A DNA stretch of 64,000 bases from Synechococcus sp. MVIR-18-1 (lineage in GTDB: Bacteria > Cyanobacteriota > Cyanobacteriia > PCC-6307 > Cyanobiaceae). Below the pieces are notes generated by a model that was not told the origin of the DNA, searched no databases, and saw only the letters and a program-made list of their open reading frames with translations. Location: positions 1 through 64,000 of the forward strand of contig NZ_CP047942.1 of the NCBI RefSeq assembly GCF_014279835.1, in the 5' to 3' direction. Shown in pieces: positions 1 through 64,000 of this stretch (its first letter is position 1; each line of letters opens with the position of its first letter). Made by a program: the position numbers and the translations under genes.

Positions 1-15
1 GAGCTTCTTTCCCCC

Positions 16-24
16 GTTTCCACA
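16..24 (+). other. DnaA-box-like 9-mer upstream of dnaN
   Basis: The 9-mer GTTTCCACA differs at one base from TTTTCCACA, the form of DnaA box common in cyanobacteria. It lies about 150 bases before the dnaN start. In Synechococcus elongatus replication begins near dnaN, so an origin element here is plausible. A single near-match is weak evidence and more boxes would be expected to the left of this window. Confidence 0.3.
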
Positions 25-35
25 GGACCTACTAC

Positions 36-74
36 GGCTGTTTTAGTAGTTCTTTTAAGAGAATAAAAACAGCC
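36..74. repeat. Inverted repeat with AT-rich loop upstream of dnaN
   Basis: GGCTGTTTT at 36-44 pairs with AAAACAGCC at 66-74, giving a perfect 9 bp stem around a 21-base AT-rich loop. No T-run follows on either strand, so it is not a typical intrinsic terminator. It could be an origin-associated structure, a leader hairpin of dnaN, or the end of a gene lying to the left. Confidence 0.45.
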
Positions 75-173
75 CTAAAGCCGGGGAACAAAAAAAAACG
101 TGAAACCATTGCGCTTCTCCCGAGCCTGTGAAATCGTGTGGAGAGATTTGTTTCCGCCGTTGGCTCGGACCTC

Positions 174-1331
174 ATGAAATTGGTCTGTTCTCAGGCAGAA
201 CTCAACACGGCTCTGCAGTTGGTCAGTCGCGCTGTCGCTTCGCGACCAACCCATCCGGTGTTGGCCAATGTTTTGCTCACCGCTGATGCCGGCACGGATC
301 GGCTCAGCCTCACAGGATTCGATCTGAATCTGGGAATTCAGACGTCACTCCCTGCTTCTGTCGACAGCAGTGGAGCAGTAACTTTGCCCGCCCGCTTGCT
401 TGGCGAAATCGTCTCCAAGTTGTCCAGTGATTCGCCGGTGTCGTTGTCCAGTGATGCGGGCGCTGACCAGGTCGAGCTCACCAGCTCCAGCGGCAGCTAT
501 CAAATGCGCGGAATGCCTGCTGATGATTTTCCTGAGCTCCCTCTCGTGGAGAACGGAACAGCCTTGCGCGTGGATCCCGCATCCCTGCTGAAAGCCCTGC
601 GTGCAACGTTGTTTGCCAGTAGTGGTGATGAAGCGAAACAGCTCCTTACAGGAGTCCATCTGCGCTTCAATCAGAAATGTTTGGAGGCCGCATCCACCGA
701 TGGGCATCGCTTGGCGATGTTGACGGTTGAGGACGCTTTGCAGACTGAAATCAGTGCTGATGACGCTGAGACTGAGGAATTAGCTGTCACGCTTCCGGCA
801 CGCTCCCTGCGTGAGGTGGAGCGATTAATGGCGAGCTGGAAAGGAAATGATCCAGTCAGCCTGTTTTGTGAGCGCGGTCAAGTTGTGGTGCTCGCGGCCG
901 ATCAAATGGTGACGAGCCGCACCCTGGAAGGCACCTATCCCAATTACCGCCAGCTGATTCCCGATGGTTTTAGTCGCACGATTGATTTCGATCGGAGGGC
1001 TTTTATTTCCGCCTTGGAACGCATCGCTGTCTTGGCTGACCAACACAACAATGTGGTCCGCATCGCGACTGAGCCAGCCACGGGATTGGTTCAGATCAGT
1101 GCTGATGCCCAAGACGTGGGGAGTGGCTCTGAGTCTTTACCGGCCGACATCAACGGCGAGGCCATGCAAATTGCCTTCAATGTGCGCTACGTCTTGGATG
1201 GCCTCAAAGCCATGGATTGTGATCGCGTCAGGTTGTCTTGCAATGCCCCAACAACGCCGGCGATCCTCACCCCTTCCAATGATGATCCTGGCCTCACCTA
1301 CCTGGTGATGCCGGTTCAGATCCGTTCCTGA
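174..1331 (+). CDS. dnaN: DNA polymerase III subunit beta (sliding clamp)
   Basis: This is the ring-shaped clamp that holds the replicative polymerase on DNA. The 385-residue protein begins MKLVCSQAELNTALQLV and has the family's three-fold repeated clamp architecture; the C-terminus ends in the typical YLVMPVQIRS. An upstream GTG at 138 would add 12 residues (MERFVSAVGSDL) that do not look like a DnaN N-terminus, so the ATG at 174 is preferred. It opens a same-strand run with a PRC-barrel gene, purL and purF, and lies next to a possible origin region at the left edge of the window. Confidence 0.97.
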   Translation: MKLVCSQAELNTALQLVSRAVASRPTHPVLANVLLTADAGTDRLSLTGFDLNLGIQTSLPASVDSSGAVTLPARLLGEIVSKLSSDSPVSLSSDAGADQVELTSSSGSYQMRGMPADDFPELPLVENGTALRVDPASLLKALRATLFASSGDEAKQLLTGVHLRFNQKCLEAASTDGHRLAMLTVEDALQTEISADDAETEELAVTLPARSLREVERLMASWKGNDPVSLFCERGQVVVLAADQMVTSRTLEGTYPNYRQLIPDGFSRTIDFDRRAFISALERIAVLADQHNNVVRIATEPATGLVQISADAQDVGSGSESLPADINGEAMQIAFNVRYVLDGLKAMDCDRVRLSCNAPTTPAILTPSNDDPGLTYLVMPVQIRS

Positions 1332-1347
1332 AACCTTTCACGACGCC

Positions 1348-2148
1348 TTGACTGTTCCGGACCAGCTCCTCTTGAGCGATCTGTTGCACCACCGGGTGCG
1401 CTGTGATCAGGGCCTTGATCATGGGCCAGGGGTCATGGCTTGGATGCACCCGCCTGTGCATCGCCTGCTCGGTTGGGTGAGTCGCCCGTCTGCGTTGCGT
1501 ACGAGCCGAGATGTTTGGCGTCTTGATCAATGTCGTGGATTCGACGATCAACAGGTTTTTGTGAAGGGGGCTCCGGCAGAAGCCGATCAGATCACTTTGG
1601 ATCGGTTGCCAACTCTTTTGGATGCCGACCTTCTCAATGCCGATGGAGAGAGGGTCGGCATCATCGCCGATTTAGCTTTCCTGCCAGCGAGCGGGCAGAT
1701 CAGTCATTACCTCGTGGCACGGAGTGATCCTCGGCTGCCTGGAAGCAGTCGCTGGCGCTTATTGCCGGATCGCATCGTTGACCAACAGCCGGGCTTGGTG
1801 TCGACGGCGATCCATGAACTCGATGATTTGCCTTTAGCGAGGGCCAGTGTTCGGCAGGATTTTCTTCAGCGCTCAAAGCAGTGGAGGGAACAGCTGCAGC
1901 AGTTTGGTGATCGCGCTGGGGAGCGCCTGGAAGGGTGGTTAGAGGAACCGCCTTGGGACGAGCATCCTGCGGCTTCTGACGCTGCATCGTCCTATCCGTC
2001 AGCAGCATCTTCTGCGGTGGACCCACTAGATGACTGGGATGATGGCGATTGGCCCGATGAACCCCAGGTAGAGCGTGGCCGCTCCGTTCGAAAGGATCCG
2101 ATCGATCGAAATGATTGGCCTGATCACGAGGAAGATCCTTGGGTCTGA
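1348..2148 (+). CDS. PRC-barrel domain protein
   Basis: A 266-residue protein with a probable PRC-barrel fold. Two similar halves are visible: residues about 10-70 (LLLSDLLHHRVRC, VMAWMHPPVHRLLGW) and about 80-150, where DADLLNADGERVGIIADLAF is the classic PRC-barrel entry motif. PRC-barrels occur in photosystem reaction-centre subunit H and in RimM. The C-terminal third (about 200-266) is low-complexity, acidic and tryptophan-rich (DDWDDGDWPDEP). Translation appears to start at a TTG, 16 bases after dnaN, and purL follows after 36 bases. The dnaN-PRC-purL order is, as far as I recall, usual in picocyanobacteria. The actual function is unknown. Confidence 0.8.
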   Translation: MTVPDQLLLSDLLHHRVRCDQGLDHGPGVMAWMHPPVHRLLGWVSRPSALRTSRDVWRLDQCRGFDDQQVFVKGAPAEADQITLDRLPTLLDADLLNADGERVGIIADLAFLPASGQISHYLVARSDPRLPGSSRWRLLPDRIVDQQPGLVSTAIHELDDLPLARASVRQDFLQRSKQWREQLQQFGDRAGERLEGWLEEPPWDEHPAASDAASSYPSAASSAVDPLDDWDDGDWPDEPQVERGRSVRKDPIDRNDWPDHEEDPWV

Positions 2149-2184
2149 TCGTCGGCAACACTGGGTACAGATAAGTCAGCGGTT

Positions 2185-4518
2185 GTGACCCAGTCCTCTC
2201 ATGCGGTTGCGGCATTTGATCTTGGGGCAGCTCTGCGCCAGGAAGGGCTCACCGAAACGGATTACAGCGAAATTCAGCGTCGTCTCGGACGGGATCCCAA
2301 CCGCGCTGAGTTGGGCATGTTTGGTGTGATGTGGTCGGAGCATTGCTGCTACCGCAATTCCAGACCCTTGTTAAGTGGTTTTCCAACGGAAGGCCCACGC
2401 ATTCTCGTGGGTCCTGGAGAGAACGCTGGCGTGGTGGACCTGGGTGAAGGTCACCGCTTGGCGTTCAAAATTGAAAGTCATAACCACCCTTCAGCTGTTG
2501 AGCCTTTTCAGGGCGCTGCCACTGGGGTGGGTGGAATTTTGCGCGACATTTTCACGATGGGCGCCAGGCCGATTGCGTTGCTGAATGCCCTGCGTTTTGG
2601 ACCGTTGGAAGAACCAGCAACCCGTGGTTTGGTGGAAGGGGTTGTGGCTGGTATCGCCCATTACGGCAATTGCGTTGGTGTGCCCACCGTGGGTGGAGAG
2701 GTGGCATTCGATCCGTCGTATCAGGGCAATCCCCTGGTGAACGCCATGGCCTTGGGCCTGATGGAAACGGATGACATCGTCCGTTCTGGAGCCGCTGGTG
2801 TGGGCAATCCGGTGGTGTACGTGGGAAGCACCACGGGCCGGGATGGTATGGGAGGCGCCAGTTTTGCGAGCGCTGAGCTCAGTGCGGATTCACTGGATGA
2901 CCGGCCTGCCGTGCAGGTTGGAGATCCGTTTCTCGAGAAGGGCTTGATTGAGGCTTGCTTGGAAGCCTTTCAGAGCGGTGATGTCGTTGCCGCTCAGGAT
3001 ATGGGTGCAGCGGGTCTCACCTGTAGTTGTTCGGAGATGGCAGCGAAGGGAGATGTGGGCGTTGAGTTGGACCTCGATCGGGTGCCCGCAAGGGAACACG
3101 GCATGACCGCCTACGAATTCCTGCTTTCGGAATCCCAAGAGCGCATGTTGTTTGTTGTGCGTTCTGGTCGGGAGGAGCAGTTGATGCAGCGTTTCCGGCG
3201 TTGGGGACTTCAAGCGGCCGTTGTCGGTCGCGTTTTGGAGGAGCCAGTGGTGAGGGTGTTGCAACACGGTGCGGTGGCAGCAGAAGTACCGGCCCGTGCC
3301 TTGGCAGAAGACACCCCGATCAACCAGCACGAGCTTCTCTCTGAGCCACCAGAGGATATCCAGACGCATTGGACCTGGCGTGAATCAGATCTTCCTCGTC
3401 CAGCCTCCGATCGCGATTGGAATGCGGATCTGTTGCGTTTGCTTGATGACCCCACGATTGCCAGCAAGCGCTGGATCTATCGCCAATACGACCAGCAGGT
3501 GTTGGCCAATACGGTGATTCGAGCCGGTGGCGCCGATGCTGCAGTGATTCGTCTTCGTCCGCAACAGGGTGATGCGTCGCTGCAACCAACTCAGCGTGGC
3601 GTTGCGGCCACCGTGGATTGTCCCAATCGCTGGGTGGCGCTTGACCCAGAGCGGGGAGCGATCGCAGCGGTGGCAGAGGCAGCCCGCAATCTCAGCTGTG
3701 TTGGAGCCCAGCCGATCGCTGTGACCGACAACCTGAACTTCCCGTCTCCAGAAACCCCCAAGGGGTATTGGCAATTGGCGATGGCATGCCGCGGCCTATC
3801 CCATGCCTGTCGCGTCTTGGGCACCCCTGTGACCGGTGGCAACGTCTCTTTGTACAACGAAACCAGGGCAGATGATGGAAGCCTTCAGCCCATTCATCCC
3901 ACGCCTGTCGTGGGCATGGTGGGACTGGTGGAAGATCTTGATCGCTGCGGAGGTTTGGCTTGGCGACAACCTGGTGATCTTGTGGTGTTGCTTGGGGTCT
4001 CCACCGACGAGGAGGGGAATGAAGGCCTTGGCTTGGCAGGCAGCAGCTATCAGGGAGTTGTTCATGGGTTGCTGACTGGCCGGCCTCCGAATGTGGATCT
4101 GGAGTTGGAGGGTCAAGTTCAAGCCTTGGTCCGTCAGGCGTTTTCGCAGGGTGTGTTGGCTTCAGCTCATGACAGCAGTGATGGTGGTTTGGCCATAGCG
4201 CTTGCGGAAAGTGCCCTGGCCTCTGGCCTTGGTGTTGATCTCAACCTGCCGCATGGGTCTGCTCGCCTGGATCGTGTTTTGTTTGCTGAGGGTGGTGCAC
4301 GCATCGTTGTTTCGGTTCGTTCAGAACAGCGCAGTGCTTGGCAAGCCTTAGTGGCCTCGCAAGAGCATCAACGTGTTCCTGTGACAGAGCTTGGAACTGT
4401 TGCCGACCATGGTTGTTTCCGTTTAGCAGTGGGAAAATTGCCAGTGATTGATCTTTCTGTTGAGACGCTGCGAGAGCAATACGAACAAGCAGTTCCCCGT
4501 CGCCTCGGAGCGGTTTGA
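2185..4518 (+). CDS. purL: Phosphoribosylformylglycinamidine synthase subunit PurL
   Basis: Converts FGAR, ATP and glutamine-derived ammonia to FGAM in purine synthesis. At 777 residues it is the 'small' PurL type that works with separate PurQ and PurS subunits, which are not in this window. Visible motifs include [15 protein letters not shown] near the N-terminus, the AIR-synthase-like metal and ATP site [18 protein letters not shown], and a second half with [11 protein letters not shown] and [15 protein letters not shown]. The start is a GTG at 2185. Its TGA overlaps the purF ATG by one base, so the two are probably translationally coupled. Confidence 0.96.
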
Positions 4519-6023
4519 TGCAGAATCTTGAGACCCATCCGAAGTCGAGGCGACCGGTGCATCAGCTCGAGCTAGAGCGTCCCGATCGCATGGAAGAAGC
4601 CTGCGGTGTGTTTGCTGTTCAGGCCCTAGAGCAGCCGGTGGCCAACCTCGTTTATTTCGGTCTATACGCCCTGCAGCATCGCGGCCAGGAATCTGCTGGC
4701 ATTGCTGTTTTCAACAACGGAAAGGTCAGGCTCCACAAGGACATGGGCTTGGTCAGCCAGGTGTTTGATCAGGATGTGCTCGAGCGCATGCCTGGTGCTC
4801 TAGCCGTTGGCCATAACCGTTATTCCACCACCGGGAGTAGCAAGGTTTGCAATGCCCAGCCCGTGGTCCTGATGACCCGTCTCGGTCCCTTCGCGCTGGC
4901 GCATAACGGCAATCTTGTGAATGCAGCAGAGCTGCGAGCTCAGGTGGATGACGGTGAGGTGGAGTTCACCTCCACCACGGATTCGGAGTTGATCGCTTAC
5001 GCGGTTCAGCAAGCTGTGGATGGGGGCTTGGATTGGACAGAGGGGATTAAGGCGGCCGAATCCCAGTGCCAAGGAGCTTTCAGCTTGGTGATTGGAACGT
5101 CAGATGCCCTGTACGGCTTGCGTGATGGCTATGGGATTCGGCCGCTGGTGTATGGCTACCTCGGTGATCAAGACCGTGGGCATTGGGTTCTCAGTAGCGA
5201 AACCTGTGGGCTCGACATCATTGGTTCGCCGTTCGTCGCGGATGTGGAACCTGGCGAATTAGTGGTGTTTCGTTGCGGGGACCCCACACCAGAACGTCAT
5301 CGCTGGATTGAACCCACCACACGGATGTGCGTGTTTGAAATGATCTATTTCGCTCGCCCCGACAGTCGTTTCTTTGGTGAATCGCTCTACAGCTATCGAC
5401 AGCGCATCGGCCAGATCTTGGCCCGTGAATCGGCAGTTGAGGCGGATCTCGTGATCGGTGTCCCTGATTCCGGAATTCCAGCTGCGATCGGTTATTCCCA
5501 AAGCAGTGGCATTCCCTATGCCGATGGACTGATTAAAAATCGCTATGTCGGCCGAACCTTCATCCAGCCGACCCAAGCGATGCGTGAAGCCGGGATTCGC
5601 GTGAAGCTCAACCCACTTCCAGATGTTTTAAATGGCAAACGGGTTGTGGTAATTGATGATTCGATTGTTCGTGGAACGACCAGTAAAAAATTGGTTCAGG
5701 CCCTCCGTGATGCAGGCGCCATTGAAGTGCACATGCGCATTAGTTCCCCACCGGTGACCCATCCCTGTTTTTACGGCATCGACACCGATACGCAGGATCA
5801 GCTGATCGCTGCTCGACTCACGCTTAAAGAGATCGAGGAGCACCTCAAGGTGGATTCCTTGGCCTATCTCAGCAAAGAAGGAATGGTGGAAGCGGCGCAC
5901 GCGCAGTCGGAACATTTCTGTACCGCTTGCTTCGATGGGAACTATCCGGTTCCGATGGATGCTTCGATCAAAGCGAGCAAATTAATGCTTGAACCAGCAG
6001 GGGTGGCAGCAACGAATCTCTGA
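4518..6023 (+). CDS. purF: Amidophosphoribosyltransferase
   Basis: Catalyses the first committed step of purine synthesis (PRPP + Gln to phosphoribosylamine). The 501-residue protein has a 28-residue N-terminal stretch ending in RMEEA before the glutaminase nucleophile Cys29 (ACGVFAVQ), consistent with a cleaved propeptide. It also has the PRPP-binding signature VVVIDDSIVRGTTSKK. Cysteines in RMCVFEMIYFARPDS, THPCFYGID and HFCTACF match the four ligands of the [4Fe-4S] cluster of Bacillus-type PurF. The ATG at 4518 is preferred over the TTG at 4515. The gene ends directly against the convergent gyrase-type gene, with the two stop codons abutting at 6023/6024. Confidence 0.96.
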   Translation: MQNLETHPKSRRPVHQLELERPDRMEEACGVFAVQALEQPVANLVYFGLYALQHRGQESAGIAVFNNGKVRLHKDMGLVSQVFDQDVLERMPGALAVGHNRYSTTGSSKVCNAQPVVLMTRLGPFALAHNGNLVNAAELRAQVDDGEVEFTSTTDSELIAYAVQQAVDGGLDWTEGIKAAESQCQGAFSLVIGTSDALYGLRDGYGIRPLVYGYLGDQDRGHWVLSSETCGLDIIGSPFVADVEPGELVVFRCGDPTPERHRWIEPTTRMCVFEMIYFARPDSRFFGESLYSYRQRIGQILARESAVEADLVIGVPDSGIPAAIGYSQSSGIPYADGLIKNRYVGRTFIQPTQAMREAGIRVKLNPLPDVLNGKRVVVIDDSIVRGTTSKKLVQALRDAGAIEVHMRISSPPVTHPCFYGIDTDTQDQLIAARLTLKEIEEHLKVDSLAYLSKEGMVEAAHAQSEHFCTACFDGNYPVPMDASIKASKLMLEPAGVAATNL

Positions 6024-8486
6024 TCAGCTGATTAAGGGCACCAATCGCAGGATTGATTCGTTGTCTTTGAGCGTGAGCTGATTCTCCTCGTTTACTTTCA
6101 GTCGTCCGTGGCGACCGTTTGATGTCACCACACCAATCAGGGAATCAGCGAGGCAAGCCGCCGCAATCCGTTCCGTTCCACTGCTGGATTCTGAATTCAG
6201 TTCCCAGCCGATTTCACCGAGATCGCCCCGTTTGCAATGCCGGATCGTCGTGAGTTCCAACCAGTGCAGACGACCTGTTTGGCTCGCGAGCAAGATGCTT
6301 GTAGGACGTTCAGCGTGCCCTGCGATTGCGGTGACCAGTTGTTCGCCAGGGAGTAGACGCATGGTGATCGGTCCTTGGGCCAGCTTGCCCATCAACGGCA
6401 GATTGGTTTCTCCTGCTTGCAGACGAAGAACCCTGCCGATATCGCTGATGAGGACCACATCAGCGCCGTCTTGACAGATCAAGGCCGCTTTTAGGCTCAC
6501 GCCTTCCTTCAGTTTTAAAACGGTGGCAGCTCGCCCCGACAATTCCTGAATGTCCTTGAGAGGGAGCCGTTTGAAGCGGCCATCACTGGTCAGCAGGCCC
6601 AGGGATTTCGTTTCATTGGCGTTGACATCCTCCGGATTGGGCAAAGGCAAGAGGGACACCACCTCATCGCCTTCAAGGGCTGTGGGTAGGAATCTCTCCA
6701 GGGTTCCTTGTTGCTGCCCTGCAAATTCCCAGCGCACAAGTGCGACACGACCGCTCATGGTTACGGCCAACAGCCGCGGCGGCGGCTGGATTGGCAGGCT
6801 AATCAGGGCTGGAGATGGTTCATCTCCCATCGGAACTGGATCGTTGAGATGCAGGCGTCCCAGCAGCTGAGGACTCACGATTTTCACTTGACCATCGTCT
6901 TGAATCAGCAGTCTTGAATCGCTAGGGAGGGCATCTAGGGCCTGGCGCCTCTGTAATTCGGCATTGGGCCTTTGGCTGGCGGCCCGCTCGGCAAGCAGGT
7001 GGTCACCACCTTCCACCAGTCGGGTGCGTCTCGGCGTTGCAAAGCGTTTTTTCAGTTGGCGCAGTTCTTCGATCAGGGCATCAAGCAATTGGTCGCGGTT
7101 TTCCAGCAGCAGGGTGAGTCGCTGTCTTTCCTTGCGAAGATCATCTGCCTCCTTACGCAGGCTTTCCTGTTCCAAGCCTGTGAGCCTGCGCAATGGCATG
7201 GCCAATACGGCATCAGCTTGCCGTTCGCTCAGATCGAAATGCACCATCAAGCTCGCCCGTGCCTTGGCGGCATCTCTGGCTTCTTGGATCATGGCGATCA
7301 CCTGTTGTAGTGATGCCAGGGCGGTGGTCAGGCCCTCTACCACTTCAAGACGATCTTCTGTTTTGCGCAGCGCATGGTTGGTACGCCGAATGATCGTGAG
7401 CTCTCTGTAATCCAGGAAGGTTTGGAGGAGCTGCCGCAGCGTTAGTTGCTGGGGTCTGCCATCGACCAGGGCCAGCAGGATTGCGCCGAAGTTGCTTTGC
7501 AGTGACGTGCGCCGTTGCAAGTCGGTCAGCACCGTTTCTGGATCGGCATCACGCCGGAGCTCCACCACCACGCGCATCCCCTCACGGTCACTTTCATCAC
7601 GGATATCGGCAATGCCACCAATTTTTCCGTCGTTGACGTACTCAGCCAGTTTTTCAATCCAGCCGGCCTTACTCAGCTGGTAGGGGAGCTCGGTCACGAT
7701 CACAGCGTTTCGCCGATGCTTTCCTTTGCCGGGATGCACCTCCTCAACATGGGCCACGCCACGCATGGGAATGCTGCCTCGGCCTCGTAAATACGTTTCG
7801 CGGACGCCGCTTCCCAGAAGCACTTCTCCGCCGGTGGGGAAATCGGGTCCAGGGATCAGTTTTAAGACGTCCTCTTCGCTTAGATCGGGGTTTTGAACCA
7901 GTGCAATCAGACCATCCACCACCTCGCCGAGGTTGTGGGGAGGGATGCTCGTGGCCATGCCAACAGCGATGCCCGAGCAGCCATTGAGCAGTAAAAACGG
8001 AAGCTGGGCGGGAAGAACCGTGGGTTCCTGTTGGGACCCATCAAAGTTGGAGGCAAAATCGACGGTGTCGTCGCCGATTTCATCGAGTAAGCCCTCGTGG
8101 GAGATCCGCGCTAGTCGCGTCTCGGTGTAACGCATGGCCGCCGGCGGATCGTCATCCACCGAGCCAAAGTTGCCGTGACCATCGAGTAAAGGGTGACGGC
8201 TGGAAAAGGTTTGAACCAAACGCACTAGGGCGTCATAAACCGCTTGATCACCATGAGGGTGGTACTTACCAAGCACGTCCCCTACAACGCGGGCACATTT
8301 CCGATAGGGGCGGTCTGGGGTCAGCCCCAGTTCATGCATCGCAAAAAGAATTCGGCGTTGGACGGGTTTCAGTCCATCACGCACATCAGGGAGCGCTCGG
8401 CCCACGATCACGCTCATCGCGTATTCGAGATATGAGCGCTGCATCTCGTGATGCAGGGCGATCGATTGAACGCGCTCCTCGGCCAT
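6024..8486 (-). CDS. Type IIA topoisomerase subunit A (GyrA/ParC family)
   Basis: An 820-residue DNA-cleaving subunit. The N-terminal winged-helix/tower part is very well conserved ([35 protein letters not shown]) and the catalytic tyrosine is Tyr120 in [10 protein letters not shown]. The C-terminal beta-pinwheel (about 510-820) has the repeated blades of the family but I see no canonical QRRGGKG GyrA-box, the motif gyrase needs to wrap DNA. That favours a topoisomerase IV-like (ParC) role or a second GyrA paralogue. Its GyrB/ParE partner is not in the window. A TPR gene and queG lie upstream on the same strand. Confidence 0.93.
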
Positions 8487-8555
8487 CCTGCAGGGAAATA
8501 AGAGGGCAGTCGGGTGTCAGCCTACAGATCTTCTACTGCTTGACCAGAGTTTTGG

Positions 8556-9455
8556 TTAATTAGCGCTTTTTGGATCTGCATTCGCTTCAGCACGTTCGAC
8601 GGCGTTTTGAAGGCTCGGATTCTTGAAAAGCTCAGCTGTCGCTCGGCGTAATTTCAAGCCCCAAAGTTGTTTTTTTTGGTGGCCAGGCAGCACGTAATTT
8701 GGAGATTCAGCAAGAGCTTTTTGAGCGAGCTTCAACGATTCCTGATCACCAGGATTCACTTTGTTCAATGCGGAAGCAAGGGCCAGCATCGGCTCTGGGT
8801 TGGCATTGATCGCTAAGACGGAACGCCAGCGGCGAATGGCTTCCTTGGTGTTTCCCATTTCAAACAACACCAGGCTTTGGTTGTTTAAGGCTTCCCAAAA
8901 ACTGGGCTTAATCGCTGTTGCGCGTTCAAAAGCTTTGAGGGCCCGCTTTTGATCGGATTGCATCACCCTGGCGTTGCCAAGATCGAAGTAGGCCGTTGCG
9001 TTTTTTGGATCCAGACTGAGTCCGCGATCCAACAGGGGGATGGCGTCGTCCGGTCGGTTGTCACGCAACGCTAAAGATGCTTCTGCGAACCAAAGCCCTG
9101 CATTATTTGGGTTGAGTGATTTCGCTCTGGCCAGGGATCCGGCTGCGTCATCGATTTGTTCGCTACGGAGTTGGGCCTCAGCCAACACAGACCAGAGCCG
9201 TTCATCGTTGGGTTGTAAGCGCACGGCTAGAGCGGCTAAGCGGGCGGCTTCTTTGGGTTGTCCAAGCCTTAGCAATTGCGCTGCAGTGCGACCGATGCCG
9301 ATCCCAGCCCCCTCTAACTCTTGGCTGCTGGGCGTGAAGACATAGGGGATGAGGGCTTTGGCTGGTTCAGCGCTGCACAGACCGATCGCGCTCATCAGAG
9401 CGGCTAACGCCCAAGCTTTATTGAAAAATTGGCTTGAACGCCGATGGGATCCCAT
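8556..9455 (-). CDS. TPR-repeat protein with signal peptide
   Basis: A 299-residue protein with an N-terminal signal-like segment (FNKAWALAALMSAIGLCSAEPAKA), so it is probably exported or membrane-anchored. From about residue 55 to 230 it carries at least five tetratricopeptide repeats (for example LWSVLAEAQLRSEQIDDAAG, AYFDLGNARVMQSDQKRALK). TPRs make scaffolds for protein complexes; the partner is unknown. The ATG at 9455 overlaps the queG stop by one base; an adjacent in-frame GTG at 9458 would add one residue. Coupling to queG is likely, though a functional link to tRNA modification is not implied. Confidence 0.85.
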   Translation of the reverse strand: MGSHRRSSQFFNKAWALAALMSAIGLCSAEPAKALIPYVFTPSSQELEGAGIGIGRTAAQLLRLGQPKEAARLAALAVRLQPNDERLWSVLAEAQLRSEQIDDAAGSLARAKSLNPNNAGLWFAEASLALRDNRPDDAIPLLDRGLSLDPKNATAYFDLGNARVMQSDQKRALKAFERATAIKPSFWEALNNQSLVLFEMGNTKEAIRRWRSVLAINANPEPMLALASALNKVNPGDQESLKLAQKALAESPNYVLPGHQKKQLWGLKLRRATAELFKNPSLQNAVERAEANADPKSAN

Positions 9456-10432
9456 CACCGAATCTCAGATGAAAACAGGGTAGGTGGATCTACTGACTTT
9501 GCTGAAGCGGCATTGCGTCGCCACATCCAAGGTTTGATGCGTCTGAGTGCGGATCCGCGCAACTTCTGATCCCAGGTTGCCGGATCCCATTGTTCAACCT
9601 GCGCAGCGCTTAGATCTAAGACCCAGGGACGGGGCTGGACCTCTGGATCTTGACTCGATGGAAGCTCCTTTTGATTGAACGGACAGACGTCCTGGCAAAT
9701 ATCACAGCCAGCGACCCATGGACCCATCCCAGTCTTAATCAGTTCTGGAAGCTGCTCCTCTCGGTTTTCAATCGTGTGATACGCGATGCATCGCCGTGAA
9801 TCAACGACGAACGGTTCCCGTATGGCGTCGGTGGGGCATGCGTCCATGCACGCTCTGCAGCGGCCGCAGCGAGCTTGCGCTGGCTGATCCGCCACTAAAT
9901 CTTCTGTGCTGAGCAGGTGGCCGATCACCATCCACGACCCTCGCTGCCGATGAATCACGTTGCTGTGTTTGCCAATCCATCCCAGACCTGCCTCTTCCGC
10001 CCATGCCTTATCCAGTAGGGGTTCGGCATCCACGCAAACCCGCCAGCGCGATTCGGGCCTTTGTGTTTCAAGCCAGCGGCCAACGCGGCGCAGCCTTTGG
10101 TTGACGACGCGGTGATAGTCACGCCCCCACGCATAGCGAGCAATCGCAAGGCTGTTGGGTTGGCGCGAGTCGGAGACGTAGTAATTCAGCCCAACGGCAA
10201 GCAGGCTGCGCGCTCCATCGAGAAGTGTTCTTGCGTCAAGTCTTCGTGGAGCAGCCATCCAGCCCATCTCCGCTTGAAAACCAGCGTCAAGCCAGCGCTG
10301 TAAAGCTGCTGTTCGCATCTGCAACCTTGAACTTCCCGGCAGACAGGCGATTCCTACAGGATCGAATCCTTCCTGGCGGGCACGTTCCTTGAGATCTGCA
10401 CTGAGTTCTGGTTGTCCAGCGGAGGACGTCAC
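9455..10432 (-). CDS. queG: Epoxyqueuosine reductase QueG
   Basis: Carries out the last step of queuosine synthesis, reducing epoxyqueuosine in the tRNA wobble position with a cobalamin cofactor and two [4Fe-4S] clusters. The 325-residue protein shows the two ferredoxin-like motifs CGRCRACMDACPTDAI and CDICQDVCPFNQ, plus ARYAWGRDYHRVVNQRLRR and AWAEEAGLGWIGKHSNVI typical of the family. Translation starts at GTG 10432. It is divergent from the HpsJ-like gene across 41 bases that must hold both promoters. The need for a cobalamin cofactor fits with cbiD elsewhere in the window. Confidence 0.95.
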   Translation of the reverse strand: MTSSAGQPELSADLKERARQEGFDPVGIACLPGSSRLQMRTAALQRWLDAGFQAEMGWMAAPRRLDARTLLDGARSLLAVGLNYYVSDSRQPNSLAIARYAWGRDYHRVVNQRLRRVGRWLETQRPESRWRVCVDAEPLLDKAWAEEAGLGWIGKHSNVIHRQRGSWMVIGHLLSTEDLVADQPAQARCGRCRACMDACPTDAIREPFVVDSRRCIAYHTIENREEQLPELIKTGMGPWVAGCDICQDVCPFNQKELPSSQDPEVQPRPWVLDLSAAQVEQWDPATWDQKLRGSALRRIKPWMWRRNAASAKSVDPPTLFSSEIR

Positions 10433-10473
10433 GGAAACGGGTCGTAAAATTAAATACCTTTAAACATCCTTAC

Positions 10474-11136
10474 GTGTCCGCATCCCCATCGGGTTCTCAA
10501 TCCTTACGACTGTCGTTTGTTCTGAGGTGGTTGGGCATCACCCTGGTTGCGCTGCTGGCCTTGCAGATGGCTGTGCTGCTGAGTGCAGCCGATTGGGCGG
10601 ATGGTGTTTTTAAGCAACTGTTGATCGAGCGCTTGGTCAATCAAGCCCCCATGGGGCTGATCGGGCTTTTGCTCATGCTTCTTGGCTCGCGTCTTGACCA
10701 ACCGGAGACCGCAAGACCTCCAATTCGTTGGCTGGTTTGCGTGATTTCTGCGTTGTTGGCGATTTTGATGATCGTGGTTGTTCCTGTCTCGATCTCAGGC
10801 AATCAGAACCTCTCAGGTGAATCCGATCAAACGCTTGAGCAGCAAAAGGGTCAGTTGGAGATGGCTCGCCAGCAATCGGCGAATCCCGAGAACGTAAAAA
10901 TGCTTGGTAACCAGCTCACCCAGGCAGGGCAGTTGCCTGCTGATGCCAGTGAGGACGACAAGGTCAAAGCTGCTCAGGCTTTCATTGATAAGCAGCTGGC
11001 GCAGATGGAACAGCAGATCAAGCAGGGTGAACGTCAGCGCAACCTTGCTGTGAATCAGCGTCGTTTCGGCGGAACCTTGAGTGCGGTGATTCTTGCCGTT
11101 GCTTTCGTGCTCTTGGCTCTGGCGGCCGTGATCTAA
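10474..11136 (+). CDS. HpsJ-like membrane protein
   Basis: A 220-residue protein with transmembrane segments at about 14-36, 55-68, 82-103 and a C-terminal one at about 200-220. Between them is a charged, Gln-rich, probably coiled-coil stretch (about 115-195: TLEQQKGQLEMARQQ, AQMEQQIKQGERQ). This layout resembles the cyanobacterial HpsJ family, first named in hormogonium polysaccharide work, but the family assignment is from memory of its pattern and the function in a unicellular marine strain is unknown. The GTG start follows an AT-rich stretch at 10445-10465 that could hold its -10 region. Confidence 0.7.
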   Translation: MSASPSGSQSLRLSFVLRWLGITLVALLALQMAVLLSAADWADGVFKQLLIERLVNQAPMGLIGLLLMLLGSRLDQPETARPPIRWLVCVISALLAILMIVVVPVSISGNQNLSGESDQTLEQQKGQLEMARQQSANPENVKMLGNQLTQAGQLPADASEDDKVKAAQAFIDKQLAQMEQQIKQGERQRNLAVNQRRFGGTLSAVILAVAFVLLALAAVI

Positions 11137-11193
11137 CGATCTGCTGGTTAGGTTGGTGAGATCACGTCAGCCTTAGGCCACAGGCGCTCCTTG

Positions 11194-11940
11194 GTGCAGT
11201 CCAATCCAAGACCTGACCTGCCGCTTAGCGCCAGGCTTCAGCAAGATCTGAAAAACGATTTAATCGCTGGGTTGTTGGTGGTCATTCCGCTGGCAACCAC
11301 TTTTTGGTTGGCAACGACGGTCAGTCGTTTTGTGCTGGCTTTTCTGACGTCAATTCCCAAGCAGTTCAATCCGTTCATCACCCTTAATCCTCTCCTCCAG
11401 GATTTGATCAACCTTGCGCTGGGATTAACGGTTCCGCTGTTTGCGATTTTGCTGATCGGCTTGATGGCGAGGAACATCGTCGGGCGCTGGTTGCTGGAGT
11501 TCGGCGAAGAAACCCTCCAACGCATTCCTCTTGCTGGTTCGGTTTACAAAACCCTGAAACAGCTTCTCGCCACCTTTTTGAGAGACAATTCTCAGCGTTT
11601 TAGGCGGGTAGTTTTAGTGGAATATCCCCGTGAGGGTCTTTACAGCGTGGGCTTTGTGACCGGTGTGGTGGGTCCTTCCCTCCAAGCTGAGCTCACTGAG
11701 CCCCTTCTCAGTGTGTTTATTCCCACAGCACCAAACCCAACAACGGGCTGGTACACCTTGGTGCCTGAAACATCTGTCAAAGATCTGGACATTTCAGTAG
11801 AGGATGCATTCCGAACGATCATTTCCGCTGGCATTGTGAATCCTGATGAGCGTGAAGCTCCTGTGAATCGAAGTTTTTCCAGCCTGATCTCTCAGCTGAG
11901 GGGTTCTGGGTCACCCTCGTCGTCCACCACTGGAGCCTGA
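11194..11940 (+). CDS. DUF502 family membrane protein
   Basis: A 248-residue protein with two N-terminal transmembrane helices (about 24-48 and 65-95) followed by a conserved soluble domain. Family hallmarks include NDLIAGLLVVIPLATTFWL, GRWLLEFGEETLQRIPLAGS and VYKTLKQLL, then VVLVEYPREGLYSVGFVTG. DUF502 proteins are widespread in bacteria and plants; plant members have been linked to vesicle or membrane trafficking, but no bacterial function is settled. A TTG immediately upstream at 11191 is an alternative start. nusB follows 15 bases downstream, so the two are probably co-transcribed. Confidence 0.85.
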   Translation: MQSNPRPDLPLSARLQQDLKNDLIAGLLVVIPLATTFWLATTVSRFVLAFLTSIPKQFNPFITLNPLLQDLINLALGLTVPLFAILLIGLMARNIVGRWLLEFGEETLQRIPLAGSVYKTLKQLLATFLRDNSQRFRRVVLVEYPREGLYSVGFVTGVVGPSLQAELTEPLLSVFIPTAPNPTTGWYTLVPETSVKDLDISVEDAFRTIISAGIVNPDEREAPVNRSFSSLISQLRGSGSPSSSTTGA

Positions 11941-11955
11941 ACTCGACTCGGCCCT

Positions 11956-12594
11956 ATGTCCATGCAGTCCCGATCCCTGTCCCGTGAACTAGCGCTGCTG
12001 GTGCTCGGTCAATGCCCTGAACGGGTGGATGATCCCCCTGATCTTTCCCTGGATACCTTGCTTCAAAAAGCACTCGATAGCTTGATGCAGCACTGGACAG
12101 AAGTCCTGGACTGTTGTGCTGGAGATCTGGAAAAAGCTCAGCAACATTTGCTTGAGAGTGAACTGAAGGATGGTCCTTCCTCAGATCAAGCTTCGGTTCG
12201 TGAGTCGTTGCAGTCGTCTCTCACTGGGGCCGAACAAGTTCTGAATGGTCTGTCAGCCAGTCTTGAGTTGCCTCGCCTACTGGCCTTATCCAATCAAGAT
12301 CAGGTGCGTCGCGAGGCCATGCAGCGCGTGACGTTTGTTTTGAAGAAGCGCAAAGCGATTGATCAGTTGCTCGACGGTGTGATGGAAGGCTGGCGCCTCA
12401 CCCGACTACCACGCATCGATCGCGATATTTTGCGTTTGGCTGTGATTGATCTGTCCGAACTTCATACTCCTGCTGCAGTGGCTTGCAACGAAGCGGTTGA
12501 GTTAGCGCATCGTTTCAGTGACGAGCAGGGACGAAAGATGATTAATGGTGTGCTGCGTCGTCTGCAGAACGCCCCCTCACTGGTGTTGTCCTGA
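11956..12594 (+). CDS. nusB: Transcription antitermination factor NusB
   Basis: An RNA-binding helical protein that joins NusE/S10 in antitermination complexes, needed for rRNA transcription. At 212 residues it is longer than the E. coli protein (139): the N-terminal SRELALLVLGQCPE is followed by an inserted helical stretch (about 60-115) before the conserved C-terminal half (LPRIDRDILRLAVIDL, TPAAVACNEAVELAHRFSDE, FINGVLRRL-like MINGVLRRLQ). Longer NusB forms are common in cyanobacteria. ftsY begins 4 bases after its stop, so coupling is likely. Confidence 0.93.
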   Translation: MSMQSRSLSRELALLVLGQCPERVDDPPDLSLDTLLQKALDSLMQHWTEVLDCCAGDLEKAQQHLLESELKDGPSSDQASVRESLQSSLTGAEQVLNGLSASLELPRLLALSNQDQVRREAMQRVTFVLKKRKAIDQLLDGVMEGWRLTRLPRIDRDILRLAVIDLSELHTPAAVACNEAVELAHRFSDEQGRKMINGVLRRLQNAPSLVLS

Positions 12595-12598
12595 ACTC

Positions 12599-14197
12599 AT
12601 GGTCTACGACTGGTTTAATCGCGGATCCGTTCCTCCTGAAACCCCAGCTGACCCTCCAGTGGACTCAGAGGTGCAACCCGATCAGTCTTCTGCGCCTCAA
12701 CCTTCTGCAACGCAACCAGCAGACGTGCAAGCGTCTGAACCCAAAGCGTCTGAGCCGGAAGATGATTCTCTTGAGTGGGCACGTCAGGCCTATGCACGTT
12801 TAAAAGCCCAAAAAGCAGAGGCCGCTAAGACAGTTCAGGCTGATTCGACGCCCGAACAAAATGCTGTTTTGCCTCCAGTCATGGAGGCGGCAGCAGCCAC
12901 TGTTTCTGAAGTTGTTACCCCTTCTGTTGTTGCCCCACCAGACGCAGCTCCTGCCCTTGAAGCTCCCTCGGTTGAGCCAGCCGTTGTTCCCGCTCCTGCA
13001 CCAACAGCACCTGTTTCGCCTCCTGCGCCTTCCGTCCCGGCCCTGTCTTTTCTTGAACAGGCTGCTGCCCAGCGGGATCAGCGTCAGCAGGAGCTAGAGC
13101 AACCTGCTGAGCCAGACCCTGTTCCGGTTGTTCCAGTCGCAGCCCAAGCGGCGCCGACGATTGATCAGGATGAACCCAGCCTTGGAGACTTTGACGATGC
13201 ATTCACCTGGTCGGCTGAAGTCTTAGCGGCCCAAGGGCGTAGCGCCGAGCAGGTCACTCTTGAGGAGATCGATTGGTTAGGGCGCCTGCGCCAAGGCCTG
13301 GAGAAAACGCGCCAAGGCTTTGTTACTGGTCTGCTGGAGAACCTGGGCGACGACCCATTGACTCCAGAGGTGCTGGACGACCTCGAATCGCTTTTATTGC
13401 GGGCGGATGCGGGCGTTCAAGCCACGGATCAGGTGCTCGATGCCTTGCGGCAGCGGATGAACGAACAGGTTGTTGATCCGAGTGAAGGCATTCGCTTTCT
13501 GAAGGAACAGCTTCGCGATCTTCTCGATGAGCCGATCAAGGCCAGTGCTGTTGACGTCCTCGCTCCTCAAAGGGATCGCCTGAATGTTTGGCTTTTGGTT
13601 GGAGTGAACGGCGTCGGTAAAACCACCACCCTTGGCAAGCTCGCCAATCTTGCTGTTCGCAGTGGGTATTCCGCCTTAATCGCTGCGGCGGATACCTTCC
13701 GTGCTGCAGCTGTTCAGCAAGTTCAAGTGTGGGGGGATCGCAGTGATGTGCCAGTTGTGGCCAATCCCTCAGCGAATGCGGATCCCGCAGCGGTGGTGTT
13801 TGATGCGATCGGCGCCGCTCGTTCCAAGGGCACTGATTTGGTTCTGGTGGACACGGCCGGTCGTCTGCAGACCAAGCACAACTTGATGGAGGAGCTTGAA
13901 AAGATCCGTCGTGTGGTGGATCGTCTCGCTCCCGAAGCGCACGTGGAATCGCTGTTGGTGCTGGATGCCAGCCAGGGCCAGAACGGTTTGAAGCAGGCGA
14001 TGGCTTTTGCCCGTGCTGCTGGGCTCACAGGTGTGGTGATCACCAAGCTCGATGGCACTGCGAGAGGAGGCGTGGCTCTGGCTGTTGCCTCAGAAGCAAA
14101 GTTGCCGATTCGTTTTATTGGAGCTGGTGAGGGAATTCGCGATCTTCGTCCTTTCAATAGTTTTGAGTTTGTAGAGGCCCTCTTGGCATCGCGTTGA
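12599..14197 (+). CDS. ftsY: Signal recognition particle receptor FtsY
   Basis: The SRP receptor GTPase that docks ribosomes making membrane proteins. The 532-residue protein has a long N-terminal A-like region (about 1-215) made mostly of Pro, Ala, Val and Glu, then the helical N domain (from about 225) and the NG GTPase. The GTPase motifs are GVNGVGKTTTLGKLA (G1), DTFRAAAVQQ (G2), DTAGRLQTKHNLMEEL (G3) and TKLDGTARGG (G4). The ATG at 12599 gives MVYDWFNRG and sits just after nusB; longer upstream reading in the same frame overlaps nusB and is unlikely. The variable A region is presumably for membrane contact. Confidence 0.95.
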   Translation: MVYDWFNRGSVPPETPADPPVDSEVQPDQSSAPQPSATQPADVQASEPKASEPEDDSLEWARQAYARLKAQKAEAAKTVQADSTPEQNAVLPPVMEAAAATVSEVVTPSVVAPPDAAPALEAPSVEPAVVPAPAPTAPVSPPAPSVPALSFLEQAAAQRDQRQQELEQPAEPDPVPVVPVAAQAAPTIDQDEPSLGDFDDAFTWSAEVLAAQGRSAEQVTLEEIDWLGRLRQGLEKTRQGFVTGLLENLGDDPLTPEVLDDLESLLLRADAGVQATDQVLDALRQRMNEQVVDPSEGIRFLKEQLRDLLDEPIKASAVDVLAPQRDRLNVWLLVGVNGVGKTTTLGKLANLAVRSGYSALIAAADTFRAAAVQQVQVWGDRSDVPVVANPSANADPAAVVFDAIGAARSKGTDLVLVDTAGRLQTKHNLMEELEKIRRVVDRLAPEAHVESLLVLDASQGQNGLKQAMAFARAAGLTGVVITKLDGTARGGVALAVASEAKLPIRFIGAGEGIRDLRPFNSFEFVEALLASR

Positions 14198-14264
14198 TGC
14201 GTTTCGCATTACGGCCTGATCAAGCTGAACTTGCTACGTTGCGCCTTCTGCTGGGTGCTAGGCC

Positions 14265-15674
14265 GTGAGCAGCACACCTTCATGGCGACATCCGGCAACT
14301 CCGCAACGTGGAATCAACCAATCGTTGACGGCTACAGCCTCGCTACGGCAGCTATTGGAGAGCATGTCGCGGGAGCAGCGTTCCAATCAGGAGCTGCTTG
14401 TGTCGCTTGGGTTTGCGTTGCGCAGCTTCAGCAATCTCAACCGCTTTTTGGAGTTGGTGCCGGTGGTGGCTGCCCGGCTTGTGGGGGTGCAAGGTTCACT
14501 ACTCGTTCCGTTTCAGGCCGACGGACGCCTGTGGCGTGACCAGCTGCAGATGCTTCCTGGTCCCCGCACGGAGGGCTTGTTGCGGGCGCTTGCCGCGCAT
14601 GAGCCTGGGAACATCATCGGGTTTGGATCCGACGAAAGCCTTGTGCGAGCCATGGATCGCCTGGTTCAGCGGCAGCTGGGGAGTGCTGGTCTTTTTGCAA
14701 CGTCGTTGATCGCTCGTGGTCGGCCGAGGGGACGCCTTTACGTGTTCAATCCGTCGAGCCCTCTCGCTTGGAGTGATGTTTATCGCCGACATGTGCAGTT
14801 GGTGGCTGACCTCACCGGGGTTGCGATCGAAAATGATTTGATGCTTCAGGAGGCCCGTCGCCACGAACGGGTTGATCGTCAGCTCAGCATTGGAGCCGAC
14901 ATTCAGGCTCAGCTGTTGCCTGATCACTGCCCTGTGATCGAAGGCGTGGATCTTGCGGCGCGTTGCCGGCCTGCCTTTCAAGTTGGCGGTGATTACTACG
15001 ACTTCATTCCTACCCGTCCAGAACTGATCGGGCGCCGTCGGGAGCGCGGCCGTTGGGCCTTCGTCATGGGGGATGTGATGGGTAAGGGGGTGCCAGCGGG
15101 ATTATTGATGACCATGCTCCGCGGCATGCTGCGAGCCGAGGTTTTGAGTGGTCTACCGCCCGATCGCATTCTTTATGACCTCAACCAATTAGCGCTGGAG
15201 GACCTGTCTCAGTCCCATCGGTTCGTCACGCTGTTTTATTCCGATTTCGATCCACGCACGAGGCGCCTGCGTTATGCCAATGCCGCCCATAACCCACCGT
15301 TGATTTGGCGTGCCCAATCACGGAAATTGATGCGCTTGGATGCCCCCGGGCTGCTGATTGGTCTTCAGCCTGAGGCGGAATATGGCTGTGAATCGCTTGT
15401 GCTTGAGCCAGGTGACGTTCTTCTTTATTACACGGATGGAGTCACTGAAGCCCCTGGGATCACCGGTGATCGTTTTGATGAGGCGCGCTTGATGCGCTCA
15501 CTCGAACAAGCCTGTCGGTCTGGAACTGGTTCCCAAGGGATTCTTGATCAGTTGTTCAGTCGTCTCGATCGTTTTGTGGGACCCACCCGTCAGTTAGATG
15601 ACGATGCCTCGATGGTGGTGCTCAAGGTCAAAGAGGAGATCATGTTGCCGTCTGTCCCCCGGTCTTTGGCCTGA
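14265..15674 (+). CDS. PP2C-type (SpoIIE/RsbU) serine phosphatase
   Basis: A 469-residue protein with an N-terminal sensory part (about 30-195, GAF-like by position and pattern, ending [21 protein letters not shown]) joined by a helical linker to a SpoIIE-type PP2C domain. Metal-binding acidic motifs are visible: [37 protein letters not shown] and [12 protein letters not shown]. Such phosphatases usually dephosphorylate anti-anti-sigma factors in partner-switching control of stress or adhesion; no such partner is encoded nearby. The start is a GTG. argH follows after 31 bases, so read-through is possible, but no functional tie is evident. Confidence 0.9.
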
Positions 15675-15705
15675 CAAGCTGAGGACAAGCGCAGAGGAGA
15701 GTGAC

Positions 15706-17124
15706 ATGGCAGGCGGGGTGACGGGAGGAGGCTCCGCAACCTGGAGTGACCGGTTTGAGCAGGGATTGCATCCGGCGATTGAGCGTTTTAATGCGTCGAT
15801 TGGCTTTGATATCACGCTTCTTCAAGAGGATCTGGATGGGTCGATCGCCCATGCCCGCATGCTCGCTGAGTGCGGTGTGATCCAGGAGGAGGAGGCAGAT
15901 CAACTTGTCAGTGGTCTTGAACAAGTCCGCCAGGAAGCTGCATCTGGACAATTTCAGCCAGGGCTAGCTGATGAAGATGTGCATTTCGCTGTTGAGCGAC
16001 GTCTGATTGCTTTGCTTGGTCCAGTTGGCAAAAAATTGCACACCGGCCGGAGTCGTAACGACCAGGTGGGGACTGATTTGCGGCTTTGGCTTAGGCGGCG
16101 TTTGGACGAGCTTGAACAGTCTTTGCTCGGTTTTCAGCGCGCCTTGCTTGACCAAGCGAACCTTCACAGCAACACCTTGATTCCCGGTTACACGCATCTG
16201 CAGCGTGCCCAGCCTCTCTGCCTCGCTCACCATCTTCTTGCCTATGTCGAGATGGTGGAGCGGGATCGGCAGCGGATGGCGGACTTGCGCAAACGCCTGA
16301 ATCTCTCTCCTCTGGGTGCTGCAGCTTTGGCCGGCACCCCGGTACCGATTGATCGCAGGAGCACCGCGTTGGCCCTCGGCTTCGATGGCATCTATGCCAA
16401 CAGCCTGGACGCGGTCAGTGATCGTGATTTCACAGTGGAATTTTCGGCCGCGGCCTCACTGGTGATGGTGCATCTCAGTCGTCTTGCTGAGGAGGTGATT
16501 TTTTGGGCATCAGAGGAATGTGGCTTTGTACGACTCACCGATCGCTGTGCGACGGGCAGCAGCCTGATGCCGCAGAAAAAGAATCCCGATGTTCCTGAAT
16601 TGGTGCGTGGCAAATGCGGAAGGGTGTTCGGCCATTTGCAAGGCCTGCTGACGATGATTAAGGGCCTACCACTGGCCTACAACAAAGATTTCCAGGAGGA
16701 CAAGGAGGCGTTGTTTGATGTGGTGGCCACCACATCGCAATGCCTTGAGGCGATGACGATTTTGCTGCAGGAAGGCTTGAGTTTCAGGACCGAACGGCTG
16801 GAGGCGGCTGTTGCTGCGGACTATTCCAATGCCACTGATGTGGCCGACTATCTCGTCGCTAAGCAGGTCCCTTTCCGGGAGGCCTACCAGTTGGTGGGTG
16901 CCGTGGTGAAACATTGCCTTCAGGAAGGCGTGCTTCTTCGCGAACTCACTCTGGAGCGTTGGCAGCAGTTCCATCCTGCGATCGAGGCTGATTTGTTTGA
17001 GGCCTTAACACCCCGCAATGTGGTGGCAGCTCGAACCAGCGAAGGGGGAACAGGTTTCGTTCGTGTCCATGAACAGCTGGCCATTTGGAACAAACGATTG
17101 GGGCTTGCGGATCAGGTTGTTTAG
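15706..17124 (+). CDS. argH: Argininosuccinate lyase
   Basis: Splits argininosuccinate into arginine and fumarate, the final step of arginine synthesis. The 472-residue protein has the superfamily's signature loop [12 protein letters not shown] containing the catalytic serine, plus [18 protein letters not shown] and [11 protein letters not shown]. The start is the ATG at 15706, supported by an AGAGGAG Shine-Dalgarno-like stretch about 8 bases upstream. It is followed by a 126-base gap before the RRM gene, long enough for a separate promoter. Confidence 0.96.
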
Positions 17125-17250
17125 AGGGTGATCATTCGGCTGAGATCGGACTACGCTGAGGGAGCCAGAGATTCAATGATCTTCAATAGGTCCATGAATT
17201 GTTGGCCCTTTGATTCCATTGACCCCTCTTAACTTCGGTCCATCAGATAA

Positions 17251-17709
17251 GTGAGCATTTTTGTCGGCAATCTTCCGTTCCGCGCTGAGCAGGAAGACAT
17301 CATTGAATTGTTCTCCACCTATGGAGAGGTCACGAATTGTGCCCTCCCTCTAGAGCGAGATACCGGACGTAAGCGCGGCTTTGCCTTTGTCGAAATGAGC
17401 GACGAAGCAGCTGAAGCATCTGCCATTGAGGCGCTTCAAGGTGCTGAGCTGATGGGTCGTCCCCTGCGCATCAACAAAGCTGAGCCCCGTGGCAGTGCCC
17501 CTCGTCGCGATTTCGGCGGCGGTGGTGGCGGTGGCAACTACGGCGGTGGTGGCGGTGGCGATCGCCCTTCTGGTGCCAGTGGCTGGGAGGATCGCAGCTA
17601 TGGCAGTGGTGCTCCTCCAGCTGGCGGGAGTGCCTACGACGATGGACGCACCCGTCGTCGCCGTGGTGGAGCCGACGACAACAGCGGATATGGCGGAGCC
17701 GAGGGCTGA
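17251..17709 (+). CDS. Glycine-rich RRM RNA-binding protein
   Basis: A 152-residue protein with one N-terminal RNA recognition motif (residues about 1-80). RNP2 is IFVGNLPF and RNP1 is RKRGFAFVEM. After the RRM comes a Gly-rich tail (GGGGGGNYGGGGGGD) and an Arg/Tyr/Ser-containing end. Cyanobacterial Rbp proteins of this design bind RNA and are often cold- or light-responsive, and some direct mRNAs of photosynthesis proteins to the thylakoid. The start is GTG. The 126-base leader without another gene could hold a regulated promoter and 5' UTR. Of the two Rbp types, the glycine-rich tail makes this the cold-responsive kind; that is an inference. Confidence 0.93.
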   Translation: MSIFVGNLPFRAEQEDIIELFSTYGEVTNCALPLERDTGRKRGFAFVEMSDEAAEASAIEALQGAELMGRPLRINKAEPRGSAPRRDFGGGGGGGNYGGGGGGDRPSGASGWEDRSYGSGAPPAGGSAYDDGRTRRRRGGADDNSGYGGAEG

Positions 17710-17727
17710 TCGCCTTATCGGAGCTGT

Positions 17728-18732
17728 TTAGAGCCCTGCATCAAGCAGTTGCTGGGCTGCTTCCTCAATCATTTCAACCCCAGCACCAGCTTTTTGAGCT
17801 TTGATGCTCAGATTGTTGCGCCAATAACGTGCCCCGGGCACGGCTTCCACAACGTGGACGAGATGCCGGCATAGATCCCAAAGTCTTCCTCCTCGCTGAA
17901 GATGGCGTTCGGCATGGGGGATTAGTCCAAGCACGACATCTGAAGCCAGTACTTGGCGTGGCGTTGCGCCGTAGATCAGGTTGTCGATGTCGCGCCAGCG
18001 CATTGGGTGGGCATAGGCGGCGCGTCCGACCATGGCCCCATCGCAATGTTTTAGGGCGTTGAGGCAATCCTCAGGGGTATCAAGACCACCATTCAATTCA
18101 ATCGTGAGATCCGGCCTGGATTCTTTTAAGGCAATCACTCGATCGTGCTGAAGAGCAGGAATCGTGCGGTTTTGTTTGGGATCTAATCCTTCAAGCCATG
18201 CCTTACGGGCATGCACGGAAAAACGCAAGGCACCGGCTTCTGCCACTTGATCAACAAACTGTCTGAGAAGGTCATCACTGTCGAGATCATCAATACCCAC
18301 GCGATGTTTCACGGTGACGGGAAGCGATGATGCCGCCACCATGGCCTCCACACAACGCGCCACGGTTTGCGGCTCTGCCATCAAACAAGCCCCAAAATTC
18401 CCGGCTTGCACCCTTGGACTCGGGCAGCCCACATTGAGGTTGATCTCGTCGTACCCCCAATCGGCTGCCATCCGCGTGGCATCGGCCAGTAACGCAGGAT
18501 CGTCGCCCCCCACCTGCAGAGCTAGGGGATGTTCCTCGACGTCAAAGTCCAGTAGCCGTTCACGCCGCTTGCTGTGGTGGAGAGCTTGCGCCACCACCAT
18601 TTCGCTGTAGAGCAGGCTTTGTTTGCTGATTTGGCGCATCAGCATGCGGAAATGCCGATCCGTGCAATCCAGCATGGGCGCCACACTGAAGCGCCAGGCG
18701 GGTTCCCGATCGGGGTTGAGTGGGGAATCCAT
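17728..18732 (-). CDS. dusA: tRNA dihydrouridine synthase (DusA-like)
   Basis: Reduces uridines in the tRNA D-loop to dihydrouridine with FMN. The 334-residue TIM barrel begins RFSVAPMLDCTDRHFRMLMR and has the catalytic-cysteine region NVGCPSPRVQAGNFGACLM, FMN-binding VKHRVGIDD and ELNGGLDTPEDC. The APMLDCTDRHFR opening and VKHRVGID point to the DusA subgroup. The gene ends 18 bases from the convergent RRM gene and is divergent from msrB over 66 bases. Confidence 0.92.
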   Translation of the reverse strand: MDSPLNPDREPAWRFSVAPMLDCTDRHFRMLMRQISKQSLLYSEMVVAQALHHSKRRERLLDFDVEEHPLALQVGGDDPALLADATRMAADWGYDEINLNVGCPSPRVQAGNFGACLMAEPQTVARCVEAMVAASSLPVTVKHRVGIDDLDSDDLLRQFVDQVAEAGALRFSVHARKAWLEGLDPKQNRTIPALQHDRVIALKESRPDLTIELNGGLDTPEDCLNALKHCDGAMVGRAAYAHPMRWRDIDNLIYGATPRQVLASDVVLGLIPHAERHLQRGGRLWDLCRHLVHVVEAVPGARYWRNNLSIKAQKAGAGVEMIEEAAQQLLDAGL

Positions 18733-18798
18733 TCCTCCATGCTGCCTCGTTTCCCGCCTTTGTCGCTTTAGAACTGGGAACGTTTAAGGACACTGCAG

Positions 18799-19311
18799 AT
18801 GACGACTTCGATGCAGCCTTGGTTGTTGAGCAGGCGTTCGATGCTTCTGGCTTCGATCGCCGGGATGGTCGGTGTATTCAGAGCGCCGGCTCAGGTGCTG
18901 GCTGCTTCCAAGGCTGGCGAAGCGGTTTGGGATCTCAGCGATGGCGAATGGAAAAAGCGTCTCTCGCCTGAGGCCTACCAAGTGTTGCGTCAGGAAGGCA
19001 CAGAACGACCTTTCACCAGCCCGTTCAACAACGAAAAACGAGAGGGCACCTACCACTGCGCCGGTTGCGACCTGCCGTTGTTTGCTTCCACCGCCAAGTT
19101 TGATAGCGGTACCGGTTGGCCCAGTTTTTGGGAGCCGCTTCCGGGCGGTGTGGATACAAAAGTAGATTTCAAACTAATTCTTCCTCGCACTGAATATCAC
19201 TGCAGCCGCTGCGGTGGGCATCAGGGCCATGTTTTTAATGACGGTCCCCGACCGACGGGTAAGCGCTACTGCAACAACGGAGTCGCCCTGCGTTTCCAAC
19301 CCACGGCATGA
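18799..19311 (+). CDS. msrB: Exported methionine sulfoxide reductase B
   Basis: Repairs methionine-R-sulfoxide in oxidised proteins. The 170-residue protein has a canonical MsrB domain from about residue 42. Structural zinc is held by Cys87/Cys90 (CAGC) and Cys135/Cys138 (CSRC); the catalytic Cys158 is in RYCNNGVALRF. Ahead of the domain are about 38 residues with a twin-arginine pattern (SRRSMLLASIAG) and an Ala-rich cleavage region (VLAASKA), suggesting Tat-dependent export to the periplasm or thylakoid lumen. The downstream flavoprotein gene overlaps its 3' end in another frame. Confidence 0.93.
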   Translation: MTTSMQPWLLSRRSMLLASIAGMVGVFRAPAQVLAASKAGEAVWDLSDGEWKKRLSPEAYQVLRQEGTERPFTSPFNNEKREGTYHCAGCDLPLFASTAKFDSGTGWPSFWEPLPGGVDTKVDFKLILPRTEYHCSRCGGHQGHVFNDGPRPTGKRYCNNGVALRFQPTA

Positions 19312-20554
19312 CCTAATCGTGATCGGTGGTGGGCCTGCCGGCTTTATGGCCGCGATCACCGCCGCCGAACGAGGAGTTCGTGATGTTCTGATCTTGGAGG
19401 CCACCCCTGAAGTGCTCACAAAAGTGCGCATCAGCGGTGGCGGTCGTTGCAATGTCACCCATGCTTGCTGGGATCCCAAGGAGCTTGTGGGTCACTACCC
19501 CCGGGGTAGCAGGCCATTGCGGGGTCCCTTTAGCCAGTTTGCGTGCGGAGATTCGATTGCTTGGTTCGATGAGCACGGACTCACGCTTGTGGAAGAGTCC
19601 GATGGGCGGATGTTTCCCCAGCAGAATCGCTCCGAGGCGGTGGTGGAGTGTCTGAGGCGAGCTGCCTTAGCTGCAGGGGTGAAGATTCAGTGCGGCTCCG
19701 CTGTGCGTCAACTCAGCTGCTCGGAGGGTGAGGGATTTCAAATCTCCGATCAACGGTCTGTCTTTCATCAGGCCAAGCGGGTGTTACTGGCCAGTGGTGG
19801 CCATCCCAGTGGCCGGCGTCTTGCCAAGGATTTGGGTCACACGATTGTGCCGCCGGTGCCGTCGTTGTTCAGCTTGAAATTGCAAGCGCCTGCTTTGACG
19901 GCATGCAGCGGTATTGCCCTGGATGACGTGGGCTTGGATTTAAGCGTTGCTGATCAGCGTTTTCGTCAGACGGGCCGGGTGCTGATCACCCATCGGGGTG
20001 TGAGCGGGCCTGCCGTCTTGAGGCTCACCGCGTTTGCAGCAAGGGCCCTCCATGCCAGTCGTTACCAGGGTGAGTTGCGGGTGGATTGGAGTGGAGGTTT
20101 GGGTCGCGAGCGTGTTCAGAACAAGCTGCAGCAGGCGCGCCTTGAGCAGGCGCGTCGCACGGTGGTGGCTGCCAAGCCGTTTGAGCATCTGCCGCGGCGG
20201 CTTTGGCTTGCCTTTTTGACGCAGGCGGGAGTGGATGCAGAGCGGCGATGGGCGGATCTTCCAGCGAAGGCGGAACGCAATTTGGTGGAGACCGTCTGCG
20301 CTCAGCGCTTATCGATCCAGGGCCGCGGCCCGTTCGGGGAAGAATTTGTCACGGCTGGTGGCGTTGATCTGGGCGAGGTGAACTTAGCGACGATGGAAAG
20401 TCGCTGCTGTGCTGGGTTGTACTTAGCGGGTGAATTACTGGATGTGGATGGGGTCACTGGAGGCTTTAATTTCCAGGCCTGTTGGAGCGGCGGCTGGCTT
20501 GCAGGTGAGGCGATAGCTACGTCTTGTTTTACTGAATCTGATCAAACACCGTAA
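19238..20554 (+). CDS. NAD(P)/FAD-dependent oxidoreductase (HI0933/BaiN family)
   Basis: A flavoprotein of about 438 residues. The dinucleotide fold begins HDLIVIGGGPAGFMAAITAAERG, followed by KVRISGGGRCNVTHA, a family hallmark. The C-terminal FAD-binding part is FVTAGGVDLGEV...LYLAGELLDVDGVTGGFNFQ. The substrate is not known for most members; some reduce unsaturated bile-acid-like or tRNA-linked substrates. The start is uncertain because the flavin fold begins almost at the msrB stop: the ATG at 19238 (overlap of 74 bases with msrB) is used; ATG 19229 or GTG 19214 are alternatives. It overlaps the convergent pilC by 26 bases. Confidence 0.85.
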   Translation: MTVPDRRVSATATTESPCVSNPRHDLIVIGGGPAGFMAAITAAERGVRDVLILEATPEVLTKVRISGGGRCNVTHACWDPKELVGHYPRGSRPLRGPFSQFACGDSIAWFDEHGLTLVEESDGRMFPQQNRSEAVVECLRRAALAAGVKIQCGSAVRQLSCSEGEGFQISDQRSVFHQAKRVLLASGGHPSGRRLAKDLGHTIVPPVPSLFSLKLQAPALTACSGIALDDVGLDLSVADQRFRQTGRVLITHRGVSGPAVLRLTAFAARALHASRYQGELRVDWSGGLGRERVQNKLQQARLEQARRTVVAAKPFEHLPRRLWLAFLTQAGVDAERRWADLPAKAERNLVETVCAQRLSIQGRGPFGEEFVTAGGVDLGEVNLATMESRCCAGLYLAGELLDVDGVTGGFNFQACWSGGWLAGEAIATSCFTESDQTP

Positions 20555-21803
20555 ACATCGGCAGGTACATCGCCAGCAGGATCGAACCCACAATTCCTCC
20601 CACAACCACAATCATTGCGGGCTCCAACATCGAGGTGAGTGCCTTCACGGATGCTGAAACCTCGTCCTCATAAAAGTCGGCCACTTTGCTGAGCATTCGA
20701 TCCATTTCACCGGTTTCCTCACCAATCGAGAGCATGCTCAGTGCCATGTCAGGTAAGACTTTTTGGCGCGTTAATGCTGTGCTCAGCAACACGCCTTCTT
20801 GCACCATGGTGCGTGAGTCGAGGATGGCGTCAGAGATGATGGAGTTGCCAGCAGTTTCACTTGAGATCTCCATCGACATCAGGATTGGAACGCCAGCACG
20901 CGTGAGTGAGCTGAAAATTCTGCAAAACTGAGCGGTGGCTGTTTTCATGATGAGATCACCAAACAACGGTAGCTTGAGGATCAACTTGTCGATCACTCTG
21001 CGGCCTGTGTGAGTGTTGTAATAACGGCCAATCATCCAGGCGCCAACCATGAGAATGCCGGCGAAAACAAGGGAAGCGGAAGAGCGCAGTAAGGCGCTTA
21101 AATCCACCATTAATTGGGTAAATAATGGCAATTCGGCTCCTAGATCTTCAAAGATCCCCGCAAAAGTAGGAATCAAGAAGATCGTCATTCCTAAAAACAC
21201 CAAAATGGCGATCACCAGCACGGCCACCGGGTAACCCAAGGCACCTTTGATTTGGTTTTGGAGCCTGGCGTTGTCTTCCAACAGTTTGGCGAGGCGTTTG
21301 AGGGATTCATCGAGAACACCGCCGGCTTCGCCTGCCTCCACCATGGCGATGGTGAGCTGGTCAAAGACCTTGGGCCATTGGCGCATCGCTGCTGCCATCG
21401 CCGTGCCCTGATTCACCTCGAGTCCCACGCTGGTGAGAGCTTTTTTAAACATCGGCAGCTTTTGCTGCGTGGCCATGAGATCGAGGCTGCGCACGATCGG
21501 CACCCCTGCATCCACGAGCGCAGCCAGCTTGCTGGCCCAAATCGCTTTCTCTTTCACCCCGGGTGGCTTTTGGAACGCCTCTCCCAGATCCATCGATAGG
21601 AATCCAGCTGACGCGCTGCCCCCTGCGTTTTTGGATTCGGCCTTGGCTTTGTTGTTTCCTTTTCCTTTGTCTTGGCGCAGCTCTTCCGCTTTGATGCCTC
21701 GCCTGCGCAGCAGACGACGGGCCGCAACAGCATCGTTTGCTTTGACCGTGACCGTGCGCGGTTGGCCTGTGGCTGAGGTGTAAGTAGCGGTGAAAGAAAC
21801 CAT
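20529..21803 (-). CDS. pilC: Type IV pilus inner-membrane platform protein PilC (GspF family)
   Basis: The polytopic platform that couples the pilus motor ATPases to pilin assembly. The 424-residue protein has two T2SS-F domains (about 85-210 and 290-415), each preceded by a motor-facing helical part. Motifs are FLSMDLGEAFQKPPGVKEKA, WASKLAALVDAGVPIVRSL and FCRIFSSLTRAGVPILMSM, with TM helices near 185-210, 238-258 and 393-415. The N-terminal 60 residues include a charged Lys-rich linker. It is the last gene of pilB-pilT-pilC, 16 bases after pilT. Confidence 0.94.
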   Translation of the reverse strand: MVSFTATYTSATGQPRTVTVKANDAVAARRLLRRRGIKAEELRQDKGKGNNKAKAESKNAGGSASAGFLSMDLGEAFQKPPGVKEKAIWASKLAALVDAGVPIVRSLDLMATQQKLPMFKKALTSVGLEVNQGTAMAAAMRQWPKVFDQLTIAMVEAGEAGGVLDESLKRLAKLLEDNARLQNQIKGALGYPVAVLVIAILVFLGMTIFLIPTFAGIFEDLGAELPLFTQLMVDLSALLRSSASLVFAGILMVGAWMIGRYYNTHTGRRVIDKLILKLPLFGDLIMKTATAQFCRIFSSLTRAGVPILMSMEISSETAGNSIISDAILDSRTMVQEGVLLSTALTRQKVLPDMALSMLSIGEETGEMDRMLSKVADFYEDEVSASVKALTSMLEPAMIVVVGGIVGSILLAMYLPMFTVFDQIQ

Positions 21804-21819
21804 GCGCTGATCGACCGAT

Positions 21820-22893
21820 TTAGTGGTTCATCAGGCGATCCAGTTCAGCGGGTTTGCTGGCTTTGCTGAGTCCTTCATCAAGACTGATTTCGCCTTGATC
21901 AATCAGATCTGCAAGAGCTCTTTCGAGGGTTTGCATGCCGCGCTCGCCGCCGGTTTGAATTTGGGAATACAGCTGAGCTGTTTTGCCTTCTCGGATCAAA
22001 TTGGCGATGGCTGGGGTGTTGATCATGATTTCTTGAGCCATCACACGGCCGAACTGCCCGGGGGCAGGGTTTTGGCGTTTGCAGAGCGTTTGAGAGAACA
22101 CCGCCGTCAGGCTTCCTGAGAGTTGCACGCGGATTTGAGTTTGCTGGCCCGGTGGAAACACATCCACCATCCGATCAACGGTCTGAGCTGCAGAACTGGT
22201 GTGCAAAGTTTCAAACACCAAATGCCCAGTTTCCGCAGCGCTGATTGCCAGTTGAATCGTTTCGAGATCACGCATTTCACCCACCAAAATCACGTCTGGG
22301 TCCTCTCGCAAAGCAGCGCGCAGCGCATTGGCAAAACTGCGCGTGTCCTCGTTGAGTTGGCGTTGATGCACCAAGCTCTTATCACTGGTGTAAACGAATT
22401 CGATCGGGTCTTCGATGGTGAGGATGTGCTCAGCCCGTGTGTGGTTGATGTGATCGAGAAGTGCTGCGAGCGTGGTGGTTTTGCCTGAACCCGTCGGGCC
22501 CGTGACCAGAACAAGACCACGGGGGCGTTTGCTGGTTTCCACGACGACCGGAGGCAGATTCAGCAGCTCAACGCTGGGGATTTTGCTCCCAAGAGCACGC
22601 AAGCAGGCGGCATAGCTGCCCTTCTGGCGGTATACATTCACGCGAAAACGGGCGACCCCTTTCAAGCCATAGGCACAATCCAGCTCCCACGTTTGTTCGA
22701 GTGTTTTGCGTTGGCTGTTGTTGAGCATTGAAAAGATCAGGCGGTTGCAGCCTTCTTCACTGAGCGGTTCCTCTTGCATCGGCCGCAGTTCACCACTGAA
22801 TCGTCCATAAGGCGGCTGTCCGCTCGCGATGTGGAGGTCGCTTCCGCCTCCATTCACCAGCTGTTCCATCAGGTCTTCGATCATTCGTTCCAT
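21820..22893 (-). CDS. pilT: Twitching motility / pilus retraction ATPase PilT
   Basis: A hexameric ATPase that depolymerises type IV pili. The 357-residue protein has the Walker A GPTGSGKTTTLAALLDH, Asp box IEDPIEFVY, Walker B VGEMRDLETI and His box GHLVFETLHT; the retraction signature near the end is AIANLIREGKTAQLYSQIQT, which separates PilT from PilB. The ATG at 22893 (MERMIEDLMEQL) lies 11 bases beyond the pilB stop; a start at 22944 would overlap pilB by 40 bases and add a non-conserved leader, so it was not chosen. Confidence 0.94.
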   Translation of the reverse strand: MERMIEDLMEQLVNGGGSDLHIASGQPPYGRFSGELRPMQEEPLSEEGCNRLIFSMLNNSQRKTLEQTWELDCAYGLKGVARFRVNVYRQKGSYAACLRALGSKIPSVELLNLPPVVVETSKRPRGLVLVTGPTGSGKTTTLAALLDHINHTRAEHILTIEDPIEFVYTSDKSLVHQRQLNEDTRSFANALRAALREDPDVILVGEMRDLETIQLAISAAETGHLVFETLHTSSAAQTVDRMVDVFPPGQQTQIRVQLSGSLTAVFSQTLCKRQNPAPGQFGRVMAQEIMINTPAIANLIREGKTAQLYSQIQTGGERGMQTLERALADLIDQGEISLDEGLSKASKPAELDRLMNH

Positions 22894-22904
22894 GCTCGGA
22901 GCTC

Positions 22905-24677
22905 TCACTGACGAGGTGTCAGGCAATACGGGCATTCCAGCCAACCTTCATGCAGTCCGCCACCACATCCACGGCAAGTGACTGTGTTGAGAGCCCTAGC
23001 ACGTTGTTCCGATTCCAGGCCCGCATCTGTTAAGACCATCCGGTCTACCTCTTCCAGGGTGGTGTGACCCTCTCTCACGAGATCAAGGCTGTAGCCAAGC
23101 AAGGTTTTCATTCCTGCTTCCAGTGCCAACTGGCGGACAAGATCAGTGGTGGCGCCTTTGGCGACAGATGCGGCCAGGGCTTCATTCATGCGCAGCACTT
23201 CATACACACCGATACGGCCCTTGTAACCGGTGCCCTGACAGTTGGGGCATGGCGTTGTTGGTCCTTCATGCTGTTTGGCTTTGAAAAAGGTCACATCGCC
23301 TTCATGGCTCGTCATCAGCCCAAAGCGACCTAATTCTTGGGAATCTGGGTGGTAAGGGATGCGGCAATCGCTGCACACGCGCCTGAGCAAGCGTTGAGAA
23401 ACGATGCCGAGCAAGGATGCGCTCACCATGAACGGTTCCACGCCCATTTCGTCGAGTCGGGCGATGGCGCTCGGTGCATCGTTGCAGTGCAGGGTGGTCA
23501 AGACCAGGTGCCCTGTCAGTGCTGCTTCGATAGCAGTTTTCGCTGTTTCCTGATCACGGGTCTCACCCACTAACAGAACATCTGGGTCCTGGCGCATGAA
23601 GGCGCGAAGGGCCGTGCTGAAGTCAAATCCTTTCTCTCGATTCACCTGACATTGAGTAATACCAGGCAACGTGTATTCAATTGGATCTTCTACGGTAGAG
23701 ATATTGATTCCGGGTTCGTTGCGCTCCGCTAACAGTGAATAAAGTGTTGTCGATTTACCAGATCCTGTTGGACCGGTCACAAGAATCATGCCGAATGGTT
23801 TTGAGCCAAGGGTTCGTACAAGCTCGAGTGTGTTGGGATTAGAGATGAGCTTATCCAGTCCTAATTGAGTGGATTGACTGTCGAGTAATCGCAGGCAAAT
23901 CTTTTCGCCATAGCGGCTGGGAAGACTGTTGACGCGAAAGTCAACAGTTCGTCCTTTGTATTGTCTACGGATACGCCCATCCTGTGCTTGCCTGCGTTCA
24001 GCGATGTCAAGATCAGCCATAATCTTGAAGCGAGAGGTAATGGCTGGTATTAATTTAGTGGGGAGTGGTTGCGTTAAATTTGTGAGCACACCATCCTTTC
24101 TAAGTCTAATTTGTAATCCTGCTTGTTGTGGCTCTACATGAATATCACTGGCATTCATGTCTAATGCTTTAACTAAGATTCGATCTACCAATGTGACAAT
24201 CGGTGATCCACCAGCAATGGATGGATTGATGTCTAGCGAGGAGGCTGAATTGCTCTGAATTTCAGCTTCGTCTGGATCAGCATTAAAGATTCCTTCAGTA
24301 TCAAATCCATCGAGAAGCGATTTTGCTGTTTCGATAATTGATGTTTGGCTAATCGTTGAATCTGAGTTGAATTCTTGTGGATCAAGAATTCGTTTTAGAT
24401 GCGCTGCATTGGCCAGCACAAGCTTGGAGGCGTAGCCATGGCTTCTTAGAACCTGCTTGAGTTGTTCTCGACTGTCTTTGTCGCTGCTGCTTGCGATGGC
24501 CACGATGAGGCCGTCGTCGGTGAGATGGATGGGGAGCGCTTGAAGTTGCTTCCAGGTCTCAAGGTCCAAAACCTGCCCGGATTGAAGGATTGCTTCTCCA
24601 GCGGCGAGCTCTGCCTCTGAAATCAGCTTTTCCGGCAGTGCAGGCGGTAGCGGCATTCGGGTGGAGTCGGCGCTCAT
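22905..24677 (-). CDS. pilB: Type IV pilus assembly ATPase PilB
   Basis: The extension motor for type IV pili (590 residues). An N-terminal MshEN-like region (about 1-110) leads into the GspE core with Walker [27 protein letters not shown], Walker [21 protein letters not shown] and the zinc motif CSDCRI...[19 protein letters not shown]. Unusually the protein continues past the normal end into [20 protein letters not shown], a second CxxC-CxxC zinc ribbon. The ATG at 24677 ([14 protein letters not shown]) is chosen; the frame stays open 264 bases further but that stretch covers grpE's promoter and 5' end. Confidence 0.93.
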
Positions 24678-24704
24678 GCTGATTCGGCTTTCCGCGCTTG
24701 TGGT

Positions 24705-24719
24705 GGGTCCATGTGACCC
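24705..24719. promoter_or_regulatory. Short dyad in the pilB-grpE divergent intergenic region
   Basis: GGGTC and GACCC flank the 5-base centre CATGT, giving a perfect 5+5 dyad within the 79 bases that separate the divergent pilB and grpE starts. It could be an operator or chance. It is not a CIRCE element, which has 9-base arms (TTAGCACTC/GAGTGCTAA). Confidence 0.25.
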
Positions 24720-24756
24720 TTCAACATGTCTAGACGTGATTTTGCATCTGGTCAGC

Positions 24757-25482
24757 ATGAGCGGCGACGCTTCCATCCCGGCTAACAATTCGGCATCGGA
24801 TGTTCCCGAAGCCCAGCAGGACTCCACACCCTCTGTGGAGGAAACACCTGAAGCCGCTTCTCCCGACCCTGCTTCAGAGGGGGTTTCCTCTGCACAGAAC
24901 AATGAAGCGCGGCTTGAGCAATTAGAGCGCGAGCACAGCACCCTCCGCCAAGAACACGAAACCTTGAGTGGTCAGTACGTGCGCATCGCGGCCGACTTTG
25001 ACAATTTCCGCAAACGTCAGAGCCGGGATCAGGACGACCTGAAGCTGCAGATCACCTGCAGCACCCTGACTGAAATCCTCCCTGTTGTTGATAACTTCGA
25101 TCGCGCTCGTCAACAGCTTGATCCTCAGGGAGAAGAAGCCCAAGCGCTTCACCGCAGTTACCAGGGTCTTTACAAGCAACTTGTCGATGTGTTGAAGCAA
25201 CTCGGTGTGGCCCCGATGCGGGTTGTTGGACAAGAGTTCGACCCCAACCTCCATGAAGCTGTGTTGCGCGAACCCAGTGATGAGCATCCAGAAGATGTGG
25301 TGGTTGAAGAGTTGCAGCGTGGCTATCACCTCAGCGGCAAGGTCTTGCGTCACGCCTTAGTCAAGGTGTCGATGGGACCTGGACCGCAACAGTCAGATGC
25401 CGCGGCTGATGCGATTGAGGGTGGTGAAAGTGCAGCAAGCGAAGGTGATGATGGCTCCCCGACGCCTGAGGCGAGCGAATGA
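24757..25482 (+). CDS. grpE: Nucleotide exchange factor GrpE
   Basis: Releases ADP from DnaK. The 241-residue protein has an acidic, Ser/Pro-rich N-terminal tail (about 1-45), a long coiled-coil (about 46-95: [19 protein letters not shown]) and the conserved beta-domain region [30 protein letters not shown] and [17 protein letters not shown]-like [13 protein letters not shown]. Another acidic tail closes it. The ATG at 24757 (MSGDASIP) is preferred; the frame upstream overlaps pilB. dnaJ follows 42 bases later, forming a chaperone operon. Confidence 0.95.
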
Positions 25483-25524
25483 TTCAAAACTTTTGCCTAG
25501 TGTGCGCAGCGGAATGACGAGCTG

Positions 25525-26655
25525 ATGGCCGATTACTACGACCTCCTTGGCGTCAGCAGGGATGCAGATGCCGACACCCTGAAGCGCGCTTACAGGCGGA
25601 TGGCTCGCCAATATCACCCTGATATCAATAAAGACGCTGGCGCTGAAGACCGCTTTAAGGAGATTGGCCGCGCCTACGAAGTGCTGAGCGATCCCCAAAC
25701 CCGCGGGCGGTACGACCAGTTCGGTGAGGCCGGGCTCGGCGGCGGCGGCGGCATGCCCGATATGGGCGATATGGGTGGTTTTGCAGATATTTTCGAAACC
25801 TTTTTCAGCGGATTCGGTGGTGCCGCTGGAGGCGCTGGTCGTCAGCGCAGGCGAGGACCTCAACAGGGAGATGACCTCCGCTACGACCTCACGATTGATT
25901 TTGACCAGGCTGTGTTCGGCCAAGAGCGGGAGATCCGCATCCCCCACCTCGAGACCTGCACCACCTGTAGTGGCAGCGGTGCCAAAACAGGCAGTGGTCC
26001 CACCACCTGTACCACCTGTGGCGGAGTTGGGCAGGTGCGTCGCGCCACGCGCACTCCGTTTGGGAATTTTGAGCAAGTGGCTGAATGCCCCAGTTGCAAT
26101 GGCACCGGTCAAGTGATTGCTGACCCTTGCAGCTCCTGTGGTGGTCAAGGGGTCACGCAAGTCCGTAAGAAATTGCGAATCAACATTCCCGCCGGTGTCG
26201 ACACGGGGACCCGCTTGCGGGTTTCCGGAGAAGGCAATGCTGGGCTGCGTGGCGGTCCATCAGGAGATTTGTATGTTTTCCTCACGGTTAAATCGCACCC
26301 GAGCCTGAGGCGTGATGGGCTCACCGTTCTTTCGGAGGTGAAGGTGAGTTATCTGCAGGCAATCCTCGGAGACACTATTGAGGTGGAAACCGTGGATGGC
26401 CCTGAATCCCTTGAGATTCCGGCAGGTACTCAGCCCAATTCCGTTTTAACGCTTGAAAACAAGGGCATCCCAAAGCTGGGCAATCCAGTAGCCCGTGGTC
26501 ATCAGCGCATCTCAGTCACGGTGACCTTGCCCACCCGTCTCAACGATGAGGAACGTGGTCTCCTCGAAGATTTGGCTGGACACCATTCAGCCCGTGGTGA
26601 GCAGCACCATCACCACAAGAGTGGTCTTTTTGCCCGATTGTTTGGGCAACGCTGA
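25525..26655 (+). CDS. dnaJ: Chaperone DnaJ
   Basis: The type I J-protein that delivers substrates to DnaK and stimulates its ATPase. The 376-residue protein has a J domain (2-67) with the essential HPD in [10 protein letters not shown], a Gly/Met-rich linker ([14 protein letters not shown]), and four zinc repeats: [32 protein letters not shown]. The C-terminal substrate domains follow and the protein ends in a His-rich run ([11 protein letters not shown]). It sits between grpE and a TusA-like gene only 3 bases downstream. Confidence 0.96.
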
Positions 26656-26658
26656 CGG

Positions 26659-26901
26659 ATGCGTGATGCCCAACCCGAACATTATTTGGATCTAAGGGGC
26701 ACCCCCTGTCCAACCAATTTCATTCGCTGTCGTTTGGCCTTGGAGGCCATGCGTCCAGGGCAGCAGTTTCAGGTTGATCTCGATCGGGGTGAGCCAGAGG
26801 AGATGGTGATCCCAGGTCTGACTCGGGATGGTCATCGTGTGGAGGTGATGGACCAAGCCAAGGATTGGGTGCGCCTTCAGGTGGTCTGTGGTGGCGGTTG
26901 A
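26659..26901 (+). CDS. TusA-family sulfur carrier-like protein
   Basis: An 80-residue protein with the TusA/SirA signature LDLRGTPCPTNFIRCRLALE, where the Cys of the CPxN-like motif would carry persulfide sulfur. Such proteins shuttle sulfur to tRNA thiolation or molybdopterin synthesis, or act in redox sensing; which one applies here is not known. It begins 3 bases after dnaJ and overlaps rsgA by 14 bases, so it is part of the grpE-dnaJ transcription unit. Confidence 0.85.
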   Translation: MRDAQPEHYLDLRGTPCPTNFIRCRLALEAMRPGQQFQVDLDRGEPEEMVIPGLTRDGHRVEVMDQAKDWVRLQVVCGGG

Positions 26902-27802
26902 TCAGTCGGCTCAGTCCGGCATGGTTGTTGCGCTCCAGGCCAATTACTTGGAGGTGGAGCTTGATCAGGTTTCTGAGAGGATTCCCTCACGACTGCTTTG
27001 CACGCGGCGCACGCGTTTGAGTCATCGCGGTGAGGCTGTGTACGTCGGTGATCGCGTCAGGGTGGAAGCCATTGATGCGAGCCATGCCCGAGCGGTGGTC
27101 TCTCATGTCGAACCTCGCGTCAGTTTTCTGACACGCCCGCCCGTCGCCAACGCCACCACGGTGGTCGTGGCATTGGCCGTGGCTCAACCAGCTTTTGATC
27201 CCGATCAGGCCAGCCGTTTTCTGTTGACGGCAGAGCGAACGTCCCTGCATGTGCAGCTGGTCCTAACGAAAACCGATCTCCTAGAGCCGGAGGCATTGGA
27301 GCAGCTGCGCGCTCGTCTTCATGCCTGGGGGTATCCCCCGTTGTTGGTGTCGACGGGCAGTGGCCTTGGGCTCTCCAAGCTGAAACAAAGCCTTGCCGGA
27401 TCGTCTCTTTCCGTGCTGTGTGGACCTTCAGGAGTTGGGAAGAGCTCATTGCTTAATGCCTTGATCCCTGAGCTTGATTTGCGGATCGGTGCCGTATCAG
27501 GACGGCTGCAGCGAGGACGTCACACCACGCGGCATGTGGAGTTGCATCGCTTGGAGGGTGAGGCACGGGTTGCTGATACGCCCGGTTTCAACCGCCCAGA
27601 GCTGCCAGATGACCCCAGGAATCTTGAGGTGTTGTTTCCTGAATTACGCGCTCAGCTCGAGCCCCATCCCTGTCGTTTTCGGGATTGCTTGCACCGTGAT
27701 GAACCTGGATGCGGGGTCACGCGCGAGTGGGAGAGATACCCGATCTACAGGCGAGCTGTGGAGGATCTTCTGGGCCTTAACCGCCCATCCCGGGGAGGTT
27801 GA
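26888..27802 (+). CDS. rsgA: Ribosome small-subunit GTPase RsgA
   Basis: A late 30S assembly GTPase. The 304-residue protein has the OB fold at the N-terminus ([13 protein letters not shown]), then a circularly permuted GTPase in which G4 ([10 protein letters not shown]) comes before G1 ([14 protein letters not shown]) and G3 ([10 protein letters not shown]), and a C-terminal zinc finger ([16 protein letters not shown]). Translation starts at GTG 26888 (the next codon is also GTG). It overlaps the TusA-like gene upstream by 14 bases and the convergent ebfC by 26. Confidence 0.95.
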
Positions 27803-28118
27803 GATTGAGTCCACCGGTGAGTTCTTCCATGCGTTCTTTCATGGTGCCGGTGGAGCGTTCATAGGCTGATTGCAAGGCGGCGAGTGTGGCGGCTTCTGTG
27901 GCCTCCTGTCCTTCACTCAGCAGGGATGGATCCAGCTTTACTTTCAGCGGTTGTTGATTGCCAGACAACCAGATGCTGGCTCGACCGTCCTCACTGTTGC
28001 CCTCGATCTCCATGGCATCGAGTTCTTCTTGCAGTTTTTGCGCGTCTTGCTGGATTTGTTGAGCCTTTCGGAATGCCTCAGTGAGCTGTCCGAAATTGGG
28101 AAGTCCAAACCCTGCCAT
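27777..28118 (-). CDS. YbaB/EbfC nucleoid-associated protein
   Basis: A 113-residue small DNA-binding protein of the YbaB/EbfC family. The N-terminal helix carries [24 protein letters not shown], followed by the beta-strand segment [19 protein letters not shown] and a closing helix ending in a Gly/Leu/Asn-rich tail. Members dimerise as 'tweezers' that contact DNA, and in some bacteria the gene lies beside dnaX; here dnaX is far away and murB lies 24 bases upstream (28143). It may compact the chromosome or regulate genes. Confidence 0.9.
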
Positions 28119-28142
28119 GACACCAATGAAGTGATGCCAAGG

Positions 28143-29081
28143 CTAATCGGTCGTTTGAAAGCCCAAGCGCTTCACTTCAGGATGCAACGTGATTCCGTGC
28201 ACCCGCTTCACTTCGTTTTGAACGAAGTCGATCAAGGCGCGGATGTCATCGGCTTTGGCTTCGCCCACGTTGACGATGAAATTGGCATGCACCGGTGAGA
28301 CTTCCGCTCCTCCGATCCGTTTCCCCTTGAGCCCTAAGCCTTCGATGAGCTGACCAGCTTTTTCGGGCTCTGGGTTGCGGAACACGCTTCCGCAGCTTGG
28401 CCATTGGTAGGGCTGGGTGGTGGTGCGATGACTGAGGTTGCCACTGGTCTTCCGCATCAACTCCTTGGCGTCATGGCCAGGTTCCAATTGAAAATGCGCT
28501 GCCATCACCAAGTGGTCACTGCCTTGTAGAAGGCTGTGTCGGTAGTCGTAGGCGAGATCAGCGTTGCTGAGCACCGTTGTGGCCGTCACCGTGTTCGTCT
28601 GCGATCGATCGATGACCTCCACAGATGTCAGGCAGTCGGCTGTGGAGCCGCCTTGAGCTCCGGCGTTCATGGCCGCAGCCCCACCCACGGTTCCAGGGAT
28701 GCCAACGGCCCACTCCAGCCCATGCAATCCAAGTTTGGCTGCGCGCCTGGCAAGCGTTGGAAGGGGTTCACCCGCCAAGGCCTTCACCTGCCCTGATTCG
28801 GCATCCAGCTGGCTGCCCTGGAGGCGACGCAAACAAAGAGTGAGGCCTTGGAGTCCCGCATCAGCAATCAGCAGGTTCGAACCAGCTCCAATCACGCGGG
28901 TCGTCAAACCCTCCGCTTGGGCCCATTGGAGCAGCGAGAGACATTGCTCAGCATCGTTGGGTTCGGCCAACCATTGCGCCGGGCCTCCCACCCGCCACGT
29001 GGTGTAGTTCGCGAGGGACACCTGCTGTTGGAGGACCCCAGCCTCAACAAGAGCATTCAGGCTGCGATCGCTGGTGAACAT
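28143..29081 (-). CDS. murB: UDP-N-acetylenolpyruvoylglucosamine reductase
   Basis: An FAD enzyme that reduces enolpyruvyl-UDP-GlcNAc to UDP-MurNAc. The 312-residue protein shows [15 protein letters not shown], the FAD-binding [32 protein letters not shown] and CGSVFRNPE with the catalytic Ser region. The ATG at 29081 ([11 protein letters not shown]) is preferred. It overlaps murC's end by 25 bases, as expected for coupled murC-murB in picocyanobacteria. Confidence 0.95.
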
Positions 29082-30508
29082 GACGCCGCTCCTCCGATTC
29101 CTTCTTTTGACAGACGTTCCCAAAGACTGTTCACATCACCAGCACCCATTGCCAAGATCAAGTCATCAGGCTGGCTGTGTTGTTTCACCAGACCGGTGAG
29201 CTCGTCCATGGTGCTGGCCACAAAGACGGGTTGGTTGGGATCAATCAGCCGAATGGAGCGCGCCAGAAGCTCACTGTTGATGCCCTCGATCGGTGGTTCA
29301 CCGGCTCCATAGATCGGAGCAAGGATGAGGGCGTCAGCGGACACAAGTGCCTGGGCAAAGGCGTTGAGAAATTCTTGTGTGCGGGTGTAGCGGTGGGGCT
29401 GAAAAATAGCGAGAAGGCGTTGAGGTGTGCGGGGTAAAGGGCTGCGGCCGCTTTGCACCATCAGCTGGGCCATGGTCAAGGTTGCTTGAACTTCGCTGGG
29501 GTGATGGGCATAGTCATCAACCACTTGTCGGTCTTGCCATTCCCCCCGGAAATCAAAGCGTCGACCAGGTGAACGCAGTTCCTTGACGGCTGAGAGAAGG
29601 GGATCCAAACGAACACCTTCCATGCGGCATGCCGCTATGGCGGCCACGACGTTGCTCAGGTTGTGCAGGCCAGGCAGGGGGAGGGTGATACGCCCTACCT
29701 GTTGCCCTTGCTCGTAATAATCGGCGATGGTGCGATCTCCATCGAGTTGCACAGGCAAAGCGGCGTAATCCGCTGTCTCGACGTGTTGAACAGACCAACA
29801 GGCATCGGCTTGGAAGTGTTCGCTGAGAATCGGATCGTCTTGATTGATGAGCAGGCGTTTGCAGCCGCTGCCGAAGGTTTTCATCGTCTCGATCAAATCG
29901 TCGAGATTGCGGTAATGGTCCGTATGGTCCAGTTCAAGATTGGTGATGATCCCCAGGCTGGCCTTGAACTTCACCAGCGATCCATCCGATTCGTCTGCCT
30001 CAGCGACAAGCAGACGACCGTTGCCGGTGTGCCCGTTGCTGCCGTAGCAGGGGACAACACCACCAATCACAGCGGTTGGATCTTCACCAACCGTGGCCAG
30101 GAGTGTGGTCACCAAAGTGCTTGTGGTGGTTTTTCCATGGCTACCCGCAACAGCGATGGCGGGTTGTTGTTCGATCAGCCAGGCCAAAAGGTCAGAGCGA
30201 TGCCAGATCGTTAAATCCAAGCGCCGCGCTTCGATCAGCTCTGGATTGGTGTCAGGAATGGCCGTGCTGACCACCACCAAGGGCTCCTCAATATTGAGCG
30301 CTCCGAGCTGGGAAAAATTGTTGGAGACCTGGCTTTCGAATAGGACGATTGCTTTGGTCTCAAGCGCCTGCATCGCCGGTGTGAGTTTGCGATCGGACCC
30401 GCTAACGGAATGGCCTCGTTCCGCGAGAATCAGAGCCAGGGCCGACATGCCGATTCCGCCCATCCCAATGAAGTGAATGTGCTTCTGGGGCTGGATCGAA
30501 TCGGCCAA
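29057..30508 (-). CDS. murC: UDP-N-acetylmuramate--L-alanine ligase
   Basis: Adds L-alanine to UDP-MurNAc, starting the peptide of peptidoglycan. The 483-residue protein has the N-terminal Rossmann motif [18 protein letters not shown], the ATP loop [30 protein letters not shown] and the C-terminal [10 protein letters not shown] and [10 protein letters not shown] motifs. It is the first gene of the murC-murB-ebfC run and is divergent from gap2 over 166 bases. Confidence 0.96.
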
Positions 30509-30624
30509 GGGGAGTCAACGTGAGGGCTAACGATAATCCAGCTTTTCCTTGTGGCCAACTGCTTGAAGCTCATTTCATCTGATTTTTAGGCAGATCAATT
30601 ACAGGAAAATCCCAATAAATTCTG

Positions 30625-30630
30625 TATGAT
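30625..30630 (+). promoter_or_regulatory. Candidate -10 box of gap2
   Basis: TATGAT lies 45 bases before the gap2 ATG in the 166-base murC-gap2 divergent region. A clear -35 at 17-18 bases upstream is not evident (CAGGAA at about that place). The identification rests on the -10 match and position only. Confidence 0.4.
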
Positions 30631-30674
30631 CTTGCCCCAAAACCCCTTACGCGGTAAGACCGCATATTTCTGCC

Positions 30675-31700
30675 ATGACCCTGCGCGTTGCCATCAATGG
30701 ATTCGGCCGAATTGGTCGCAATGTGCTGCGGGGTTGGATCAGCCGAGGTGCGAATACTGATCTTGAAATCGTGGGAATGAATTCCACGTCTGACCCCAAG
30801 ACCAGCGCGCACTTGCTCACCTACGACTCGATTTTGGGCCGTTTGGATCCGTCAGTGGACATCCAAACCACGGATGACACGATGATCATCAATGGCAAGG
30901 AAATCAAATTCTTCGCCGATCGCAACCCTCTCAACTGCCCTTGGAAGGATTGGGGTGTGGACCTGGTGATCGAATCCACAGGTGTGTTCAACACCGATGA
31001 GAAGGCCAGCATGCACATCCAGGCTGGTGCCAAGAAAGTGATTCTCACTGCTCCTGGTAAGGGCGCTGGCGTCGGCACCTTTGTGGTTGGTGTGAACGCA
31101 GACCAGTACCGCCACGAAGATTGGGACATCCTCAGCAACGCAAGCTGCACCACGAACTGTCTGGCGCCAATTGTCAAAGTTCTGGATCAGAACTTCGGCA
31201 TGGAATGGGGTTTGATGACCACCATTCACAGCTACACCGGTGACCAGAGAATCCTGGACAACAGCCACCGTGACCTGCGTCGTGCGCGTGCAGCCGCACT
31301 GAACATGGTGCCGACAACCACCGGTGCAGCTAAGGCTGTGGCCTTGGTCTATCCCGAAGTGAAGGGCAAGCTCACCGGCTTCGCCATGCGCGTTCCCACT
31401 CCCAACGTGTCGGCTGTTGACCTCACCTTCGGAACCTCCAAGGGGCCGAGTGTGGAAGACGTTAAAGCGGTGATGAAGCAGGCCTCTGAGAACGGCATGA
31501 AGGGAATCATCAAGTACAGCGACCTGCCTCTTGTCTCCACCGATTTCGCCGGTACAAACGAATCGACGATCTTCGACGCTGATCTCACCTATGCCATGGG
31601 CGACAAGGCTGTGAAGATCTTGGCTTGGTACGACAACGAGTGGGGCTACAGCCAGCGTGTTGTCGACTTGGCTGAGGTTGTTGCCAAGGGTTGGAAGTAA
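30675..31700 (+). CDS. gap2: Glyceraldehyde-3-phosphate dehydrogenase, Calvin-cycle type
   Basis: Interconverts 1,3-bisphosphoglycerate and glyceraldehyde-3-phosphate; in cyanobacteria Gap2 uses NADPH in CO2 fixation. The 341-residue protein has the Rossmann opening [16 protein letters not shown], the catalytic Cys158 in [11 protein letters not shown] and the partner His in [12 protein letters not shown]. After the second beta-strand it reads [19 protein letters not shown], lacking the Asp that NAD-specific enzymes have there, consistent with NADPH use. A strong intrinsic terminator follows at 31729-31755, so it is monocistronic. Confidence 0.95.
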
Positions 31701-31728
31701 CCCTCAGGTTCGAGAAGATCTGATCTTC

Positions 31729-31755
31729 AGCCCTCCCTTAGGGGAGGGCTTTTTT
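31729..31755 (+). terminator. Intrinsic terminator after gap2
   Basis: AGCCCTCCC at 31729-31737 and GGGAGGGCT at 31742-31750 form a perfect 9 bp GC-rich stem with a TTAG loop. It is followed directly by a T-run (31750-31755). It lies 28 bases after the gap2 stop. On the opposite strand no T-run follows, so it would not strongly terminate the convergent thiL. Confidence 0.93.
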
Positions 31756-31765
31756 GTGCGCTCTT

Positions 31766-32746
31766 TTAGCGGTAATGGGAGAACCCTGATGGCTGCAGCA
31801 ACGCACCATCGTCGTTCCAGATGATCCTGCCTGTGTCGGCAGTGATGCTGCCGAAGCAGCAACTCTCAGGCTGATGCTGTCTCCAGGATTCAGCCCACTC
31901 AGGAGGCAGGCTCAGCACCAGTTCGAAATCTTCGCCACCACTGAGACACCAGCGATCCCATGCGCTTTCGCAGGGCCAGGCATCAGCGCGTGGGAGGGCA
32001 TCCCTGCGTAGAACAGCGCCGCAACCACTGCTTTGACAAAGACCATTCACGGCAGCAAGCAGGCCATCGCTGCTGTCGGTCCCACCGGCTCGCCAGGGAA
32101 GCTGCTCGGGTTTGCAGGCCACCAAGGTCTGCAAGGCATCAAGCCTTGGCCATGGCCGCTGGTGACATCGAATCGCCTGCTCTTTCAGCCTGGCTGGAAC
32201 TGGGAGTGCGCTGGGTAGCGGTGTGTCTTGCAGAAGTGCCAGTCCAAGGCGGCTCAGTCCATGGGGGCCACTGCTCATCAGCAGATCACCAGGTTGGGCC
32301 TGTGCCCGATGCAGTCGTAACGGTCCGAGTCGTCCAAACGCACTGATCGAGAGCAGTCGTTGGTTACCGGTGCTGCAGTCACCTCCCAGCAGAGTTCCAC
32401 CAAAATGCTCGAGGGCTTCTGAGATGCCTTGGTACACCTGTTCAATCCACCACCAAGACGTGGTACCTGGGGCCACAAGGCCCACCGTGATCCCCTCCAC
32501 CTGCTCAGAGCCGCTGGCAGCTAGATCAGACAGGTTGGCCACCACAGCTCGCCAACCCACGTCGGCAGGGGCTGTGGTTGCATCGCTGAAATGAACACCC
32601 TCCACCATCACGTCGGTGTTCACGAGCAGAGCCCTGGAATCTGGTGGCAGCAAGGCTGTGTCGTCATTGAGCTGGCCAGGAGGAGCAAAGCGGGCCAGAC
32701 GGCTGAGCAGCTCTGCTTCTCCGAGTTCGGCCAGGGTGATGCTCAC
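31766..32746 (-). CDS. thiL: Thiamine-monophosphate kinase
   Basis: Phosphorylates thiamine phosphate to the active diphosphate cofactor. The 326-residue protein is of the AIR-synthase/ThiL fold, with DDTALLPPDSRALLVNTD, MVEGVHFSD (metal and substrate site), ANLSDLAASGSEQVEG, GGDCSTGNQ and GGTDSSDGLLAAV. The C-terminal GGEDFELVLSLP matches the family. It ends 66 bases after the convergent gap2 and starts 7 bases from the stop of the cyclophilin gene on the same strand, so they are likely co-transcribed. Confidence 0.94.
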   Translation of the reverse strand: MSITLAELGEAELLSRLARFAPPGQLNDDTALLPPDSRALLVNTDVMVEGVHFSDATTAPADVGWRAVVANLSDLAASGSEQVEGITVGLVAPGTTSWWWIEQVYQGISEALEHFGGTLLGGDCSTGNQRLLSISAFGRLGPLRLHRAQAQPGDLLMSSGPHGLSRLGLALLQDTPLPSALPVPARLKEQAIRCHQRPWPRLDALQTLVACKPEQLPWRAGGTDSSDGLLAAVNGLCQSSGCGAVLRRDALPRADAWPCESAWDRWCLSGGEDFELVLSLPPEWAESWRQHQPESCCFGSITADTGRIIWNDDGALLQPSGFSHYR

Positions 32747-32753
32747 GGCAGCA

Positions 32754-33827
32754 TCAGGCGTGATCTTGCAGTCGATCGGCGCCTTCGATCACCTGGATGC
32801 GTTTGATTCCGTCGTCAACGCCCAGTTCTTCGAGCACATCGAAGCCATCCACGACATAGCCGAAGGCGGCATTCCGCCCGTCCACGAGGTTGAGGCCAGC
32901 AGGCGTGAGCTCCGCTTCATAGAGGAACAGGAAGAATTGCGACGAGCCATCATCAAGGGCTTGGTCGGAATGCGCCCAACCCAGGGTCCCAAGGGTGGAA
33001 AAAGGAAGGACTGCTGCTGCTTTGAACAGTCCAACGTCCTCGAAGGTTTCGTTGTAGAGGGTTTCGGTTTCGCCTGGAACGCGAATTTCTAAGGGAACGT
33101 GCCGCTCTTCTTTGGTGTTTGGGTCCACGTAACCGATGTCAGGACCTTCCGGGTCTCCGGTTTGAAGGATGTAAAAATCTTCTGCGCGATTGAAGGGGAG
33201 ACCGTCATAGAAGCCCTTCAAGCTGAGATCAATAAAGGCGCCAGCTGTTAGAGGAGCGTTGTAGCCGTCCACAACCGCAGTGAGGTTTCCTTGCGTGGTT
33301 TCGATGACCACGGTTGCCCGTCCAGCAAGCCGTGGCAAGGCATCGAATTCGGAGGGGATGTCAGGAAGGCGATCGTCGATCAGCAGGGCTTCCAGATCAC
33401 CCACCCGACTCAGAGTGTCGCGACGGATCTGGATGAATCCATCTCTGTCATTGGCATCCGCCTCCTCATGAAGCTGGTCAAGGTCAGCGCGTACCTCGTT
33501 GAGGAGCAGTTCAGCCGTACGGCGTTGATCTTCAGGAACGGCTTCAACAATGCTGTTGCCGCGGGTGGCCACCAGTTTCTGCGTGCGGCTCACCGTGCGT
33601 CCCAAAGCACTCCAACGCTTGGCACGTAAATCGTTACTGGTGGATTCCAGACGATGCTGCAGCTCGCGAAGATCTTCTTGATTCATCGGCAGTGAATCGC
33701 GCAGGATCGCCGCTGGATCCTGTACGGCGTTGCCTTGAGGCAGGTCTGCCCATACCGGTTTGGCAAGCCAGAGGCCAAAGGCGGCTAGCCAGGCAAGAAG
33801 CAGAGCGGTCAGACGGCGGTGAGCCAA
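32754..33827 (-). CDS. Exported cyclophilin-type peptidyl-prolyl isomerase (CYP38-like)
   Basis: A 357-residue protein with a signal peptide ([22 protein letters not shown]), an N-terminal helical bundle (about 35-165, psbQ-like heptads [15 protein letters not shown]) and a C-terminal cyclophilin domain from about 170 ([49 protein letters not shown]). This architecture is that of lumenal CYP38/TLP40, which assists PSII assembly in plants and has cyanobacterial relatives. The usual cyclophilin catalytic Arg region (FHRVI) is FNRAE here, so isomerase activity may be weak or absent, as reported for CYP38. Confidence 0.88.
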
Positions 33828-33842
33828 GGAGAACCCCAGGTG

Positions 33843-33871
33843 CTGTCAGGACTTTGGCACAGCCGTATGAT
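33843..33871 (+). promoter_or_regulatory. Candidate sigma-70-type promoter of efp
   Basis: CTGTCA at 33843-33848 (four of six bases of TTGACA) and TATGAT at 33866-33871 are separated by 17 bases. The -10 lies 21 bases before the efp ATG. The element is in the 65-base gap between the divergent cyclophilin gene and efp. Confidence 0.45.
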
Positions 33872-33892
33872 CCATTGAACCGTTCCGCCGGA

Positions 33893-34456
33893 ATGATCTC
33901 CAGCAACGACTTTCGCACCGGCACCACGATCGAGCTAGACGGTGCTGTCTGGCGCGTGGTCGAGTTTCTGCATGTCAAGCCTGGCAAGGGATCTGCGTTT
34001 GTCCGCACCAAGCTCAAGTCCGTTCAAAGCGGCAGCGTGGTGGAGAAAACGTTCCGAGCCGGAGAAAGTCTTACTCAGGCTGTGCTCGAGAAGTCGAAAC
34101 TTCAACACACCTATATGGAGGGTGAAGATTTCGTCTTTATGGACATGTCGTCCTATGAAGAGACGCGCCTTACCGCCAAACAGATCGGAGATAGTCGCAA
34201 ATATCTCAAGGAGGGCATGGAGGTGAATGTTGTTACCTGGAATGAGAAGCCCATCGAAGTTGAACTGCCGAATTCGGTTGTGTTGGAGATCGCTCAGACC
34301 GATCCCGGTGTGAAGGGAGACACAGCAACCGGTGGTACGAAACCTGCCATCTTGGAAACCGGTGCTCAGGTGATGGTTCCCCTGTTTTTATCGATCGGCG
34401 AAAAAATTAAGGTTGATACTCGCAACGACACCTATTTGGGACGGGAGAACGGTTAA
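33893..34456 (+). CDS. efp: Elongation factor P
   Basis: Relieves ribosome stalling at proline runs. The 187-residue protein has the expected three beta-barrel domains, starting [17 protein letters not shown], with the loop [11 protein letters not shown] that carries the modifiable residue (Lys in KPGKG). Later motifs are [13 protein letters not shown] and [20 protein letters not shown]. The ATG at 33893 is clear from domain alignment. accB follows 2 bases after the stop, forming efp-accB as is usual in cyanobacteria. Confidence 0.97.
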
Positions 34457-34458
34457 TC

Positions 34459-34938
34459 ATGCAGCTCGACCACGATCAGCTTCACTCCCTTCTTGCCGCT
34501 CTCGTCGAGAGTGATATTCAGGAATTCCGCCTAGAGGGAGACGACTTTCGTTTGGAAGTGCGTCGCAACCTTCCTGTCACGACGGTGGCTGCGCCATTAA
34601 TGCCCGTGGCCTCTGCACCGGCTGCTCCCCAGCAAGATCATTCTGCTGTTGAGCTCCCTGCAGGAACCCCTCCGCCTGCGGCTGGATCCCGTTCCGATTT
34701 GTTGGAAGTGACGGCTCCCATGGTCGGGACCTTCTATCGGGCTCCTGCACCAGGAGAACCTTCGTTCGTAGAGATTGGCACCCTCATTGGTGTAGGCCAA
34801 ACGATCTGCATTCTTGAAGCCATGAAGCTGATGAATGAGCTCGAATCTGAGCTGGCAGGTGAGGTGGTTGAAATCCTGGTGGATAACGGCACCCCTGTTG
34901 AATTTGGTCAGGTGTTGATGCGGGTTAAGCCCGGCTGA
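34459..34938 (+). CDS. accB: Biotin carboxyl carrier protein of acetyl-CoA carboxylase
   Basis: Carries biotin between the carboxylase and transferase parts of acetyl-CoA carboxylase in fatty-acid synthesis. The 159-residue protein has an N-terminal helix-rich part, a Pro/Ala-rich linker (about 41-77) and a biotinyl domain from about 80 with the biotin-attachment Lys123 in EAMKLMNE. It starts 2 bases after efp and its end overlaps the convergent pdxA by 14 bases. Confidence 0.96.
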   Translation: MQLDHDQLHSLLAALVESDIQEFRLEGDDFRLEVRRNLPVTTVAAPLMPVASAPAAPQQDHSAVELPAGTPPPAAGSRSDLLEVTAPMVGTFYRAPAPGEPSFVEIGTLIGVGQTICILEAMKLMNELESELAGEVVEILVDNGTPVEFGQVLMRVKPG

Positions 34939-35953
34939 GCTCCCAGGCGGCCCGAATCGCTGCCACCATGCTTGTCGATCTAGCCACCCCTTGTCCTGCG
35001 ATATCGAAGCCGGTTCCATGATCTGGTGAAGTGCGCAAGAACGACAGCCCGAGTGTGGTGTTCACGGCCTCGTCAAAGGCCATCAGCTTCACGGGGATCA
35101 AGCCTTGGTCGTGATACAGCGCCAGGATCCCATCGGGTGATTCCGGTTGACGTCCCAGCTGCCAGGCCTTGGCAGCGCTGAGCCAACAGGTGTCAGGAGG
35201 CAGTGGTCCGCTCAGATGGACGTGGGGATGGTTGTCTTGCCACTGCTGGAGTGCAGGGATGAGCCAGTTCGTTTCTTCGCTGCCAAGGCGGCCCTGTTCT
35301 CCCGCGTGAGGATTGAGGCCTGCAACGAGCAAGCGTGGCTTGGGATTGAACCTCAGGCAGAATGCGCCGAGCACGTCCAGCTTGCGGAGTACGAGGTCGG
35401 GGCTGAGTGCAGTGGGGACCTGTTGCAGCGGAATATGCGTGGTGGCGAGCAGGGTGTTCAGCCTCCAGCCGTGGTTGGGTGCAACAGCTGTGAACAGCAT
35501 GGAGGCTTGATCCGCACCGTCGAGTTCTGCCAAGCGTTCTGTTTGGCCTGGATAGTTGTGTCCTGCGGCATGCCAGGCATGTTTCGCAATCGGTGCTGTG
35601 ACTAAAGCCAGGGTGCGCTCCTCTTTCATGCGCGAGACGGCATGGCTCAGCCAGCGAAAACTGGATGCACCACTTTCCGGGCTAGGAGCTCCAGGGGTGA
35701 TGGCGTCATGGACCGGTAGATCGTCAATGTCTAGATCGCTGGGATCGATCAGCAGGGGGCATTGTTGGGCTTTCAGCCTGGAGTACGTGTGCTCCAACGT
35801 TTTTCGGCAGCCAACAACGAGTGGGTTCAGTCCATCGGGCAGTCGAGGGTCGGCGAGGGCTTTCAGCGTGACTTCCATGCCGATCCCAGCAGGATCACCA
35901 AGAGCAATCACCAGGCGGTCGGTAGCGTCAGAGGAGGGATGAGAGAAAGACAT
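34925..35953 (-). CDS. pdxA: 4-hydroxythreonine-4-phosphate dehydrogenase
   Basis: Acts in the DXP-dependent pathway to pyridoxal phosphate. The 342-residue protein shows LVIALGDPAGIGMEVTLKAL, TAPIAKHAWHAAGHNYPGQT, the metal His ligands in ALYHDQGLIPVKLMAFD and FLRTSPDHGTGFDIAGQG. The order matches well-known PdxA proteins. It overlaps accB by 14 bases (convergent), and its start codon overlaps by two bases that of the small gene divergent from it at 35952. Confidence 0.94.
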   Translation of the reverse strand: MSFSHPSSDATDRLVIALGDPAGIGMEVTLKALADPRLPDGLNPLVVGCRKTLEHTYSRLKAQQCPLLIDPSDLDIDDLPVHDAITPGAPSPESGASSFRWLSHAVSRMKEERTLALVTAPIAKHAWHAAGHNYPGQTERLAELDGADQASMLFTAVAPNHGWRLNTLLATTHIPLQQVPTALSPDLVLRKLDVLGAFCLRFNPKPRLLVAGLNPHAGEQGRLGSEETNWLIPALQQWQDNHPHVHLSGPLPPDTCWLSAAKAWQLGRQPESPDGILALYHDQGLIPVKLMAFDEAVNTTLGLSFLRTSPDHGTGFDIAGQGVARSTSMVAAIRAAWELSRA

Positions 35954-36146
35954 GCTGCGCTGGTTGCTCCTGGGGTTATTGCTTTACGGGTTGGGGACGG
36001 CGTTGCGGAAGGGCTGGATTGAAGTGCAGTGGCAGCGGTTGCTCGATGATGCAGGACTCACTGAAACCGGTTCAGGCAAGCCGCTTCCGTTGCATGAATT
36101 GCCGATGCTTAAGGCTCCTCCTCCGGTTCAGGATTCATCCCGTTGA
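35952..36146 (+). CDS. Small membrane-anchored protein, unknown function
   Basis: A 64-residue protein, MLRWLLLGLLLYGLGTALRK at the N-terminus giving one TM or signal-anchor helix, followed by a short charged tail with Pro (KAPPPVQDSSR). I do not recognise the family. It shares start bases with pdxA on the other strand and overlaps the convergent SDR gene by 38 bases at its 3' end. The TM pattern and the compact packing support it being real, but no homologue could be checked. Confidence 0.5.
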   Translation: MLRWLLLGLLLYGLGTALRKGWIEVQWQRLLDDAGLTETGSGKPLPLHELPMLKAPPPVQDSSR

Positions 36147-37038
36147 AGCCTTCTGCAGCGAAGCAATCCTTGAGGCCGCTTGAAAAATCGGGATGCAGAA
36201 AGCTGTACCCCAGCTCGGCTCGCAGGAGTGCGTTGCTCACTTTGCGGTTGTCTGCCCAAAAAGAGAGAGCCATCGGGCTCATGCTGGCTTGGGCTTCATG
36301 GAAAGGGATCGCTGCTGGGAGCGTGCATCCCAACAGTTCGGCGCCAAAACGTTGAAGCTCGAGGCGGGAAGCGGGCTTGTTATCGCTGATATTTACCACC
36401 AATGGCCGCTGTCCTGCTGCGGCTCGATGCATGAGATGCCAGCAGGCTCCAGCTAGGTCATCTACATGGATGCGGCAGAACATCTGCCCCGGTTGATCCA
36501 CAGGGGTGAGTTCGCCTGAGCGGATGGCAGCCAGGGGGGAACGTCCTGGCCCATAGATCCCCGGCAGGCGCAGGATCTGCACCGGCAGGCCGCTGTTGCG
36601 CCACAGCTGCTCACACGCCAATCGCTTCTGGCTGCGGAGTTGAGTGGGTTGGGGCTGGTGGGTTTCATCCACCCAATTGCCATTGCTATTTCCGTAAACG
36701 CCTGTGGTGGAGAAGTAGCCCACCCATTGCAGTGGCAGCTTCTGCAGCTGCTCTCCAAGACACGACAGCACTGGATCCGTTCCTTCTTTGCTGGGCGGGA
36801 TTGTGCTGATCAGATGGGTGACGGAGGCGAGTGCTTCATGGCCTGGAACGATCCCGTTGGCACTGTCAAAGGGCAGATCATCGCTGCCGGATTCCGGTCG
36901 GCGGCGCGTGCAGATCACCCTTGTCCCAAGTGCTTTGGACAACTTGGCGAGATGGCCTCCGCTGAAGCCAGCGCCAAGAATGCACAACGTCGCATCTGGG
37001 GGGAGGGGAGCGCAGCGGTTGACAAGATCGTTCAGCAT
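36109..37038 (-). CDS. NAD-dependent epimerase/dehydratase (atypical SDR)
   Basis: A 309-residue Rossmann protein with TLCILGAGFSGGHLAKLSK at the start, VICTRRRPESG as the cofactor-specificity loop (Arg-rich, suggesting NADP), YFSTTGVYGNSNGNWVDE including the SDR Tyr/Lys region, and RLPGIYGPGRSPLAAI. This pattern resembles YeeZ/YbjS-like atypical SDRs. The substrate is unknown. It is divergent from a small gene at 37111. Confidence 0.82.
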   Translation of the reverse strand: MLNDLVNRCAPLPPDATLCILGAGFSGGHLAKLSKALGTRVICTRRRPESGSDDLPFDSANGIVPGHEALASVTHLISTIPPSKEGTDPVLSCLGEQLQKLPLQWVGYFSTTGVYGNSNGNWVDETHQPQPTQLRSQKRLACEQLWRNSGLPVQILRLPGIYGPGRSPLAAIRSGELTPVDQPGQMFCRIHVDDLAGACWHLMHRAAAGQRPLVVNISDNKPASRLELQRFGAELLGCTLPAAIPFHEAQASMSPMALSFWADNRKVSNALLRAELGYSFLHPDFSSGLKDCFAAEGFNGMNPEPEEEP

Positions 37039-37110
37039 CAGTACAAACGTATCAATTGCGGTTTCGTTGTGGCTGATTCTTCCTTTTCACTGGTGCCCTC
37101 TCGGGATTCC

Positions 37111-37302
37111 ATGCTGCCCCAGAGTCGGGTGCCGCGTCGTGATCGCGCAAAGGCTCAAGACACAGCACGGGTTCGCACGGGTTCAGCGCTTTTGGCTGCG
37201 GCTTTGGTAACAGGTGCCTTGTTCATGGCTCCAGACAGACCGGAGCAAAGCGCCTCAATTTGTCAGCACTATCACTCTGAGGCCGCCTGTCGGGTGTGGT
37301 GA
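37111..37302 (+). CDS. Small protein with one hydrophobic helix, unknown function
   Basis: A 63-residue protein: a basic N-terminus (QSRVPRRDRAKAQDTARVR), a hydrophobic helix (TGSALLAAALVTGALFMA) and a short tail with two cysteines (ICQHYHSEAACRVW). This could be a membrane anchor or a signal peptide with a short mature end. It abuts the convergent HNH gene, whose stop lies directly beside its own. A longer in-frame reading from 36640 is antisense to the SDR gene and was discarded. Not recognised. Confidence 0.45.
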   Translation: MLPQSRVPRRDRAKAQDTARVRTGSALLAAALVTGALFMAPDRPEQSASICQHYHSEAACRVW

Positions 37303-37734
37303 TCAGGCTGTACGAAGTCCCCAGTCCTGCTCGTCATCCCTCTTGGCCCGCGAGCCGTTTGGTCGGTCGGGACGGGATGATTGGTTGTGTTCAGGCTGGG
37401 CCCACTGCAGCAATCTCAAGGCGAGGCGCAGATCACCATCGATCCAGGCGCGAATAGCCATAGCGCGGCGCGGGTCATAAAAGCGTTGACGCCGGTACCA
37501 ATCAAAAACATCGGCGTCCGATTTCTGTCCGTTGCACGACAGGCAAGCGGGAACACAATTTTCAGTCACGCTCATCCCCCCCCGGCTCAGGGGGAACACA
37601 TGGTCGATGGATTCAGAAGGTTTGCCGCAATAAATGCAGCGGTTGCTGGTGTGGAGATGAATCGATTGACGCCAGCGTCGATTGCGCAGCTTGGGACAAA
37701 GATCTTCAAGGAAAACCGCATCCCTGCTGTGCAT
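37303..37734 (-). CDS. HNH endonuclease family protein
   Basis: A 143-residue protein with a clear HNH/zinc nuclease core: Cys33-Ile-Tyr-Cys36, the catalytic pair Asp44-His45 in SIDHVFPLSRGG, Asn59 in TENC, and Cys64-x-x-Cys67-Asn68 in ACLSCNGQK. The C-terminal part is basic. It resembles the stand-alone HNH proteins common in cyanobacteria, whose function is not well known. It is divergent from the SNF2 helicase gene over 219 bases, a pairing discussed in the findings. Confidence 0.88.
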   Translation of the reverse strand: MHSRDAVFLEDLCPKLRNRRWRQSIHLHTSNRCIYCGKPSESIDHVFPLSRGGMSVTENCVPACLSCNGQKSDADVFDWYRRQRFYDPRRAMAIRAWIDGDLRLALRLLQWAQPEHNQSSRPDRPNGSRAKRDDEQDWGLRTA

Positions 37735-37953
37735 CCCAATACCTCAGCTAGCGCGATTCTGACCTGAGAGCAGGGTTCGTCAACGTGTCGAAAGCTGCAT
37801 TTTCACGGTCGTGCCGTTTTTGTTGAGCAATGCGTGGATCAGTCATCCGCATTTGCTGTGTTGGCCAGCGCCCTTCAGGGGTGTTGAGAGGACTAGCGTC
37901 TGGGTCCTTGAACCGGAATTACGGCTTCATCACCAACAGCTTGCACGCTGGGA

Positions 37954-39522
37954 TTGACTCCGTCTGGATTGGTGCAGGCCCGTTACCCCTTTGATGCGGT
38001 GACCCATGCGGAGATGCGCAGAATTCGTCCACGGGGCGTCTGGCGTGGTTCTCGGCTGGGTTGGGAATTTCCGCTTGCCTCGGCTGAAGCTCTGTTGCAG
38101 CGTTTTGAACGGCGTTTCCGGGTGGATGAGGAGCTGATGCGTTGGTTGCATTGGCATCGCCATCCGCTACCGCCACTGCCGCCCCACCGAGATCTGATCG
38201 CGCAGGCTGATCTGGATCAACGCTTACGCGATGGTCGCTTACCGATGCCTCACCAGCGTTCTGGTGCTCGCTGGTTGCTAGCGCGGCGCGGCGCGGTGCT
38301 GGCCGATGAGATGGGTCTTGGCAAAACCCTCACTGTGTTGCTGGCGGCGAGAGCCTTGCTGCGTGCCTTGCCGTTGCGCTTATTGGTTGTGGCCCCTGTG
38401 GGGTTGCATTCGCATTGGCGCCGCGAGGCCGCGGCCCTTGAGCTCATGCCGGAGCTTTGCAGCTGGGCGCGACTTCCCTCTGAGCTCCCGGAGGCCGGTA
38501 CTTTGCTGCTGGTGGACGAGGCCCATTACGCCCAAACCTTGCGGGCACAACGCACGCAGGGTTTTCTGCGCCTTGCCCGGCATCCCCGCCTTAGAGCCAT
38601 TTGGATGCTCACTGGCACACCAATGAAGAACGGCCGGCCTGATCAGCTGTATCCCTTGCTGGCTGCGATGGACCATCCCATTGCTCGGGACCAGCACTCC
38701 TATGAGGAATTGTTTTGTCAGGGGCATTTCCGCGAGCAAGGCGGAAGACAGCGATGGCAAACCGCAGGAGCCAGCCGATTGGACGAGCTGCGACGGTTGA
38801 CCCGACCGCTTGTTTTGCATCGCCGCAAGCAGCAGGTTTTGGACCTTCCCCCCAAACAAAGGATGTTTGAAGGGATCGATCTCGATGCTGAGGAGCTGAA
38901 GGGCTTTGATTACCGCCTTCGCCTGGTCATCGATGACTACCGCCAGCGGGTGGCGCAGGGATTGGTGCGTTCTGATGCTGAATCTTTGGCGGTTCTTACA
39001 GCGTTGCGGCAAATTGCAGCCGAATTCAAGTTGCCGGCTGCGCAACAGTTAATTCAGCGTTTGCGGGAGCAGCACAAGCCGATCGTTTTGTTCAGCAGTT
39101 TTGTGGATCCGTTGCTGCTGCTCCACGAACGCCTGGGAGGCGTTTTGCTGACAGGCCGGCAGAAACCCGAGCAGCGGCAGTTTGCAGTTGACCGCTTTCA
39201 AGCTGGGGAGACCGATTTACTGTTGTCCACCTTTGCTGCTGGTGGGCTTGGCTTTACGCTCCATCGCGCTCAGCATGTCGTTCTCCTGGAGCGGCCCTGG
39301 ACGCCTGGGGACATCGACCAGGCAGAAGATCGTTGCCATCGCATTGGAATGGAAGGAGGCTTGATCAGCCATTGGCTTCAGCTCGGTCTGGCTGATCAGC
39401 TCGTTGACGGTTTGGTGGCTAGCAAGGCGGAACGGATCGAATTGCTGCTTGGACCGCGTCGGGTCGCCCTCGATCGTCAGCCATTGCCCAAATTGGTGTC
39501 TCGTTGCTTACAGGATTTATGA
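37954..39522 (+). CDS. SNF2-family DNA helicase/translocase with HARP-like N-terminus
   Basis: A 522-residue protein with the two RecA-like lobes of SNF2 enzymes: motif I LADEMGLGKTLTVLLAA (Lys124), motif II VDEAHY (188-191), LTGTPMKNG (motif III), and in lobe 2 IVLFSSFVDPLLLLHER, LLSTFAAGGLGFTLHRA and WTPGDIDQAEDRCHRIG (motif VI). Residues about 9-55 (ARYPFDAVTHAEMRRIRPRG, then LGWEFPLASAEALLQRF) resemble a HARP domain of annealing helicases SMARCAL1/ZRANB3. The start is a TTG; the exact start is uncertain. It overlaps the convergent lipoprotein gene by 46 bases. Confidence 0.9.
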   Translation: MTPSGLVQARYPFDAVTHAEMRRIRPRGVWRGSRLGWEFPLASAEALLQRFERRFRVDEELMRWLHWHRHPLPPLPPHRDLIAQADLDQRLRDGRLPMPHQRSGARWLLARRGAVLADEMGLGKTLTVLLAARALLRALPLRLLVVAPVGLHSHWRREAAALELMPELCSWARLPSELPEAGTLLLVDEAHYAQTLRAQRTQGFLRLARHPRLRAIWMLTGTPMKNGRPDQLYPLLAAMDHPIARDQHSYEELFCQGHFREQGGRQRWQTAGASRLDELRRLTRPLVLHRRKQQVLDLPPKQRMFEGIDLDAEELKGFDYRLRLVIDDYRQRVAQGLVRSDAESLAVLTALRQIAAEFKLPAAQQLIQRLREQHKPIVLFSSFVDPLLLLHERLGGVLLTGRQKPEQRQFAVDRFQAGETDLLLSTFAAGGLGFTLHRAQHVVLLERPWTPGDIDQAEDRCHRIGMEGGLISHWLQLGLADQLVDGLVASKAERIELLLGPRRVALDRQPLPKLVSRCLQDL

Positions 39523-39878
39523 CGCACCTTGAGTTCATGCACCACCATCGGATCCTCAGTTCTGCTGCCTTTGCGCAGTAGCGCTAGGGCTTGGGTCACG
39601 TCGGCGCAGGCTTGGTCGGTCTTGCCCATCAACGTGAGCAAAAGTGAGCGATCAGCAAGCGCGGCTGGTTTATCGCCATGGGCGTCCACGACCTGATTGC
39701 AGCGTTGAAGTGCTTTGTCGAGCTTGTTCAGATCAAGATCTGACATGCAATCGGCAATCGATATTTCAGGTGAGATGGTCGCGGGCTTTGGTTCGGATCG
39801 ACTGCGGCATCCCAAACCTGTGAGAAGCAAACCGCCAATCATCAAGATGGGAATGAATCGGATGGAAGAGGACGTCAA
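39477..39878 (-). CDS. Putative small lipoprotein with TPR-like helices
   Basis: A 133-residue protein with a signal peptide and lipobox (PILMIGGLLLTGLGC, cleavage before Cys24), then helical repeats (LDLNKLDKALQRCNQVVDAH, ALADRSLLLTLMGKTDQACA) that look like a pair of TPR units. It is thus probably a lipid-anchored periplasmic protein of unknown role. It overlaps the SNF2 gene by 46 bases at the 3' end and overlaps the gene upstream by 4 bases (ATGA). Confidence 0.7.
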   Translation of the reverse strand: MTSSSIRFIPILMIGGLLLTGLGCRSRSEPKPATISPEISIADCMSDLDLNKLDKALQRCNQVVDAHGDKPAALADRSLLLTLMGKTDQACADVTQALALLRKGSRTEDPMVVHELKVRHKSCKQRDTNLGNG

Positions 39879-40300
39879 TAGCTGTAGCGATCGTCATCGC
39901 TCGAATTAGACGAATTGAATGAATTGCTATTGCTTGAATTGGTTGAGTTGAGAACGCTGTCGAGGGATTTTGCAGAGCCTTTGCTGCCTCCGAAAAGATC
40001 GCCGAGGTACTGACCGCAGTCGGGGTAGCTGCCCGGATCTTCCACAACGGCCTCAGTAATCATGACCGCAGCATGTTCCGGAGAGGTTTTGAACATTCCG
40101 CTTTTTTGGCGTTTGATCAGGGCGTAAGCCGCTTCCCAGCTGACCTGGTGATCGTTATCGCTGTTCCTCATGAAACAATAAATTTTTGCGCCCTTCACAG
40201 CTTCAGGGGTCCCGGCGATCGCCTGAGCTGGAGCCAGGCCAGCCCCCGCTAAGCCGGCCAGAGAGAGGAGGAGCGCAAGGCGCTGGCGCAGTCGGGCCAT
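39875..40300 (-). CDS. Secreted protein with Ser/Asn-rich tail, unknown function
   Basis: A 141-residue protein with a signal peptide (LALLLSLAGLAGAGLAPAQA), a compact middle domain with KIYCFMRNSDNDHQVSWEAA and conserved Cys pair candidates (IYC, PDCGQYLGDLFGG), and a low-complexity end of repeated Asn-Ser (NSTNSSNSNSFNSSNSS). Such tails can be linkers or repeat-slippage products. The ATG at 40300 is chosen since it opens a good signal peptide; an upstream start would add 28 residues without signal character. It overlaps the lipoprotein gene downstream by 4 bases. Confidence 0.65.
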   Translation of the reverse strand: MARLRQRLALLLSLAGLAGAGLAPAQAIAGTPEAVKGAKIYCFMRNSDNDHQVSWEAAYALIKRQKSGMFKTSPEHAAVMITEAVVEDPGSYPDCGQYLGDLFGGSKGSAKSLDSVLNSTNSSNSNSFNSSNSSDDDRYSY

Positions 40301-40364
40301 GGCAGGACGAGTGAAGCGATTAGAAACCAAAATATCGATTGAAATCGCTCTGTCTAGGCCTGAG

Positions 40365-40880
40365 TCAGGAATCACCCAGCCCAAGTGGCGTGAGCAGTTT
40401 CACCACAACAGGGATGACCAGCAAGACAGTGATCAAGCGGACGGCATGCAGTGCAGCAACGGCTGCTCCAACGCCGTAGTCAGCCCCGACCAGGCTCATG
40501 CCGCTGATTCCACCAGGCGCTGCCCCCAGCAGGGTGACAAGAGGATCAACGCCGAGCAGCCTGCTGCTCCAGAGCCCCACCACAATTCCGGTGAGGACGA
40601 GGGTGAGCGTGATCAAGACCGCAGGCTTCCACAACTGCTGTAGTTGATCCAGTGAGGCTTTGGTTAGGCCTGTACCGATCACGGTGCCAATGGCGATTTC
40701 CAGGCAGGTCTTTGTGCCTGCTGGCCATTGAGCCACCTCGAGCCGTCCACTCATGCTCACCATCGCGGCTCCGATCAGTGCGCCTGCCAGTGGTGCAGCA
40801 GGGATTCCAGTGCGCGTGGCAAGCAATCCCATGCTCGTGCCGGCGAGGAGATAGAGGAGCACCGTTGTGAGTGGGGGCAT
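40365..40880 (-). CDS. AbrB-type membrane protein (single duplication unit)
   Basis: A 171-residue hydrophobic protein with about five TM helices. GAAPGGISGMSLVGADYGV and IGTVIGTGLTK are characteristic of the AbrB/'ammonia monooxygenase' membrane family (YggT-unrelated, Pfam AbrB), which usually has two such units in about 350 residues. This one has only one unit and may dimerise. It is unrelated to the DNA-binding AbrB regulators. The ATG at 40880 is used; a GTG at 40889 would add three residues. Confidence 0.75.
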   Translation of the reverse strand: MPPLTTVLLYLLAGTSMGLLATRTGIPAAPLAGALIGAAMVSMSGRLEVAQWPAGTKTCLEIAIGTVIGTGLTKASLDQLQQLWKPAVLITLTLVLTGIVVGLWSSRLLGVDPLVTLLGAAPGGISGMSLVGADYGVGAAVAALHAVRLITVLLVIPVVVKLLTPLGLGDS

Positions 40881-40964
40881 GAACACCACGCTGCAGATTG
40901 ATCCTTAGTCTGGATCGAGCGGTTCTGATGTGCTGTTATCGGGGCATATCTGTTTCTTGGGGCG

Positions 40965-41255
40965 ATGACCCAGTCCGTTTCCTTCCGCATTACGCGAACC
41001 GCTGAGGATGTAGCAGAGACCCTGAATGCTTTATCTCAACGGCTGATCAAGCTTGAGAATCGCCTTGAGAGTTTGGAGCTTCAGCTGGAACGCCAGTCGT
41101 CGGAGGTCAACACCATGCCCGCAGAGGAGATGGAACGTCTTGATGGGGTGGATCGCTTGCTCACCGATTGCAAAGACCTCTTGCTGCGTTCTGAGCCGCA
41201 ATGGGTTGATCCACCCAGTTCCGTTATGTCATCGGAGCAAGACTTGGCTGCCTAA
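40965..41255 (+). CDS. Small coiled-coil protein, unknown function
   Basis: A 96-residue protein. Residues about 15-50 form a strong heptad pattern (NALSQRLIKLENRLESLELQ), indicating a coiled coil, followed by an acidic tail. No TM helix or metal motif is seen. It is not recognised. It heads three small same-strand genes (to 41779). Confidence 0.6.
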   Translation: MTQSVSFRITRTAEDVAETLNALSQRLIKLENRLESLELQLERQSSEVNTMPAEEMERLDGVDRLLTDCKDLLLRSEPQWVDPPSSVMSSEQDLAA

Positions 41256-41293
41256 CCCATGACATGAGTGGCACAATTCGAATAAAGCCACCT

Positions 41294-41497
41294 ATGGCTC
41301 ATCCATTTACCAATTCCGCAGCGACGTGCGAAGTCATCTCGCGTAACCGCCAAAACTTCTTTGAAGGTGGTCACCAGCTTGAAAAGCTGGAATTTGCTTT
41401 AGCTGTTGCAATCACCCGAGGAGATGCCAGCCGATGCGAAATGCTTCGCGGTCAGATTGCTGAACTTGGAGGCAACATCGAAGAGCCAGGGACTTGA
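41294..41497 (+). CDS. Small soluble protein, unknown function
   Basis: A 67-residue protein, MAHPFTNSAATCEVISRNR at the start, then predicted helices (QLEKLEFALAVAITRGDASR, CEMLRGQIAELGG). An ATG at 41264 would add ten residues (MSGTIRIKPP) and is an alternative. Codon use resembles the surrounding genes. I do not recognise the family. Confidence 0.55.
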   Translation: MAHPFTNSAATCEVISRNRQNFFEGGHQLEKLEFALAVAITRGDASRCEMLRGQIAELGGNIEEPGT

Positions 41498-41584
41498 GTT
41501 GAGATTGGCACTTCATTCATTCGTTAGACTATTGATATTCAAGTCCATTTAGTGTTGAATTCGGTTCTCGATAGAAGTTCAACG

Positions 41585-41779
41585 ATGGTGCAATCTGCTC
41601 CCAATCAAAAACAGGAGCATCTTGCCAAAGCTGATGTGTTGTTTCAGCAAGCGCAATCTGCAGCCGAATCAGGCGATGTCTCGTCTTCAGGCTCTTTCAT
41701 TTTGAAAGCACTTGAACAAGAGCGACGCGCTGGCACCGTCGGTCCTCAAGTGATGCAATTGATTAAACCCAGATCTTGA
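41585..41779 (+). CDS. Small helical protein, unknown function
   Basis: A 64-residue protein (MVQSAPNQKQEHLAKADVLF) with two or three amphipathic helices and no TM segment. A TAGAAG stretch lies 7-8 bases before the ATG at 41585 and could be a ribosome site; a GTG at 41552 is the alternative. It ends just before the convergent tRNA-Gly gene. Unknown family. Confidence 0.5.
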   Translation: MVQSAPNQKQEHLAKADVLFQQAQSAAESGDVSSSGSFILKALEQERRAGTVGPQVMQLIKPRS

Positions 41780-41782
41780 TCA

Positions 41783-41854
41783 AGCGGGTGACCGGATTCG
41801 AACCGGCGACGTCCAGCTTGGGAAGCTGACATTCTACCGCTGAATTACACCCGC
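41783..41854 (-). tRNA. tRNA-Gly (anticodon CCC)
   Basis: On the minus strand the sequence folds as a full cloverleaf. The acceptor stem is GCGGGTG/CACCCGC, the D-stem ATTC/GAAT, and the anticodon stem TCAGC/GCTGG encloses loop TTCCCAA, so the anticodon is CCC. The T-arm has the loop TTCGAAT. The CCA end is not encoded. It reads glycine GGG codons. Confidence 0.95.
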
Positions 41855-41905
41855 ATAGGCGCGATTCTATCTCACGCCCGATGCTCTAGTTGATGATTAA
41901 TCGCC

Positions 41906-43060
41906 CTAATTCTTGCTTAAGACGGCTGATGCAGCGCTAAGTCCAGCACCCATCTGGCCCTCGTGGAAGCCGAGTGAATGCAACACGGATTCAATGGCAG
42001 CTACGGCTGTCAATACATCTCGATCGCAGACAAAGCCGAGATGGCCAATGCGGAACACCTTGCCTTTGAGATGGTCTTGACCGCCAGCTAACAGAATGTC
42101 GAAGCGATCTTTGATGGTTTTACGCAGCAGTTCTGCATCCATTCCTGCAGGAGCTACTGCCGTGATCGCCGGACTTCCATGGCCTTGGGCTGCAAACAGC
42201 GTCAATCCGATCGCTTTCATCGCCGCTTGTGCTGCATCGCGGTGACGCGCATGGCGGGCAAAAATCGCTTCAAGACCTTCCGCCTGCATCATCTCCAGTG
42301 CGGCGTCGAGAGCGAAGTACAAATTCACGGCAGGCGTGAACGGATTGCTGTTCTTGGCTGCAGTTTTCCGGTAGGGGCCCAGATCCAAATAAAACTTCGG
42401 TAGATCCGAGCGTTCGTAGGCCGTCCAAGCGCGCTCACTCATCGCAACAAAGCTGAGTCCTGGCGGCATCATGTAGCCCTTTTGGGACCCAGATGCGACC
42501 ACATCCAGCTTCCAGTCATCCATGGGAACGTTGGTGGCGCCCAGGCTGGTGACGCAGTCGGCGATGGTCAGTGCTGTGCCGTGGGCTTGGACGTGGCGGC
42601 TGATCGTTTCCAGATCGTTGATCACCCCTGTGGACGTTTCTGAATGGGTCAGGATCACCGCGCGGATCGTTTTGTCCTTGTCGGCTTCCAAAGCGGTCCG
42701 GAACTTGTCTGGGTCGAGGGGTTGTCCCCAGTCCGCCTTGATGACGTCAACCTCAAGGCCGTAGGCACGCGCCACCTTGACCCAGCGCTCGCCAAACTTG
42801 CCGTTGTCGCCACAGATCACCCGATCACCACGGCTGAGTGTGTTGATGATTCCAGCTTCCATAGCAGCTGTGCCGCTACCGGTGATCACCAGCACGTCGT
42901 TGTTGGTTTGATGCAGCCAGCGCAGTTGAGCTGTTGTACGTTCCACCACCGCTTGAAACTCACCGCTGCGGTGCCCGATGGGATGGCGTCCCATCGCTTT
43001 CAGAACCGTTTCTGGCACCGGGGTGGGTCCGGGGATCATCAGGGTGAGCTTGTCCTGCAC
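41906..43060 (-). CDS. Class V aminotransferase (serine/alanine--glyoxylate type)
   Basis: A 384-residue PLP enzyme: LMIPGPTPVPETVLKAMG at the start, VITGSGTAAMEAGIINTLS, THSETSTGVINDLE, the cofactor Asp region ADCVTSLGATNVP, and the PLP-binding Lys in GSQKGYMMPPGLSF. This pattern matches the alanine--glyoxylate/serine--glyoxylate aminotransferases used in photorespiration; older annotations call it a 'soluble hydrogenase subunit'. A GTG at 43060 starts QDKLTLMIPG, the usual family N-terminus; the frame further upstream was discarded because it runs into cbiD's 5' end. Confidence 0.9.
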   Translation of the reverse strand: MQDKLTLMIPGPTPVPETVLKAMGRHPIGHRSGEFQAVVERTTAQLRWLHQTNNDVLVITGSGTAAMEAGIINTLSRGDRVICGDNGKFGERWVKVARAYGLEVDVIKADWGQPLDPDKFRTALEADKDKTIRAVILTHSETSTGVINDLETISRHVQAHGTALTIADCVTSLGATNVPMDDWKLDVVASGSQKGYMMPPGLSFVAMSERAWTAYERSDLPKFYLDLGPYRKTAAKNSNPFTPAVNLYFALDAALEMMQAEGLEAIFARHARHRDAAQAAMKAIGLTLFAAQGHGSPAITAVAPAGMDAELLRKTIKDRFDILLAGGQDHLKGKVFRIGHLGFVCDRDVLTAVAAIESVLHSLGFHEGQMGAGLSAASAVLSKN

Positions 43061-43195
43061 GTCCGGAAGAGCGCCAATCGTCCATTCTAAAAAACGATCC
43101 GCTTCCAATTCGGTATCACGCAATCCCTTACAGATTCCCCCCAGGGGCTGACTCTCCCCGTCTGGGTTGCCGCCGCAGCGCGTGCGGCCACACAA

Positions 43196-44290
43196 GTGCT
43201 GTGTGGTCAGACCACTGAAAATCCACAATCGCTGCAGATTCCAGGTCGAGATCAGCCGCTGAATGTGCCGATTCAGTCTTCAGCGCCCTTGCAAGGGGGT
43301 GAGCAAGCTTTGGCGATCAGTCGCTGTGATCCTGGCCCAGGTCTCGATCTCACGCGAGATTTAGAAATTTGGGTTCAGGCGCGTTGGAGTTTGCCCGTTA
43401 CAAGTTGGTTGGAGATCGTGCCTGGGGAGGGAATCGGCAGACAGGGGCGTGAAGGAGATCTTTGTGCGTCTGACTTCGCCCGCCGTTTGTTGGAGGCCAA
43501 TCTGCGCGACCTGGTTCCTCCTGGTCGATGTTTGCAATTGGAAGTTGTGTTTCCGCTTGGCCGCGAGCTGGCCCAGCGCACCAGTAACGCAGCCTTTGGT
43601 GTGGTGGATGGCCTGGCCTTGATTGGCACGCAAGCTGAAGTGCAGTCGAGTGCATCACCCGATCAGCTGCGCGCCAGTCTTGATGCCTTGCAGGCGATTG
43701 CCAGCGCAGCCGATTTCTGCGGATCTCTCACCTTGGTGATTGGGGAGAACGGGTTGGATCTCGCCCATCAGCTGGGTCTTGCAGATCAACAGCCTTTGCT
43801 GAAGGCAGGGAACTGGATTGGGCCTTTGCTTGTGGCCAGTGCGGAAGCGGGTGTGAGCAATCTGCTCTTGCTCGGATATCACGGAAAGCTGGTCAAATTG
43901 GCTGGGGGGATCTTCCATACCCACCATCATTTGGCTGATGGTCGTTTGGAGGTTCTTGCGGCGATTGCCCTGCAGCAGGGACTCGGTGTTGATCTGATCA
44001 AAGAGCTGCTGGGTTGTGCGTCGATGGAATCAGCGCTCCAAGAGCTTCAGAAGCGTGATTCCACTGAGGCAGATCGGGTCTGGCAAGCGATCGCACAGGC
44101 GGTTGAATGGCGAAGCGAGGCTTACCTAAAGCGTTATGGCACCTGGCCTATGCGGGTCGGTGCGGCGTTATTTGATCGCCAACGCCAGCTGCGCTGGACT
44201 GGATTGACAGGACACTCCCTTCTCGCTCGCTGCGGACTTGGCATTCATTCGGAAGGGGAAGAGGCCGGCTTGGATCCTTCTCTACGCTGA
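43196..44290 (+). CDS. cbiD: Cobalt-precorrin-5B C1-methyltransferase CbiD
   Basis: Methylates C1 of cobalt-precorrin-5B in anaerobic-type cobalamin synthesis. The 364-residue conventional frame includes ISRCDPGPGLDLTRDLEIWV-like core, FGVVDGLALIGTQAEVQS and LLLLGYHGKLVKLAGGIFHT. The conserved N-terminal motif GLTLPVWVAAAARAATQVL is encoded in the same frame but upstream (from 43145), and no ATG, GTG or TTG exists in frame between the stop at 43088 and the GTG at 43196. The true protein probably starts at a non-standard codon upstream. It is divergent from the aminotransferase. Confidence 0.9.
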   Translation: MLCGQTTENPQSLQIPGRDQPLNVPIQSSAPLQGGEQALAISRCDPGPGLDLTRDLEIWVQARWSLPVTSWLEIVPGEGIGRQGREGDLCASDFARRLLEANLRDLVPPGRCLQLEVVFPLGRELAQRTSNAAFGVVDGLALIGTQAEVQSSASPDQLRASLDALQAIASAADFCGSLTLVIGENGLDLAHQLGLADQQPLLKAGNWIGPLLVASAEAGVSNLLLLGYHGKLVKLAGGIFHTHHHLADGRLEVLAAIALQQGLGVDLIKELLGCASMESALQELQKRDSTEADRVWQAIAQAVEWRSEAYLKRYGTWPMRVGAALFDRQRQLRWTGLTGHSLLARCGLGIHSEGEEAGLDPSLR

Positions 44291-44338
44291 AGGCACTGAA
44301 GGTTTGGAAGGCCGTTCTTTTGACGGTCCTAGTGCGGT

Positions 44339-45925
44339 ATGTCATCAGTCCAGAGCGAAGGTCAGCGCAAACCGGCCATCGTCATCCTTGATTTCGGTTC
44401 CCAGTACTCGGAACTGATTGCACGCCGAGTGCGTGAGACGGAGGTGTTCTCGCTGGTGTTGGGCTACAGCACCAGCGCTGAAGAATTACGGGCGTTGGCT
44501 CCCCGTGGAATCATCCTCAGCGGAGGCCCAAGTTCGGTCTATGCCGATGAGGCTCCCCTTTGCGATCCAGCGATTTGGGATCTGGGCATCCCTGTGCTGG
44601 GGGTCTGCTACGGCATGCAGTTGATGGTTCAGCAGCTTGGCGGTCGGGTGGTGGCGGCCACGGGTAAGGCCGAATACGGCAAGGCTCCGCTCGTGGTCGA
44701 TGACCCCACTGCACTGCTCACGAATGTGGAGAGTGGTTCCACGATGTGGATGAGTCACGGTGATTCCGTGGAAGCCTTGCCCGATGGCTTCGTGCGCTTA
44801 GCTCATACAGCGAATACGCCTGAGGCGGCGATTGCAAATCAGAGCCGACATTTATACGGCACTCAATTTCATCCTGAGGTGGTTCATTCCACCGGTGGAA
44901 TGGTGATGATTCGCAATTTTGTTTATCACATCTGTGGTTGCGACCCCGATTGGACTACGGAAGCTTTTATCGATGAAGCTGTCGCCAATGTGCGTGAGCA
45001 GGTCGGTCAAAAGCGTGTGCTGCTTGCTCTGTCCGGTGGCGTTGATTCTTCAACTCTTGCTTTTTTATTGAAGAAAGCAATTGGAGATCAGCTCACTTGC
45101 ATGTTTATTGATCAAGGTTTCATGCGCAAAGGCGAGCCTGAATTCCTGATGGAATTTTTTGATCGCAAATTCAATATTCATGTGGAGTACATCCATGCCC
45201 GAGAACGGTTTATCAAGAAGCTCGATGGCATTACCGATCCAGAGGAGAAACGCAAAATCATCGGCACGGAATTTATTCGCGTGTTCGAAGAGGAAAGCCG
45301 CCGGCTTGGGCCGTTTGATTACTTAGCCCAGGGAACGCTCTATCCGGATGTGATTGAAAGCGCTGGCACCAACGTGGATCCCAAAACCGGGGAGCGTGTG
45401 GCTGTGAAGATCAAGAGCCATCACAACGTGGGAGGACTTCCTAAGGATTTGCGCTTCAAGTTGGTGGAGCCCCTACGCAAACTGTTTAAGGATGAAGTTC
45501 GCAAGGTGGGCCGAACGCTCGGGTTGCCCGAGGAGATCGTGAGTCGCCATCCATTCCCAGGGCCTGGACTGGCGATTCGCATCTTGGGCGAAGTGACGGA
45601 GGAAAAGCTTGATTGTTTGCGTGACGCCGATCTGATCGTGCGCGAGGAGGTGAATGCGGCGGGTCTCTATCACGACATTTGGCAGGCGTTTGCGGTGCTT
45701 CTTCCCGTGCGCTCCGTGGGGGTGATGGGCGATAAGCGCACCTACGCCTGGCCGATCGTGCTGCGCTGTGTCTCGAGTGAGGACGGCATGACCGCTGATT
45801 GGTCGAGGCTTCCCTATGACCTGATGGAAACGATTTCCAATCGGATCGTGAATGAGGTGAAAGGAGTGAATCGCGTGGTGATGGACATCACCAGCAAGCC
45901 GCCAGGAACGATTGAGTGGGAATGA
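44339..45925 (+). CDS. guaA: GMP synthase (glutamine-hydrolysing)
   Basis: Converts XMP to GMP. The 528-residue protein has the class I glutaminase [15 protein letters not shown] with nucleophile Cys and [11 protein letters not shown], the ATP pyrophosphatase P-loop [14 protein letters not shown], and the C-terminal dimerisation domain ([12 protein letters not shown]). The family's characteristic [17 protein letters not shown] is present. It lies 48 bases after cbiD; a 7-bp hairpin without a T-run follows its stop. Confidence 0.97.
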
Positions 45926-45952
45926 GCCTGTTTAAGGGGCTGGTGAACAGGC
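45926..45952. other. Hairpin after guaA without T-run
   Basis: GCCTGTT at 45926-45932 pairs with AACAGGC at 45946-45952 across a 13-base loop, immediately after the guaA stop. No T-run follows on either strand, so it is at best a weak terminator or an mRNA 3'-stabilising structure. Confidence 0.35.
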
Positions 45953-45968
45953 CTCAGCGTCGATAACC

Positions 45969-46601
45969 TTGGCGCCCGGCATCAATCCCTTGACCGCTGC
46001 TCAAGAGCAGGACCTCCAGCTTCAGCGCCGTCTTCAGCAAGACAGCATTTTGTTGGCAGGGAAAACGATCTACATCAACCCTTTTTTGTATTGGCGTCGT
46101 TTCGACAGCAATACGGATCGTTGGTTGCGCGAACCGGGCCAGCTCTCGGAAGAGCAGATTGCCTCGAATCGCAGTCGCTTTTATCCAGAGCTCGACTGGA
46201 CCTTGCTCAAAGATTCTGATCGAGAGATTAAGGATGGAGCTGTGGAGATGTTCCTCAAAAGCATGGAGCTGATTGGGACGTTTCATCCTGAGCTCAGCTC
46301 CGGGCATCTGCTCGAGGTGGAGCGCAAGATGGCGATCACCAAGAAGCGATCGTTTGAGCGTTGGGTGGAGAAGTCGTACCGGCGACGCGCCAAGCAGGAA
46401 ACCTGGGAACGACGTCGCTTCGACCGTGATCGTTTTTGGCGCTCCTGGGGGGAATGGCTTTCTTTAGAAGCGACCCATCACGCCTTGGCTCCAGCGGTGG
46501 CGTTGTTGGTGCTCACAGGTGTGGGTGGATGGTGGCTTGGGTCATCGAATTCAAGTTGTCCGACACTTTTGCCTCCTCCGCAGCAGACTGGAATGCGCTG
46601 A
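45969..46601 (+). CDS. Membrane-anchored protein, unknown function
   Basis: A 210-residue protein starting at TTG, with a soluble charged region (GKTIYINPFLYWRRFDSNTD, then SRFYPELDWTLLKDSDREIK) and a basic helical stretch KRSFERWVEKSYRRRAKQET, followed by one C-terminal TM helix (about 172-192: ALAPAVALLVLTGVGGWWLG). I do not recognise the family. It lies between guaA and an unknown gene just upstream of the PBP2 gene. Confidence 0.7.
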   Translation: MAPGINPLTAAQEQDLQLQRRLQQDSILLAGKTIYINPFLYWRRFDSNTDRWLREPGQLSEEQIASNRSRFYPELDWTLLKDSDREIKDGAVEMFLKSMELIGTFHPELSSGHLLEVERKMAITKKRSFERWVEKSYRRRAKQETWERRRFDRDRFWRSWGEWLSLEATHHALAPAVALLVLTGVGGWWLGSSNSSCPTLLPPPQQTGMR

Positions 46602-46614
46602 GTCGGGTCTGCTC

Positions 46615-47010
46615 ATGGCTGACAATCAACCGTTTGACACCCTGCGACTGGCATTGATGCAGGACGTGTTGCCTGTGGGGCTCGCTTTGGTGGAGCGGGC
46701 CCGTGCTGGAGGCCCCGCCAAGGTTGTGGAATCGTTTACCTCAGGGGCATCAGATCCGTTGCGTGAGTTGCGCGATGAAGGTGAACCGGCCGCAAAGGGT
46801 GTGCGTGAACGACTCGATCAAGTGAGTCCTGGGCTCGGCAATCCAGTTATGCCCGTGCAGGTGGCTGTGGAGGAGCCCACCGCCGAGGTGGTTGACGTCA
46901 TCGAAGAAGGCCGTTCACCAGAACAGGAAGAACAGCAGTTGGGCGAGGTTCTGGCGAGGATTACCCAGCGGCTTCAGGCCTTGGAAGCTCAGCTTGACCA
47001 AGAGAGCTGA
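46615..47010 (+). CDS. Protein with acidic coiled-coil end, unknown function
   Basis: A 131-residue soluble protein starting MADNQPFDTLRLALMQDVLP at ATG 46615. The first half (LVERARAGGPAKVVESFTSG) looks helical; the second is acidic (VAVEEPTAEVVDVIEEGR) ending in a short coiled coil (VLARITQRLQALEAQLDQE). An upstream in-frame extension is inside the previous gene. It lies 5 bases before the PBP2 start, so the two are very likely co-transcribed, suggesting a cell-wall link that has not been tested. Confidence 0.7.
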   Translation: MADNQPFDTLRLALMQDVLPVGLALVERARAGGPAKVVESFTSGASDPLRELRDEGEPAAKGVRERLDQVSPGLGNPVMPVQVAVEEPTAEVVDVIEEGRSPEQEEQQLGEVLARITQRLQALEAQLDQES

Positions 47011-47015
47011 AGGGC

Positions 47016-48821
47016 ATGACCCGCTCCGCCTCTCCCCAAAGGGACGCTCAACGTCAAAGCGGTTTGCGCCAGCAGCCCCTGGTCTTGTTCGGATTAGTGC
47101 TGTTGTTTTGCAGCGCCATGGTTGCTCGCTTGGTATGGCTCCAGGTGTTGGAGGGCCCTCGCTACAGGCAGTTGGCGGATGAAAACCGCATTCGACTCGT
47201 ACCGAGATCGCCAACGCGTGGCCGTCTTCTTGATCGCAAAGGGCGGGTCTTGGCCTCCAGCAAACTCACCTATTCGTTGTATGTGGAGCCGCGCTTGGTG
47301 GATGACGCGTCCTGGCCGGAGTTGCGCGATCGCCTTGCCAGTCTTCTGGATCTCGACCCGTCAACCCTGGATCGTCGCCGCCAGTCCGGGCCGGATCGCA
47401 ATGGTTACCGCATCAATTTGGCTAGCGAACTCAGCTCCGAGCAGGTGCTTCGTTTCCGGGAGCAGTCCCTCGGACTGAAGGGCGCCCAAGTGGACGTGGA
47501 TATTCTTCGCGCCTATCCCCACGGAACATTGGCAGCCCATACCCTCGGCTACACCCAGCCGATCACGGAGGAGGAATACAAATCACTGGCTGATCGGGGT
47601 TACAAAATTCGCGATCGGATTGGTCGCATCGGCGTCGAGGCGGCCTACGAGTCGCATTTGCGGGGCAAGTGGGGCGGGCAAATGCTCGAAGTGAATGCCA
47701 TGGGTGAGGTGCAGAGGCACCTGGGTGATCGGCCATCGGTGGCCGGCAAAGACCTCACGCTCACGCTGGATCTTGATCTTCAGAAGACGGCTGAGCAGGC
47801 TTTGGCTGATAAGCCTGGCGGCGCGATTGTTGCCATGGACCCTCGCAACGGAGCGATCTTGGCGCTTGCGAGCAATCCGACGTTTGATCCCAATTTTTTC
47901 TCGCAACTTGTCACCACTCAGAAGGAGTACGACGCGCTGTTTTCAAATCCCAAAAAGCCGCTGCTGAGCCGTGCCATGAATGCCTATGACCCTGGAAGCA
48001 CGTGGAAGCCCGTGACAGCGATGGCGGGAATGGCGTCGGGCAAATTTCCGGCGGAGGTAAAGTTGAACACCACCGCCTGCATCACCTACGGCGGCCATTG
48101 TTTCCCTGATCACAATGGTGCTGGCTTTGGACGGATTGGCTACGCCGATGCCCTGCGCTTCTCCAGCAATACGTTTTTCTATCAAGTGGGTGTGGGTGCA
48201 GGCTCGCTTGCTCTCAAGAAAGCCTCCACGCAACTTGGTTTTGGGCGGAAGACAGGGATTGAAATCGGTTGGGAAGAAAATGTGGGTCTCGTTGGTGATG
48301 AAGAGTGGGCAAAGGAGGGCCGCGGCTGGGCGGAGCCTGGTTCCACTCCTTGGATTCCTGAGGACATGGCCTCGGCTTCGATTGGTCAGTCGGTGGTGCA
48401 GATCACCCCGCTGCAATTGGCACGGGCCTATTGCGTGTTTGCCAATGGTGGTTGGCTGGTCACCCCCCACCTTGCCGATCAAGGCTTGGATTGGACTGCT
48501 CCATCGCGGCGTTCCAAGGTGCCGATCAAGCCAGCAACCCTGGCAAAGATCCGCGAAGGCTTGCGCAAGGTGGTGGAGGACGGCACCGGCTACGGCCTGA
48601 ATGGGGAGGGCATTCCTCCTGCGGCCGGCAAGACCGGTACAGCGGAAGACAGCACGGGTGGCCCAGATCATGCCTGGTTTGCTAGTTATGCCCCCTACCC
48701 GAACGGGGAGATCGTGGTGGTGGCCTTTGCGCAGAACACCCCTGGGGGAGGCTCCGTGCATGCGCTGCCGATGGCTAAGAAAGTGATTGAAGTGTGGAAC
48801 CGCAATCGCAAACAGACTTGA
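47016..48821 (+). CDS. mrdA: Penicillin-binding protein 2 (class B transpeptidase)
   Basis: A 601-residue cell-elongation transpeptidase. After a TM anchor (about 21-43) comes the PBP dimerisation domain (RSPTRGRLLDRKGRVLAS) and the penicillin-binding domain. The catalytic SxxK is Ser328-Thr-Trp-Lys331 in YDPGSTWKPVTAM; the SxN motif is SSNTFF and the KTG triad AGKTGTAED. Its protein family also includes FtsI; the LDRKGRVLA and YGLNGEGIPPAAGKTGT context fits PBP2. It lies 5 bases after an unknown acidic protein gene. Confidence 0.93.
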   Translation: MTRSASPQRDAQRQSGLRQQPLVLFGLVLLFCSAMVARLVWLQVLEGPRYRQLADENRIRLVPRSPTRGRLLDRKGRVLASSKLTYSLYVEPRLVDDASWPELRDRLASLLDLDPSTLDRRRQSGPDRNGYRINLASELSSEQVLRFREQSLGLKGAQVDVDILRAYPHGTLAAHTLGYTQPITEEEYKSLADRGYKIRDRIGRIGVEAAYESHLRGKWGGQMLEVNAMGEVQRHLGDRPSVAGKDLTLTLDLDLQKTAEQALADKPGGAIVAMDPRNGAILALASNPTFDPNFFSQLVTTQKEYDALFSNPKKPLLSRAMNAYDPGSTWKPVTAMAGMASGKFPAEVKLNTTACITYGGHCFPDHNGAGFGRIGYADALRFSSNTFFYQVGVGAGSLALKKASTQLGFGRKTGIEIGWEENVGLVGDEEWAKEGRGWAEPGSTPWIPEDMASASIGQSVVQITPLQLARAYCVFANGGWLVTPHLADQGLDWTAPSRRSKVPIKPATLAKIREGLRKVVEDGTGYGLNGEGIPPAAGKTGTAEDSTGGPDHAWFASYAPYPNGEIVVVAFAQNTPGGGSVHALPMAKKVIEVWNRNRKQT

Positions 48822-48822
48822 C

Positions 48823-49968
48823 TTAGGCCGCTGAGCTGAGGTCTGAGGAGAGCACCTGGCGGTAATAGCTCCTTAGCTGTTCTGTTGCCCCAGCCCAGCC
48901 CCAGCGTTCGGCTTCTGAGCGGGCGGCATTGCGGAGGGCTTGACGCTCGAGGTCATTGCCAAGCAGCTTGCCGGTGGCTTCGATCAAGCTGCCGGCCCCC
49001 GCATCTGCCCCGTCTGGTTCATAGAGACAACCGTTCACGCCGTCGCTAATGATGTCCGGGATACCGCCGCGATTGGCACCTACCACTGGGCAGCCAGCGG
49101 CCATCGCCTCGAGCAACACAAGGCCAAGGGTTTCGGTGCTTGATGGGAATAGAAAGGCATCACCGCTGGCGTAGGCCCCAGCGAGTTCTTCTCCGGCCAG
49201 ATAGCCCACAAAGGTGGTGGCTGTTCCCTCGAAATGCTTTTCCAGTTGCTGCCGGTGGGGGCCATCGCCTACCAGCGCCAGTCGCGCATCGGGCAACGCC
49301 TCGAGCACCGGACGGATCCGTTCGATCTGTTTTTCTGCGGAGAGCCGACCGACATACAGCAGAAGTGCTCCGCGGTCGTCGTATGCACCGAGCAGGCGTT
49401 GACGGAGTTCTGGGCTACGCAACTCGGGCCGGAACATCTCTGTATCCACGCCCCGCTGCCACAGGGCGGTGTGCTGGATGCCCTTATCGCTGAGCTCTTG
49501 CACCATCGCGGTGGAGGTGCAGAGATTCAGCAAAGCTTGGTTATGAGCTGCTTTGAGAAGTTCCCACAACAAGGGTTCGAGCATGCCCATGCCGTAGTGC
49601 TCGAGATACTTCGGCAGGTGTGTGTGATAGCTGGCGATCAGGGGGATGGATTTGCTCTTGGCGAGCCAGATGCCTCCCAAGCCCAGAACCGCTGGATTCA
49701 CCACGTGGATCAGGTCTGGCTGGAAGGCATCGATGGCTTCGGAAACAGCCGGACGTGGCAAAGCGAGCTTCAGCTCTGGGTAGAGCGGCAAGGGCATGGC
49801 AGGAACACCCACCACCTTGGCTCCCATGTAGTTGCTGGGTGCGCCTTCTGGACAAAACACCACCACCTCATCTCCAGCATCCACAAGGTGCTTCACCGTT
49901 TTGGTGAGCCGGGTGACGATGCCGTCGACTTTGGGGAGGAAGGTTTCGGTAAAAAAGGCGATTTTCAA
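48823..49968 (-). CDS. sqdX: SQDG synthase, UDP-sulfoquinovose:diacylglycerol transferase
   Basis: Adds sulfoquinovose to diacylglycerol to make the sulfolipid of thylakoid membranes. The 381-residue GT4 glycosyltransferase shows MKIAFFTETFLPKVDGIVTR, HVVNPAVLGLGGIWLAKSK and YHTHLPKYLEHYGMGMLEP, then LYVGRLSAEKQIE and FLFPSSTETLGLVLLEAMAAG (the donor-site ExxE). It follows sqdB by 13 bases on the same strand, forming a sqdB-sqdX operon. Confidence 0.95.
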   Translation of the reverse strand: MKIAFFTETFLPKVDGIVTRLTKTVKHLVDAGDEVVVFCPEGAPSNYMGAKVVGVPAMPLPLYPELKLALPRPAVSEAIDAFQPDLIHVVNPAVLGLGGIWLAKSKSIPLIASYHTHLPKYLEHYGMGMLEPLLWELLKAAHNQALLNLCTSTAMVQELSDKGIQHTALWQRGVDTEMFRPELRSPELRQRLLGAYDDRGALLLYVGRLSAEKQIERIRPVLEALPDARLALVGDGPHRQQLEKHFEGTATTFVGYLAGEELAGAYASGDAFLFPSSTETLGLVLLEAMAAGCPVVGANRGGIPDIISDGVNGCLYEPDGADAGAGSLIEATGKLLGNDLERQALRNAARSEAERWGWAGATEQLRSYYRQVLSSDLSSAA

Positions 49969-49981
49969 GGGTCAGTCCTGA

Positions 49982-51178
49982 TCAGGAGGCGTTGCCAATG
50001 GCTTGGGCTTGCGTCTTGGTCCAGGCCGACGTGCAGAGGATGCGATTGCGGTCGCAGCGATCGGCGTATTTCGTCGCAATCTCGACAACCTCTTTGAGAA
50101 GGCCATCATCAAGGGTGGTGGGTTTAAGCCCCAGCTCGATGAAGCAGCGGTTGTCCACAATCAGATCGTTTTCAACGGCTTCGTTACGGGGGTTCGGAAG
50201 ATTGTTCACCTGAGCACCTGTGAGCGCTGCCACCTTCTTGGCGAGTTCGCCCACTTGATGGCTTTCGGTCATTTGGTTGAAGATCTTGACCCGTTCGCCC
50301 TTCTCAGGCCGGTTTTCGAGCGCGAGCTGCACGCAACGCACCGAGTCACGTATGTGAATGAAGGCGCGCGTTTGCCCGCCGGTGCCATGGACGGTGAGTG
50401 GATATCCGATCGCTGCTTGCATCAGGAAGCGGTTCAGAACTGTTCCGTAGTCACCGTCGTAATCAAAGCGATTGGTGAGACGCGGATCACGATCCGTGGC
50501 CTCGGTGTTGGTGCCCCAAACAATCCCTTGGTGAAGATCGGTAATTCTGACTTTGTCGTTCTTGTTGTAGTAGAGAAACAGCAACTGATCAAGCGTCTTG
50601 GTCATGTGATAAACGCTGCCAGGACTGGCCGGATGAAGAATTTCCTCTTCAAAACGGCTGCCGTCAGGTTGGGGCACTTCCACCTTGAGGTAGCCCTCAG
50701 GAATGGTGGCGCCACGGTGGGAGCCATAGCCATACACACCCATCGTGCCGAGGTGCACCACGTGGATGTCTTGGCCCGATTCCACGATCGCGGCCAGCAG
50801 GTTGTGGGTGCCGTTCACGTTGTTGTCAACGGTGTAGCGCTTGGTGGCGCTGCTCTTCATCGAGTAGGGCGCAGCGCGCTGTTCGGCGAAGTGCACGATC
50901 GAATCGGGCTTCTCTTCGATGATGAGATCGAGAAGACGTTGGTATTCGTGGGCGATATCCATGTGGATGAATCGCATGGGCTTGCCGCCAATGCTTTCCC
51001 ACACCTTGAGGCGTTCACCGATGCTCACGATTGGTGTTAATGACTCCACCTCAAGGTCGACATCGATCTTGCGACGGCTGAGGTTGTCCACGATCACAAC
51101 ATCGTGATTTTGGTCAGCCAAATTCACCGCACAAGGCCAGCCGCAGAAGCCGTCACCACCTAAAACGAGAACTTTCAC
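49982..51178 (-). CDS. sqdB: UDP-sulfoquinovose synthase
   Basis: Makes UDP-sulfoquinovose from UDP-glucose and sulfite. The 398-residue SDR enzyme has the NAD loop LVLGGDGFCGWPCAVNLAD, VDNLSRRKIDVDLEVES and the catalytic Thr/Tyr/Lys region GTMGVYGYGSHRG with SVYHMTKTLDQLL. Start GTG. SqdB-SqdX together make the anionic lipid SQDG, which lets phosphate-starved picocyanobacteria replace phospholipids. Confidence 0.96.
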   Translation of the reverse strand: MKVLVLGGDGFCGWPCAVNLADQNHDVVIVDNLSRRKIDVDLEVESLTPIVSIGERLKVWESIGGKPMRFIHMDIAHEYQRLLDLIIEEKPDSIVHFAEQRAAPYSMKSSATKRYTVDNNVNGTHNLLAAIVESGQDIHVVHLGTMGVYGYGSHRGATIPEGYLKVEVPQPDGSRFEEEILHPASPGSVYHMTKTLDQLLFLYYNKNDKVRITDLHQGIVWGTNTEATDRDPRLTNRFDYDGDYGTVLNRFLMQAAIGYPLTVHGTGGQTRAFIHIRDSVRCVQLALENRPEKGERVKIFNQMTESHQVGELAKKVAALTGAQVNNLPNPRNEAVENDLIVDNRCFIELGLKPTTLDDGLLKEVVEIATKYADRCDRNRILCTSAWTKTQAQAIGNAS

Positions 51179-51236
51179 CCCAAACTCCTGCTGAAGCGAG
51201 CAAGCCGCTGATTTCTGGCAAGTTACTACAGGCTTT

Positions 51237-51404
51237 TTAGCTAACGGCTACGGACAGAGCCATTAGGGCGATCACAAGCACTGCTCCGGAGATGATCAGG
51301 AGCCGAGAGCCGTTGCTGAGAGAGGCTCCTTCGCTGATGACTTCCATTCGAGGTTCCTTCGCGAAGGCGTTGAGGCGACCGCCATCTTCCTGAATGACCT
51401 GCAT
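51237..51404 (-). CDS. psb34: Photosystem II assembly protein Psb34-like
   Basis: A 55-residue protein. Its N-terminus MQVIQEDGGRLNAFAKEPRM matches the pattern EDGGRLNNFAxEPxxY shared by high-light-inducible-like proteins and Psb34 (formerly Ssl1498/Tsl0063), and it has a single TM helix (about 34-54: LLIISGAVLVIALMALSVAV) without a chlorophyll-binding motif. Psb34 attaches to the CP47 assembly intermediate of PSII. The reading frame is short, and another 75-codon frame on the same strand overlaps it in a different phase. A ribosome site is not obvious. Confidence 0.78.
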   Translation of the reverse strand: MQVIQEDGGRLNAFAKEPRMEVISEGASLSNGSRLLIISGAVLVIALMALSVAVS

Positions 51405-51539
51405 AAATCCAGTTGCAACTGATCGGGACGTTATGGAGTTGATCGTTGTTGCGCCCCTGCTTCTTCATGCTCCTTTACTCCCAGATATGGCTGTTACCTC
51501 GCGGCGGGTGACATGGGCTGGTCCGCGCGTTGTTCGTTG

Positions 51540-52352
51540 TTAGGCGTTGATGCGTCCACTGGTGGGAGAGCTTGGAGAGGCTTGTGCACGGGTTGGCAAC
51601 CGGCCAGCAAGCAAAGATTGGCGTCCTGCCTTCACAGCGGAGGCCATCGCTTCTGCCATCAACGGAGGTTGTCCCGCAAGGGCGATGGCGCTGTTGATGA
51701 GAACGGCATCGGCTCCCATCTCCATCGCTTGGGCTGCATCACTTGGCACGCCGATTCCTGCATCCACCACCACCGGCACCCTGGCGTTCTCGATGATCAG
51801 GCCAATGTTGGCGGCATTGCGCAAGCCCTGTCCCGATCCGATGGGGGATCCCAGCGGCATCACGGTGGCGCAGCCCACGTCTTCTAGGCGCTTGGCCAGC
51901 AGTGGGTCGGCATTGATGTAAGGGAGCACTGTGAACCCCTCCTTCACCAGCATTTCTGCGGCTTCCAATGTGCCAAAGGGGTCGGGCAGTAAGTGACGAC
52001 TGTCTGGGATCACCTCCAGTTTCACAAAGTTGTTGTTGTCTTGACCGGCCAGCTTGGCGAGCTCCCTGCCGAGCCGGGCCACCCGCACGGCCTCTTCTGC
52101 GTTGGTGCACCCCGCCGTATTAGGAAGCATCCAGATTCGAGACCAGTCAATCGCTTCCATCAGGCCTGCATGGCCCTCAGCGACGGCCTGAACCCGCCGC
52201 ACGGCAACTGTGACCATCTCGCAGCCTGAGCGCTGCAGGCTGTGCTGCATGGCCTCCAGGCTTGGGTATTTGCCTGTTCCCGTGATCAGCCTGCTGTGGA
52301 AGCTGCGCCCTCCGATTTGGAGTGCATCGTCGTGGGAGTGGGTCGGATCCAT
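51540..52352 (-). CDS. thiG: Thiazole synthase
   Basis: Forms the thiazole phosphate moiety of thiamine from DXP, the ThiS thiocarboxylate and a glycine imine. The 270-residue TIM barrel has [20 protein letters not shown], the Schiff-base lysine region [34 protein letters not shown] and [20 protein letters not shown]. The ATG at 52352 (MDPTHSHDD) is chosen; an ATG further upstream (52400) overlaps the leader of the next gene. thiL lies elsewhere in the window. Confidence 0.95.
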
Positions 52353-52445
52353 AGGGGTCAGCTGCGGTTGGGTTGGAGAACCGGATCGTGATGCGGTCAA
52401 GCAGGCCGCAACCGCTCTACCGTGCGTCCATCATCTATTCCATGC

Positions 52446-52967
52446 ATGCCCGTTCCTCCCGTCATCGACATACCGGTTGAGATTCAGGCACCGTTTGAGT
52501 CCTCCCAATCGTTTGATAGTTCACAACTAGCCATTCCGCTCGAACTTGAGGGATCGGTTGAGAGTTTTGACCCTGTCGCGCGCGCGGCTGATCTGGCTGC
52601 CACCCTGCCTCGCCAGTGGTGCGGAAATTACACCTCATTTACGTCTAATTCCACCGTGGATGTGGAATTGACCCTGACCCGTTTGAAGCCAATGGGTCAG
52701 ATGGTGGATTTACGCGGTGAGATGCGCATTGGCTCGATTTCTACGCCTGTTCAGGGCAATCTCAATGCCAAGTCGGATCAGCTCGATCTTCTGCCTTTGT
52801 CTCCTGAGCTCACCGATGACATGGAAATTGGTGGGAGATTTTTAGGACTACAGGATTTTTCACTGGCTGGATGGGAAGCTCCAAGGCTCACCAACCCTGG
52901 CGGTCGTCTTGACCTTTCGCGCAGCTGTGCGGTTTCAGAATCCGCGCCCATCCGGGCCCTTTGGTGA
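52446..52967 (+). CDS. Conserved-looking acidic beta-rich protein, unknown function
   Basis: A 173-residue protein from ATG 52446 (MPVPPVIDIPVEIQ). The centre reads AATLPRQWCGNYTSFTSNST and LTLTRLKPMGQMVDLRGEMR, a beta-strand-rich pattern of a small domain, and the end holds GGRLDLSRSCAVSESAP. No TM helix is seen. I do not recognise the family. It overlaps the convergent TPR gene by 33 bases. Confidence 0.7.
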   Translation: MPVPPVIDIPVEIQAPFESSQSFDSSQLAIPLELEGSVESFDPVARAADLAATLPRQWCGNYTSFTSNSTVDVELTLTRLKPMGQMVDLRGEMRIGSISTPVQGNLNAKSDQLDLLPLSPELTDDMEIGGRFLGLQDFSLAGWEAPRLTNPGGRLDLSRSCAVSESAPIRALW

Positions 52968-53510
52968 CGCTTGATTCGAGCTTTTTTCTCTTGCAGCGGA
53001 GCGTTCCAAGCGGTTTAGTCGTTTGCGCGCTGTTTTGTTTTTAGGGTCAAGAGCAAGTGCTTGGCGGTAGAGGGCACAGGCTTCTTCATTTTCTAGTAAG
53101 CGTTCTTGGGCAAAAGCGAGGTTATTCATCGCCACTGGGTAATCCTCTTTTGCCCGTAATGCCGCTTTGTAGTGGCGTACGGCAGTCGTGAAATCTTTCT
53201 CTGCTGCCAATGCATAGCCCAAGGCATTTTCAATGAGCGCGCGCGCTTCATCGGGCTCATTGTTGAGCCTTTTAACGGCCTGTCGCAAGGTCACAATCGC
53301 CTGAGGATATAGGCGCTTGCGTAATTGAACTGACGCCAGCTCATACAAGGCACCTGCGTCTTTGGAGGACGCGACCTTCTCTTGCTCCATCTTGAGCAGG
53401 CTTTGTTCGTCGCGACGGACGCGTAAAAATTGGCGACCGCCGACAACAGCGACGATCGCCAAGAGGCCAATCAGGCCCAATAGATAGGTCTGAGGCAGCA
53501 AAGCATTCAT
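52935..53510 (-). CDS. Ycf37-like TPR membrane protein
   Basis: A 191-residue protein with an N-terminal TM anchor (YLLGLIGLLAIVAVVGG) followed by three TPR units (LYELASVQLRKRLYPQAIVT, NALGYALAAEKDFTTAVRHY, MNNLAFAQERLLENEEACAL) and a basic tail. This layout matches Ycf37, an accessory protein for photosystem I stability in Synechocystis and red algae; the assignment is from architecture. It follows rplT by 36 bases, so it may be read from the rpmI-rplT promoter. Confidence 0.75.
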   Translation of the reverse strand: MNALLPQTYLLGLIGLLAIVAVVGGRQFLRVRRDEQSLLKMEQEKVASSKDAGALYELASVQLRKRLYPQAIVTLRQAVKRLNNEPDEARALIENALGYALAAEKDFTTAVRHYKAALRAKEDYPVAMNNLAFAQERLLENEEACALYRQALALDPKNKTARKRLNRLERSAAREKSSNQASPKGPDGRGF

Positions 53511-53546
53511 GTCAGACCCAAGAAACGTCCCGATGGGGACTGATCA

Positions 53547-53894
53547 TTAACCTTGAGTGGCATTCACGACGTTGGCGAAACTCGCAGGATCCACAACAGC
53601 CATTTGAGCCAACATTTTGCGGTTGATCCGCACATCTGCTTTTTTAAGGCCACCAATCAAACGGCTGTAGCTCACGCCATTCATCCGTGCTGCAGCATTG
53701 ATCCGCGCAATCCAAAGACGGCGGAAATCACGCTTGCGACGACGACGGTCGCGGTAGGCATTGCAAAGCGCCTTCATGACGCGTTGGTTTGCCGTACGGA
53801 AAAGTGTTCCGTTGCTACCGCGGAAGCCACGGGCTAAGCGGAGAATTTTATTGCGGCGTTTACGGGCAACATTGCCTCTCTTGACGCGAGCCAT
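53547..53894 (-). CDS. rplT: Large ribosomal subunit protein bL20
   Basis: A 115-residue basic 23S rRNA-binding protein, starting [19 protein letters not shown], with the motif [19 protein letters not shown] typical of L20. It organises 50S assembly. It lies 72 bases after rpmI on the same strand. In many bacteria L20 represses its own operon; here infC is not adjacent, so that loop cannot be read from this window. Confidence 0.98.
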
Positions 53895-53966
53895 GAATCA
53901 GATGTGGAGAAATTGAGGGAAAAATGTCTTGCGTGGCTCATCACCTGGCAAGACTCAGGCCTGCGC

Positions 53967-54164
53967 TCAGGCGTAGGGCATCATCAGCGTGACGCGTTCC
54001 TCGTCGGTGCGATCCACCACTGCCTTGGTCTTCAAATGACGCTTCTGTTTCGGCGATTTGTGATCGAGAAGGTGATTATGAAAGGCGCGGCGACGCATGA
54101 ACTTGCCAGTGCCTGTTGCTTTGAACCGCTTGGCGGCTGCTTTGCGGGTCTTGAGCTTGGGCAT
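53967..54164 (-). CDS. rpmI: Large ribosomal subunit protein bL35
   Basis: A 65-residue basic protein, [20 protein letters not shown] at the start, with [19 protein letters not shown]. The ATG at 54164 is certain from the family; the longer reading frame upstream is spurious. It forms rpmI-rplT with L20 and faces the divergent SpoIID gene. Confidence 0.97.
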
Positions 54165-54270
54165 GGGTCTGGCTGCACGCGGCATAAGCGACAACCATAG
54201 AACGTTGCCTTCCTTAAAGCCAATCAATTCAAGCCGCGTCATGCTGAATTCAGTTGCAGCGGACGTGGCG

Positions 54271-55854
54271 ATGACTCCTCCCTTTGGCTGGCTGAAGCGC
54301 CGGGTCGTTGTTCCGCTGGCTTTGGTCAGTGCGGTCGCTTGTAGCTGTCGCGCTCAAGAAGCGAGCCTCGAACTCGTCCCTACTGCAGTTTTGACCCATC
54401 GAGCGGTGCCATTGCCGCCCAAGGCCAATACGGCGCCTTTATGGGTGGCACTGGATGATCACCTTGGTCGCGGCACCACCACGCAAGCTTCCGGGCCCTT
54501 GCTGAGCTTGAGCAGTGCTGGCCAGCAGTCCTTGCGCTTGAGGGATGGAGCCGGAACCGTGGTTGCCGAGGCGAGGTCGCTGCGTCTCAGTTGGCGACTT
54601 GCTCCTTTGGCGGAACCTGTAGAGATTGCACGCCAGATTGCCGGCCCCTTCGCCAGTTTTGAATCAGCGGAACGGATTGCGAATCGCTGGCGTGAGCAAG
54701 GTGTGGTCGCCCGTGTTGCCCATCCCGGCGACTGGGAGGTGTGGGCACCCATGGACGCTGAGCGGCTTGCTGGGGTCCCGGTGCGGAGATCGGCGCGCAC
54801 GCTGACAACGGAGATGAAAGCCGTCTTGGAGGGCCCCTCGGGTGGACGCACCTTGCAGGGACCGTTGATGCTGGAGGCTCCAAGCGGTCTGCTCTGGCAG
54901 GGAGGCGTTCTGCGTGGCCCATTTCGTCTTCAGCCGGATGCCTACGGCAGCTGGACGTTGCTGGAGCAAGTTCCGCTTGAGCGTTATTTAGAGGGGGTGG
55001 TTCCCCACGAAATCGGCGCTGGATCCCCTAGGGCAGCACTTGAGGCTCAGGCGGTGTTGGCGAGAACCTGGGCCCTGGCGAATAGTCATCGGTTTGCAAT
55101 CGATGGCTATCACCTCTGCAGTGATACGCAGTGCCAGGTGTACAGCGATCCCCGTCAAGCCAGTGCTGCGGTGCGTCAGGCGATTCGTGCGACGGCTGGA
55201 CAGGTTTTGGCTTGGAATGGTGAGCCGATTCAAGCCTGGTATCACGCCAGTAACGGTGGGGTGATGGCTGGAGGAGACGAGGCCTGGGCGATGGACTCAC
55301 TTCCATATGTTCAGGCTCGTGCCGATGGATCAAAAGCATGGATCAACGGAACGGTGTTGCCGCTGCAGGACGTCTCCTCCGTGCGTGGCTTGCTGGCGCG
55401 CGGCGAGGGTGCCTATGGCACGAATCACCCCCGTTTTCGTTGGTCGCGGACGTACAGCGCTGGCCAAGTGGCCCAGGCTCTACGGGCTGCTGGCTTGTCT
55501 AGTGGTGTCCCCAGTGCCCTAAGCGTGCAGAAGAGGGGAGCCAGTGGAAGGGTGCTGGCCCTCGACATCGAGATGGCGGCTGAAGGGCAGGCGGTCATGT
55601 TGCGACTGGATGGCATCCGTCGCACCCTGCGCCGCCTGCCCAGCACCTTGTTTGTGATTGAGACACTTGGGCCCGATCGATGGCGTTTTAACGGTGGAGG
55701 ATTTGGCCATGGAGTGGGCCTCTCGCAAGCCGGCGCCATCGATTTGGCGGCTCGTGGTTGGAGCTTTGAACGGATCCTCAGTCACTACTATCCAGGTACA
55801 ACACTGACTACGGTCCAGCCGTCTTCAAGCTCTGAACCTGGTCAGGCCCCTTAA
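54271..55854 (+). CDS. SpoIID/LytB-domain protein with SPOR-like region
   Basis: A 527-residue exported protein. An N-terminal signal ([20 protein letters not shown]) leads to a region with [20 protein letters not shown] that resembles a SPOR peptidoglycan-binding repeat, then a SpoIID domain ([16 protein letters not shown], then [52 protein letters not shown]). SpoIID is a lytic transglycosylase in spore formers; in cyanobacteria it presumably remodels peptidoglycan. The ATG at 54271 is used; ATG 54241 would add ten residues. A glycosyltransferase gene follows 6 bases later. Confidence 0.9.
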
Positions 55855-55860
55855 AGTCCG

Positions 55861-57264
55861 ATGAATTCGAACGGTGACAGGGTGTTAGCCGCAGGGACAG
55901 GCGATCGCCGACGCGGTAAGACAGCCCTGTTTTTGGTGGCTTGCGGTTGCGCTGGAGCAGCACCCCATTGGCTTGACCCCTCCAGGAGTCTCATCCCCTC
56001 ACTCACGCTTGCGCTCGTGCTCGGTGGGTACTCGCTCAGCACAACGCTACGAGGATCTAACGCGAGCGCCATGCCCGCGAACAGCATCCCTTCAAAAGAT
56101 GGGGATGGGACCTCAAGTCCTGAGGCGTCCCTGGCCGCCGACCCCGCCGTCATCGAGAGCCTTGCCTCTTGGCCCAATGTGGATGTGGTGGTGGCGGCTA
56201 GGGATGAAGAGGCCGTGGTGGCACGGTTGATGGAACGCCTGGGAGCGCTTCGCTATCCAGCTAACCAACTCACCACCTGGATCGTTGATGACGGCAGCGA
56301 AGACAAAACACCAGATCTGCTCGATGAACTGAAGCCTCAGTACCCCAACCTGAACGTGATTCGCCGGCAGCGCAATGCAGGCGGAGGGAAATCTGGTGCG
56401 TTGAATGCTGCTTTGGCTCAAAGCAGTGGGGAGTGGATTCTCGTGCTGGATGCCGATGGTCAGATCAGTGATGACCAGTTGGAACGCTTGATTCCTATTG
56501 CCGTGATGGGCGATTGGTCTGGGGTGCAGATGCGCAAAGCAGTGACAAACGCCGATACCAACCTGCTAACACGCGTCCAGGCGATGGAGATGGCATTTGA
56601 TGCGCTGATTCAGCAGGGTCGCCTGTTGGGTGGAGGGGTGTCTGAACTTCGTGGCAACGGGCAGTTGCTGCGTCGTGATGTGCTGGAAGCCTGCGGTGGC
56701 TTCAACGAAGACACGGTTACGGACGACCTGGACCTTAGTTTTCGTTTTTTACTCCATGGTGCTCGCACAACGCTGCTATGGAATCCACCGGTGCGAGAAG
56801 AAGCGGTGGAGACCATTTCGGCGCTTTTGAAGCAGCGACAACGTTGGGCAGAAGGAGGGTTGCAGCGCTTCTTTGATTACTGGCCGGGGTTGCTATCCAA
56901 TCGCTTAACGGTTGGTCAGCGCCGAGACCTGGCTTGTTTTTTCTTGCTTCAGTACGCCCTCCCTGTGCTCTCGTTTGCCGACTTGGTCACCAGTGCTTTA
57001 ACGCGAACCTCACCGGTGTACTGGCCCTTGTCGATCGTGGCGTTTGGCGTGTCAGGGGTGGCGTATTGGAGAGGGTGCCGCCGCTGCAGTGAAGGCCCTG
57101 CCTTACCTCAACCCGATCCATTCTCATTGCTGTTGGGTATTGCCTACCTAAGCCATTGGTTCTTTGTGATTCCCTGGGTCACGCTGCGGATGGCGGTGCT
57201 TCCCAAGAGCTTGGTTTGGGCAAAAACCAGCCATCGTGGGACTGAGGAGACGGTCAAAGCCTGA
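55861..57264 (+). CDS. Family 2 glycosyltransferase (processive type)
   Basis: A 467-residue membrane enzyme. N-terminal TM segments (about 25-60) are followed by a GT-A domain: VDVVVAARDEEAVVARLME, WIVDDGSEDKTPDLL, AGGGKSGALNAAL, the DxD in LVLDADGQISDD, TDDLDLSFRFLL and the acceptor motif KQRQRWAEGGLQRFF. These D,D,D,Q(R/Q)xRW residues are those of cellulose, hyaluronan and chitin-type synthases. C-terminal TM helices at about 360-410 and 425-450 would form a polymer channel. It follows the SpoIID gene by 6 bases; the product is unknown. Confidence 0.9.
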   Translation: MNSNGDRVLAAGTGDRRRGKTALFLVACGCAGAAPHWLDPSRSLIPSLTLALVLGGYSLSTTLRGSNASAMPANSIPSKDGDGTSSPEASLAADPAVIESLASWPNVDVVVAARDEEAVVARLMERLGALRYPANQLTTWIVDDGSEDKTPDLLDELKPQYPNLNVIRRQRNAGGGKSGALNAALAQSSGEWILVLDADGQISDDQLERLIPIAVMGDWSGVQMRKAVTNADTNLLTRVQAMEMAFDALIQQGRLLGGGVSELRGNGQLLRRDVLEACGGFNEDTVTDDLDLSFRFLLHGARTTLLWNPPVREEAVETISALLKQRQRWAEGGLQRFFDYWPGLLSNRLTVGQRRDLACFFLLQYALPVLSFADLVTSALTRTSPVYWPLSIVAFGVSGVAYWRGCRRCSEGPALPQPDPFSLLLGIAYLSHWFFVIPWVTLRMAVLPKSLVWAKTSHRGTEETVKA

Positions 57265-57284
57265 GCGTTGATGGTTGAAATGGT

Positions 57285-59159
57285 CTAGTCATTGTCGAGT
57301 TCCACATCCAAGATCTGACCATTAAAAAAGTCGGCAAAGCGCTTCACCTTTTCATCCATGATCGAAGGCGGACTCACCTCCGCTGAAACGACGCTGGGCG
57401 GTTTCGAGCTTGCGGGATTTGAACTTGTTGTGGGCGCTGCCACCGGAGTGATGGGTGGTGTTTGCACATCAGCTATCACCACTGGCGATGGAGGTGCTGG
57501 CTTCGGTTGCGACGACGTCGGTAGAGACGGCGTTGGATCTGTGCTGGGGGTGGATGGTGTTGATTTCGGTGCGGGCGCGGCGGCTGGCGTTGAGGCCATC
57601 GGGGCTGCGCCACCGTGGTTTTCCAAAACCAGTTGTCGGTTCCCGCCGATGGAACGTTTGATGGCTTGCTCCAGCAAGCTGGCCCGGCTTTGCACCATCC
57701 CCATCCAGTTTCCAGCCACCTGCACCACAGCGCGATGGGGATCGAGTCGCACCAGTTGCGCCTGCTGTGACAGGAGCATGCGGGTGGAGGGGAGCTCGAG
57801 GCTGGCGAGAATTTGTTGCCACAGTTCAGGCAGGTTGTTGCTGTCAGGTGCAGGCTCTTGCGCTGATGGTGGCGTTGGAGCGGGTTCTGAGCTGACGACC
57901 GGTTGTGGACTCGTGTTGGGAAGGCTGACGGCTGGTGCTGGTGTTTCAGCGACTGGGGCTGGACCTGGAGCTGTGCTGGTGACCGCCGGTGTGCTGATGG
58001 CTGGTGCGCTGCTCAATGGCCTGCTGGCCGGTGCTGCAGAACTGGGTTTTGCAACGGCGATCTCGGCGTCAGCAAGGAGGCCAAGCAGCAATACTTCAAG
58101 CCACAACCTTGGTTGGACGCTTTGACGCAGTTGCTGTTCGCTGCCCTTCAGTTGTGCCTGCCAGTGCAGAAGTCGCTGACGGCCAAGGCGTTGCGCGAGT
58201 GGAGGCAACTGCTCTCGAAATTGTGGTGAGACCCCGGTGAGCTCTGGACGGTCCGGTGCAACGGCCATCAACACCAGGTCGCGCAAAATACCTGCCAAAC
58301 CCTGCAGTACAGCACCGGGATCCCGGCCACGATCCAGCAGGCGTCGGCTCGCCTCGAGCAGCGTGAGCGGTTCTCCCTCTGCAAGCGCTTCAGCAAGATT
58401 GAGAAGTTCTTGCTCTGGAACCGCTCCTAACAGGTCCCAGACCGCATCCGCTTTGATCGGTCCCGGCAGGAGGCTGAGCTGATCGAGAAGGCTTTCCGCA
58501 TCGCGCAACCCTCCTTGGGCGCGCTGGGCCACCACATGCAGCGCCTCTGGTTGGATTGGAATCGACTCCTGCTCGGCAATCCAGGCCAAGTGCGCGTTCA
58601 AAGCCTCGAGTGGAATGCGCCTGAAGTCAAAGCGCTGGCAGCGGCTCAGGATCGTGGGCAGCACCCGTTGGGGATCGGTCGTGGCTAACACGAACACCAC
58701 CTGAGGCGGTGGCTCTTCCAGGGTTTTGAGCAGCGCGTTAAACGCGGCTGTGGAGAGCATGTGGCACTCATCCACCACATACACCTTCCAGCGCGCCTGC
58801 ACAGGGGCAAACCGGGAGCGTTCGATTAGATCGCGAATGTTGTCGACACCGGTGTTGGAGGCGGCATCGATCTCGATGACATCGAGTGCGGTGCCTCGCG
58901 CAATCGTGGTGCAGAGCTCACAAGTCCCGCAGGGCTGGGGCGTTGGGCCGTCGTGGCTGAGGCAATTGAGTGAGCGCGCCAGGATCCTGGCGCTGGAGGT
59001 TTTGCCGGTTCCGCGCGGGCCGCTGAATAGATAGGCCGGGGCAATGCGTCCGGAGGTGAGGGCATGGCCGAGTGTGGCGGCAATCGCCTCCTGACCCACC
59101 AGCTGATCAAACCGTTGAGGACGGTATTTGTGATGCAGCGGCTGATAGGCCTGACTCAT
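57285..59159 (-). CDS. dnaX: DNA polymerase III subunits gamma and tau
   Basis: The clamp-loader ATPase. The 624-residue protein has Walker A FSGPRGTGKTSSARILARSL, a zinc motif (CLSHDGPTPQPCGTCELC), the DEAC-like VDECHMLS and the SRC motif SRCQRFDFRRI. After about residue 365 a long Pro/Ala/Ser-rich stretch (tau-like linker) reaches to about 430 and again from about 520 to 595, with a folded part between and a short acidic end. Intact gene length means tau; a shorter gamma by frameshifting cannot be judged here. It is last in the tig-clpP-clpX run. Confidence 0.95.
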   Translation of the reverse strand: MSQAYQPLHHKYRPQRFDQLVGQEAIAATLGHALTSGRIAPAYLFSGPRGTGKTSSARILARSLNCLSHDGPTPQPCGTCELCTTIARGTALDVIEIDAASNTGVDNIRDLIERSRFAPVQARWKVYVVDECHMLSTAAFNALLKTLEEPPPQVVFVLATTDPQRVLPTILSRCQRFDFRRIPLEALNAHLAWIAEQESIPIQPEALHVVAQRAQGGLRDAESLLDQLSLLPGPIKADAVWDLLGAVPEQELLNLAEALAEGEPLTLLEASRRLLDRGRDPGAVLQGLAGILRDLVLMAVAPDRPELTGVSPQFREQLPPLAQRLGRQRLLHWQAQLKGSEQQLRQSVQPRLWLEVLLLGLLADAEIAVAKPSSAAPASRPLSSAPAISTPAVTSTAPGPAPVAETPAPAVSLPNTSPQPVVSSEPAPTPPSAQEPAPDSNNLPELWQQILASLELPSTRMLLSQQAQLVRLDPHRAVVQVAGNWMGMVQSRASLLEQAIKRSIGGNRQLVLENHGGAAPMASTPAAAPAPKSTPSTPSTDPTPSLPTSSQPKPAPPSPVVIADVQTPPITPVAAPTTSSNPASSKPPSVVSAEVSPPSIMDEKVKRFADFFNGQILDVELDND

Positions 59160-59182
59160 GCACTACCCGCAAGACCTTGAGG

Positions 59183-59878
59183 CTACTCAGCTTGATCGCT
59201 GATGGAACGCCCATGTTGCTCGTTGAGCAAATCGCTGATGCGCTGCTCGAGTTCTTCCACGGCTGCGAGTTCATCGGCGAGGCTTTGGCCCGCTTTGAGT
59301 AGTTTTCTGCCCTGTCCTCCGTAGCGATCGCTGGCGCCATTGTTTGGACCGCCGCGGATCCAGCCCTCTGCCTGTTCAAGCGTGCCTTCCAGTTGGTCGA
59401 GCAAGCTCTGGCGGAGTTTTTTTAGCTGCAAAAGGCCGCGGCGTGCGCGATCTCGGGATTGTTCATTCACCAAACCCCGCTTGAGGAGCAATCGCAGCCC
59501 TGTGAGAAGCGCTGCAGGCATCAGCTGGCCGATGGCCAAAGCGCCGAGGCTGGTGGTGTGCAGGAAGCTCTCCACTTGGCCGCTCTGATGCCGGCCGGTT
59601 TTGCACCAGCTGGCGAAATGTTCGCAGTTGTTGAACAGCAGGTTGTAGCGCTGTTCGCCGATGCGGCTCATCGCTCGCCGCAGCGTGACCCCTGCTGGAG
59701 ATGGACGGTCATGTTCGACAACGCTGGTCTCTAACCCGCGTTTGAACTCCTCCAACGGACTGCGCAGAATCTCTCGTCCTTCGAGGTAATGGGCGATGGT
59801 GCCATCGCCCAGATCGATGCCGTGATGCAGAAACAGACCGTGCTGACGGGGGACTGAAAGATGGTCAGCGGCGGCCAT
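59183..59878 (-). CDS. LRAT-domain (NlpC/P60-superfamily) protein
   Basis: A 231-residue protein with a lecithin-retinol acyltransferase-like domain in the first 110 residues. His19 (HHGIDLGDGTIAHY), His30 and the nucleophile Cys85 (LLFNNCEHFASWCKTG) form the expected triad. A hydrophobic segment (LGALAIGQLMPAALLTGLRL, about 110-130) could be a membrane contact, and the rest is helical, charged coiled coil. Such proteins are thiol acyltransferases or lipases in other organisms; the bacterial substrate is unknown. It starts 12 bases after clpX and ends 23 bases before dnaX. Confidence 0.82.
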   Translation of the reverse strand: MAAADHLSVPRQHGLFLHHGIDLGDGTIAHYLEGREILRSPLEEFKRGLETSVVEHDRPSPAGVTLRRAMSRIGEQRYNLLFNNCEHFASWCKTGRHQSGQVESFLHTTSLGALAIGQLMPAALLTGLRLLLKRGLVNEQSRDRARRGLLQLKKLRQSLLDQLEGTLEQAEGWIRGGPNNGASDRYGGQGRKLLKAGQSLADELAAVEELEQRISDLLNEQHGRSISDQAE

Positions 59879-59890
59879 TCAGGGTGACGC

Positions 59891-61246
59891 TCAAGCCGAT
59901 TCCTTGTGCTGCTTGGTGTCGGGGAGGGGCAGCACTTTGCCACCGGTGTGTTCTTCCACCATGGCTTTGGTGATCGTGAAGGATGTCACGGTCTGATCGG
60001 AGGGCAGCTCATACATCAGATCAAGCATCAACTCCTCCACGATTCCGCGCAGGGCTCGAGCGCCGGTTTTGCGGCGATGCGCTTCTTTGGCAATCGCCTC
60101 AACGGCCTGGGCTTCGAAGTCCAGTTGCACGTTGTCCATGCTTAAGAGCGTGCTGAATTGCTTCACCAAGGCGTCGCGTGGCTCGGTGAGGATCGATTCG
60201 AGTGCGCTCTCGTCTAAGGGCTCGAGCACGGCGCTCACAGGCATGCGCCCAATGAACTCTGGGATGAGGCCGTACTTGACCAGATCATCGGGTTCGAGAT
60301 GACGGAGCACCTGAGCGGCTTTGATATCGCGGGTGGCGCGGTTGCGGCCCCGGCCATCGTTCGGCACAAAGCCGATGGCATTGCGGCCCATGCGCTTCTG
60401 CACCACGTCATCCAGGCCGACGAAGGCTCCACCGCAAATGAACAGGATTTGGCTCGTATCGATCTGGATGCAGTCCTGATAGGGATGCTTGCGGCCGCCC
60501 TGAGGAGGCACGTTGGCCACGGTGCCCTCCAGCATTTTTAGAAGGGCCTGTTGAACGCCTTCCCCAGACACGTCACGCGTGATCGACGGGTTTTCGCTTT
60601 TGCGCGCAATTTTGTCGATTTCGTCGATGTAAATGATGCCCCGCTGGGCCTGCTCCACATCCATATCGGCTTTCTGGAGCAGCCTCAACAGGATGTTTTC
60701 AACGTCTTCTCCGACATAGCCAGCCTCCGTGAGGGTGGTGGCATCGGCAACGGCGAAGGGCACATCGAGCATTTCCGCCAGGGTCTGAGCCAGCAGTGTT
60801 TTGCCGCAGCCCGTTGGACCAATCAGCAGAATGTTGCTCTTGTGCAGGCGGGTGGCCGTTTGGGCGGCTTCTCCTTGGCCATCACCCTGCCATGCCAGGC
60901 GTTTGTAGTGGTTGTAAACGGCAACGGACATCACCTTCTTGGCCGCTTCTTGACCAACGACTTGTTCGTCTAAAAAGCCCTTGATTTCGTGAGGTTTGGG
61001 AATTGTGGCCAGCGTTGGAGCGGGCTTGCTGGTTTTGCGTGTGCCACCTACAGCAGTTTTTTTGGAGGGTTCGGCGCCGTGACGTGGATTGCCTTGAGCG
61101 TCGATCAGCTCTTCGTCAAGGATCTCGTTGCAGAGATCGATGCACTCATCACAGATGTAGACACCAGGCCCGGCGATCAGTTTGCGCACTTGCTCCTGGG
61201 ACTTTCCGCAGAAAGAGCACTTCAGATGGGCGTCAAATTTGGCCAT
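59891..61246 (-). CDS. clpX: ATP-dependent Clp protease ATPase subunit ClpX
   Basis: The unfoldase partner of ClpP. The 451-residue protein has the N-terminal zinc domain ([26 protein letters not shown]), Walker [19 protein letters not shown], Walker [14 protein letters not shown], the pore loop [14 protein letters not shown], and the sensor regions [14 protein letters not shown] and [14 protein letters not shown]. It follows clpP by 88 bases and shares its reading direction. Confidence 0.97.
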
Positions 61247-61334
61247 CGGGCTCTGGACACATCAAACGGAAAGGCAGAACCGGTCGGGGTGGGATCGGAC
61301 TGGATACGTAGGATCGCGGGGGAAGTGGGCTGTG

Positions 61335-62024
61335 TCAGCCCCCCGTAATGATTCCTTCGCCTCCGAGGTTGTCCACAACGCGATCGATCAATCCGTATTC
61401 AACCGCTTCTGCTGGAGAAAGAAAGTAGTCCCGCTCGGTGTCTTCGGTGATTTTGGCGAGCGGCTGGCCGGTATGTTCCGCCATCAGACCGTTCAGGGTT
61501 TCCTTAAGAAATAAAATCTCCTGAGCCATGATTTCAATGTCCACGGCCTGACCTTGGGCCCCACCAAGAGGTTGGTGAATCATGATCCGGGCGTTGGGGA
61601 GAGCTAAGCGTTTGCCTTTGCAGCCTCCGCTCAGCAAAAAAGCTCCCATTGAGGCAGCGAGGCCGTAGCAGATGGTGACGACGTCTGGAGCCACCTGCTG
61701 CATGGTGTCGTAGATCGCCAAACCTGCCGTAATCGAGCCACCCGGTGAATTGATGTACACCTGAATGTCTTTTTCAGGGTCTTCCGCTTCTAGAAAAAGA
61801 AGTTGAGCAACCAGGGCATCCGCCACTTGGTCGTTCACGTCGGTGCCGAGAAAGATGATTCTCTCCCGGAGCAATCGGGAATAGATATCAAAGGAGCGTT
61901 CACCCCGCCCGGACTGCTCCACCACCGTGGGAACCCCTGGAGAGGCAAACGGGGTGTGAGCCGAGACGGGAAGAGTTCCTCGCCAGCGGTTTTCGATTGG
62001 GTGGTGGCTGCGGGCGTTGATCAC
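61335..62024 (-). CDS. clpP: ATP-dependent Clp protease proteolytic subunit ClpP
   Basis: The serine peptidase of the Clp complex. The 229-residue protein has the handle [20 protein letters not shown], catalytic Ser125 in [11 protein letters not shown] and His150 in [14 protein letters not shown], with Asp in the later helix. The first about 30 residues ([15 protein letters not shown]...) form a possible propeptide. Start GTG. It lies 46 bases after tig. Cyanobacteria have several ClpP/R subunits; the tig-clpP-clpX context marks this as the ClpX-associated one (ClpP2 type). Confidence 0.95.
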
Positions 62025-62070
62025 GCGGCGGCGGGCGTTAGGACTAATGAATGCAATCTATGGGCGCCGC

Positions 62071-63420
62071 TCAGGCATCGGTGGCGCTCGGCTTGTCTTC
62101 CTCAGGTGCCTTTTCGCTCACGGTGCTGTTTTCTTCCAGCCAGCCGAGCAGTTTTTCTTGGAGGAGATCCTCGATCACCGCTTGACGCAGACGGTTGGGG
62201 TCGATGTCACGCTCACCAGAGAGTTGGGTTGTGACCTCCTTCACTTTGGCGTCAATCTCTGGGTCCTCAAGCTTGAGGCTTTCTGCTTCCGCAAGGGCCG
62301 AGAGGGCAAGACTGCGGCGCAAGCGCTCCTCCGCTTCCGGGCGTGAGGTCTCCATCAAGTTGCGGACGAGCTCAGGAGTGAACAGGGATTTCACATCCAT
62401 CCCCTGTTGCGAGAATTGAGCTGCGGTTTGCTCCACCAGGTTGCGCACTTCCTGTTGAACCAAGGTTTCGGGGAGTTCCACCTCAAGTTGCTCAACGAGA
62501 GCAGCGAGCAGGGCATCGCGTCGATTGCTGGTGGTACGGCGTTCCGCGTCATCCTTCAAACGCTTTTCAAGGTCAGAGCGGAGCTCTGCCAACGTTTCCT
62601 GTTCGCTGGCTTGTTTGGCGAAGTCGTCATCCAAGTCGGGAAGTTCTCTGGTTTTGAGATCCTTCAGTTCGATCTCGAAGCTGGCCTTGCGTCCGCGTGC
62701 ATCTTCCTTGGGGTAGTCGTCAGGAAAATTGCAGGCCACGGTTTTGCTGTCACCAACGGCCATGCCCACAACGCCTTCAATGAAGCCGGGGATCATGCGG
62801 CCATGCTCGAGGTCCACGTCCATCGACTCTGCGCTGCCGCCTTCGATCTCGCTGCCGTCGTCGCTGTAGGTGCCTTTAAAACCAACCACAGCGATGTCAC
62901 CTTCTGTAGCCTTGCGGCCTTCCACCGGAACCACGGTGGCGAGCTGACGACGGGACTGCTCGAGCATGTCGTCCACTTTTGCGGCATCGAAGCTGACGCT
63001 CTCCGCTTCTGCTTTCAGCCCCTTGGTGGTTTTCAGGGTTGGGGTAGGAGCCACATCGGCTTCAAAGGTGACGGAAAGGGGCTTTCCGGGTTCAAAGGCC
63101 TCCAGCAAGGCTTCGTAGCCGCCATCCACTTCGGGTTGGCCTAGGGCTTCAATCGTTTCCTGCTTGATGGTGTCCCGCCAGATGCCATCCACGAGGTTCT
63201 CGAGTGCGGTTGCGCGAATGCGCAGTCCGCCAAGTTGTTGCACGAGAACGGAGCGAGGCACCTTGCCTTTGCGGAATCCAGGCAGATTCACGCTGCGGCT
63301 GAGCTGTGAGATCGCCGCTTCGTAACTGGCTTGGCTGCGTTCGGCTGGAATCGCTACTTCAACGGCCAGACGGCTGCCGGGGCGGGCTTTGGAGGTGACC
63401 TTCAGGCTGGCGGCACTCAT
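62071..63420 (-). CDS. tig: Trigger factor
   Basis: The ribosome-bound chaperone and peptidyl-prolyl isomerase at the nascent-chain exit. The 449-residue protein has the ribosome-binding signature [20 protein letters not shown], an FKBP-like middle ([35 protein letters not shown]) and a helical C-terminal cradle (about 265-420). The acidic tail closes it. It heads the tig-clpP-clpX cluster and is divergent from asd over 174 bases. Confidence 0.96.
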
Positions 63421-63594
63421 CGGCGGCGTTTAAGAGCAGACCCATCACCTTAATTAAGTGCGAGTCCTTTGCCATCCGCGTAAGCTGATCGGAACGCTTT
63501 AGCAATTCCCTGCGGCGTCACAACGTCAGGGATCGATGCAGTGAGTGGCAAGTAGCCACGTTTAAAACCAGATTTTTGTTCCAGTTTCATTCGT

Positions 63595-64000
63595 TTGATT
63601 TCCGCCGCGCCATTCCCCAACCGTCCACTCACCGTTGCAGTGTTGGGTGCCAGTGGTGCCGTTGGTCAAGAGCTTCTCCAGCTTCTTGAGGAACGCAATT
63701 TTCCAGTTGCTGAACTGCGCCTTTTGGCGTCCACTCGCTCTGCTGGGAGTCGCTGTTCATGGAAGGGGCAGGATCTCGTGGTTCAAGAGACCACAGCCAA
63801 AGCCTTCCAGGGGGTTGATTTGGTGCTCGCTTCGGCAGGCGGCTCGGTGTCCAAGGCTTGGCGCGAGGCGATCGTGGCGTCGGGAGCCGTGATGGTGGAC
63901 AACTCCAGCGCCTTCCGGATGGAAGACGGCGTGCCTCTTGTGGTTCCCGAGGTGAATCCAAATGCTGCGCAGCAGCATCAAGGCGTGATCGCGAATCCCA
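63595..64000 (+). CDS. asd: Aspartate-semialdehyde dehydrogenase (partial, runs off window)
   Basis: The enzyme at the branch to lysine, threonine, methionine and peptidoglycan precursors. The visible 135 residues begin with a TTG (63595) and ISAAPFPNRPLTVAVLGASG; the dinucleotide loop GASGAVGQELLQLLEE, the phosphate-binding LLASTRSAGS and DLVLASAGGSVSKAW, with SSAFRMEDGVPLVVPEVN are all standard ASADH features; the catalytic Cys lies beyond the window. The gene continues to the right past 64000. Confidence 0.95.
   Translation, partial: MISAAPFPNRPLTVAVLGASGAVGQELLQLLEERNFPVAELRLLASTRSAGSRCSWKGQDLVVQETTAKAFQGVDLVLASAGGSVSKAWREAIVASGAVMVDNSSAFRMEDGVPLVVPEVNPNAAQQHQGVIANP

Follow-up and report, generated by a model that had tools for sequence, protein, structure and literature searches.

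The 231-residue protein encoded between clpX and dnaX in the window, the 64,000-nucleotide stretch of Synechococcus sp. MVIR-18-1 DNA analyzed here, is identified by sequence comparison as an LRAT-domain protein with an intact catalytic triad, maintained under purifying selection, whose C-terminal tail descends from a fusion of the LRAT domain to a PspA/Vipp1-type module. The explanation that is given somewhat better than even confidence is that the protein is a membrane-held, PLAAT-like thiol lipase or acyltransferase, carrying a Vipp1-derived hairpin and editing lipids at stressed membranes, and that the position between clpX and dnaX is simply inherited. The sequence features are reported below as found; the activity, the substrate, and the membrane recruitment of the protein are what we infer.

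Gene and Locus

The gene was delineated as an open reading frame with an ATG start, and its neighbors were identified using NCBIfam models. The features of the locus are as follows.

59183 to 59878, minus strand: LRAT-domain gene, 231 residues, present in 197 of 300 genomes of the window's family
59891 to 61246, minus strand: clpX, upstream neighbor (TIGR00382)
57285 to 59159, minus strand: dnaX, downstream neighbor (NF011510)
61335 to 62024, minus strand: clpP, same gene run (TIGR00493)
62071 to 63420, minus strand: tig, same gene run (TIGR00115)

The order on the one strand is tig-clpP-clpX-LRAT-dnaX. The LRAT gene is separated by 12 bases from the clpX stop at 59891 and by 23 bases from the dnaX start at 59159. 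The first-pass annotation had described a 231-residue LRAT reading frame at these distances, continuing the tig-clpP-clpX run and followed by dnaX, and the coordinates, the Pfam match, and the NCBIfam matches all agree with that description. No NCBIfam model was matched by the 231-residue protein itself, and a single match at E ≤ 0.001 was obtained in the search of the source genome.

The genomes with the LRAT gene are distributed over 44 of the 59 genera of the window's family, and the order clpX-LRAT-dnaX, the conservation of which was checked as the first-pass annotation had proposed, appears in all 62 family loci that were fetched. In 61 of these loci the genes are collinear on one strand, with median gaps of 10 bases to clpX and 23 bases to dnaX; the remaining locus, L066, has the same order and is absent from the gap and collinearity counts. 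For 13 pairs of near relatives, dN/dS values of 0.04–0.19 were obtained for the whole protein and 0.03–0.29 for the tail, and selection on the gene is, by this measure, purifying. Because the reading frame is found in 197 of the 300 family genomes and dN/dS is approximately 0.04–0.19, it is not a chance open reading frame, and the same count shows that the gene is not confined to this strain.

The gene is absent from 103 genomes of the family, 32 of which were sampled, and a usable dnaX locus was lacking for 6 of these. In all 26 usable loci clpX lies directly beside dnaX, with gaps ranging from −11 to 200 bases (median of 57.5), and many of the genomes that lack the gene are 1.6–1.9 Mb. Since clpX adjoins dnaX in these loci and so many of the genomes are of this size, the absence is read as a clean loss in the course of Prochlorococcus-type streamlining (organism names presumed). 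Strict co-occurrence of Vipp1 and the LRAT gene was not found across the family, as Vipp1 occurs in some genomes that have no LRAT gene. Genus g18 genomes of 1.6–1.7 Mb (G017, G067, and G095 are examples) gave no PF04012 match of any kind and seem, from this search, to lack both Vipp1 and the LRAT gene.

Catalytic Domain

The catalytic domain and the residues assigned to the triad are located as follows.

59588 to 59872, minus strand: LRAT (PF04970) catalytic domain, residues 3–97
59825 to 59827, minus strand: His18, probable catalytic histidine
59789 to 59791, minus strand: His30, third residue of the triad
59624 to 59626, minus strand: Cys85 of the NNCEHF motif, nucleophile

The PF04970 match to residues 3–97 scores 76.6 bits (cut-off, 24.3), and in two alignments, of 65 and 79 rows, every member matches LRAT at E ≤ 1e-3. 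Weak Pfam matches to Peptidase_C97 appear below the cut-off. In the passages of a review that bear on this domain (PMC10102619), the LRAT clade is placed within the NlpC/P60 thiol-hydrolase superfamily, and a Cys-His-His triad is described in which the cysteine belongs to an NCEHFV motif. The cysteine of that motif corresponds to Cys85.

The triad had been assigned previously as His19, His30, and Cys85. When the protein was aligned with human HRASLS2 using HMMER, it was His18 that fell opposite the PLAAT histidine, with His19 opposite a tryptophan. All four residues are invariant in the first set of 85 distinct proteins, and in the 79 relatives from outside the window's family the His18, His30, and Cys85 columns are invariant and the His19 column is only nearly so; the protein L175 reads HYG, with a tyrosine in the His19 column. 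Because His18 aligns with the PLAAT histidine and is invariant in the 79 relatives, and His19 is not, the triad is reassigned on these alignments as His18, His30, and Cys85. The earlier description of an intact triad thus holds, with His30 and Cys85 correctly placed and His19 replaced by His18. The catalytic residues do not vary freely in homologues. The Pfam match, the invariant triad, and the presence of the gene in two-thirds of the family genomes uphold the designation as an intact, conserved LRAT-type thiol enzyme, and the product is probably active.

Predicted Structure

Models of the window protein and of a Microcystis relative (L154) were obtained using AlphaFold2, with mean pLDDT values of 76.1 and 82.8, respectively. 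The window model consists of the LRAT domain followed by long helices at residues 139–175 and 188–230. In the L154 model the corresponding helices span residues 138–182 and 186–228, and the pLDDT is 92–98 over residues 161–210. When the LRAT part was compared with PLAAT crystal structures using Foldseek, E values of 3.5e-05 to 1.4e-04 were obtained (4.4e-05 for 4fa0). Comparison with the crystal structures of PLAAT2–4 using VIA-align gave Z scores of 12.3–13.8; those of the window model are approximately 12–13 (13.3 for 4dot), with an rmsd of 2.0–2.3 over 92–94 residues at approximately 22–26% identity. The window protein is thus predicted to have the LRAT/PLAAT fold.

The resemblance to the PLAAT/HRASLS enzymes (PLAAT2–4, H-REV107; PF04970) includes the fold, the His/His/Cys triad, the NCEHF motif, and, as a possible membrane contact, a hydrophobic segment after the catalytic domain. 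The two differ in what follows: the tail of PLAAT is a single membrane span, whereas the bacterial protein has a two-helix hairpin that descends from Vipp1/PspA. PLAAT3 is the nearest well-studied analogue. The structure that matches the Microcystis model best is an LRAT fold in chain E7 of the Euglena gracilis respiratory supercomplex (PDB 8iuf; Z of 14.1), and a search of the literature on this chain returned nothing of use.

The hairpins gave less specific results. The L154 hairpin matches Vipp1 and ESCRT-III chains in Foldseek with a probability of 1.00, but with E values of at least 0.013, and for the window hairpin no specific Vipp1 match was found (4whe, E of 2.0 and probability of 0.25). 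Matches of the hairpin in VIA-align (Z of approximately 9–12) were rejected as evidence of homology, as similar scores are reached by chemoreceptors, CorA, and further helical proteins.

The C-Terminal Tail of Outgroup Proteins

A stretch of the L074 protein, which we took to be typical of PspA/Vipp1, served as the lead and was then tested using profiles. A Pfam search of nine outgroup LRAT proteins detected PspA_IM30 in six, of which four exceed the 33.9-bit cut-off and two fall slightly short of it; the other three have Gly/Ala-rich tails. Of 15 outgroup genomes that bear the LRAT gene, 12 gave a match at this gene in a genome-wide search with PF04012, above 33.9 bits in eight and below it in four (26.1 to 33.3), and the three genomes with no match at the LRAT gene have a Gly/Ala-rich tail. 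In L091, L092, and L093 (families f7 and f11) this long hydrophobic tail is found instead of the PspA module, and these three proteins were excluded from outgroup alignments A1 and A3 and from the tail profile.

Rows at least 95% alike were thinned before alignments A2 and A3 were made; from the 85 outgroup rows that remained, A2 took 13 and A3 took 79. Every one of the 79 aligned outgroup relatives gave matches to the two families, LRAT and PspA_IM30, at E ≤ 1e-3. Records of Microcystis, Planktothrix, Arthrospira, Trichodesmium, Okeania, and Leptolyngbya are among the rows of the wider outgroup alignment. With the whole-protein profile, 38 of the 291 phylum genomes were matched outside the family at near full length and 19 family genomes were matched at the LRAT gene, mostly over its front part, both among the matches listed.

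The profile of 107 outgroup tails, from which duplicates had been removed, was compared with 2,994 ORFs and matched 42 in PspA/Vipp1 loci (30 distinct, since overlapping loci contribute repeats) and one other weak ORF. An hhalign probability of 98.2% with an E value of 6e-14 was obtained for the outgroup tails against PspA/Vipp1. The matches of the whole-protein profile to the PDB are led by Vipp1 structures (3e-10, over Vipp1 residues 26–126), and HRASLS2 is matched at 5e-9. Convergence upon a coiled-coil composition, which would make the protein an unfused LRAT enzyme whose tail happens to be helical, is extremely improbable. Both the tail and PspA are indeed made of long helices and the tail of the window protein gives no PspA match of its own, but a position-specific motif is found in 88 of the 107 outgroup tails (compared with 0 of 62 family tails), the reciprocal profile matches are limited to PspA/Vipp1 save for the one weak ORF, and the hhalign and PDB results above point the same way. 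The LRAT protein of other cyanobacteria is accordingly classified, from these profile matches, as an LRAT-PspA/IM30 fusion.

The module shares with PspA/IM30/Vipp1 (PF04012; bacterial ESCRT-III relatives) the hairpin of helix 1 and helix 2 and the W-A-AL-E-LA-AL-K block. It differs in being partial: approximately 100 residues, matching Vipp1 residues 26–126, are present without the first and last helices, and they are joined to an enzyme. The first helix of Vipp1, which is missing from the fused module, is presumably the membrane-binding helix.

An architecture of this kind has been mentioned before. In the text consulted of Ravi et al. 2024 (PMC11237479), a PspA_IM30-NlpC/P60 fusion (AFZ52345.1) is listed as belonging to less than 2% of PspA homologues, and it is predicted to modify phosphatidylcholine and to alter membrane composition. 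The LRAT-PspA protein is taken to be this architecture; the likeness is one of domain make-up, and the description in that text amounts to one sentence, one accession, and the term "NlpC/P60 hydrolase". The same portion of PMC11237479 makes no mention of the broad cyanobacterial spread, the copies between clpX and dnaX, the eroded tail of the Synechococcus-type family, or the losses. A literature search on bacterial or cyanobacterial LRAT and LRAT-PspA proteins returned no study of the gene among the matches listed, and PMC11237479 alone was relevant.

The C-Terminal Tail in the Window's Family

Two features follow the catalytic domain of the window protein.

59483 to 59539, minus strand: hydrophobic segment, residues 114–132, possible membrane contact (Kyte-Doolittle)
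59189 to 59464, minus strand: two-helix C-terminal hairpin, residues 139–230, diverged PspA/Vipp1-type module (AlphaFold2 and hhalign)

The C-terminal part of the family proteins aligns with that of the outgroup proteins in hhalign with a probability of 94.6% and an E value of 7e-8. Aligned directly with PspA, the family tail gave a probability of 0.4%, and the window protein has no match to PF04012 in Pfam. Direct homology of the window's own tail to PspA was thus sought with Pfam, hhalign, and Foldseek and found by none of the three. Its descent from PspA is deduced through a chain formed by the outgroup relatives and by L064 and L069, two family members in the clpX-dnaX slot that have kept the PspA signal (1.6e-8 and 4.6e-7, respectively). 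PF04012 is matched in 15 of the 65 rows of one alignment, 13 of the 65 being outgroup rows. The tail of the window's family is, on this chain of comparisons, a PspA/Vipp1-type module that has diverged and lost its signature. Because the module is eroded in the source genome, its origin was invisible to the first-pass annotation.

The hydrophobic segment noted in that annotation is real. As a membrane span it is only borderline, with a mean Kyte-Doolittle value of 1.64, and part of it falls where the model has low confidence. A 19-residue mean of at least 1.6 is reached in 44 of 62 family tails versus 7 of 110 others.

Gene Placement outside the Family

A search of the phylum sample with the window protein gave matches in 70 of 291 genomes. 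In the 20 outgroup loci L074–L093, clpX is found near the LRAT gene in one, L074, and in 80 further loci neither clpX nor dnaX appears in the fetched flanks (at most 4 kb per side). As a neighbor of the LRAT gene, dnaX is seen in the window's family alone. Outside the family clpP is near the LRAT gene in L074, L090, L186, and L212 only; in the last three the gene is clpP-like and no more than a few kb away. A Vipp1-like gene is found near the LRAT gene in L084. An all-against-all ORF comparison of the 20 outgroup loci revealed hardly any common neighbor except among close relatives.

The order in L074 is tig-clpP-clpX, an alpha/beta hydrolase (L074:8537-9379, minus strand; PF00561, 95.5 bits), and the LRAT gene, which places two possible lipid-acting enzymes after clpX in this sister lineage. 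In a tree of the LRAT domains of 40 proteins, midpoint-rooted for drawing only, all 18 family rows cluster together (100/99), and the row nearest to them is L074 (97/91). Because this nearest row has clpX plus one gene before the LRAT gene, the move of the gene close to clpX probably predates the window's family. The address between clpX and dnaX itself is lineage-specific.

A role tied to proteostasis or replication was considered in view of this address. Linkage to clp genes was looked for across the range of the gene: clpX is near it in all 62 family loci, in one of the 20 outgroup loci, and in none of the 80 further loci within the fetched flanks, and family genomes that lack the LRAT gene keep clpX and dnaX together. 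A Clp- or replication-linked role was therefore rejected, as the linkage ends at the family and its sister lineage; the suggested role in protein acylation received no support.

In a related reading the protein would be a thiol hydrolase that acts on proteins (a peptidase, deacylase, or isopeptidase), possibly on Clp substrates or acylated proteins, and its position after clpX would reflect a shared function. The NlpC/P60 affiliation given in the review passages (PMC10102619), the weak Peptidase_C97 matches, the tight spacing after clpX throughout the family, and the L074 gene order would suit such an enzyme. This reading is nevertheless quite improbable: nearly all other cyanobacterial loci examined have no clpX nearby, clpX-dnaX is retained where the LRAT gene is absent, the best structural neighbors are lipid enzymes, and the ancestral tail comes from a membrane protein family.

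Proposed Function

In the favored explanation, Cys85 would form a thioester with an acyl chain drawn from a membrane lipid, with His18 acting as the base and His30 supporting His18. The acyl chain would then be passed to water, as in a phospholipase, or to another lipid, as in a transacylase. The Vipp1-derived hairpin would hold the enzyme on the thylakoid or plasma membrane, aided in the Synechococcus-type family by the hydrophobic segment, and lipids would be edited where the membrane is stressed or remodeled. The latter setting is considered probable because the relatives carry the tail of a membrane-protection family, Vipp1/PspA. The gene is probably co-transcribed with clpX and would have no working partnership with ClpX or DnaX, its position being an inherited address. 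Membrane quality control, which had been put forward as speculation, thereby gains independent backing from the tail of the relatives, evidence that the first-pass annotation did not have. Counting against the favored explanation are the missing PF04012 match of the window protein, the direct comparison of its family's tail with PspA (0.4%), the missing specific Vipp1 match of its hairpin, the VIA-align scores of the hairpin, which unrelated helical bundles also reach, and the missing first helix of Vipp1. LRAT-fold enzymes may also act on non-lipid substrates.

A membrane-bound housekeeping enzyme that recycles lyso-lipids or handles free fatty acids, with no link to stress and with the tail as a handle for membrane attachment or oligomerization, is judged somewhat unlikely. 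Its stability under purifying selection in many lineages, the alpha/beta hydrolase that separates the LRAT gene from clpX in the L074 operon, and the loss of the PspA signature in a family that kept the enzyme all agree with such a role. However, the conserved block that the tail has in common with Vipp1/PspA suggests that most lineages have a specific interaction surface there, and the dispensability of the gene in small genomes is a better fit to an accessory role than to core turnover.

A further proposal is considered unlikely: in most of the cyanobacteria with this protein, the hairpin would co-assemble the LRAT enzyme with the ESCRT-III-like rings and rods of Vipp1/PspA, so that the repair polymer brings a lipid editor to the site of damage, and the Synechococcus-type family would have been rewired to a hydrophobic anchor independent of the polymer. 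Were this true, bacteria would have an equivalent of the PLAAT lipases known to collect on damaged organelles. PLAAT3 is described, in the portion of PMC12017856 consulted, as a lipase that relocates to such organelles by a mechanism called unclear, and the LRAT-PspA fusion may offer a simple system for testing such recruitment. In many cyanobacterial lineages a family of predicted lipid-acting enzymes is tied by covalent fusion to the Vipp1/PspA membrane-protection family. A testable function is thereby provided for a gene that most genomes of the window's family carry in the slot between clpX and dnaX and that small-genome relatives have dropped cleanly.

Viral and Decayed Copies

LRAT/NC-domain genes are also present on some viral contigs (L234–L244) and in two phage records (Acinetobacter phage MD-2021a). 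A phage origin of the gene was considered and rejected, as the matches consist of the two Acinetobacter records in the phage collection and the 11 viral contigs, and every match falls on the LRAT part.

Fragments of the LRAT gene containing stops were detected in two genomes of genus g98 (2.8–3.1 Mb), at G441:C1:2340750-2340926 and G537:C1:2474996-2475530. The copy in G437, a 4.8 Mb relative of these genomes, is intact, and the fragments may be a further instance of decay accompanying a reduction of the genome.
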